Virus record (IMG/VR): IMGVR_UViG_3300006128_000045
Coordinates: 1-28,922 of that record
Length of the DNA stretch: 28,922 nt
From: a virus
Direction: 5' to 3' (one strand)
Shown: positions 1 to 28,922 of the stretch, piece by piece
How positions within the stretch are numbered: position 1 is the stretch's first letter
Layout: each line of letters opens with the position of its first letter
Program-made: the position numbers and the translations under genes
Notes under the pieces: generated by a model
What the model was told of the DNA's origin: nothing
Database searches by the model: none
What the model saw: the letters and a program-made list of their open reading frames with translations, nothing else

Positions 1-300
1 CATCACGCACCTACTAAATTGAGTACGCATGACCGATATAAGCACAAAGTACATGAACTAATGAACGGTGGCTACAGTAGCGACCTGAGTGAATTCATCA
101 TGGATCATCCTCAGATCAAATTGTGGACATGTGGTCACGTCCACGATCCTCATCTGTACTATATGGGTGATACTTTAGTGGCCGCAAATCCTAGGGGCTA
201 TGCTGGACACGACCCCGCGGCTGATTTGTTTGAATTGACTTATATTGATCTGGATAACATGCCAGAAAAATTCGACGGAGTCATTTGGACAAGAGAATAA
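1..300 (+). CDS. Metallophosphoesterase, C-terminal part (5' end outside window)
   Basis: The reading frame is open from the first base, so the gene starts before the window. The visible 99 residues begin HHAPT, the typical histidine motif of calcineurin-like phosphoesterases, and carry CGHVHDP near residues 38-44, which matches the GHxH metal-binding motif that closes the active site in this superfamily. The family hydrolyses phosphomono- or diesters with two bound metal ions; the substrate cannot be told from this fragment. The C-terminal half is short and soluble with no membrane segment. It ends six bases before the stop of the convergent homing endonuclease gene, with no clear terminator between them. 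The dimetal N-terminal motifs (DxH, GDxxD, GNH) would lie upstream and are not visible. Confidence 0.8.
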   Translation, partial: HHAPTKLSTHDRYKHKVHELMNGGYSSDLSEFIMDHPQIKLWTCGHVHDPHLYYMGDTLVAANPRGYAGHDPAADLFELTYIDLDNMPEKFDGVIWTRE

Positions 301-306
301 ATTGTA

Positions 307-1044
307 TTATTTATAATTTGGACAATTTTCTCCGTGCCATCTGAAAAGTTGTGGAGTACCCATAACTTTTCTACACACTATACAACTTGCTTTGTATTTC
401 CCTGGATCGAGTGTTCCATTGCGGCGCTTAGTATTCAGGGCCTTCTCTATACTTTCTTGCGTATTAGTATTAATAGTTCCGTTTTGAAGTCTAGTTTGTA
501 TTTGCTTTGATATACTTTCAGGAGTGGTAACGTTCATTTTTCCTAAGAGTTTTCTGGTTGCTAGCCCCTTCGCAATACTTTTCGGAGTAGTGTTATTCAG
601 TGTTCCATTTTTCTTTTTGGTTGCTAAACATTTTGCAATACTTTCTTCAGTTTGGTGATTTAATCCTAATTCAGCTCTGGTCTTTATCATTTTATCAATG
701 CTTTCTTTTTTAGGCCTAAGAGTACCATTTTTCTTTTTAGTTTCAATTGCTTTCTTTACCATATCACTCGTAGACCCACCGTCACCTGATTCAGGTTTAA
801 GGTTAGCCCAATCTTTACTCCCCACTACCTTCCATAATTCACTATAATGTAATCCCCATTGCTTAACCTCATCATTTGTTTGACATTCTTTTAATATTTC
901 CGTAGTAACATCATACCCATGCATCTTTATATGATTTGTCCATCGTATCCCGGAACCCTTATACCTATACGGATCTTGGGTTGTCTTGCATAGGTACTTT
1001 AACCCGGTTGTGTTATGGGTCTTAACCATTAGATAAATAGTCAT
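307..1044 (-). CDS. Putative free-standing homing endonuclease (GIY-YIG-like head, NUMOD3-like repeats, zinc knuckle)
   Basis: A 245-residue protein in three parts. Residues 1-80 (TIYLMVKTH, GLKYL, YKGSGIRW) resemble the head of GIY-YIG-like phage homing endonucleases. Residues 94-216 hold six tandem repeats of 20-21 residues with the pattern SI-x-K-x3-T-(K/R)-x2-NGTL, like NUMOD3 DNA-binding modules. The C-terminus has C221-x2-C224, H237 and C241, a likely zinc finger of the type that ends many phage homing endonucleases. Such enzymes cut intron-less or gene-less alleles and spread by repair. The gene runs against its + strand neighbours, as expected for an insertion. It has a good Shine-Dalgarno (AAGGAG) and a structured leader shared with the unrelated HNH gene at 4618-5223. 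The catalytic class is not certain, because the GIY and YIG triplets are degenerate. Confidence 0.65.
   Translation of the reverse strand: MTIYLMVKTHNTTGLKYLCKTTQDPYRYKGSGIRWTNHIKMHGYDVTTEILKECQTNDEVKQWGLHYSELWKVVGSKDWANLKPESGDGGSTSDMVKKAIETKKKNGTLRPKKESIDKMIKTRAELGLNHQTEESIAKCLATKKKNGTLNNTTPKSIAKGLATRKLLGKMNVTTPESISKQIQTRLQNGTINTNTQESIEKALNTKRRNGTLDPGKYKASCIVCRKVMGTPQLFRWHGENCPNYK
397..765 (-). repeat. Six tandem 60-63 bp coding repeats (NUMOD3-like modules)
   Basis: This part of the homing endonuclease gene encodes residues 94-216 as six successive modules. Each begins with SI or MV, then K, then T(K/R), and usually NGTL, for example SIAKCLATKKKNGTL and SIEKALNTKRRNGTL. The modules differ at many third positions and at exposed residues, so the expansion is not recent. 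Confidence 0.75.
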
Positions 1045-1060
1045 GCTGGTGCTCCTTTAT

Positions 1061-1113
1061 AGCGTTAGAGTGACTGGGGGAATTCAGGCTCCGCGAGTCA
1101 CACTTTATTTAGT
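1061..1113 (-). promoter_or_regulatory. Late-type promoter plus 5' hairpin leader of the homing endonuclease gene
   Basis: Read on the minus strand, the box ACTAAATA (1113-1106) is followed a few bases later by GTGACT (1101-1096), an inner stem GGAG/TTCC with a six-base loop, and AGTCAC (1075-1070), then the conserved TCTAACGC and the Shine-Dalgarno. The predicted late start lies at the first bases of the hairpin. The same arrangement, with different stem bases, precedes the HNH gene (5241-5292). Confidence 0.6.
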
Positions 1114-1163
1114 CTATTTTGTTTGAGTTAAAGTTTTTGGATATCTAATCGAAACAATATGTC

Positions 1164-1194
1164 CAATATATATTGTTGAACGATATTCAATATC
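1164..1194. promoter_or_regulatory. Two adjacent palindromes, possible operators
   Basis: CAATATATATTG at 1164-1175 is a perfect 12-base palindrome, and GATATT-C-AATATC at 1182-1194 is a 6+6 inverted repeat. They overlap the -35 region and spacer of the promoter for the winged-helix-like gene, where a repressor could act. Which protein binds, if any, is not known; autoregulation by the downstream gene product is one option. Confidence 0.4.
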
Positions 1195-1201
1195 ATATAA
1201 T
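1173..1201 (+). promoter_or_regulatory. Sigma70-type promoter for the winged-helix-like gene
   Basis: TTGTTG (1173-1178), a 17-base spacer and a perfect TATAAT (1196-1201). The expected start near 1208 falls directly before a hairpin at 1209-1224. Confidence 0.55.
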
Positions 1202-1208
1202 CTATGTA

Positions 1209-1224
1209 CATCGTGAAAACGATG
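1209..1224 (+). promoter_or_regulatory. 5'-terminal mRNA hairpin with GAAA loop
   Basis: CATCGT-GAAA-ACGATG forms six pairs closed by a GNRA tetraloop. It would sit at the very 5' end of the transcript, ten bases before the Shine-Dalgarno AAAGGAAG. In bacteria such 5' hairpins slow mRNA decay; that role here is inferred. Confidence 0.5.
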
Positions 1225-1244
1225 AATTATTTAAAGGAAGCAAA

Positions 1245-1517
1245 ATGGTATATACAATCAACAAGGGTACTAAAACCCACAAGTTGTTTTCAGCCTTGAA
1301 AGCTGGTGAGAAGATCAGTGCAAGTGAAGCACAACACCGCTTTGGTATCAAGAACATTGGTGCTGAAGCAAGCCGTATCCGTCAAGCAGGTTTCGCAGTC
1401 TATGCAAACACCCGCAAGGCAGGCAACGGTGTTCAGGTAACTGAATATGAAATCGGTCAACCAAGCCGCAAGTTGATTGCCGCAGGTTACAAGGCCTTGG
1501 CTTTAGGTCTAGTCTAA
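1245..1517 (+). CDS. Small winged-helix-like (HTH_39-type) DNA-binding protein
   Basis: The start chosen is ATG 1245, four bases after AAAGGAAG (1234-1240), giving 90 residues; an in-frame TTG at 1173 lies inside the promoter. Residues 10-60 (THKLFSALKAGEKISASEAQ, then FGIKN, IGAEASRIRQAGF, VYA) look like the helix-turn-helix/winged-helix fold (PF14090 type) seen in many phage and prophage proteins, with the basic helix ASRIRQ as recognition candidate. The C-terminus (SRKLIAAGYKALALGLV) is amphipathic. The codon use (CGC, CGT, GGT, AAC, AAG, GCC) is much more biased than in the neighbours. Together with a consensus promoter and a 5' hairpin this suggests high expression. It stands alone, with a terminator-like hairpin after it. 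DNA binding is inferred from the fold resemblance only. Confidence 0.75.
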   Translation: MVYTINKGTKTHKLFSALKAGEKISASEAQHRFGIKNIGAEASRIRQAGFAVYANTRKAGNGVQVTEYEIGQPSRKLIAAGYKALALGLV

Positions 1518-1536
1518 TTTAAAAAGACTATGAATG

Positions 1537-1560
1537 AAAAGGACAGTAATGTCCTTTTCC
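1537..1560 (+). terminator. Hairpin terminator after the winged-helix-like gene
   Basis: AAAAGGACA (1537-1545), loop GTAA, TGTCCTTTT (1550-1558). Nine pairs with a short U-run in the 3' arm; GC content is moderate, so termination may be partial. A new promoter follows at once. Confidence 0.6.
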
Positions 1561-1563
1561 TAC

Positions 1564-1592
1564 TTGCATTTAATTCAAAAGTATGTTATAAT
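1564..1592 (+). promoter_or_regulatory. Strong sigma70-type promoter for the cupin gene cluster
   Basis: TTGCAT (1564-1569), 17-base spacer, TATAAT (1587-1592), with an extended -10 TG at 1584-1585. The predicted start near 1599 leaves a 24-base leader containing TAGGAG. Confidence 0.75.
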
Positions 1593-1622
1593 AGTGTGTC
1601 GCAAATTATTTAGGAGCATTGT

Positions 1623-2141
1623 ATGGGATTGTTTCACAACATAATGAACAAGCTAGGTCGTTATCGATTGATTCCAGATCGACAAACTGGCGAAGATTAT
1701 TTGCATCGCTATTACTTGTTCCTAAAGGATCGTAAGTATTTCCCCTTCAATGTCACACTACACAAAATTGTTCGTAGTGATGACCCTATCATGCATGATC
1801 ATCCCTGGCCCTATTTGACAGTTGTTCTTAAAGGTGGTTACTGGGAACATACTCCTGTCTTTAATGATGAAGGCAAAATGTTTGCCGAGTTTAGTGTGTG
1901 GCGTGGTCCTGGTAGTATTATTAAGCGTGGTGCAAGTGAATTTCACTGGCTTGAACTTGATGAAGAGGTGGGTCCTGCTACTACATTATTCTTCATGGGT
2001 AAGCAACAGCGTGAGTGGGGATTTTTAGTGCAAGCAAAGAAGGGTATGCATCGTTGGGTCAAGTGGACTGATTACTTGACTGATTGGAAAAATTATCATC
2101 AAAAATATGTGGCTAAGGCTGCTAGCAAAAAGAAGGATTGA
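1623..2141 (+). CDS. Cupin-fold protein
   Basis: A 172-residue soluble protein. Residues 43-140 read as a cupin-like beta-barrel: TLHKIVRSDD, then MHDHPWPYLTVVLKGGYWE with H58, H60 and E75 as candidate metal ligands, GS-I-I-KRGASEFHWLEL with H108, and TTLFFMGKQQREWGF. This H-x-H...E...H pattern is the usual metal site of the RmlC-like cupins, whose members range from isomerases to dioxygenases; no substrate can be given. The start ATG 1623 follows TAGGAGCATTGT. It is the first gene of a long tightly coupled run (1623-4609) read from the promoter at 1564-1592. A phage-conserved protein is likely. Confidence 0.7.
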   Translation: MGLFHNIMNKLGRYRLIPDRQTGEDYLHRYYLFLKDRKYFPFNVTLHKIVRSDDPIMHDHPWPYLTVVLKGGYWEHTPVFNDEGKMFAEFSVWRGPGSIIKRGASEFHWLELDEEVGPATTLFFMGKQQREWGFLVQAKKGMHRWVKWTDYLTDWKNYHQKYVAKAASKKKD

Positions 2142-2143
2142 AA

Positions 2144-2413
2144 ATGTTTGATTGGTTTAAAAATAAGAAATCTGATAATGTATTCCCTTTCCCGGATCAC
2201 AGAGAGTATGGAATAGATGATAAACATGCATTGCCGTTACCTGAAATAAAGGCTCCAAAGCACGAACCTAAAGTTTACTACACACTTGGTCTTACCGATG
2301 ACAATCGTGTAAGTTTTACGATGGGTTATACTACACTTACAATGAATGATGTCGGTGTACAAGACTTGATTGACCAACTTGAGTTTTATAAAAGTAGAAT
2401 TGAAAATGAATGA
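2144..2413 (+). CDS. Conserved phage protein, 89 residues, unknown function
   Basis: The start ATG 2144 is preceded by AGAAGG (2131-2136) at good spacing, and only two bases separate it from the stop of the cupin gene. A basic N-terminus (MFDWFKNKKS) leads through a proline-rich linker to a compact C-terminal domain (YYTLGLTDDNRVSFTMGYTT, then LTMNDVGVQDLIDQLEFY), a pattern I recognise from many environmental myovirus genomes. No catalytic motif is visible. The final helix looks amphipathic and might mediate oligomerisation. The end of the gene overlaps the next start by eight bases. Confidence 0.7.
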   Translation: MFDWFKNKKSDNVFPFPDHREYGIDDKHALPLPEIKAPKHEPKVYYTLGLTDDNRVSFTMGYTTLTMNDVGVQDLIDQLEFYKSRIENE

Positions 2414-2744
2414 TAATATTAGAGCAGGTGCTGATATCCATGCAGGTGATGGTGGTTATAGTATAGGCACACAAGAAAAGTATGAGGAGTTCGCAAAGGC
2501 TCGCAATAAGTCATTGGGTAAGATGCGAATTAAAGAACTTGCTGAACAGGCTGATTATTATGCCTGCGAACAATATGGTGTGGAGAAGGTTCCATACAGC
2601 GTATTATTTAATCAAAAGTTCGCCGAGTTGATTGTTCAGGAATGCTTGGACCAATGCTATAATCGTGGTATGAACGATGAACTGTATGCTGGCCAGTTGA
2701 AAGCGGCGGCATATATCGAAGAACATTTCGGAGTTGAACGATGA
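2406..2744 (+). CDS. FAELIVREC-family small protein (112 residues)
   Basis: The start ATG 2406 is chosen because the downstream sequence begins MNDNIRAGAD and lies at the end of the previous gene; it overlaps that gene by eight bases. Family landmarks are MRIKELAEQAD (about 43-53), the core KFAELIVQECLDQC (about 75-88) and the terminal IEEHFGVER. The N-terminal 40 residues (IRAGADIHAGDGGYSIG) are an extra not found in the other family members of this window. Function is unknown. The last codons include GGAG, which serves as Shine-Dalgarno for the next gene, whose ATG overlaps this stop as ATGA. Confidence 0.75.
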   Translation: MNDNIRAGADIHAGDGGYSIGTQEKYEEFAKARNKSLGKMRIKELAEQADYYACEQYGVEKVPYSVLFNQKFAELIVQECLDQCYNRGMNDELYAGQLKAAAYIEEHFGVER

Positions 2745-2968
2745 AAGTCATTATTGAAAAACCGGATGGATCACCATATCTCACAGTAAGTGATGATAGA
2801 CTAATGGTGTCTGTTCAAATGCACGATTGTGTGTGGATAGGTGAGCCAGTAAAGATTCACTTTGACCGCAGAACCATACCAGCACTGATTGATGCGTTAA
2901 GCAGATTGAATCGTGGCGAACTTGACACAACCATTCGCACACACCACTTTAACCAGGATATAGAATGA
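2741..2968 (+). CDS. Unknown small protein (75 residues)
   Basis: ATGA overlap with the previous gene, whose HFGVER codons supply the Shine-Dalgarno. The protein is soluble with alternating strand-like segments (KVIIEKP, YLTVSDD, MVSVQMHD, VKIHF) and a final helix (IPALIDALSRLNRGEL). A small beta-sandwich followed by a helix is plausible. I do not recognise it. The stop overlaps the next start. Confidence 0.65.
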   Translation: MKVIIEKPDGSPYLTVSDDRLMVSVQMHDCVWIGEPVKIHFDRRTIPALIDALSRLNRGELDTTIRTHHFNQDIE

Positions 2969-3192
2969 AAAAGATACCAATGTTAGAACGGTTCGCCGCA
3001 CAAAGTCTTGTTGAATACGACGGTGAGTTGATATTCAGCAAAGAAAAGTTCGCCGAGTTGATTGTTCGGGAATGTATCGGATGTTGTGAACAAGTTATTA
3101 GTGATCCTGTCCCTAAATCAGTTGACACTTGGCTTAACGGTGGTTCTCAGTGTATTGACCAGATTAAGAAACATTTCGGAGTTGAAGAATGA
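2965..3192 (+). CDS. FAELIVREC-family small protein (75 residues)
   Basis: Short family member: MLERFAAQSLVE at the N-terminus, the core KFAELIVRECIGCCEQV in the middle, a variable polar stretch (DPVPKSVDTWLNGGSQ) and the conserved end IDQIKKHFGVEE. Three cysteines cluster in RECIGCC. The DNA of the core (TTCGCCGAGTTGATTGTTCG) is almost identical to that in the other copies on both strands, so copies have diverged recently or recombine. Its stop forms ATGA with the MazG-like gene. The function of the family is unknown. Confidence 0.75.
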   Translation: MKKIPMLERFAAQSLVEYDGELIFSKEKFAELIVRECIGCCEQVISDPVPKSVDTWLNGGSQCIDQIKKHFGVEE

Positions 3193-3470
3193 ATGAAGAT
3201 ACAAAAGAGATACTAACCATTCTACAAGAAGAATGTGCTGAGGTTATTGTAGAGGTCAGTAAGTGTTTTAGATTTGGTCCTGATCAAATGATGCAAGGTA
3301 AGGATGTATCAAACATTCAACGACTAGAAAAAGAACTTGGTGATCTACTTGCTATGGTAGAATTACTAGTAGATAAAAATATCGGAGTATCTACTGAAGG
3401 TCTCGAAATTGCATCAAAAGCTAAGTTTGAGAAGTTAAAAGAATGGTCTAATATCATTATCAATAAATAA
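3189..3470 (+). CDS. MazG-like nucleotide pyrophosphohydrolase
   Basis: 93 residues, all-alpha. Residues E14-E15-x2-E18 (EECAEVIVE) and E49-x2-D52 (KELGDLLA) reproduce the EExxE...ExxD magnesium site of the MazG/all-alpha NTP-PPase superfamily. These enzymes hydrolyse (d)NTPs, or alarmones in some phages, to monophosphates. Phage MazG is often thought to shape nucleotide pools or host stringent signalling. The size matches single-domain phage forms. The start overlaps the preceding FAELIVREC-family stop. It sits in the same run as dCMP deaminase further on, so a nucleotide-metabolism role is reasonable; the actual substrate is unknown. Confidence 0.75.
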   Translation: MNEDTKEILTILQEECAEVIVEVSKCFRFGPDQMMQGKDVSNIQRLEKELGDLLAMVELLVDKNIGVSTEGLEIASKAKFEKLKEWSNIIINK

Positions 3471-3473
3471 ATT

Positions 3474-3842
3474 ATGTTTGAAATTTTAGTCATTGGTGCT
3501 GTTTTTTGGTTAGGCTACCAATTAGGGTGTATTGTTACATCATGGAACCTTCGTGATATTATTCTTGATGCCGCAAAAAAACAAGGTATATACATTGACG
3601 AAGATGACAATTTGATCGAAAAGGATAACACACCTAATGTCTACAAATTATTCATCGAAAGGGTTAAAGATACACTGTATCTCTATAATAACGAAGAAGA
3701 ATTTGTATGCCAAGCATCAACAGTAGAAGAACTTGCTACATTAGCTAAAAAATACAATAATATCAAATATGCTGCCGTGCTATATGGTAATAATACATAT
3801 ATGTTTGTTGATGGTAGAGTAAAGGGATTAGATGAAAGTTAA
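3474..3842 (+). CDS. Membrane-anchored unknown protein (122 residues)
   Basis: Residues 2-23 (FEILVIGAVFWLGYQLGCIV) form one hydrophobic N-terminal segment, likely a signal anchor. The remainder is a charged soluble domain that includes YLYNNEEEFVCQASTVEELATLA and ends in a strand-turn-strand (AAVLYGNNTYMFVDGRV). Start ATG 3474, three bases after the previous stop; the Shine-Dalgarno is weak. The 3' end overlaps the next gene by 11 bases. Function unknown. Confidence 0.65.
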   Translation: MFEILVIGAVFWLGYQLGCIVTSWNLRDIILDAAKKQGIYIDEDDNLIEKDNTPNVYKLFIERVKDTLYLYNNEEEFVCQASTVEELATLAKKYNNIKYAAVLYGNNTYMFVDGRVKGLDES

Positions 3843-4368
3843 TATTACAGGCTGGGCCAATAAAAATAACAGAAGAAAAGTTGATGTTCAAATTCAAGCG
3901 CATGATACTTGGAATTTAGATAATACCCTTGCGCATATTATTTACCCAGCACTAGTACAACTTAAAGCAGAGAAGCATGGTGTCCCTAGTGAGTTCGCTG
4001 AGGTAGGCGGAGAAGATTTTGTCCAGCAAGAAAGTTTTGATTTTTATAGCGAAACATATGATGAAGCCTGGAAAAAGGGATTAGAACGATGGGATGAAAT
4101 ATTAGACAAAATGATTTGGTCCTTTGAACAGCTGGTAAAGGGTAATTACAATGACAAATATTTTCATGGGACAGCAGAATATGATTGGGTAAAATCCGAC
4201 AAAACATATCCAAATCCTATCACAGGCAAAATAGAGAAAACATATCAAATGGTAGATAAAAATCCTAATGATCATTGGTTTGATGATGTGGGTTTTAGAC
4301 TGCATGAAGAAAGAATTCAAGAAGGTCTTGAGTTGTTTGGTAAATATTATCGTAGTCTGTGGGATTGA
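3832..4368 (+). CDS. Conserved phage protein of 178 residues, unknown function
   Basis: Acidic, Trp- and Tyr-rich. It contains HDTWNLDNTLAHIIYPALVQLKA near residues 24-46 and RWDEILDKMIWSFEQLV near 86-102, a combination I recognise from hypothetical proteins of large myoviruses. No metal or nucleotide motif is evident. The start lies inside the end of the preceding gene (11-base overlap), with GGGATTAG just upstream as probable Shine-Dalgarno. Confidence 0.65.
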   Translation: MKVNITGWANKNNRRKVDVQIQAHDTWNLDNTLAHIIYPALVQLKAEKHGVPSEFAEVGGEDFVQQESFDFYSETYDEAWKKGLERWDEILDKMIWSFEQLVKGNYNDKYFHGTAEYDWVKSDKTYPNPITGKIEKTYQMVDKNPNDHWFDDVGFRLHEERIQEGLELFGKYYRSLWD

Positions 4369-4369
4369 T

Positions 4370-4609
4370 ATGTTTGATAAAATGGCAGAGCAGTTAAAGG
4401 TTCAAACCTTAGGCAAAGGTAAGAAAAATTTTACAATTACCAATCAAGAGTTTGAAGATTTTTGTAAAGGATTCTTGTTTGAACAAATAAAGGGAAATAC
4501 TAAATTAGGAGTAGCGTTTTGTGAAAAATACAACGAGCCTAATTATGTACTAAGTATATTACCCGACAAAGCAGCTAAAGCACATATTAAAAAATTCTAT
4601 GTAAGATGA
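4370..4609 (+). CDS. Unknown small protein (79 residues)
   Basis: ATG 4370 is preferred over upstream in-frame codons inside the previous gene; it begins one base after that gene's stop. The protein (MFDKMAEQLKVQTLGKGKKN, ending IKKFYVR) is basic and helical with a short aromatic-rich middle (FEDFCKGFLFEQ). No family is recognised. It is the last + strand gene before the inverted HNH gene; their stops are 8 bases apart, so transcripts converge here without a visible terminator. Confidence 0.55.
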   Translation: MFDKMAEQLKVQTLGKGKKNFTITNQEFEDFCKGFLFEQIKGNTKLGVAFCEKYNEPNYVLSILPDKAAKAHIKKFYVR

Positions 4610-4617
4610 AACAAAAG

Positions 4618-5223
4618 TTAGATTGTTACTTTCCAAGAACTAACTGTTTTTCTATTACCTTTAATTACTTCACCTAAATTGCCATGATTTATATTATATT
4701 TTTTACAAAATTCGTTTCTAGTCATTGAAACCGTTTCTTTCGTTTTTATGTTAGTAAATATGTAAATAGTATGGTCAAACTTCCAATTATTCTTCCCCAA
4801 CAAATGATGTTCTCCTGATGCTATTCGTTTAAGTTGAATAGTGCGTTGCATAGTACCATTTCCTAAAAAAGGATGTGTACCTTCTAATACTCTTTTATTT
4901 TGAAGATTGCTCCCCACAAATGCATTTTTTCCATTAATAATTTGTTTTAATACATTGAGTTTTGCAATATCTGATATTTCCTGCGGAGTTTTATTCATAC
5001 GTTGAATAGCAATTAGATAACATGCATAATAATCTTTTTGCAAAAAATGAATATCATAATGTTCTTGGATAGTGATTGCTATTAAGTTACATGGATTATT
5101 ATTGTTGTGATTTCCATCATGATGATGAATTTCATAACTTCTACCATTTGATTCTTTTGGAATCGGTCCGTGATGATTTTCGTATATTTTACGATAGTTG
5201 GTTGTATTACAATAAATACACAT
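4618..5223 (-). CDS. HNH homing endonuclease (free-standing)
   Basis: 201 residues. C2-x2-C5 opens a likely zinc knuckle, and residues 30-60 carry the HNH core: YEIHHHDGNHNNNNPCNLIA followed by TIQEHYDIHF. This is the standard pattern in phage HNH homing endonucleases, which nick or cut DNA using one metal ion. The C-terminal 30 residues (MTRNEFCKKYNINHGNLGEV, then KGNRKTVSSWKV) look like a NUMOD1-type helix-turn-helix for target recognition. The gene is inserted against the surrounding + strand operon. It shares a promoter/leader block with the unrelated gene at 307-1044. Confidence 0.88.
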   Translation of the reverse strand: MCIYCNTTNYRKIYENHHGPIPKESNGRSYEIHHHDGNHNNNNPCNLIAITIQEHYDIHFLQKDYYACYLIAIQRMNKTPQEISDIAKLNVLKQIINGKNAFVGSNLQNKRVLEGTHPFLGNGTMQRTIQLKRIASGEHHLLGKNNWKFDHTIYIFTNIKTKETVSMTRNEFCKKYNINHGNLGEVIKGNRKTVSSWKVTI

Positions 5224-5240
5224 GCTGATTGCTCCTTGTA

Positions 5241-5292
5241 AGCGTTAGAGTAGTTGGGAACTCCAATTCCGCGAACTACACATTTATTTATT
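5241..5292 (-). promoter_or_regulatory. Late-type promoter plus 5' hairpin leader of the HNH gene
   Basis: On the minus strand: AATAAATA (5292-5285), then GTAGTT (5279-5274), CGC, an inner stem GGAA/TTCC with a six-base loop, AACTAC (5255-5250), TCTAACGC and AAGGAG. Compared with 1061-1113 the outer stem changes from GTGACT/AGTCAC to GTAGTT/AACTAC, keeping pairing, and the inner stem changes G-U to A-U. Confidence 0.6.
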
Positions 5293-5321
5293 CCATTTGA
5301 ATAGATTTGTATAACATAATG

Positions 5322-5330
5322 TGTTATAAT
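5322..5330 (+). promoter_or_regulatory. Extended -10 promoter of the dCMP deaminase gene
   Basis: TG-T-TATAAT with the perfect hexamer at 5325-5330. No good -35 is present at 17 bases (TAGATT). The ATG at 5337 lies six bases downstream, where transcription should begin. Confidence 0.6.
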
Positions 5331-5336
5331 ATTAAT

Positions 5337-5861
5337 ATGATAAAAAAGAAATTTATAGATTATTACATGGATGTAGCAGACAGAACAAGCAAATTATCCA
5401 CTGCGATTCGCAGACAAGTAGGTGCAGTCATTGTTAAGGACAATCGTATTCTAAGTTATGGTTATAACGGTATGCCAACAGGATGGGATAACACTTGCGA
5501 GTATAAAGACTATATGAATGCGGCAAAAGCAGGATTCATGCCACAAGCAGATATGCTAGAAAAGTTTCCATACGAAGAATATGATGTAGAAGTAGGTGCT
5601 AATCGTAGATATCGTTTAGTTACCAAAGATGAGGTACTTCACGCTGAAATGAACTGCCTAATGAAGGTGGCCCAAGGTACTGAGAGTAGCACAGGATCAA
5701 CTTTATTCACAACTGACGCCCCATGCATTCATTGTGCTAAAGCAATCTTTCAATCAGGCATTAAAAGTATTTTCTACCGTGACACATACAGAGATGAGGC
5801 GGGGGTAGAATTTTTAACAAAAGGCGGAGTTAGTGTCACCAGATACCCAGTTCAAGGCTGA
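5337..5861 (+). CDS. Deoxycytidylate (dCMP) deaminase
   Basis: 174 residues from ATG 5337. The zinc site is intact: H102-A-E104 (LHAEMNC) and PC130-x2-C133 (APCIHCAKA), the hallmark of the cytidine/dCMP deaminase superfamily, with E104 as proton shuttle. The N-terminal DRTSKLSTAIRRQVGAVIVK and SYGYNGMP segments are typical of dCMP deaminases, which supply dUMP for dTMP synthesis. The length fits phage T4-type and host enzymes. There is no Shine-Dalgarno before 5337 and the -10 box ends six bases upstream, so the mRNA may be leaderless. Earlier in-frame codons (5307, 5319) lie within the promoter. The end overlaps the next gene by 29 bases. Confidence 0.92.
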   Translation: MIKKKFIDYYMDVADRTSKLSTAIRRQVGAVIVKDNRILSYGYNGMPTGWDNTCEYKDYMNAAKAGFMPQADMLEKFPYEEYDVEVGANRRYRLVTKDEVLHAEMNCLMKVAQGTESSTGSTLFTTDAPCIHCAKAIFQSGIKSIFYRDTYRDEAGVEFLTKGGVSVTRYPVQG

Positions 5862-6033
5862 AATATCAATTGGCTATGGTCAATTGAAACCAACAATTGA
5901 TTGGTGTCAACGAAATTGCGCCAATGATTGGGGGTATGATTGTAAATTTCCTGCAGGGCGTGATGCTGGCTTATATGACTTTTACTTTGAAGTTGAAACA
6001 GATTATATAAACTTTATACTTTGGAAAAAATGA
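5833..6033 (+). CDS. Small conserved phage protein (66 residues, GTG start)
   Basis: The chosen start GTG 5833 is preceded by AAGGCGGAG, a good Shine-Dalgarno, inside the end of the deaminase gene. The protein has aromatic-rich segments (TIDWCQRNCANDWGYDC and AGLYDFYFEVETDYINFILW) and four cysteines. I recognise the ending from small hypothetical proteins of environmental phages, where it is thought to fold as a small alpha/beta unit. Function unknown. It overlaps the next gene as ATGA. Confidence 0.65.
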   Translation: MSPDTQFKAEISIGYGQLKPTIDWCQRNCANDWGYDCKFPAGRDAGLYDFYFEVETDYINFILWKK

Positions 6034-6296
6034 AATTCTATACCTTTTACCGCGAAAATAATAATTTTGATGATATCAAAAATGATGCACTTGTCAAAAA
6101 ATATGCCGATACAAAAATATCTTGGTATAAACATTTTATGATTGGCATCAGTACTACCATCAAAGATAGTGAGCAATATGTTAGCCTTCTTACACTCAAG
6201 TATGGGGAAGATATGATTGATACAGTGTGTAAAGATTTCACACCTATTGCAGGTGTAGATTATGTACCTATTAGAAAAAGTAAATCTACTAATTAA
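6030..6296 (+). CDS. Small conserved phage protein (88 residues)
   Basis: ATG 6030 overlaps the previous stop (ATGA), which favours it over TTG 6021. Begins MKFYTFYRENNNFDDI, has a central ISWYKHFMIGI segment and YVSLLTLKYGEDMIDTV, a pattern seen in other phage hypothetical proteins. Function unknown. The last codon shares four bases with the stop of the minus-strand carboxypeptidase gene: the two operons meet tail to tail with no spacer. Confidence 0.65.
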   Translation: MKFYTFYRENNNFDDIKNDALVKKYADTKISWYKHFMIGISTTIKDSEQYVSLLTLKYGEDMIDTVCKDFTPIAGVDYVPIRKSKSTN

Positions 6297-7027
6297 TACA
6301 ATTTACTAATCATATATGCTTCTGGGATTCTAGTATGCGTGTTCTTACTACCTAATAGTATAACAGTTCTAATACCCTTTTCTGCCCGTAACATCATCAC
6401 AATACAGCCACCGCTGTCATGTATCCATCCTGTTTTGCTAACTAAAAAATCAATACCTTTACCTACTAAGTTATTTGTATTATGAACAGTAGTAGAGTTC
6501 TTTTTATTTGTTTTCCATTGAATGGATGATGTATTGCTTGCATTCACTATGGTTGAATAATTCTTTGCAGCCATAACTAAATGAACCAAATCTTCTGCCG
6601 TACTAACATTGGTGTTATATAATCCTGTTGGGTCAGTGAAACTAGAATGGTACATTTGCAATGTTGAGGCCTTGACATTCATTTGTTCAATACAACTCCT
6701 TAATCCAGTTATATAATACTCGCAAAGCATTCTGGCTGCATCGTTGTCAGATTTTACGATTGCTAAAGTAATTAATTCTTGTCTAGTGAATGTTCTATTG
6801 TGTAATTTTTTAGGGATAACTTCATCTAGTGGTTGTCCGCTATCTAGTACCACCATGCTAGTCATTAGTTTGGTTATGCTAGCAATTGATCTAACCTCAG
6901 TAGTATGCGCCCCTTGTAATATATTTCCTTCATCATCAGCAACTAACCATGCCCGTGCTGTCAACGAAGGCTGTGCTATTGAATATATAGGTATGCACAT
7001 TAACAATGAGGCAATGTACTTTTTCAC
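6293..7027 (-). CDS. D-alanyl-D-alanine carboxypeptidase/endopeptidase-like PBP (peptidase S11 type)
   Basis: 244 residues with a signal peptide (1-19, cut after SIAQ or IYSIA) and all three penicillin-binding motifs: S50-I-T-K53 (catalytic serine and lysine), S93-D-N95 and K198-T-G200. This matches S11 enzymes (DacA/PbpG type), which trim the terminal D-Ala or cut D-Ala-mDAP cross-links in the periplasm. It lacks the C-terminal amphipathic anchor of PBP5/6 and is near the length of the catalytic domain alone. The start codon is GTG 7027, directly after the stop of the preceding gene, so it is probably translated by coupling. A periplasmic peptidoglycan-editing enzyme with its own signal peptide is unusual in a lytic phage. 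Confidence 0.85.
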   Translation of the reverse strand: MKKYIASLLMCIPIYSIAQPSLTARAWLVADDEGNILQGAHTTEVRSIASITKLMTSMVVLDSGQPLDEVIPKKLHNRTFTRQELITLAIVKSDNDAARMLCEYYITGLRSCIEQMNVKASTLQMYHSSFTDPTGLYNTNVSTAEDLVHLVMAAKNYSTIVNASNTSSIQWKTNKKNSTTVHNTNNLVGKGIDFLVSKTGWIHDSGGCIVMMLRAEKGIRTVILLGSKNTHTRIPEAYMISKLY

Positions 7028-7348
7028 TTAAAGTGTATCTTTCTTTTGATTAAAGAATTTAGAAGATTCAAAATCAGTACCAGCACCTACTATGCAACTA
7101 ATTTTATCTTTGGTTGCAATGATAGTCCATGTTTTCTCTGGACTAATCCAAACTGACATAGTAGATTCTGCTATGTCGTTGGTTTTACCCATCATAATAG
7201 GAATTTCTTTGTAAGTGCTTTGTAATTCATTGAATATAATGGTGCTATTATAGCACATCATTTTAAGCGTAACACTTTTTTCGGGTTTATCCTTTGCATA
7301 CACATTGACAAAGAATAAACCCAATAATAGAGTAATTATATATTTCAT
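7028..7348 (-). CDS. Small exported protein of unknown function (106 residues)
   Basis: A signal peptide covers residues 1-18 (MKYIITLLLGLFFVNVYA, cut after VYA). The mature part has two cysteines (C32 and C85) that could form a disulfide in the periplasm, and strand-rich segments (STMSVWISPEKTWTIIATKD, then KISCIVGAG). Similar small secreted proteins with a SVWI-x-P-x-TWT core occur in environmental phages. It is immediately followed by the carboxypeptidase gene, suggesting a shared envelope role. No enzyme motif is seen. Confidence 0.65.
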   Translation of the reverse strand: MKYIITLLLGLFFVNVYAKDKPEKSVTLKMMCYNSTIIFNELQSTYKEIPIMMGKTNDIAESTMSVWISPEKTWTIIATKDKISCIVGAGTDFESSKFFNQKKDTL

Positions 7349-7357
7349 AGGGTTAGA

Positions 7358-7894
7358 TTAAAACCACAACCAAATACCTTGACTCATTAACAATGCACCA
7401 ACTAAACCAACTCCAAGACTAGCCCAAAACATACCCATACTAACTGCCAAAATGGCAGCAGATAATAATACAATGCTTAATTGGAATGCTGAGTTGGCAA
7501 ATGTCAACCATGGAGAATGTTTTCTAACATCATCTCTTTCAGATTCAAGTGCTCTGGCTTTAGCAAGTAATTCTTTTTTACCTTCACCTGAAGCTGGGTC
7601 AGATTCATATTTTGCAATTTTTGCAGTAAGTTTTTCAATTTTAGCCGTTTCTTTTCTTACAATTGCATCATCCAAACTTTGTTCAGCCAATGTTTGTTTG
7701 ATTGATTTTGCTTGATAAAAGCTATACATATTGTTGGCAGCAATAGTATTGTTCAATACTTTACTGCTGAACCCATTACTAATATAGGTATTAACTGCTA
7801 ACAAGGCAGCTACAACAGTAATTACCCATCCTGCTTTGTCTTTTATTTTTGCTTCTCTTTCACTACGAGACAGAGGTTTTTTCTCTTCAGCCAT
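7358..7894 (-). CDS. DUF4337-like membrane protein
   Basis: 178 residues with a charged N-terminus, one membrane segment at about 22-39 (GWVITVVAALLAVNTYIS), a long lysine- and glutamate-rich helix that looks like a coiled coil (about 62-125), and two more membrane segments near the end (about 137-154 and 156-174). This order matches the DUF4337 family of bacterial and phage inner-membrane proteins of unknown role. The start has a good Shine-Dalgarno (AAGGAGAAAATAC). It heads the three-gene envelope cassette. Confidence 0.75.
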   Translation of the reverse strand: MAEEKKPLSRSEREAKIKDKAGWVITVVAALLAVNTYISNGFSSKVLNNTIAANNMYSFYQAKSIKQTLAEQSLDDAIVRKETAKIEKLTAKIAKYESDPASGEGKKELLAKARALESERDDVRKHSPWLTFANSAFQLSIVLLSAAILAVSMGMFWASLGVGLVGALLMSQGIWLWF

Positions 7895-7925
7895 GTATTT
7901 TCTCCTTAATAGTTTACATACAGTG

Positions 7926-7933
7926 TATTTAGT
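7926..7933 (-). promoter_or_regulatory. Possible late-type promoter box for the envelope cassette
   Basis: Minus-strand ACTAAATA, the same variant as at 1106-1113, placed about 32 bases before the DUF4337 start with a Shine-Dalgarno in the leader. Weak evidence alone. Confidence 0.35.
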
Positions 7934-7960
7934 GATAAAATAGACTATTACCCATTTAAA

Positions 7961-7968
7961 GATAAATA
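7961..7968 (+). promoter_or_regulatory. Late-type promoter (GATAAATA), start-proximal
   Basis: GATAAATA followed by five bases and the ATG of the HAD gene. T4-like late promoters act as extended -10 boxes, which would place the start at or near the A of ATG 7974. Confidence 0.55.
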
Positions 7969-7973
7969 TACTA

Positions 7974-8537
7974 ATGAGAATTAAAGACCTATTTGAAGAT
8001 GCTAATTTGAAAAAGATGCCACATCTCTATCTAGATATGGATGGAGTACAGGCTGACTTCTTTGGGGCTTGGGCTAAACGACATAATGTTCCAACATATA
8101 AAGAAATTCCTAGACGAGAAGATGATATAAATGAATTGGCAAATTCTAGTGCTGAACAAGTTTATCAATTTTTTAAAGACTTGGAACCATTGACAGGTGG
8201 AATGCGTATTGTTATGTGGTTAAAGGATAACAAAATTCCATTTACTGTATTATCTGCACCATTGCGTGGTCCATATGCAAATGCTAGTAAGCAAGCTAAA
8301 AAAGATTGGTTAGATGAATATAATCCAGGCACTAGTGATGGAGCCATTTTTACTGCTGCCAAGTATAAATACGCCACTCAGAATGGCGAACCAAATGTAT
8401 TAGTAGATGATTTTGGTAAGTATTTAAATGCATGGAGCAATGCAGGTGGCATCGCTGTCAAGCATGAAGATGAAAATACCTCACATACCATACATGAACT
8501 ACAAAAGATATATGGACCATATACCCACAATAGTTGA
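7974..8537 (+). CDS. HAD-superfamily 5'(3')-deoxyribonucleotidase-like protein with capsid-targeting-like N-terminus
   Basis: 187 residues. HAD motif I is LYLDMDGVQADFF with D21 and D23, motif II is TVLSAP (S94), and motif IV is VLVDDFGKYLNAW (D145, D146), followed by GGIAVKHE. This order fits the NT5C-type nucleotidases that dephosphorylate (d)NMPs. K111 or K130 is the likely motif III lysine. The first eight residues, MRIKDLFE, precede the domain and end in an L-x-E site like those cut by T4 prohead protease. A late-type promoter box sits five bases before the ATG and there is no Shine-Dalgarno. It might be a virion-packaged enzyme; that is inference. Confidence 0.8.
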   Translation: MRIKDLFEDANLKKMPHLYLDMDGVQADFFGAWAKRHNVPTYKEIPRREDDINELANSSAEQVYQFFKDLEPLTGGMRIVMWLKDNKIPFTVLSAPLRGPYANASKQAKKDWLDEYNPGTSDGAIFTAAKYKYATQNGEPNVLVDDFGKYLNAWSNAGGIAVKHEDENTSHTIHELQKIYGPYTHNS

Positions 8538-8562
8538 TATTCATATTAAAAACTAATATACT
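8534..8562 (+). promoter_or_regulatory. Sigma70-type promoter, start-proximal, for the AbrB-like gene
   Basis: TTGATA (8534-8539), 17-base spacer, TATACT (8557-8562), five bases, then ATG 8568. The -35 box overlaps the stop codon of the HAD gene (8535-8537). Confidence 0.55.
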
Positions 8563-8567
8563 AGATC

Positions 8568-8750
8568 ATGGCTACAAATAATTTAGGACAAGGTCATGTC
8601 CGTTATGAAGTGATTGCACAAGAAGACGGTGATGATATCATATTACCCATTCCACAAATATTGCTTGACCAAATAGGATGGAAAGAAGGTGACATTATTG
8701 ATTTTGGATTAGATGATAAGGGCCATTATATTCTAAGAAAGATTGGTTAA
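8568..8750 (+). CDS. SpoVT-AbrB/MazE-like small protein (60 residues)
   Basis: The sequence VIAQEDGDDIILPIPQILLDQIGWKEGDIIDFGLDD followed by GHYILRK follows the swapped-hairpin AbrB fold: strand, LPIP, helix LLDQIGW, EGD-x-I-x-F, then strand. Such proteins bind DNA as dimers (AbrB, MazE antitoxin); phage versions of this length are common and their targets are unknown. No toxin gene follows. There is no Shine-Dalgarno; the promoter lies immediately upstream, so the transcript should begin at the ATG. The stop TAA shares its last A with the next ATG. Confidence 0.7.
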   Translation: MATNNLGQGHVRYEVIAQEDGDDIILPIPQILLDQIGWKEGDIIDFGLDDKGHYILRKIG

Positions 8751-9109
8751 TGTCAGGTAAAATATTCACAATTGGTAACATAAACAGTAGTACCGGTAGT
8801 ATTAGCGGGCACACACTTACTTCAAGTGGCATAGGAGCATCAGCTTGGGCAACTATCTCATCAAGCTCTGACTTAAATGGCAATTCACTTCAGGTAAAAG
8901 GTAATGCTGAATTTGAAGGCGATATTAAAATCAAGGGTAAAAGTCTCAATGATTCATTAGAACGCATAGAAGAACGATTAGCCATTCTCAGACCCAATGA
9001 TGAATTAGAAGCTAAATGGGAAAACTTGCGTGAATTGCGCAACCAATACATGGAACTTGAGGCTGAAATCAAAGAAAAAGAAGCCATGTGGTCTATTCTC
9101 AAAAGATAA
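8750..9109 (+). CDS. Structural-type protein with beta-rich head and coiled-coil tail (119 residues)
   Basis: The N-terminal half (IFTIGNINSSTGSISGHTLT and LNGNSLQVKGNAEFEGDIKI) resembles short beta-helix pieces of phage fibre or baseplate-type proteins. The C-terminal half (RIEERLAILRPNDELEAKW, then LRELRNQYMELEAEIKEKEA) is a predicted coiled coil. I recognise this combination from many environmental T4-like phages, where it is listed as hypothetical. It is likely a virion component. It overlaps the preceding stop by one base. Confidence 0.65.
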   Translation: MSGKIFTIGNINSSTGSISGHTLTSSGIGASAWATISSSSDLNGNSLQVKGNAEFEGDIKIKGKSLNDSLERIEERLAILRPNDELEAKWENLRELRNQYMELEAEIKEKEAMWSILKR

Positions 9110-9125
9110 TACAATAGTATACAAT

Positions 9126-9154
9126 TTGACAATAATTATGGATTCGTATATAAT
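9126..9154 (+). promoter_or_regulatory. Consensus sigma70 promoter
   Basis: TTGACA (9126-9131), 17-base spacer, TATAAT (9149-9154): both hexamers perfect. The start near 9161 leaves a 27-base leader that contains a five-codon ORF (ATG 9174) ending in the ATGA of the next gene. Confidence 0.8.
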
Positions 9155-9187
9155 AGACACTATATTGACAACTATGGACTGTTATCT

Positions 9188-9580
9188 ATGACCATGCACC
9201 TCGCACACCCAGCATTGACTATGGGCGGTAAGCGCAAAGGCAAAACTAAGTTTCGCAATAGTGCTGAGGCACAAAAAGCACGGCAACTTGATGCTGAATG
9301 GAAAGAATTGCAAGCTAAGTGGGGTGTTGAGGCTGAGGAGAAAAAGCGCAAAAGAGCCATGAGTGCTCCGTCACTTGACTACAAATTGACTGCACCAGTT
9401 GGCCGTTCTAACACTAATCATATTCCCAGCCGTGTCACTGAGGGTGGTTCTACTGCGTCAGTTCACAAAGTCTACACAGGAAACAAGATTCTCGGTATCG
9501 GTACTATGCACAAGAGTAATGCGGTGCCTATCTTTAGTGACGAGCAAGCAAAAGATATATCTAGGATGCGCCGTGGTTGA
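9188..9580 (+). CDS. Conserved phage protein, basic, 130 residues
   Basis: The sequence contains GGKRKGKTKFRNSAEAQKAR, a charged helix (ELQAKWGVEAEEKKRKRAM), APSLDYKLTAPVGR and the ending TMHKSNAVPIFSDEQAKDIS. I recognise this from numerous uncultured myovirus genomes as a conserved protein of unknown function. It is highly basic at the N-terminus, which suggests nucleic-acid contact, though no fold is known. ATG 9188 and ATG 9194 are both possible starts and neither has a Shine-Dalgarno. Its own consensus promoter lies at 9126-9154. Confidence 0.7.
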   Translation: MTMHLAHPALTMGGKRKGKTKFRNSAEAQKARQLDAEWKELQAKWGVEAEEKKRKRAMSAPSLDYKLTAPVGRSNTNHIPSRVTEGGSTASVHKVYTGNKILGIGTMHKSNAVPIFSDEQAKDISRMRRG

Positions 9581-9875
9581 TTATACATATTACTGCGTAG
9601 TCCGTAAAGATTATAATCATTTTGATGACATTAGTCCAGGTACATATTCATTTACAGTATCAAGAAAAAGAATAGGCATCCCATTTAACTGTCATAGAAT
9701 AATGACGGTCAGTAGTAAAGTTTGGAAACAGGGACCAAAGGGTGGGGTAAAGATTATAAAGGATGGTTCATTGATGCGTCATTTTACTAGTGAATATGTC
9801 ACAACTAATGAGAAGTTGATGAAAGAATTTATGTGGGACAAACTTCAGGCCCAAAAATTAACAGGTTATAATTAA
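9573..9875 (+). CDS. Unknown protein of 100 residues (GTG start)
   Basis: GTG 9573 overlaps the previous gene by eight bases and has AGGA at 9563-9566, so it is preferred over upstream codons inside that gene. Begins [20 protein letters not shown] and continues as a strand-rich domain ([38 protein letters not shown]) with a helical end ([16 protein letters not shown]). No family is recognised. It is followed after 17 bases by the IF-1 gene, which has its own Shine-Dalgarno. Confidence 0.6.
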
Positions 9876-9892
9876 GGAGAAAACAAACCAAA

Positions 9893-10108
9893 ATGGCAAA
9901 AGAAGAAGGTATTAAGTTAGACGGTAAGGTAATTGATGTATTACCCAATGCCGTATTTAGAGTAACATTAAACACTGGTCCAACAGTGACTGGATATATT
10001 TCAGGTAAAATGCGTAAGCATGATATCAAGATATTATTAGGTGACACTGTTGAAATAGAATTTTCACCTTATGATTTAACAAAAGGACGCATTACTCGGC
10101 GCAGATAA
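9893..10108 (+). CDS. infA: Translation initiation factor IF-1 homologue
   Basis: 71 residues, the same length as bacterial IF-1, with the whole family pattern: [63 protein letters not shown] and a basic tail TRRR. This is the S1/OB fold that binds the ribosomal A site on the 30S subunit during initiation. It has a strong Shine-Dalgarno (AAGGAG at about 9876-9881, 12 bases upstream). A phage copy could favour phage mRNAs or replace a limiting host factor; the presence of several predicted leaderless transcripts nearby makes this worth testing. Only family assignment is firm. Confidence 0.93.
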
Positions 10109-10116
10109 AATACATG

Positions 10117-10124
10117 CATAAATA
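10117..10124 (+). promoter_or_regulatory. Late-type promoter (CATAAATA), start-proximal
   Basis: CATAAATA followed by six bases and the ATG of the superoxide dismutase gene, with no Shine-Dalgarno. Same geometry as at 7961-7968. Confidence 0.5.
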
Positions 10125-10130
10125 CAAATT

Positions 10131-10685
10131 ATGCGTGATATTATTACATTGATTGAGGGAAAGAGTAAACCTCAAGATATAGAAATTATTCCCCTAAACT
10201 TCACCCCAAATGAAGTTAGTCCCGTTTTATCTAAAGAAACATTAGATTTGCATTATGGGAAATTAGCCCACGGTTATGCTGAACGCTATAACAATAATGA
10301 GGGCGATAAAGATTTTAATTATGCAGGTGCTTTTTTGCACAATACACTATTTCCACAGTTTCGTGAAGTGAGGAACAATAATAAACCCAATGGACCAATG
10401 CTAGGGTTCATCAACAAATATTTTGGTGATTATGATAACATGAAATCAGAGTTTGAAACTATGGCCATGACTATCGAGGGCAGTGGTTGGATATATCTAG
10501 CAACTGACGGGAAGATCAAAATTATACCAAATCACCAAGTCCGTAATGACATTCTATTGTTAATTGACTGGTGGGAACATGCGTTTTTATTGGACTATGG
10601 TTCAAATAAAAAGAAATATTTATCCGAACAATGGAAGATCATCAACTGGAATGTAGTCAATACCAGATGGGGTAAAAGTCTATAA
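10131..10685 (+). CDS. Iron/manganese superoxide dismutase with capsid-targeting-like N-terminus
   Basis: 184 residues. All four metal ligands of the Fe/Mn family are present: H41 (LDLHYGK), H70 (FLHNTLF), D146 and H150 (IDWWEHAF). The conserved tyrosine Y49 and the GSGW motif (117-120) are kept. The usual HH pair of KHHxxY is replaced by L45-A46, and G66 stands where iron forms usually have glutamine, so manganese or mixed use is possible; this is tentative. Enzymes of the family convert superoxide to O2 and H2O2. The nine-residue leader MRDIITLIE, absent from host enzymes, ends in an L-x-E site. It is flanked by IF-1 and the Fe-S carrier gene and has a late-type promoter directly at its start. 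Confidence 0.9.
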
Positions 10686-10686
10686 C

Positions 10687-11013
10687 ATGAATGTTACAAT
10701 CACAGAATCAGCACAAACTAAGATAGTTGATATATTAGCGGAAGAAAATAATCCTGCTATAAAACTAAGAACCTTTGTTCAAGGCGGTGGTTGTAGTGGT
10801 TTTCAGTATGGATTTACTTTAGATGAAGTCACAAATGAAGACGATTTTGTTATAGAACATCCAGGAATAACGGTATTAATAGATGCAATGAGTATGCAGT
10901 ATCTACAGGGTTCTACAATTGATTACAAAGAATCACTTATGGAAAGCAGTTTTGTAATTAATAATCCAAATGCTTCAGGTAGTTGTGGCTGCGGGAGTAG
11001 TTTTAGCGTATAA
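10687..11013 (+). CDS. A-type iron-sulfur carrier (IscA/ErpA-like)
   Basis: 108 residues, full family length. The three conserved cysteines are present: C36 in [11 protein letters not shown] and C100-G-C102 in the C-terminal [10 protein letters not shown]. ErpA/IscA/SufA proteins hold and deliver Fe-S clusters to apo-enzymes. N-terminal [13 protein letters not shown] is also typical. It starts one base after the dismutase stop, so the two are co-translated, which fits a role in protecting or rebuilding clusters during oxidative stress. The stop codon lies inside a late promoter box (11009-11016). ErpA rather than IscA is only a guess. Confidence 0.9.
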
Positions 11014-11016
11014 ATA
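11009..11016 (+). promoter_or_regulatory. Consensus T4-like late promoter (TATAAATA)
   Basis: A perfect TATAAATA overlapping the stop codon of the Fe-S carrier gene, 51 bases before the first fibre gene. Transcripts from here would still include the whole hairpin at 11035-11059. Confidence 0.6.
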
Positions 11017-11034
11017 GAACGGAGATGATTTGAT

Positions 11035-11059
11035 CCTTATTGATAAATACATAATAAGG
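11035..11059 (+). promoter_or_regulatory. RBS-sequestering hairpin with a late promoter in its loop
   Basis: CCTTATT (11035-11041) pairs perfectly with AATAAGG (11053-11059); the 11-base loop holds GATAAATA (11042-11049). The 3' arm includes the Shine-Dalgarno AAGGG of the fibre gene (ATG 11067). Transcripts starting in the loop would lack the 5' arm. The same design is known for T4 genes such as e and soc. Confidence 0.6.
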
Positions 11060-11066
11060 GTTAAAT

Positions 11067-12161
11067 ATGGCAATCTCCGGACTTCAAACTATCAATATTG
11101 GTTTACCCAACGAATCTGTGGGTAGCGATTCATTATACACGGCATTTACCAAAACACAAACTAATTTCACTACACTTGCTTCATGTGCAAGTCCATACAA
11201 CACTTTTATAGCAAATACAGGAATAGCATTAACCGCTAATTCTGCTCAGGGTAGTTTAAGTATATTAAACACAGGTGTTACTAGTATTACTGCTGGAACT
11301 GGTATAACAGTCAATCAGGCAAATGGAAGTGTGACAATATCTTCTACTGGTGGAAATGGTGGCAGTGGAACAGTAACTAGTGTGGGGTTAGCCGCAGTAT
11401 CATCTAGTAGATTAGTTGTTACTAATACCCCAATAGTTAGTTCTGGTACAATATCAATTGATTTAGCAAACTCTGGCGTAAGTCCAGGTACATACACTTA
11501 TCCTACAGTAACAGTAGACCAATATGGTAGAGTTACTACTATAGCTGCCGGAACTAGTGTAGGGACAGTAACTAGTGTTGGTGCTATTGCCGGAGACGGG
11601 ATACAAGTTTCAGGAAGCCCAGTAACTACATCGGGTAACATAACTATATTAAACACTGGAGTTACTAGATTAACTGCAGGTACAGGAATAACTCTCAGTG
11701 GCTCAAATGGAAATGTCACTGTATCTACTACAGCACCAAGTGGTACAGTAACCAGTGTGTCAGTATCTAGCAGTTCACTAACTGTAACTAATGGTACTGT
11801 TACTACTACTGGCGTAATAGATGTAGAATTACCAGCTAATGTAGCAGTTACTGGACAATTATTGTTAAATGGTAGCGAGAATTTAATTAACGGGGCCGCA
11901 GCTAATTTAGCCGTCACTGCTAGCTATTTTTCAACATCAGTAGCATCTACTGCTACATTGAACATAGGTACCAATGGACAGATAAAAACATTTATGATGG
12001 TCGCTGAGAATGGCAACATGGCTATCACAGTTTCAAATGCAGGATGGAAAACATCTGGATCTGGAATTATGACTTTCAGTGCAGTGGGACAAGCATGTAC
12101 TTTACAGTATATTAACAACAAATGGTTCTGTGTTGGCAATAACGGTGCAGTTTTTTCATAA
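11067..12161 (+). CDS. Tail fibre-like structural protein (364 residues)
   Basis: A beta-rich, Thr/Ser/Gly/Val repetitive protein. The N-terminus (MAISGLQTINIGLPNESVGS) leads to repeated blocks: LNTGVTSITAGTGITVNQ and LNTGVTRLTAGTGITLSG, four GTVTSV units at about 107-240, and alternating strand pairs (VTTSGNITI, GTVTTTGVIDVELP). The C-terminal 100 residues (STSVASTATLNIG...WFCVGNNGAVFS) look like a distinct globular tip. This composition is standard for fibres of large phages. It has the hairpin-controlled Shine-Dalgarno described upstream and begins the 9-kb fibre cluster. Which fibre it is cannot be told. Confidence 0.75.
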   Translation: MAISGLQTINIGLPNESVGSDSLYTAFTKTQTNFTTLASCASPYNTFIANTGIALTANSAQGSLSILNTGVTSITAGTGITVNQANGSVTISSTGGNGGSGTVTSVGLAAVSSSRLVVTNTPIVSSGTISIDLANSGVSPGTYTYPTVTVDQYGRVTTIAAGTSVGTVTSVGAIAGDGIQVSGSPVTTSGNITILNTGVTRLTAGTGITLSGSNGNVTVSTTAPSGTVTSVSVSSSSLTVTNGTVTTTGVIDVELPANVAVTGQLLLNGSENLINGAAANLAVTASYFSTSVASTATLNIGTNGQIKTFMMVAENGNMAITVSNAGWKTSGSGIMTFSAVGQACTLQYINNKWFCVGNNGAVFS

Positions 12162-12185
12162 TTAAAATAACAAAGGAAACGGTAA

Positions 12186-14312
12186 ATGACGACAACAACA
12201 ACGGCAATCAAAATAACAGCACTGGCAGATATAGGCAATGCGATAAGTCCTAGTACAGTGATTCCAGTAGTAAATCTACAAGGAATGCCAACATCACAGA
12301 AAGCTAACTTACAAATTACTGGTAATTTAATATTAGCAGGTGCAGGTTCAGCAAATTTTGTACCTGCAGGATTAGCTAACTTAGCATATTCTGTTACGAA
12401 TTCAGCACAACCAAACATTACTAGTGTTGGTACATTGACTAGTCTTAGTGTTACTGGAAATGTTGGTACTGGTAATATTATTGCTACAGGAAACATAAAC
12501 AGTACAGGTAACAGTTCTTTAGGAAATTCTGTTACTGCTAATTATTTTATTGGCGATGGACATGCAATTATTAATGTAGGTTCAATTAGTAATGGTACTA
12601 GTAATGTATTTGTTAATCCTAGTTCTAATGTTACAATATCATCAAATGGAAATGCAAATGTTGTAGTAGTTACTGGCACTGGTGCTATTGTTTCAGGTAA
12701 CCTAAGAGGTACTCAAATAATAAGTAATGCTATTTCAAGTAACAATTATGGTAACATACATGTATCAGCAGGTGCAAGTAGTTGGATTTTTACTAATACA
12801 GGTAATTTAACACTACCAGGCAATACTTGGCAAGTTAATTATGCTAATGGTACACAAGTACCTATCGGTGGTGGAGGCAGCTCAAATACAATTCAAGATG
12901 GCCCATCATTAGCATACATTGACGGAGTCGGTGGTAATTTCGTTGTTAGTATTAGTGATTCTGATTCAGTATGGAGTTTTGGAGTAGGTGGTGATATTAC
13001 ATTCCCTGGTGGAAGTGTTCAACATGGAGCATATGGTGGACCTGACTTCCCATCTGTTGGCAGCAACGGTGGCAAATATTTAACCACTGACGGAACTCAA
13101 TTGCTTTGGTCAACTGTAGCCGGTGGATATGGTAACAGTAATGTTGCTACATTCTTAGCAAGTTATGGTAGCAATACAATTAGCACTACAGGTAATGTTA
13201 AGACAGGTTTACTAATTGCACCAGCTAGTGACAATGGTAGTATCATATTCAGTACCAACGGCACAGACAATAACGGTAGTTTAAAAGTTGATGGCGGTCT
13301 TAACATGACTATTAATGCTAACAGCAACTACTATGTTAAACAAAATGGAAGTGATAGACTTGCTATAACAACCGGTAATACTGACTTGATGGGTGCTACA
13401 GATGTGGTACTTCATTCAAACAAAGCAGGTACAGAATTTCAATGGGTATTTGATTCTTCAGGAATTTTAAGTCTGCCTGAAGTAACTAGTGCTAGTGCGG
13501 CAGTAATTCAACCAGCTAGTAATGGATATGGTATTGATTTGATTACTAATGGAAATACATGGAGTTTTGGAACGGATGGTAACTTTGCAGCACCAGGTAG
13601 TGGTTACTTTGCTGGACAAAACTTATTTGTTGGTTCAGGCTCAAATTCATTACCATTCACTGCTTCTACGCTAGTTATTAGTGCAGATAACAGTGAATAC
13701 ATTCAAGCAGTAGTAACCAATGTATCAGATATTGGTAGTGCTGACTGGGTAGCATATGGTCATCGCGGTAATGATAATGGTGGCTGGATTGATATGGGCT
13801 TTACCAGTTCAGGATTTAGTGACGCTAACTATACTATCACTGGCCAAGGTGACGGTTATGTACTTGTAAATTCATTTTATGAAGGACAAGCTCCAGGTGG
13901 TGCTGGTGGTAACTTAGTACTAGCAACTGGTAACAATGGTACAGTAAATGACATCATATTTGCTACTAGTGGATTCTTGACAAACAATGAATTTGGTAGA
14001 ATTTCAAGTTCTAATAACGCATTGCAATTCACATCTGGTGGAAACATAACTGGTGCTAATGTAATCACTGCTAATTCATTTACAACATCTGGTTCATCAG
14101 GTAACATCACTGGTGCTAATGTAATTGTAGCAAATTATTTTTCAGGCGATGGTAGTAATATTTCAAATGTTCCAATTAATTGGACTACTGCACCCGTAAG
14201 TAATACATCAGCAGGAATTCAAGGACAGGCTGCATATGATGCAGGTGGTAATTTATTCATATGCGTAGCAACAAACATGTGGTCAAAAATCACAGGTACT
14301 ACAAGTTGGTAA
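12186..14312 (+). CDS. Long tail fibre-like repeat protein (708 residues)
   Basis: Low-complexity beta-structured protein rich in Gly, Ser, Asn and Thr. The N-terminus is ITALADIGNAISPSTVIPVV; then come trimeric-fibre-like repeats such as LSVTGNVGTGNIIATGNINS, TANYFIGDGHAIINVG and the near-tandem GNITGANVI units at 14041-14140 (residues about 620-650). Blocks of WSFGVGGDITFPGGS and WSFGTDGNFAAPGSG repeat the same WSFG...DG motif. The C-terminus (SAGIQGQAAYDAGGNLFICVATNMW) resembles the end domain of other phage fibres. AAGGAAAC precedes ATG 12186. No chaperone or peptidase domain is visible. Confidence 0.72.
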   Translation: MTTTTTAIKITALADIGNAISPSTVIPVVNLQGMPTSQKANLQITGNLILAGAGSANFVPAGLANLAYSVTNSAQPNITSVGTLTSLSVTGNVGTGNIIATGNINSTGNSSLGNSVTANYFIGDGHAIINVGSISNGTSNVFVNPSSNVTISSNGNANVVVVTGTGAIVSGNLRGTQIISNAISSNNYGNIHVSAGASSWIFTNTGNLTLPGNTWQVNYANGTQVPIGGGGSSNTIQDGPSLAYIDGVGGNFVVSISDSDSVWSFGVGGDITFPGGSVQHGAYGGPDFPSVGSNGGKYLTTDGTQLLWSTVAGGYGNSNVATFLASYGSNTISTTGNVKTGLLIAPASDNGSIIFSTNGTDNNGSLKVDGGLNMTINANSNYYVKQNGSDRLAITTGNTDLMGATDVVLHSNKAGTEFQWVFDSSGILSLPEVTSASAAVIQPASNGYGIDLITNGNTWSFGTDGNFAAPGSGYFAGQNLFVGSGSNSLPFTASTLVISADNSEYIQAVVTNVSDIGSADWVAYGHRGNDNGGWIDMGFTSSGFSDANYTITGQGDGYVLVNSFYEGQAPGGAGGNLVLATGNNGTVNDIIFATSGFLTNNEFGRISSSNNALQFTSGGNITGANVITANSFTTSGSSGNITGANVIVANYFSGDGSNISNVPINWTTAPVSNTSAGIQGQAAYDAGGNLFICVATNMWSKITGTTSW

Positions 14313-14320
14313 ACTAAATA
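14313..14320 (+). promoter_or_regulatory. Possible late-type promoter box (ACTAAATA)
   Basis: ACTAAATA, 23 bases before ATG 14343, with AGGAAAT as Shine-Dalgarno in the leader. The same variant occurs at the homing endonuclease and envelope leaders, but a single T-to-C change from consensus in an AT-rich spacer is weak evidence. Confidence 0.35.
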
Positions 14321-14342
14321 TAAGACAACAGGAAATATCAAC

Positions 14343-17300
14343 ATGGCATTAATAATAGGTGGCGGTATAAGCATAGGTGGTAATATTATTATCTCAACAG
14401 GAGCACCACTGGCTGGGCCACTATTTTCATATGTAATGGGAAATAGCATAAGTTTTAACGGTCAAGGGTTTGACTTAGCTTATGGCAACTTTGGTGGTCC
14501 GTTAAATCAAGCAAACGGTACTAGTTTGATTTTTGACACAAGTTCAGATTATGCCAATGGCGCATATGGCAACATTGGCATATTTCAAGCAGAGTCAGGT
14601 TCCAATAATGTGACTGCAGGCAATATTTTTGTAAATCATGGCCCATTAAGTTATGCTACATTTGATGGCGGTGCTAATGGACAATTTATTGATAGCACAT
14701 TTACTACTGGTGGATTTATGTCCGGTGGGTATAATATTCCAGCAGGTAGTAGTTTTACATATTTTGCTGTAGTAAGAGTTAATAGTTTTATTAATTCAGG
14801 AAATGGTGCCTCAACTGGTGGTATTGTCGGTGGTAATAGTTCACTTTTTGGATTTTTACCTCCCGATACTTTAGGCCCAGACAACTATCCTTTACTTATA
14901 GCAGGTATCGGGGCACCACAATGTGGAGATATTGTAACACAATTTCAACCTAATACATGGTATGCTGTAGCAGTTACATATGATAATATCAGTCAGATTA
15001 TGACAATTTACACAAACGGTGTACAACCTGCTGGACCTAGTCAAGGAACTGGTGTCGCACCATTAAGTAACAATGAACCATTATATTGGGGAACATGGGA
15101 AGGTAATAATTGGTTAAACGGTGATCTTGCTGTCATGTCCGCATGGAGTCGTGCATTAAGTGCTGGTGAAATTGCTGCATATACAGCAGAGTACGGTGCA
15201 CCATATGGTATATCAGTACAAAGACAAGACAATGATATGCCTACACAAACAAGTAGTCAAATATTTTCAGTGCCAGGCTTGGCTACATTCAATGTGCCAT
15301 ATGGTGTGAGCAATGTAAGTATCGTAACAGTTGGTGGTGGTGGAGCTGGAGGTCGTGATGGGTTTAGTCCTCCAGGTGGAGATACTTATGTTTATACTCC
15401 GTGGGGCGCACAAGGCATAGCAATGAATACAAATGCAGCGTATGCTACTGCCCCATTCATATCATTTGACTGTTCAAGTGGCAACAATGCTATTATCTTA
15501 GGTAATGTTGAACCGGGTTGGTTAGTTATAGGTAGTGATTTTAATAATGATAATCCTAATAGAGCATTAATTCAAGGTAATGTTTATGGTATAGTCACAA
15601 CAATTGATAGTAGTAATGTGTCAAATGTTATAATAGGTGTAAGTCCTAGTGTTACATCAACATCAGGCGGCATTTATAATTTCTTGGGTAATGTAATTGT
15701 AGGCGCACAGGGTGCATTTGAAGCAGAATATGGTTACAAAAATGCTACAATAGGACCAGGACCACGAGCTATGGGCATCAATGCTGATGGCTACGGTAGT
15801 GGTGGTGTTCAATCTTTCTTTTCAAATGACCAATTAGGTGGCGGTGGTGCTGGTGGCTATGGTACAAATGCAAGTGTTGTAGCATTTGATCCTAATCAAA
15901 CATTTGTTTATGATAATAATGGTAATCTTAACACAGGCGTAGCAAACATTACCCTACAATTAAGCAATGATAATTTAACTGTTGCTGCTACGGCAAATAA
16001 CGCAAGTTATCCTGGTATTGCTACAGGTACATATACTATTACTGGCGAGAAAGTAATGTTTAGTTTAACTATGACTGTTTCTGCACCTTCAGGAAATCAA
16101 GGTATTGGATTTGGTACTACTAATGCTAACATACAAAGTTATGTAGGGTCTGACATATATAGTGTAGCATTCTACAATGATGGCAGTTTTGTTACAAATG
16201 GCAATCAAGTTACTATAGGATATCCTACATTCACGACAGGTGATATAATTGACATCGCACTTGATAATTCAAACTCAATGAATCAATTAACTTGGTATAG
16301 AGTAAACGGTGGTGAGTGGTTAGGAGATCCAACAACAGATCCAGCAACTGATACAAAAGGTGTAGCAATTTCATTAACAGGCGCAGTTTATTTAATGACT
16401 ACACAAGGTGATCAAAATGGTATTGGTGAATGGAGTATTAATACAAGTAACACTTACTCAATACCAAGTGGCTATACATTTATTGCAGGTCTTGGTAATG
16501 CGGGTAGCACGGGTGGCGACGGTGCCCCTTATCCTTTACCAACTAACCAAAGTGGTCAAGGTGACGGTGCTACTATTGGCGGTAGTGGCGGAGGCGGTGG
16601 TGGAATTATTTACAACACTGGTTCAGGTGGCGGTGGGACGGGTCTATACGGTATAGGTAATCCTGGAACTGCTGGTGGATGGGTAGATGAGGATCAATAT
16701 AATAAACCCGGGAATGTTAATAACACTATCTTTGCTGATGGTGGTCGAGGTGGTTCACGCAGAGGTAATTCAGGAACTGCAGGTGGTACCGCTAGTAACT
16801 GGGCAGCTGGGGCTGGTGGTTGGCCAGGTGGCGGTGGAGGTAGTGGCACTGATTATTATGGTGCAGGCAACGGTGGCGCATTAGCATACAAAAACAATGT
16901 GTCTGTAACACCAGGACAACAAATAGCTATTATTGTAGGTCAAGGTGGATATGGCGGTGGAGTATCTAATAGTTTTTATTATTCAGCAGGTGCAGGTGCA
17001 GGTGGTGCAGTTCGCATTGTGTGGCCTGGTGACACCCGTCAGTTTCCAAATACAAATGTTGGCATAGATCCAAGCGGTGAAACTTCATTTACAATTAATC
17101 CCGGTGATTTTAGTCAAGGATCACCTGTTAGTTCTATTAGCATCGGTGGTGGTTCAATTGGAAATTCTTATACACAATTATACCCATCAAATGATACAGT
17201 AGCACAAAATCTTTTTGCGTTTTTAAGACAAGCAGGGGTGTACACACAAAATTTATTAAACAACGGTGCTTTACCAAATGATCCAAACATTTTTAATGCT

Positions 17301-17546
17301 TATATCTTTAATGCAACTTGGGCAGTCGGTAGTACAGTAACTAGTGGTTTAGTGAGAATAGGGTATAATGGTACTTATGGAACTTTTTTCATTACTACCG
17401 TAGACCCAAGCAATACTGATTATCAAATTGCTAGTCCATTAAACAATGATCCAGGTGGTGCTACATTACCAGGTACATATAATTTCCCTGCAACATTTAC
17501 ATTGCTTACACCTGCAATTGAGTCAGGCGGAAACTACTGGTGCTAA
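14343..17546 (+). CDS. Giant LamG-type adhesin with glycine-rich C-terminal region (1067 residues)
   Basis: Begins ALIIGGGISIGGNIIIS, a short strand repeat shared with the two smaller LamG proteins downstream. Residues about 30-290 form a concanavalin A/LamG-like domain (SLIFDTSSDYANG, YFAVVRVNSF, WYAVAVTYDN, MTIYTNGVQPAG, LYWGTWEGNNWLNGDLAVMSA). Residues about 320-345 and 700-930 are glycine-rich (GGGGAGG, GGSGGGGGG, AGAGGWPGGGGGSG), the pattern of glycine-rich phage fibre domains built of poly-Gly helices. A second sandwich-like region lies near 520-680. The C-terminal 110 residues (PNDPNIFNAYIF...IESGGNYWC) are a separate unit. LamG folds commonly bind sugars or surface proteins, so it is probably the host-recognition adhesin. 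Confidence 0.75.
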   Translation: MALIIGGGISIGGNIIISTGAPLAGPLFSYVMGNSISFNGQGFDLAYGNFGGPLNQANGTSLIFDTSSDYANGAYGNIGIFQAESGSNNVTAGNIFVNHGPLSYATFDGGANGQFIDSTFTTGGFMSGGYNIPAGSSFTYFAVVRVNSFINSGNGASTGGIVGGNSSLFGFLPPDTLGPDNYPLLIAGIGAPQCGDIVTQFQPNTWYAVAVTYDNISQIMTIYTNGVQPAGPSQGTGVAPLSNNEPLYWGTWEGNNWLNGDLAVMSAWSRALSAGEIAAYTAEYGAPYGISVQRQDNDMPTQTSSQIFSVPGLATFNVPYGVSNVSIVTVGGGGAGGRDGFSPPGGDTYVYTPWGAQGIAMNTNAAYATAPFISFDCSSGNNAIILGNVEPGWLVIGSDFNNDNPNRALIQGNVYGIVTTIDSSNVSNVIIGVSPSVTSTSGGIYNFLGNVIVGAQGAFEAEYGYKNATIGPGPRAMGINADGYGSGGVQSFFSNDQLGGGGAGGYGTNASVVAFDPNQTFVYDNNGNLNTGVANITLQLSNDNLTVAATANNASYPGIATGTYTITGEKVMFSLTMTVSAPSGNQGIGFGTTNANIQSYVGSDIYSVAFYNDGSFVTNGNQVTIGYPTFTTGDIIDIALDNSNSMNQLTWYRVNGGEWLGDPTTDPATDTKGVAISLTGAVYLMTTQGDQNGIGEWSINTSNTYSIPSGYTFIAGLGNAGSTGGDGAPYPLPTNQSGQGDGATIGGSGGGGGGIIYNTGSGGGGTGLYGIGNPGTAGGWVDEDQYNKPGNVNNTIFADGGRGGSRRGNSGTAGGTASNWAAGAGGWPGGGGGSGTDYYGAGNGGALAYKNNVSVTPGQQIAIIVGQGGYGGGVSNSFYYSAGAGAGGAVRIVWPGDTRQFPNTNVGIDPSGETSFTINPGDFSQGSPVSSISIGGGSIGNSYTQLYPSNDTVAQNLFAFLRQAGVYTQNLLNNGALPNDPNIFNAYIFNATWAVGSTVTSGLVRIGYNGTYGTFFITTVDPSNTDYQIASPLNNDPGGATLPGTYNFPATFTLLTPAIESGGNYWC

Positions 17547-17564
17547 TAATTAGGATAAGATATC

Positions 17565-17750
17565 ATGACTCTGAATATAAATATAAATTTAAATACCCCG
17601 CAGATACAGGCTGCAAAAGCGCAATTCAAACAAATGGTTGAGGCGAAACATTTAGCACTCAAACATGCTCCAAAATTAGCAAGACCCATAAAGCCTGCTC
17701 AATTAGAAAAACCAGCAAGAGTACCCTTTAAAGGAGTAGGGAAAAAATGA
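17565..17750 (+). CDS. Small basic protein in the fibre cluster (61 residues)
   Basis: The sequence starts TLNININLNTPQIQAAKAQF and is followed by a lysine- and proline-rich tail (KHAPKLARPIKPAQLEKPAR, ending FKGVGKK). It may be an amphipathic helix plus a disordered basic tail. It overlaps the papain-like gene as ATGA, so both are coupled. I do not recognise it; a small chaperone or linker for the neighbouring fibre proteins is conceivable but not shown. Confidence 0.55.
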   Translation: MTLNININLNTPQIQAAKAQFKQMVEAKHLALKHAPKLARPIKPAQLEKPARVPFKGVGKK

Positions 17751-18625
17751 AACAAGATCCAAGAACAAAAATTGATGACTCACAAGATCCAGGTATATCT
17801 AAAATACCATTGCAACAAAAAATTGTAAAATCTTTTAGTGATGCAGAAATTGGCTTACCTAAATATCACTGGGCTAGACAACCACTAGATGCTAGAGATA
17901 TCCCATATGCACCTACATTAATTGAATCACTATCATCTAGTGTTGATTTGCGACCATGGTGTAGCCCAATTGATGATCAAGGTAACTTAGGTAGTTGCAC
18001 TGGTAATGCAATTGCAGGTGCTATTGATTTATTAGATAGCAAATACAATAATAAACAAACTAGAGTAAGTAGACTTTTCATTTATTACTATGAGCGTGTA
18101 CTTGAAGGTGATGTTAACTATGACAATGGTGCATATATTCGTGATGGTATGAGAGCAACATCTACATATGGTGCTCCATTAGAAAGTCTATGGCCATATA
18201 GCGTCAACATGTTTAGATCAAAACCAACGGCACAAGCAATAGCAGATGGTTTAAGACGCAAGGTAACATCATATCAAGCAGCCGCAAACTTCGCAGCGGT
18301 ACAGAATGCAATTGCAAGTGGATATCCTGTAGTAGTTGGATTTGATGTGTATTCAAGTTTTGAAGGCCCATGGGGTAACATTCCACATGGTCGTACTGGC
18401 TCAGGTATGATGCCTTATCCTAATACAAGAACAGAACAATTATTAGGTGGACATGCTGTTTGTTTAGTTGGTTATGATAACAATACTAGCAGATTTATTG
18501 CTAGAAATAGTTGGGGTACAAGTTGGGGTGACAACGGTTACTTCTATATGCCATACCAAGTAATACAGAATACAAGTATGAGTAGTGATTTCTGGGTTAT
18601 TAAATCAGTAAGTGATCCAGCATAA
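17747..18625 (+). CDS. Papain-like (C1 family) cysteine peptidase
   Basis: 292 residues without a signal peptide. The catalytic set of papain is complete: oxyanion glutamine Q78 and catalytic C84 (DQGNLGSCTGNA), H236 (GGHAVCLVGYD) and N254 (ARNSWGTSWGDNGYF). VDLRPWCSPIDDQGN is the standard opening of the mature domain, so residues 1-64 may act as a short propeptide or targeting arm. Its closest style is the bacterial/viral C1A-like group that lacks the disulfide-rich insertions. The gene is embedded among fibre genes and shares its start with a small basic protein. A role in fibre maturation or in cutting host surface proteins is possible; neither is proven. Confidence 0.88.
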   Translation: MKQDPRTKIDDSQDPGISKIPLQQKIVKSFSDAEIGLPKYHWARQPLDARDIPYAPTLIESLSSSVDLRPWCSPIDDQGNLGSCTGNAIAGAIDLLDSKYNNKQTRVSRLFIYYYERVLEGDVNYDNGAYIRDGMRATSTYGAPLESLWPYSVNMFRSKPTAQAIADGLRRKVTSYQAAANFAAVQNAIASGYPVVVGFDVYSSFEGPWGNIPHGRTGSGMMPYPNTRTEQLLGGHAVCLVGYDNNTSRFIARNSWGTSWGDNGYFYMPYQVIQNTSMSSDFWVIKSVSDPA

Positions 18626-18639
18626 AAGAAAGAATAACT

Positions 18640-19359
18640 GTGAGTTTAGTAGGAATACAAATAGGCAGTGGCATCAGTGTCGGTGGTGGTATTAATATAG
18701 GTAGTACTGCGGTTGTAAACACCACCGTGCTTAACTTGCAAGCAGGAGATACTTCTTCTTATCCAGGATCAGGTACCACATGGTATGATTTGAGCGGGCA
18801 GGGAAATGATGTTGAGATGCAAGGAGGCGTGTCGTGGGTAAGTGCAGGTGCTGCTTCATATTTCAATACAGGTTCAGACGGATTCTTTAGTCGTGAAGTA
18901 TCTAATTATTTGCCATTAGGAAATAGTGACTATACATTTGCTGCATGGATTTATAGCCCATCATGGGATTCTAGTGGTATAATGAGTGTTGGAGGATTTG
19001 GTTCAGGTGATGAATCAAATGCATTTAGAACAGCAGGTTATCCTATACTAGTTAACTATTGGTGGGGTGATGATTTTGCAGTTGGTACAAGTGCTCCTGA
19101 TACCGGTTGGTTTTATGCAGTTGCAAAGTATGAAGGTAATACAAATACTAGATCCATATTAGTAAATGGCGTGTCTCAGGGTTCTGATAATCCTACCGGT
19201 ACACACAATGTAACTAGTTCATTATTACAGATAGGTCAAACATTAGCAGGAGAATATCTCGACGGTGGTATAGGTCAAGTTTGGATCTATAACTATGCAT
19301 TAACAGATTCAGATATACTAGCAAATTTTAATGCAACAAGAGGTATCTATGGATTATAA
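18640..19359 (+). CDS. LamG-type (concanavalin A-like) small adhesin, 239 residues (GTG start)
   Basis: N-terminal repeat SLVGIQIGSGISVGGGINIG, then a single LamG-like domain: VLNLQAGDTSSYPGSGTTWY, DLSGQGNDVEMQGGVSW, YTFAAWIYSPSW, WFYAVAKYEGNT, RSILVNGVSQG, LLQIGQTLAGEYLDGGIGQV and the closing YALTDSDILANFNATRG. This is the carbohydrate/protein-binding jelly roll. GTG 18640 is chosen because the N-terminus then aligns with the next gene's. Likely a host-binding fibre tip or decoration protein. Confidence 0.75.
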   Translation: MSLVGIQIGSGISVGGGINIGSTAVVNTTVLNLQAGDTSSYPGSGTTWYDLSGQGNDVEMQGGVSWVSAGAASYFNTGSDGFFSREVSNYLPLGNSDYTFAAWIYSPSWDSSGIMSVGGFGSGDESNAFRTAGYPILVNYWWGDDFAVGTSAPDTGWFYAVAKYEGNTNTRSILVNGVSQGSDNPTGTHNVTSSLLQIGQTLAGEYLDGGIGQVWIYNYALTDSDILANFNATRGIYGL

Positions 19360-19368
19360 GGAAAATAC

Positions 19369-20106
19369 ATGAGCGTAGGAATACAAATAGGAGGTAACAT
19401 CAGTGTAGGCGGTGGTATTACCATAGGCAATCCCACAATATTAATGCTAAATCTTGATGCGGCTAACTACACTACTGGACCATGGGTTGATACTATTTCT
19501 AGCCGCTCGTTTACATTAAACAATGGTGTTACATACAGTAGTAATGGTGGTGGTAGTTTAGTGTTTGATGCTAACTCTGCTCAATATGCTGAATGTTCCT
19601 CTAGTTTGCCTAATATGGACACTTGGACAGTTGAAGCATGGCATTACTATACTGGCATAAATGCAGGAACAGACTCAGGTGGCCTTGGTGCATGTCTTGT
19701 TACAGAAAAATATTTAGGAGTCTCTATTAATTACAGTTTAGGTAATGACGAACCATCAGTCGGTTCTCCGTATGATCTACAATCAGGATTTTATACTGAC
19801 GGGTCATGGAAAGTTACACAATTTGTACCCAGTGGTTACACTTTATCTGCTGGAAATTGGTATCAGATAGTTGGAACATATGATGGATCAACTATTAAAT
19901 TATATGTGAACAATGTATTAGCTAACTCTACTAGTGTCGTAGGAACACCTACAAGTAGCAATGCTGGTATTAGATTAATGCGTAGATGGGACAATGCTGA
20001 TTACTGGGGAGGTAGTTTAGCAATTGTTAAAATATATAACGGTGACATAGGGCAAACAGGCATTACCAATAGTTGGAATAATAACAAATCACGATTCGGT
20101 CTATAG
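19369..20106 (+). CDS. LamG-type small adhesin, 245 residues (paralogue of the preceding gene)
   Basis: Same plan as its upstream neighbour: N-terminal SVGIQIGGNISVGGGITIG, then a LamG jelly roll (LMLNLDAANYTTGPWVDTIS, SLVFDANSAQYAECSSSLP, WTVEAWHYYTG, WYQIVGTYDG, IKLYVNNVLANS, YWGGSLAIVKIYNGDIGQ). The two genes share the N-terminal repeat more than the jelly-roll loops, consistent with diversification of the binding part. AAGGAAAATAC precedes ATG 19369. A role in host recognition is inferred. Confidence 0.75.
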   Translation: MSVGIQIGGNISVGGGITIGNPTILMLNLDAANYTTGPWVDTISSRSFTLNNGVTYSSNGGGSLVFDANSAQYAECSSSLPNMDTWTVEAWHYYTGINAGTDSGGLGACLVTEKYLGVSINYSLGNDEPSVGSPYDLQSGFYTDGSWKVTQFVPSGYTLSAGNWYQIVGTYDGSTIKLYVNNVLANSTSVVGTPTSSNAGIRLMRRWDNADYWGGSLAIVKIYNGDIGQTGITNSWNNNKSRFGL

Positions 20107-20109
20107 TAA

Positions 20110-20784
20110 ATGATAATACATCGCCCTGCTGACACCAGGGGGAACCGTAAAGCAAGTTTTATAAACAGTTATAGAACTTTTAGTTTCCCTAGTTACTATG
20201 ATAGTCGCTATATGAATTTCAGCGACTTACAAACAATCAACGATGATCGAGTCCAATATAGTTGGCAAGTGCCATGGCATGAGCATAAGAACATGGAAAT
20301 CTTTGGCTATGTCGTAGAAGGCAGTAGCCATCATGTAGACAGTTTAGGCAATGATGTAGAAGTACCAGCAGGGAGTGTTCAGCGCATGACTAGTGGTCGT
20401 GGGATAAGTCATACTGAAGGTAACACAAGCAACACACCAAATCGTTATCTACAGTTATGGATTAGGCCTAATGAGTTTGACACAGAACCTAGACATGACT
20501 GGCATCAGTTTACTAGAGAAGATAAACTAAACAAGTTTTGCAACATAACAGAAAAACTACCAATCAAACAAGATGCACGACTACTAGCAGGTATCTTTAC
20601 AAGCGATTATACATACAATCTGGACACTTTGCGAAAATACTATTTGTATGTAGTAACTGGTACACTATCAGTTAACAACATAGATTTGATTGAAGGTGAT
20701 GGATTGAGTTTTACTGATGAATCAGTTATCAACATAACCAATGCCAGTGATTCGGAGATAATTCTGTTTGACTTGAAGCCATAA
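20110..20784 (+). CDS. Pirin-family bicupin protein
   Basis: 224 residues. The N-terminal cupin carries the canonical pirin sequence: SYRTFSFPSYYDSRYMNF, DLQTINDDRV, and the metal ligands H57-E-H59 (WHEHKNMEI), H101 and E103 (GISHTEGN), with YLQLWIRPNE after. The C-terminal cupin is shorter and lacks ligands, as in bacterial YhhW-type pirins (quercetin dioxygenase-like; some bacterial pirins bind metabolic enzymes). It starts three bases after the adhesin stop without a clear Shine-Dalgarno and is followed by a strong terminator. A phage copy suggests tuning of host metabolism; its substrate is unknown. Confidence 0.85.
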   Translation: MIIHRPADTRGNRKASFINSYRTFSFPSYYDSRYMNFSDLQTINDDRVQYSWQVPWHEHKNMEIFGYVVEGSSHHVDSLGNDVEVPAGSVQRMTSGRGISHTEGNTSNTPNRYLQLWIRPNEFDTEPRHDWHQFTREDKLNKFCNITEKLPIKQDARLLAGIFTSDYTYNLDTLRKYYLYVVTGTLSVNNIDLIEGDGLSFTDESVINITNASDSEIILFDLKP

Positions 20785-20815
20785 AAAAGCCCCTTTCGGG
20801 GCCTTTTATTTTTCT
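20785..20815. terminator. Strong bidirectional terminator between convergent operons
   Basis: GCCCC-TTTC-GGGGC (20789-20802) is flanked by A-runs on one side and T-runs on the other, so it works in both directions. It ends the fibre/pirin transcript and the long minus-strand early transcript; the minus-strand gene's stop (20806) lies in the T-run. Confidence 0.9.
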
Positions 20816-21012
20816 TTAAGTAACATGTAATTGGTATACTTATGATCACACATTGCGGGAACTTCAATATAAGGATCTTCTAAATAGAAGGGACATCCTT
20901 GTTTCCATTTGCCTGTTCTTTTAAAGTGACGCAACTCATCCAAATCTTTTTTATCAGCTGGATTGAATTCACGGCGCTCATTGAATACTTTGCGAAATGT
21001 GCTCAGAATCAT
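20806..21012 (-). CDS. Small conserved phage protein (68 residues)
   Basis: Contains RREFNPADKKDLDELRHF, KRTGKWKQGCPFYLEDPYIE and VPAMCDHKYTNYML, which I recognise from other phage hypothetical proteins with a G-C-P-F...VP-x-MC-x2-K signature. Two cysteines and a histidine could bind zinc. It is preceded by TTGGAG at good spacing. It is the last gene of the minus-strand early cluster. Confidence 0.65.
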   Translation of the reverse strand: MILSTFRKVFNERREFNPADKKDLDELRHFKRTGKWKQGCPFYLEDPYIEVPAMCDHKYTNYMLLKEK

Positions 21013-21023
21013 TTGTACTCCAA

Positions 21024-21212
21024 TTAGTCTCGTGGCATAGCTGAGGCTTCAGTGATTACATTTACTACATCATCTAATGTAGGGCACATAATCTTAGCAC
21101 TTTTCCAGTCATCTTCATGGTCACGACCGGACACTTCAACCATAAATCCATTGTCATACAAATTGACAGTTAGGCTGTCACTGCACTTTGCGAGTTTATC
21201 TGATAATTTCAT
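21024..21212 (-). CDS. Unknown small protein (62 residues)
   Basis: One short alpha/beta protein (SLTVNLYDNGFMVEVSGRD, then AKIMCPTLDDVVNVITEASA). GAGG lies seven bases before the start. The strand-turn-strand followed by a helix could be a small ferredoxin-like half. Nothing is recognised; it lies between two conserved phage genes of the same transcript. Confidence 0.55.
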   Translation of the reverse strand: MKLSDKLAKCSDSLTVNLYDNGFMVEVSGRDHEDDWKSAKIMCPTLDDVVNVITEASAMPRD

Positions 21213-21214
21213 GA

Positions 21215-21580
21215 TTAAGCCTCACTGACTTCTGCCAAGATTTGCTCGGCTGTAACATTTTTCTTGGCTCGTGCCTTGATATTAGCAAGAGAAGGTTTTA
21301 CTTTAACAACACCTTTATTTGCTTCTTTTTCTTTATCAGTAAGACTATCAGCAATAGTTGCCTGATCTGCGGCAGATTGAAAATCAGCATGTGCTGCCAA
21401 ATATTTGAGTGCTTCAATTTTGTTCATCTCATTCGGCAACTCAATAAAGTCAATTCGTTCATGTCCGCCCTTTGTGAATTGTTTGATACGACGGATCATA
21501 TCATTCGCAAAACGAACCTTAGAATTACCTTTATGTGTAGTAATGCCAGCGACTTTAAAAGTTTGTGATGTATTAGCCAT
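21215..21580 (-). CDS. Conserved phage early protein (121 residues)
   Basis: Contains FKVAGITTHKGNSKVRFAND, RRIKQFTKGGHERIDFIELP, NKIEALKYLAAHADFQSAAD and the ending AEQILAEVSEA. I recognise this as a family found in early clusters of environmental myoviruses, function unknown. A central alpha/beta region is followed by a basic lysine- and alanine-rich linker (KVKPSLANIKARAKKN). The Shine-Dalgarno AAGGAA is good and the gene has its own strong promoter (21635-21663). Confidence 0.65.
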   Translation of the reverse strand: MANTSQTFKVAGITTHKGNSKVRFANDMIRRIKQFTKGGHERIDFIELPNEMNKIEALKYLAAHADFQSAADQATIADSLTDKEKEANKGVVKVKPSLANIKARAKKNVTAEQILAEVSEA

Positions 21581-21613
21581 TTAATTTCCTTTGTATAGCT
21601 AGTTGATAAAAAT

Positions 21614-21627
21614 ATGTCTTACGACAT
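21614..21627 (-). promoter_or_regulatory. Leader hairpin of the 21215-21580 gene
   Basis: ATGTC-TTAC-GACAT in the leader between the promoter and the Shine-Dalgarno; one more A-T pair flanks it. Small and weak; a stability element at best. Confidence 0.35.
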
Positions 21628-21634
21628 AGTTATA

Positions 21635-21663
21635 ATGATAACACGGTTTTGTTTTATAGTCAA
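21635..21663 (-). promoter_or_regulatory. Sigma70-type early promoter
   Basis: Minus strand: TTGACT (21663-21658), 17-base spacer, TATCAT (21640-21635) with extended -10 TG. Leader of about 48 bases to ATG 21580. Confidence 0.7.
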
Positions 21664-21685
21664 CACCCATGTTGCCCATTATTAG

Positions 21686-21919
21686 TTACTTCACCTTGCC
21701 TGTTAAGGTGAATTGTTTGAGTACGGATTTGGCATCTGAGAGGTTCTCAGGATCATCGCACCTTTCCACTTCCTCAATGCCAAGTAGTAGATGTGCCCTT
21801 GCTAATAGTTCCTCAGCATAGAGCCTATCATCTTCACTAGATTCCATGAACCACTCAGCTAATTCCTTGCGGCTCAACTTCATAATAAACATGAGGTTGT
21901 TCTTATCCCAATCGTTCAT
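21686..21919 (-). CDS. Unknown small acidic protein (77 residues)
   Basis: Helical and acidic, with KLSRKELAEWFMESSEDDRL and AEELLARAHLLLGIEEVERC. Its start overlaps the stop of the FAELIVREC-family gene at 21916, whose end codons provide the Shine-Dalgarno. Function unknown; nothing recognisable beyond predicted helices. Confidence 0.6.
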   Translation of the reverse strand: MNDWDKNNLMFIMKLSRKELAEWFMESSEDDRLYAEELLARAHLLLGIEEVERCDDPENLSDAKSVLKQFTLTGKVK

Positions 21920-22152
21920 TCTTCAACTCCAAAATGTTGTCGAATCATCTCAGCAGGTTCTTGCGGTTCATAAAAACCTGTACCTGGTTCGGCACGTTTA
22001 TCAAAAATATCTAACATTTCCCGAACAATCAACTCGGCGAACTTTAACAAGGACTCTTCGGAGCCTTCGACCCATTTATAATCTGGATTGTCTTGATCCC
22101 AAACAATATCAAGTTCGGCTTCATCAAGCAGTTTTTCAATTAGTTCGTTCAT
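21916..22152 (-). CDS. FAELIVREC-family small protein (78 residues)
   Basis: Family landmarks: MNELIEKLLDEAEL start, central KFAELIVREMLDIFDKR, then a variable loop and the end EMIRQHFGVEE. The usual cysteine after RE is replaced by methionine, so cysteine is not essential to the core. GGAG and ATGA of the next gene are in the end codons. Function unknown. Confidence 0.72.
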   Translation of the reverse strand: MNELIEKLLDEAELDIVWDQDNPDYKWVEGSEESLLKFAELIVREMLDIFDKRAEPGTGFYEPQEPAEMIRQHFGVEE

Positions 22153-22370
22153 AGTTCAACTCCGAAATGTTCTTTAATTTTTTTATGAAGGAACCCTTGA
22201 TTGTATCCATACCCATCATGTCTAATTGTTTCGGTTTGTAACACATTGCAACATTCCCGAACAATCAACTCGGCGAACTTTCTTTCATACGCACCGTCCC
22301 ATGCTTCGGCTTCACACGCACTAGCGTAATCCACAGCCTTTTTACTAAGTTCTCGAATTCGTTCGTTCAT
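22149..22370 (-). CDS. FAELIVREC-family small protein (73 residues)
   Basis: Begins MNERIRELSKKAVDYASACE, core RKFAELIVRECCNVLQTE, end HKKIKEHFGVEL. It carries two cysteines in RECC. Its stop overlaps the start of the next family member, making a two-copy tandem (22370 down to 21916). Function unknown. Confidence 0.72.
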   Translation of the reverse strand: MNERIRELSKKAVDYASACEAEAWDGAYERKFAELIVRECCNVLQTETIRHDGYGYNQGFLHKKIKEHFGVEL

Positions 22371-22600
22371 ACATTACCCAATCCAATACGGCTATAGCCT
22401 AATTTTGATCGAATCTCTTTTCTATCTTGATTGATTAATTCATGGCCAACCAAATCATACCATTCATTGTATTCTTCAATCTGAGGACACCATGACATAT
22501 GAGGTCTGGCAGGATTTCTACCATTCATTTTCCATGCAGAGCCGCCACAATTACAATAGTTTTTGAATGACTTTAGATTTCGGGCTTCTTCTTGGGTCAT
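22367..22600 (-). CDS. Small protein with a possible zinc ribbon (77 residues)
   Basis: A C-N-C-GG motif (YCNCGGSAWKM) with a third cysteine near CPQIEEYNEW and histidines in between (RPHMSWC) could bind zinc. The C-terminus (ELINQDRKEIRSKLGYSRI) is basic. The gene is translationally coupled to an upstream FAELIVREC member (ATGA overlap). No family recognised. Confidence 0.55.
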   Translation of the reverse strand: MTQEEARNLKSFKNYCNCGGSAWKMNGRNPARPHMSWCPQIEEYNEWYDLVGHELINQDRKEIRSKLGYSRIGLGNV

Positions 22601-22827
22601 TCTTCAACTCCGAAATGTTGTTTAATCGCTCTGGAACAATCGTGTGTTCCTCTTGACCATTCTGAACTAATCTTATGATCTAATAGTAAATCACAATGAT
22701 TGGCACATTCCCGAACAATCAACTCGGCGAACTTTTCTAATTCATCTGTGTAGAATTGATATACACCAAGATTTTGTTTATGTGTAGAGCCAGCCTGTTC
22801 AGCAAGCAGTTTAATTCGTTCGTTCAT
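22597..22827 (-). CDS. FAELIVREC-family small protein (76 residues)
   Basis: The start ATG 22827 is chosen over upstream codons because AAGGAG lies eight to nine bases before it and because it gives the family start MNERIKLLAEQAG. Core EKFAELIVRECANHCDLL, end RAIKQHFGVEE. The upstream alternative (to 22878) would lie inside the small membrane protein gene. Function unknown. Confidence 0.75.
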   Translation of the reverse strand: MNERIKLLAEQAGSTHKQNLGVYQFYTDELEKFAELIVRECANHCDLLLDHKISSEWSRGTHDCSRAIKQHFGVEE

Positions 22828-22943
22828 AAAAACCACTCCTTGTAAATCCAGGCCACAATGCAAGCAACATTGAACCATACCGCAAACAACACCATGTAGA
22901 GCAACACCTGAGCCCGGCGTCCTGCTTGTTCACCTTCGTTCAT
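22824..22943 (-). CDS. Single-span membrane micro-protein (39 residues)
   Basis: Found by reading the minus strand directly. A charged start (MNEGEQAGRRAQ) is followed by one hydrophobic stretch (VLLYMVLFAVWFNVACIVAW) and a short end (IYKEWFL). The start overlaps the stop of a FAELIVREC gene (ATGA, with the GGGG Shine-Dalgarno in its end codons) and its stop overlaps the next start in the same way. The uninterrupted chain of overlaps on both sides is strong support. It probably sits in the inner membrane; function unknown. Confidence 0.7.
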   Translation of the reverse strand: MNEGEQAGRRAQVLLYMVLFAVWFNVACIVAWIYKEWFL

Positions 22944-23170
22944 TCTTCAACCCCAAAATGTTCTTTAATCGTTCGCACACAACCATTAGCGGCACTACGA
23001 ACATCACTCAAGCGGCTATCTTTGATAATAGCGTCAGCACATTCCCTAACAATCAACTCGGCGAATTTTTCACTAAACTGTAATAGGTCTCCGTAAGTCA
23101 TGGTATCCCAGGTTCGCCGCATTTCGCTATCTAGAGCCTTACCCATTAGTTTTTGAATTTTTTCGTTCAT
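22940..23170 (-). CDS. FAELIVREC-family small protein (76 residues)
   Basis: The start ATG 23170 gives the usual MNEKIQKLMGKAL N-terminus; an upstream ATG at 23209 would lie in the preceding coding sequence. Core EKFAELIVRECADAIIKD, end RTIKEHFGVEE. Here the Shine-Dalgarno for the next gene is GGGG rather than GGAG. Function unknown. Confidence 0.75.
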   Translation of the reverse strand: MNEKIQKLMGKALDSEMRRTWDTMTYGDLLQFSEKFAELIVRECADAIIKDSRLSDVRSAANGCVRTIKEHFGVEE

Positions 23171-23171
23171 A

Positions 23172-23597
23172 TTAAGCCTCAACAGTATAGGGTTTGTTCC
23201 AAGAACCAATGTTCACATCAACGTACCAGCCCACATCAAAGTAGTCGGTTTGAATGTCTGAATTGTTGTGGTTACCTTTGTTCATTTCGGTAAACACTTC
23301 CTTGAGGAATTTCAATGCTACACCATTGAAGTGTTCCTGATACCAGTAGGGATTAACATCCAAACTTTTGTTTTTGCGGATGTAGTCGATTTGGTCCTGC
23401 GACATTTTTTTACCATGCATCACATTAGCATCGGTATCGATAAAGTTTTCAATGAAGTCAATAGAACCACTCTTGACATTCAATACAAAAGTAGAATGAT
23501 TGCGAACAGCAAGAGAACCCTTAACACCATACTTTTTCAGAATAGCCTTGATAGCAGGAGCTTTTTGTGCTTTGCGTTCTTGATTGAAATAAGCCAT
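23172..23597 (-). CDS. Conserved phage/plasmid-type protein (141 residues)
   Basis: The start ATG 23597 has AAAGGAC upstream; a longer frame to 23714 crosses the promoter and a broken gene and is rejected. Sequence: AYFNQERKAQKAPAIKAILK, KYGVKGSLAVRNHSTFVLNV, SGSIDFIENF, and the very conserved end with NKGNHNNSDIQTDYFDVGWY then VDVNIGSWNKPY. I recognise the family from T4-like and other phages; it is widespread and of unknown function. Its own consensus promoter lies at 23631-23659. Confidence 0.75.
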   Translation of the reverse strand: MAYFNQERKAQKAPAIKAILKKYGVKGSLAVRNHSTFVLNVKSGSIDFIENFIDTDANVMHGKKMSQDQIDYIRKNKSLDVNPYWYQEHFNGVALKFLKEVFTEMNKGNHNNSDIQTDYFDVGWYVDVNIGSWNKPYTVEA

Positions 23598-23630
23598 TTG
23601 TTTGTCCTTTCGTTGACTGTCTAAGATTCT

Positions 23631-23659
23631 ATTATATACCCAAACCCATTTATTGTCAA
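23631..23659 (-). promoter_or_regulatory. Consensus early promoter, cassette copy 1
   Basis: Minus strand: TTGACA (23659-23654), 17-base spacer, TATAAT (23636-23631). The -35 is extended as TTGACAATAAAT; the leader then reads AGAATCTTAGACAGTCAACG. Confidence 0.85.
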
Positions 23660-23661
23660 AT

Positions 23662-23794
23662 TTACTGTTCCATCGGGTCACCGAGCATATACTCAGTGAC
23701 ATAGGTGACAACAATATCTTTTTCCAGAATGAATCTTTAAGTATTCACCTAGTGCTTCTACATTACGAAACAAATAACCGTTTGCTTTATACAT
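23662..23794 (-). pseudogene. Small early gene broken by one base in an A-run
   Basis: The frame opened by ATG 23794 reads MYKANGYLFRNVEALGEYLK then IHSGKRYCCHLCH and stops at 23693. Skipping one base of the A-run (T-run 23719-23723 on the + strand) gives a smooth continuation GKDIVVTYVTEYMLGDPMEQ and a stop at 23662. The second frame has the composition of the real C-terminus, as in related phage proteins (GDPMxQ end). Intact the gene would be about 43 residues. Promoter and Shine-Dalgarno (AAAGGAC) are fine. A sequencing or assembly error, a real mutation, or programmed +1 shifting could explain it. Confidence 0.65.
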
Positions 23795-23827
23795 TTTCAA
23801 GTCCTTTAATTAACTGTCTAAGTATGT

Positions 23828-23856
23828 ATTATATACCCAAAATGATTTATTGTCAA
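23828..23856 (-). promoter_or_regulatory. Consensus early promoter, cassette copy 2
   Basis: Minus strand: TTGACA (23856-23851), 17-base spacer, TATAAT (23833-23828); leader begins ACATACTTAGACAGTTAATT. Drives the broken gene at 23662-23794. Confidence 0.85.
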
Positions 23857-23860
23857 ATTT

Positions 23861-24034
23861 TTAGGAGTTGACAGTTAAAAAAGGACTCAATTCCTCATCC
23901 TGAATTTGAATACTTTCTACTACATCATAAACAAAACTTACAGGACAATCAAGGACCGCACTGATTGTAGAAGGGTGTGTGCCCTGTTCTAGCATCAATT
24001 CAATTTCGTAATACAATTCGTTTACATTTGACAT
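23861..24034 (-). CDS. Small helix-turn-helix-like protein (57 residues)
   Basis: The start ATG 24034 follows AAGGGCTAAT; a longer frame is not supported. SNVNELYYEIELMLEQGTHP leads to a helix-turn-helix-like section (PSTISAVLDCPVSFVYDVVE). An acidic tail ends it. The arrangement matches small DNA-binding-like proteins of phage early regions, but the basic residues expected for DNA binding are few. Function unknown. Confidence 0.6.
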   Translation of the reverse strand: MSNVNELYYEIELMLEQGTHPSTISAVLDCPVSFVYDVVESIQIQDEELSPFLTVNS

Positions 24035-24035
24035 A

Positions 24036-24239
24036 TTAGCCCTTTGAAGTTGTAGAGGATTTGAACAGTAGACCAAACAAGAAACTCAATCCCCAAGCCT
24101 GCAACCAAGTGACTGGTTTAGCGATTGTAACCGCATCAACCAAGCAATCGTTCCATAATAACCAGACGGGAGCACTCAATAGAAAACTAACAAGCACGAG
24201 GAATGCGATACCACCCAGAACAATAAAAAGTTTTTCCAT
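24036..24239 (-). CDS. Small membrane protein (67 residues)
   Basis: Two hydrophobic segments: residues about 4-28 (LFIVLGGIAFLVLVSFLL) and about 44-60 (TWLQAWGLSFLFGLLF), joined by WNDCLVDAVTIAKPV, a pattern seen in small phage membrane proteins with WLQAWG. AAGGAAAAAATC precedes ATG 24239. No function is known. Confidence 0.65.
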   Translation of the reverse strand: MEKLFIVLGGIAFLVLVSFLLSAPVWLLWNDCLVDAVTIAKPVTWLQAWGLSFLFGLLFKSSTTSKG

Positions 24240-24261
24240 GATTTTTTCCTTTGATTAAAAA

Positions 24262-24546
24262 TTAAGCAGCCGACAACATGTTAGCTGGGACACGCCATGT
24301 ACTGAACGCCTTGCCGTTTTCACGGACAATGATAAACTTGCGATTAACCTTTTCCACAGTGCCAAGTACAGTCTGACCGTTACGGCTAGATGTGAATTTC
24401 ACATTAGAACCTTTGACCAATGTAAACTTTGCCTTAGCGGCAAGTTGATTTCGGGCAAATTTGATTGCCATCGAGATAGAATCTAGTTGTTCGTTTGTGA
24501 AATTACCAGCAATGATAGTAGAATTGATATCTTGAATAGTTGCCAT
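24262..24546 (-). CDS. Conserved phage protein with SH3-like domain (94 residues)
   Basis: The start ATG 24546 is preferred: ATGGAG lies about six bases upstream, whereas the other ATG (24558) overlaps that Shine-Dalgarno. ATIQDINSTIIAGNFTNEQL is followed by a small beta-barrel (GSNVKFTSSRNGQTVLGTVE, KVNRKFIIVR) and the ending WRVPANMLSAA. I recognise the family from other phages. The barrel shape suggests protein or RNA contact, not proven. Cassette promoter copy 3 drives it. Confidence 0.7.
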   Translation of the reverse strand: MATIQDINSTIIAGNFTNEQLDSISMAIKFARNQLAAKAKFTLVKGSNVKFTSSRNGQTVLGTVEKVNRKFIIVRENGKAFSTWRVPANMLSAA

Positions 24547-24579
24547 TTCATGCTCCATTAGTTAACTGTTTAAGATTCT

Positions 24580-24608
24580 ATTATATACCCAAACTGATTA
24601 TTTGTCAA
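24580..24608 (-). promoter_or_regulatory. Consensus early promoter, cassette copy 3
   Basis: Minus strand: TTGACA (24608-24603), 17-base spacer, TATAAT (24585-24580); leader AGAATCTTAAACAGTTAACT. The -35 overlaps the last codons of the upstream membrane-protein gene. Confidence 0.85.
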
Positions 24609-24828
24609 GTTTGTTGCTCAAATTTTCCAATGTTTTTTTGTATACGAGACGGGCGAGTAGAAGACCGTAACATACATATAACAATAATCCCAATACACCA
24701 AATTGTATTGCTGATATTATTGTATCCCTTGGAACATTATTAGTAATAAAGTTCACAATTTCTGCGCCTGCAACGCCTAAGGCCACGAGACCAACCAATT
24801 GAAGTAGTGCTTTAAGTTTAATTGACAT
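24598..24828 (-). CDS. Small membrane protein, two spans (76 residues)
   Basis: The start ATG 24828 is chosen because AAGGAAAATC lies just upstream and a longer frame (24876) overlaps another small gene. Hydrophobic segments at about 8-28 (LLQLVGLVALGVAGAEIVNF) and about 38-60 (AIQFGVLGLLLYVCYGLLLA), followed by a basic tail. It overlaps the 47-residue gene upstream by 11 bases. Function unknown. Confidence 0.65.
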   Translation of the reverse strand: MSIKLKALLQLVGLVALGVAGAEIVNFITNNVPRDTIISAIQFGVLGLLLYVCYGLLLARLVYKKTLENLSNKLDK

Positions 24829-24961
24829 TTTGATTTTCCTTTTGTGTAAGAATGTTGTCGGTGATGATTTTGCCACCGTATGCTTGTTGAAACATTTCAG
24901 CTAGAGATTTAACGAAAAAAGTGAATACTTTACCGTTACCTGTGATCAAAGTGAATTTCAT
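24818..24961 (-). CDS. Small unrecognised protein (47 residues)
   Basis: Found by direct reading. MKFTLITGNGKVFTFFVKSL is followed by AEMFQQAYGGKIITDNILTQ. It begins with a strand pair and a helix. It has AAGGA and GGAAG upstream of ATG 24961, its own promoter (24993-25021), and is coupled to the next gene by an 11-base overlap. The sequence is coherent and matches the style of other small early proteins. Function unknown. Confidence 0.6.
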   Translation of the reverse strand: MKFTLITGNGKVFTFFVKSLAEMFQQAYGGKIITDNILTQKENQNVN

Positions 24962-24992
24962 ACTTCCAATTCCTTATCGTTTCAATACAAGT

Positions 24993-25021
24993 ATTGTATC
25001 AGAAATTGAATTTATTGTCAA
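24993..25021 (-). promoter_or_regulatory. Early promoter with TTGACAATAAAT
   Basis: Minus strand: TTGACA (25021-25016), 17-base spacer, TACAAT (24998-24993). The -35 overlaps the stop codon (25018-25020) of the upstream gene. Leader of about 30 bases. Confidence 0.75.
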
Positions 25022-25269
25022 ATATTTTTAAGAAGGTGCATGGTCAGATCCGGGCCTCCGATCAGTACACATTGGCATGTGTACTTTAGATAACCCGTAT
25101 CATCACGGTATTTTGATAGCATATCAATGACACGAACCTGCTTGGGTGTAATTTTGATGACCTTACCCACATAAAGGCTATTGTGATGGGTGTATGCGAC
25201 GGCATCACCCTCTTTGACCTCACGACCTAGCAGATCACGGTGGTCTTCATGTACAAGTTTAGTACTCAT
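25018..25269 (-). CDS. Conserved phage protein, SH3-like (83 residues)
   Basis: The start ATG 25269 overlaps the end of the preceding gene by 11 bases. Core DLLGREVKEGDAVAYTHHNS, LYVGKVIKITPKQVRVIDM and LKYTCQCVLIGGPDL follow a small barrel pattern I recognise from phage hypotheticals (LLGRE-x-K-x-GD-x-VAY). The barrel fold suggests binding of a protein or nucleic acid; nothing more can be said. Confidence 0.65.
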   Translation of the reverse strand: MSTKLVHEDHRDLLGREVKEGDAVAYTHHNSLYVGKVIKITPKQVRVIDMLSKYRDDTGYLKYTCQCVLIGGPDLTMHLLKNI

Positions 25270-25417
25270 TTTTATTACGGTGTTTTTGTTTACGAATGTA
25301 CTCACCTTTTTTAGATTTCACAACCTTAGGTTTGAACGGTGTGTTGTCATCAAACAACACACGGTGAACCCGATGTTTCATCGGTTCAATTTTGAAGGAC
25401 AGTATTTCTCGTTTCAT
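25259..25417 (-). CDS. Small basic protein (52 residues), leaderless start
   Basis: ATG 25417 sits seven bases after the -10 box (TATAAT), so it is likely leaderless; no Shine-Dalgarno is present. Sequence: MKREILSFKIEPMKHRVHRV, LFDDNTPFKPKVVKSKKGEY and the ending KQKHRNKNEY. The protein is very basic (about 16 K/R), as in small phage RNA- or DNA-binding proteins. Similar short KxxY-rich proteins are common in phage early regions. It overlaps the SH3-like gene by 11 bases. Confidence 0.65.
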   Translation of the reverse strand: MKREILSFKIEPMKHRVHRVLFDDNTPFKPKVVKSKKGEYIRKQKHRNKNEY

Positions 25418-25424
25418 AACCCAT

Positions 25425-25453
25425 ATTATAGCATCAGATTTATTTATTGTCAA
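25425..25453 (-). promoter_or_regulatory. Consensus early promoter, start-proximal
   Basis: Minus strand: TTGACA (25453-25448), 17-base spacer, TATAAT (25430-25425), then seven bases to ATG 25417. The -35 overlaps the stop codon (25450-25452) of the upstream gene. Confidence 0.8.
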
Positions 25454-25767
25454 TCAACCAAACTAATGTTAATACGCTTTATGTTTTTGATAGTGAAACT
25501 ACGCCACTCACCCTTTTCAATATCGAATACACGCAATGCCTTTGTGCTGGCAGTTTCTTTACGAGGCTTTGCATCTTCTTTAATTACTACAGGAGGCAAC
25601 TTACTTGCTTCTAATGTGCATTTCATTACACGCTCAGTGCCATCAACCTTAGTGAAGGTGATAGTAGCTTCGGTTACTGATAACATAGCCTTAAGCCATT
25701 CATGAAGAATAGGCTCAACACGGTCATCAATACCAACTAAGTTGTTAGGGTCTGTCCAATTAATCAT
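25450..25767 (-). CDS. WYL_2/DUF2693-like SH3-barrel protein (105 residues)
   Basis: ATITFTKVDGTERVMKCTLE near 34-53 and the C-terminal VFDIEKGEWRSFTIKNIKRI follow the WYL_2 (DUF2693) pattern found in many phages: a Sm/SH3-like barrel with a conserved W-R-S-F motif. The middle (PPVVIKEDAKPRKETASTK) is a flexible linker. WYL-type domains often bind nucleic acid or small ligands. Its start overlaps the preceding gene by eight bases. Confidence 0.8.
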   Translation of the reverse strand: MINWTDPNNLVGIDDRVEPILHEWLKAMLSVTEATITFTKVDGTERVMKCTLEASKLPPVVIKEDAKPRKETASTKALRVFDIEKGEWRSFTIKNIKRINISLVD

Positions 25768-26077
25768 TCTTTTCTTTCAGTGGTGTGAAAAATACTTCCA
25801 TTTTCTTTTCGTCTGACCATTTACGGGCATAGTCATTGTCAATGTCACATAATGCCAATGCCTTTTTCTTAGAGATAACACGGTGTGATATGATCTGTTC
25901 GCCAATATGTTTTTGGCTAAATTCATTTGCCTCGTTCATTGTCACTGTATCTAGTGCCCATAAACTTTTATCATTACCATAGTCATCGGTGCCAGTTGGA
26001 ACTTCAACCATGTATCGTTCACGGAATGTGCTTACACATTCAACTAATACCCATTGTGTTTCAGATTTTTTAGTCAT
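25760..26077 (-). CDS. Conserved phage protein (105 residues)
   Basis: Contains WVLVECVSTFRERYMVEVPT, GTDDYGNDKSLWALDTVTMN and EANEFSQKHIGEQIISHRVI, a set of landmarks I recognise from many environmental phage genomes (the LWALDTVTM and FSQ-x-H-x-GEQ motifs). Function unknown; a compact alpha/beta protein. A good Shine-Dalgarno (AAGGAG) precedes ATG 26077. Confidence 0.75.
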   Translation of the reverse strand: MTKKSETQWVLVECVSTFRERYMVEVPTGTDDYGNDKSLWALDTVTMNEANEFSQKHIGEQIISHRVISKKKALALCDIDNDYARKWSDEKKMEVFFTPLKEKND

Positions 26078-26086
26078 TACAACTCC

Positions 26087-26377
26087 TTAATTAATCAACA
26101 TACGAATTAAACCAATACTATCAATAGTTGTTAGCAAGATGTAGTTAGCCAACATGCCAAAACTTTTCCTAGTATAAGCAGCCCAAGCATAGAGGCTGCA
26201 GCCGAAGATCCATACAGGATACATAAGTAGTAGGGGCGGGTTGGGGACAGTGACAGCCATGGTAATCGAACACCCAATTGAAATACCCCATGCAAGCAAC
26301 TCAATGACAAAACGAAAAGGATGAGTAGTGTAATCATCTTTGATCCAGTTAAAAATTCCATAAAAAATATCGTTCAT
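26087..26377 (-). CDS. Conserved phage membrane protein (96 residues), leaderless start
   Basis: ATG 26377 lies six bases after the -10 box TATACT, so it is probably leaderless; no Shine-Dalgarno is seen. Three hydrophobic segments (about 23-45 RFVIELLAWGISIGCSITMA, 47-66 PPLLLMYPVWIFGCSLYAWA, 74-94 GMLANYILLTTIDSIGLIRM) match a membrane protein family found across environmental phages (NPPLLLxYPxW and TIDSIGLIRM). No function known. Confidence 0.75.
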   Translation of the reverse strand: MNDIFYGIFNWIKDDYTTHPFRFVIELLAWGISIGCSITMAVTVPNPPLLLMYPVWIFGCSLYAWAAYTRKSFGMLANYILLTTIDSIGLIRMLIN

Positions 26378-26383
26378 GCGCCT

Positions 26384-26412
26384 AGTATAGCACAATGAAC
26401 GATATATTGCAA
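26384..26412 (-). promoter_or_regulatory. Early promoter, start-proximal
   Basis: Minus strand: TTGCAA (26412-26407), 17-base spacer, TATACT (26389-26384), six bases, then ATG 26377. Confidence 0.7.
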
Positions 26413-26425
26413 ATGTTTTGGTTGA

Positions 26426-26746
26426 TTATTGATTAGGAACTAACACGATCTTATGTGTGTTAGTTTGAGGATCAATCATATCTTGCCAGTGATAACCTGG
26501 TGGGGGTGCCTGATATGTTGATTGTTGAACTACGACTGGGGATTGTTGAACAATCACTGGTGGTTGAACAACTACTGGTGCAGGATGTGCGATTTCATAA
26601 CCAATAACACCGCCGATGATTGCAGGTGCTACCCAACCGCCACCATAGCCGCCGCGATAGCAACAACCATGATAACCATAGAAACCATGTGCTGAGGCTG
26701 AACCAGCTAGTAATACTAATGACAATGCTAAAAGAACTTTTTTCAT
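26426..26746 (-). CDS. Exported His/Gly/Gln-rich protein (106 residues)
   Basis: A clear signal peptide (MKKVLLALSLVLLAGSASA, cut after residue 19). The mature part begins HGFYGYHGCCYRGGYGGGW, a histidine/cysteine/glycine-rich stretch that might bind metal, then IIGGVIGYEIAHPAPVVVQP, a Val-Gln-Pro repeat (VVVQPPVIVQQ, SPVVVQQ) and PGYHWQDMIDPQTNTHKIVL. It would act in the periplasm or outer envelope. AGGAGATAGTT precedes the start. Unknown function. Confidence 0.65.
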   Translation of the reverse strand: MKKVLLALSLVLLAGSASAHGFYGYHGCCYRGGYGGGWVAPAIIGGVIGYEIAHPAPVVVQPPVIVQQSPVVVQQSTYQAPPPGYHWQDMIDPQTNTHKIVLVPNQ

Positions 26747-26776
26747 AACTATCTCCTGTTACATTTATATAACGCA

Positions 26777-27304
26777 TCAATCTAGAGATCCGTTGACACG
26801 ATGTTGGTCTATTGCTTCTTGCAAAACAATCTCTATCATATTATTTAGCGTAATATCACGCTTATGTGCTTCTTTAGCCAATTGTAGGAATAAATCATCT
26901 TCTAAGTCAACTTCCATTTGCACACGGGTATCAAAATCCTCACCAGCAAATATACTAGTTGCCTTTTCTAACCAATCATTCTTAAAATCCAAGTCAACCC
27001 ATTTGACATCATCCCATGCCTGATCAGGATCAACATTACGGTCACTAGCTTCCTTATAGAAATTATCTTTGTGTTCTGGGTTCAACCAGCGATAGGGCTT
27101 TTTATCTTCATCCCATGCGTCACGCTTAATACATATTTCTGCTTGGAAAATTTCTTGTGTTTTGGTGCTGTAGATTATACTAGCATGGGCATAATCACTT
27201 TCATAATCCAAAAATCTTGCGTCAGGAAAACACTTCCATTGATATTCACTACCACCTACAATTTTGTGATCCAGCGTTTCGTTTACATCTTTAAGATACA
27301 TCAT
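26777..27304 (-). CDS. Conserved phage protein with C-terminal ribbon-helix-helix-like domain (175 residues)
   Basis: Acidic N-terminal two-thirds with WKCFPDARFLDYESDYAHAS and RWLNPEHKDNF; the C-terminal 45 residues (MEVDLEDDLFLQLAKEAHKR, ITLNNMIEIVLQEAIDQHRV) follow the ribbon-helix-helix pattern: strand, helix, turn, helix. Such domains bind DNA as dimers in MetJ/Arc-type repressors. Whether this one does is not clear, since few basic residues lie on the strand. Two adjacent ATG codons start the gene; both overlap the previous stop. Confidence 0.7.
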   Translation of the reverse strand: MMYLKDVNETLDHKIVGGSEYQWKCFPDARFLDYESDYAHASIIYSTKTQEIFQAEICIKRDAWDEDKKPYRWLNPEHKDNFYKEASDRNVDPDQAWDDVKWVDLDFKNDWLEKATSIFAGEDFDTRVQMEVDLEDDLFLQLAKEAHKRDITLNNMIEIVLQEAIDQHRVNGSLD

Positions 27305-27585
27305 TTTTCATTATCCTCAAAATACATCTGTGCTAATTTATACATTAATGCCGCATGTTCTTTACTCTGCGGAACTTGTACCCTACGACCTTCTCTTAAA
27401 TCGTTTAATTCATCTATGAACGGTTCAATGTCGTTAGTATATATTGATTCCATTGTTTTGTAAAGCATTTTGGCATCCTCTTCGGTCATGCCTGCTGTCC
27501 AAGGTGGTTCATTTGGATCTTTGCGTAGTCCATAGTCATGACGGTAAGTCATACACATATCATGTATAATTTGTTCTTTTTTCAT
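27301..27585 (-). CDS. Conserved phage protein (94 residues)
   Basis: MKKEQIIHDMCMTYRHDYGL, then PWTAGMTEEDAKMLYKTMES and YTNDIEPFIDELNDLREGRR. I recognise the WTAGMTEED and NDIEP-x-M/I landmarks from phage hypothetical proteins. All-helical by eye. ATGA overlap with the upstream gene. Function unknown. Confidence 0.65.
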   Translation of the reverse strand: MKKEQIIHDMCMTYRHDYGLRKDPNEPPWTAGMTEEDAKMLYKTMESIYTNDIEPFIDELNDLREGRRVQVPQSKEHAALMYKLAQMYFEDNEK

Positions 27586-27878
27586 TTCATTATCAATTCT
27601 TTAAGTTTTTTTGCCGTGATAACTTCATGAACACCTTTGACTTCTTTCACGACCATTTCAATTTCAACGATTTCCCAATCTGCTACACGGTTACGATTTT
27701 CACCATCACCATACTTATTATAGCGCCCATCCGCATTCATAACACTGGTCAAAAATGTTCGTAGTTTACCTAATGTCTGAAAGATTCTACCAGATTTATC
27801 ATAGCTCGGATAATATGGAGTACCTGTAATGTATTTTTCAGGATCATCTTTATATCTAATTTTATACATTGTTGTCAT
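27582..27878 (-). CDS. Unknown protein (98 residues)
   Basis: The start at ATG 27878 makes the ATGA overlap with the upstream stop; two earlier residues (ATG 27884) are less likely. TTMYKIRYKDDPEKYITGTP is followed by GRIFQTLGKLRTFLTSVMNA and a C-terminal ADWEIVEIEMVVKEVKGVHE. Similar short proteins are found in phages as hypotheticals with W-E-I-V-E-I. Function unknown. Confidence 0.62.
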   Translation of the reverse strand: MTTMYKIRYKDDPEKYITGTPYYPSYDKSGRIFQTLGKLRTFLTSVMNADGRYNKYGDGENRNRVADWEIVEIEMVVKEVKGVHEVITAKKLKELIMK

Positions 27879-28105
27879 AACCATTTTAATGCGAATATAA
27901 CCGCATCCTTTTCTTTAGTAAACTTGAATTCAGCATTATCATATCTATCAATAACTCTATAACTATCACGGAAATTACGATCACACCATTTTCTAGCATT
28001 ATTTACTTTTTCATCATGTTCAAAATATCGTTTGCCATTTTGAGCAACCAACTTGATTGTATGAGGAAATTCTCTTTTACTTTTTCGTCTTTGTGCGGAA
28101 TTCAT
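27875..28105 (-). CDS. Conserved phage protein, basic (76 residues)
   Basis: NSAQRRKSKREFPHTIKLVA, KRYFEHDEKVNNARKWCDRN and the ending AEFKFTKEKDAVIFALKWL form a pattern I recognise from environmental phages (NSAQRRK, ARxWC, FxFxxEKDAVxFALKW). It is very basic at the N-terminus; RNA or DNA contact is possible. No clear Shine-Dalgarno is present before ATG 28105. Confidence 0.68.
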   Translation of the reverse strand: MNSAQRRKSKREFPHTIKLVAQNGKRYFEHDEKVNNARKWCDRNFRDSYRVIDRYDNAEFKFTKEKDAVIFALKWL

Positions 28106-28113
28106 ATAACCAA

Positions 28114-28161
28114 CTAGTCAAAAATGATATGGCAAAGTGTGTTTCTATTATGGTTGTTCAT
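28114..28161 (-). CDS. Possible 15-codon micro-gene after a FAELIVREC gene
   Basis: ATG 28161 overlaps the stop of the preceding gene as ATGA, with the usual GGAG in its end codons, and reads MNNHNRNTLCHIIFD before TAG. The start context equals that of all other genes following this family, so ribosomes should begin here, but 15 residues may be the remnant of a longer gene. Function unknown. Confidence 0.3.
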   Translation of the reverse strand: MNNHNRNTLCHIIFD

Positions 28162-28373
28162 TCTTCAACTCCAAAATGTTGTTTGATCCTGTCCTTGATA
28201 ACTTCAGAAATATTGCCATTGATACCATCTTCACGAGTATACCAAACCTGCTCCACACATTCCTTCACAATCAACATGGCGAACTTTACGGGGTCTAATT
28301 CGCCAGCAACATAATCACCATTGCTTTCAAGAACCAAGGCTTGGTCATATAGTTTTGCGATTAGTTCGTTCAT
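28158..28373 (-). CDS. FAELIVREC-family small protein (71 residues)
   Basis: Begins MNELIAKLYDQALVLES (ATG 28373; ATG 28376 also possible), with a degenerate core VKFAMLIVKECVEQVWY and the standard end DRIKQHFGVEE. It is the most divergent copy in the window and lies directly after the GIY-YIG gene, whose stop overlaps its start. Function unknown. Confidence 0.72.
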   Translation of the reverse strand: MNELIAKLYDQALVLESNGDYVAGELDPVKFAMLIVKECVEQVWYTREDGINGNISEVIKDRIKQHFGVEE

Positions 28374-28702
28374 CATTTGACTCCGAATGTATTTAATGCT
28401 GGTTGCAATGTATTAATCAATAGTGTTTCACGGCTATGTGCAGGACGCTTGCCGCGCACAACTTCCAACTTACCGAATACAAAACGCTCGGCACCACGCT
28501 CACGCAATGCACGGCTCAGACCCCAATCTTTGTTCTCAGTCAGTGCCCGTTGCATATGTTTCTGGCACCGACGATTCAATGTCTTACGCACATTGCCATT
28601 AAATGAAAGAGCAGTCAAACCAATGTAATACTCAAGTGTTACTGTATCTTGGATGTAGTACACGATATGATTTCGGTCACTGCGGCGTTTTCTTGAGTTC
28701 AT
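28373..28702 (-). CDS. GIY-YIG nuclease-like protein (109 residues)
   Basis: HIVYYIQDTVTLEYYIGLTA contains the two tyrosine motifs (VYYI...YYIG) of the GIY-YIG fold; the catalytic arginine candidate is in NRRCQKHMQRA, and the glutamate/asparagine site in RETLLINTLQPALNTFG matches the family (usually E...N). Length about 95-110 is the minimal domain. The family cuts DNA in homing, repair and restriction. The ATG at 28702 lies six bases after a consensus -10, so the transcript should be leaderless. It is the first gene of the early minus-strand cluster, next to the tandem repeats. Confidence 0.78.
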   Translation of the reverse strand: MNSRKRRSDRNHIVYYIQDTVTLEYYIGLTALSFNGNVRKTLNRRCQKHMQRALTENKDWGLSRALRERGAERFVFGKLEVVRGKRPAHSRETLLINTLQPALNTFGVK

Positions 28703-28708
28703 GCATGA

Positions 28709-28737
28709 ATTATAGCACCAGTACCATTTATTGTCAA
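28709..28737 (-). promoter_or_regulatory. Consensus early promoter, start-proximal
   Basis: Minus strand: TTGACA (28737-28732), 17-base spacer, TATAAT (28714-28709), six bases, then ATG 28702. It extends as TTGACAATAAATGG. Confidence 0.85.
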
Positions 28738-28739
28738 CC

Positions 28740-28831
28740 GAAATTTACTTTGGTATTCCCCTGAAATTTACTTTGGTATTCCCCTGAAATTTACTTTGGT
28801 ATTCCCCTGAAATTTACTTTGGTATTTCCTG
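28740..28831. repeat. Four tandem 23-bp direct repeats
   Basis: The unit GAAATTTACTTTGGTATTCC plus CCT occurs at 28740-28762, 28763-28785 and 28786-28808, identical; the fourth copy (28809-28831) ends TTTCCTG. There are no spacers, so it is not a CRISPR array. Position directly upstream of the first early promoter suggests iterons for replication or binding sites for a regulator. From 28832 to 28888 I see nothing further. Confidence 0.9.
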
Positions 28832-28884
28832 TGTATCAAATTAGACCTCAAAATAAAATATCGGTCCTAGCGTCCCTGAGACAC

Positions 28885-28908
28885 AAAAATGAGTACTTTC
28901 GTACTCAT
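28885..28908 (-). terminator. Hairpin terminator for a transcript entering from the right
   Basis: Minus strand ATGAGTAC-GAAA-GTACTCAT (28908-28889) followed by TTTTTG: eight pairs, a GNRA-type loop and a U-run. It would end a minus-strand operon lying beyond the window. The GC content is modest. Confidence 0.6.
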
Positions 28909-28922
28909 AAAGTGTACTACTT

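Follow-up and report, generated by a model that had tools for sequence, protein, structure and literature searches.

Why would two unrelated homing endonuclease genes (HEGs) on the minus strand of one viral DNA carry the same leader? The question is raised by the window analyzed here, the 28,922 nucleotides of IMG/VR record IMGVR_UViG_3300006128_000045. An earlier note, made from the letters of this DNA, had described the same ordered elements upstream of both genes and had offered three roles for them, namely protection of the mRNA, regulation of translation, or travel with the genes as part of a mobile unit.

Shared block upstream of two endonuclease genes

The ordered block is indeed found at both minus-strand loci. 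The motif TCTAACGC, which occurs exactly twice in the window, lies at 1062-1069 and 5242-5249, the bases of the hairpin lie at approximately 1070-1101 and 5250-5279, and AAGGAG and CAGCATG are present at each. The described switch of the outer stem from GTGACT/AGTCAC to GTAGTT/AACTAC is correct, and pairing is retained despite sequence change in 67 diverse copies, with 208 double-sided compensatory cells compared to 62 after shuffling. A covariance model of the block, the check that the note had proposed, scores the two window copies at 89.9 and 77.5 bits and, run on phage sequences, finds more than 100 others, so that the further covarying examples on which the idea had been staked do exist. 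The likeness of the two blocks is therefore not a matter of chance. The protein labels of the note hold roughly: HEG 2 encodes an HNH protein (HNH_3, I-TevIII-like, 36-38% identity), and the GIY-YIG-like label of HEG 1 is a reading by eye. The features of the two loci are as follows.

307-1044, minus strand: HEG 1, GIY-YIG-like and of the KTHN...TGLKYL class by eye, no Pfam hit
1034-1039, plus strand: TAAATA box for the antisense strand, in HEG 1 codons 2-4 (sense TATTTA)
1045-1101, plus strand: predicted antisense RNA element 1, predicted 5' end G1045, 5 nt past the box
1046-1053 with 1061-1068, plus strand: hairpin II' of element 1, anti-SD CTCCTT at the loop
1070-1101, plus strand: hairpin I' of element 1
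1102-1111, plus strand: U-rich, terminator-like tail following hairpin I', ACTTTATTTA, complementary to the sense promoter box
1106-1113, minus strand: putative sense late-promoter box of HEG 1, ACTAAATA, with the insertion edge within a few nt
4618-5223, minus strand: HEG 2, HNH_3, I-TevIII-like
5213-5218, plus strand: TAAATA box for the antisense strand, within HEG 2 codons 2-4
5224-5279, plus strand: predicted antisense RNA element 2, predicted 5' end G5224
5225-5233 with 5241-5248, plus strand: hairpin II' of element 2, one bulge
5250-5279, plus strand: hairpin I' of element 2
5280-5290, plus strand: U-rich tail after hairpin I' of element 2
5285-5292, minus strand: putative sense late-promoter box of HEG 2, AATAAATA

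Distribution and anatomy of the element

The element measures roughly 90 bases and is found in many large T4-like phages. A first pattern scan of IMG/VR with TCGCGGA..TCTAACGC yielded dozens of copies in which the parts follow the same order, along with chance matches, and two tighter scans enlarged the set to at least 173 distinct copies in at least 164 loci. With a covariance model (R1) built from 67 copies, two phage contigs (361 kb and 333 kb) show 13 copies apiece, a third (142 kb) shows 12, and the isolate Rhizobium phage RHph_I1_18 shows one. DNA similarity among isolate phages gave this phage as the only real case; in its single copy (MN988519.1, 80287-80377), hairpin II is divergent and the spacing is longer. 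The gene behind this copy (QIG70688.1, 'hypothetical protein') is of the YYGVRFA HEG class, with a TTG as its probable start. Matches in S-SSM4 and S-SSM6b fall in unannotated stretches beside a tRNA-Val gene, and those in bacterial genomes were judged to be chance from the record titles and the size of 257 Gb. No copy was found in T4, S-PM2, LIMEstone1, Aeh1, Aeromonas phage 25 or one Vibrio phage; covariance model R2 gave no match in T4, Aeh1 or Aeromonas phage 25, and no Rfam covariance model matched the element. The open-access literature yielded no report of a conserved antisense-folding element common to HEG families. The element is thus real and widespread, and as an RNA class it seems not to have been described.

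Read in the direction of the HEG, the element begins with a TAAATA box, 3-5 nt of spacing, an outer stem, a CRC/Y internal loop, and an inner stem with its loop, and continues with the return of the outer stem, TCTA, a short stem whose loop contains the SD, CAGC, the ATG and TATTTA. The TAAATA late-promoter box lies directly upstream of the HEG in the large majority of the copies listed. Across 171 copies, information content rises from ~0.1 to 1.9 bits at this box, and no clear conservation is seen upstream of it; a conserved TGTCAA in that region was considered and set aside as weak and unpositioned.

Endonuclease genes and carrier phages

Nearly every copy precedes a HEG (153/163 closed ORFs ≥100 aa, among the copies listed). 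What the note had seen at two loci, a block common to unrelated HEGs, extends to the whole set, as the downstream proteins come from endonuclease families that are not homologous to each other. They comprise GIY-YIG proteins of several types, SegE-like ones among them, HNH_3 and other HNH proteins, TnsA-like/PD-(D/E)XK proteins, and NUMOD3-only proteins. Most ORFs are intact, and most of the shorter ORFs behind copies contain HEG remnants. The element is not required, since about half of the HEG-like ORFs in two carriers are without it. Orphan or decayed copies with no detectable HEG occur at four loci (L449, L475, L476 and L490) in two related phage contigs, two of them retaining hairpin I and the tail.

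By gene content, the carriers are T4-superfamily phages; a gp55-type late sigma is present in 10 of 14, and the gp23 capsid protein is above the cut-off in 9 of 14. RegA was rejected as a common trans-acting repressor, being present in only three of these 14 carriers. The window itself probably represents one piece of a jumbo phage genome, because relatives of its neighborhood (L529, L530 and L535) are found on contigs of 350-525 kb. A third leader and HEG, just upstream of the position where the window starts, occur in a relative that is nearly identical to it (L607/L640, ~1130-1220).

Conserved folding on the strand opposite the gene

In the sense orientation the stems covary clearly, and the exceptions in the 67-copy alignment are A.C in 191 cases versus G.U in 22. 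The antisense reading has G.U in 157 cases versus A.C in 12. As an A.C in sense is a G.U in antisense, the selected fold is assigned to the strand opposite the HEG. Part of the A.C total is fixed by the search pattern, in which CTCTAACGC and CAGC are constant within hairpin II, and the outer stem was for this reason counted separately, using only copies retrieved with the hairpin II pattern or the covariance model, whose outer stems are unconstrained by the search. These outer stems have no sense G.U and 19 sense A.C (p ~4e-6, among related sequences that are not independent). In the antisense reading of 55 copies, 97.1% of cells are paired across 20 pairs, with 201 double-changed cells compared to 50.7 after shuffling and a covariation of 0.559 compared to 0.206 after shuffling and at most 0.124 in slid controls.

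The antisense strand also folds better, with an MFE of -17.9 versus -13.6 in sense (lower in antisense in 150/164 among the copies listed) and a mean z of -2.13 versus -1.35. In the window, the conserved folding sits on the plus strand, and the sense-strand hairpins alone are not unusually stable (z -0.76 and -1.08). The wobble asymmetry and the folding energies therefore point away from the first role offered, a leader hairpin that protects the HEG mRNA, and towards the opposite strand. More generally, wobble asymmetry can tell which strand of an RNA motif is the working one.

Hairpin II' forms a helix of eight pairs, the third of them an invariant G.U, and its loop holds the anti-SD CUCCUU, the complement of the SD region in the target mRNA. 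The corresponding sense stem is interrupted, leaving the SD fairly open; the SD lies within a covarying hairpin, and stem variants are altered on both sides. The sense A.C mismatches of hairpin II could in part reflect selection keeping the SD open. Stable, selected hairpins, as in an element of the RNA-OUT type, are thus present on the antisense strand. In alignment A2 (columns 32-41), the loop-closing pair of hairpin I alternates between C.A and U.G, and since these are isosteric wobbles, this suggests a fixed loop geometry.

A putative second late-promoter box within the endonuclease genes

TATTTA lies at most 16 nt past the ATG in 143 of the 170 HEGs among the copies listed, compared to 13 of 5371 windows (0.24%) elsewhere in the same ORFs. 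All three reading frames are used (105, 21 and 17 cases), and codon 2 ends in T regardless of the amino acid, a test partly conditioned on the match itself. A protein-level IY motif is excluded by the use of three frames and by the T at the third position of codon 2. TATTTA is not a general feature of late genes either, as it occurs in two of 127 other box-bearing genes of three carriers. On the opposite strand it reads TAAATA, usually ~5 nt from the G at the base of hairpin II', and this gap of 5 nt equals the usual gap between the sense box and hairpin I. A conserved TAAATA is thus found, in three frames, at the position expected for a promoter directed against the HEG, and the simplest reading is that TATTTA represents a second late promoter of this kind.

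Inserted units and exchange or homogenization of leaders

Flanking-gene searches for empty sites found many relatives of the window without the HEGs; comparison of four carrier genomes with each other yielded few close empty sites. The two insertions are as follows.

239-1119: unit inserted at site A, edges approximate, not present in relatives
4622-5347: unit inserted at site B, edges approximate; it splits a deaminase gene at the 5' end and provides a new start

At site A, the sequence of empty relatives is GCAGATGTGTTTGAGTTAAAG; in the window, the match to them picks up again at TGTTTGAGTTAAAG, a few nt outside the sense box, which puts the end of the unit at the box. At site B, the deaminase gene is interrupted at its start, between ATGAAACAAAA and AATTTATAGA, by a unit that extends ~45 nt past the box and ends with a new ATG. 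As judged from these junctions, box and leader lie inside the inserted unit at both sites, and at the unit edge in one, which supports the mobile-unit idea. The insertions have altered their neighbors as well: the site B unit brings a TATAAT-like sequence along with the new ATG for the interrupted deaminase gene (window 5293-5347), and at site A the C-terminal end of the neighboring upstream gene was replaced, with the unit supplying a new tail (window 236-300) and the old tail persisting as a remnant after the leader.

The idea of travel with the gene does not extend to the leader sequence itself, which follows the phage genome and not the HEG family. Among 64 copies in large genomes, leaders within one genome are more alike, even across HEG classes (hairpin I; 1 of 1000 permutations as high), and the same HEG class across genomes shows no excess leader similarity. 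Because leader similarity tracks the genome in this manner, leaders are, on this evidence, exchanged or homogenized within genomes and not strictly inherited with the gene.

Predicted antisense control and its alternatives

We propose that the element is a portable control unit of free-standing T4-superfamily HEGs, in which convergent late promoters and an antisense RNA of ~65 nt would lower HEG translation, a reading to which we assign a probability of about 0.55. The two TAAATA boxes, facing each other ~75 bp apart, would both act as late promoters, the sense box driving the HEG mRNA and the antisense box, within HEG codons 2-4, driving opposite transcription from beside the start codon. The predicted RNA would consist of a 5' hairpin presenting the anti-SD in its loop, a second hairpin after which it would end, and a U-rich tail. 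Being complementary to the HEG 5' UTR, it would cover the SD and thereby reduce translation of the HEG. Of the three roles first offered, regulation of translation remains the likeliest purpose, via an antisense RNA and not via a hairpin in cis. The tail is U-rich only (55% T versus 36% further on), with no canonical U run, and a terminator scan of the copies remained at chance level.

If the antisense RNA is real, phage HEGs would have a transposon-like copy control, and the tolerance of a phage for a dozen DNA-cutting parasites becomes testable. An extension of this model is tentative and in our view doubtful: the cassette, interchangeable among unrelated endonuclease genes and homogenized within individual phage genomes, might allow resident HEGs to silence each other and incoming HEGs, amounting to a genome-wide copy-number control of phage parasites.

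A different and unlikely explanation is an insulator or terminator, at which transcripts running against the HEG would end at hairpin I' and the U-rich tail with no free antisense regulator being made. The position of the tail directly after hairpin I', an upstream neighbor on the opposite strand at 96 of 158 loci among the copies listed, and one orphan copy that retains hairpin I and the tail without a detectable HEG are all compatible with this function. However, the conserved antisense TAAATA, hairpin II' and its invariant G.U are left unexplained, and the tail is interrupted (UUUUAUUUA).

The model of the earlier note, a structured HEG 5' UTR in which a hairpin at the 5' terminus gives stability and one at the SD serves translation, is quite improbable in light of the sense stems, which have A.C instead of G.U and fold more poorly (z -1.35 versus -2.13), although the position of the sense box does make the mRNA begin at the base of hairpin I, covariation holds in sense too, and such hairpins are used by T4 late genes and HEGs (PMC2988022, PMC3014915).

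We consider it very unlikely that the element acts as DNA, whether a recombinase or a replication protein recognizes the folded single strand or the element is a handle by which recombination swaps HEGs. G.T pairs are tolerated in DNA as well, leaders are homogenized within genomes, and GCGTTAGA resembles an integron core site, but its AACGC part covaries with its partner, the other end of the unit has no hairpin (at site B the HEG stop is ~4 nt from the junction), and the two promoter boxes find no explanation. An integron attC is rejected, as the fixed core GTTRRRY is absent and the core region varies compensatorily and ends in G, not Y; an IS200/IS605-like element, with a hairpin at both ends, has no room at the 3' end of the site B HEG.

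Least probable of all is the logic of T4 I-TevI, by which T4 HEGs are regulated (PMC2988022) and in which UAAAUA would pair with UAUUUA in read-through transcripts to hide SD and AUG, late transcripts being without the 5' arm: the two boxes are complementary, but they do not covary (6.89 versus 6.87 pairs shuffled), their median pairing probability is 0.008, SD and AUG are no less accessible than with shuffled upstream sequence, and most loci have no same-strand upstream gene; sequestration by box pairing is not supported by these results.

Relation to known regulatory systems

The function predicted from these sequences is best called antisense control of a mobile gene. IS10 RNA-IN/RNA-OUT and IS200 art200 are examples of antisense control of a transposase. 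The element resembles IS10 RNA-OUT in its association with a mobile gene, in the predicted convergent outward promoter near the start codon, and in the short structured antisense RNA predicted to cover the mRNA 5' end and SD. In contrast to IS10 with its sigma-70 promoters, it resides in T4-like phages with TAAATA boxes, is common to non-homologous endonuclease families, and has no sequence match there. Type I toxin-antitoxin systems such as symE/symR likewise have a cis-antisense RNA that covers the SD of a potentially harmful gene, as predicted here; the target is a small toxin there and a mobile endonuclease here. In the present case, many large phages use one structured element for several unrelated nuclease families, with the selected structure on the opposite strand.

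Among phages, an antisense RNA called CfrI extends across a HEG and psbA in cyanophage S-PM2 (PMC2984593). It shares with the RNA predicted here its direction against a HEG in a T4-like phage, but it is ~225 nt long and links psbA with the HEG (PMC2984593), and the element is unmatched in S-PM2. T4 HEGs are equipped with individual hairpins that hide the RBS and are fed by a late promoter; in Seg43(25) of Aeromonas phage 25, a hairpin precedes the RBS (PMC2988022, PMC3014915). I-TevI, II and III, SegB and Aeh1 MobE resemble the present genes as T4-like HEGs with the late box TATAAATA just upstream and RNA structure at the SD; in contrast, the hairpins of T4 and Aeh1 HEGs are known singly, lie on the sense strand and depend on read-through (PMC2988022). 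Regulation of T4 HEGs was previously known case by case, with unrelated hairpins, whereas here one element is common to several unrelated families. Among the HEG-like ORFs without the element, one at ~60475 (plus strand) in G008 (L502) has another hairpin, GTATGAT..ATCATAC, between its TAAATA box and ATG, and other 5' hairpin designs of this kind may exist.
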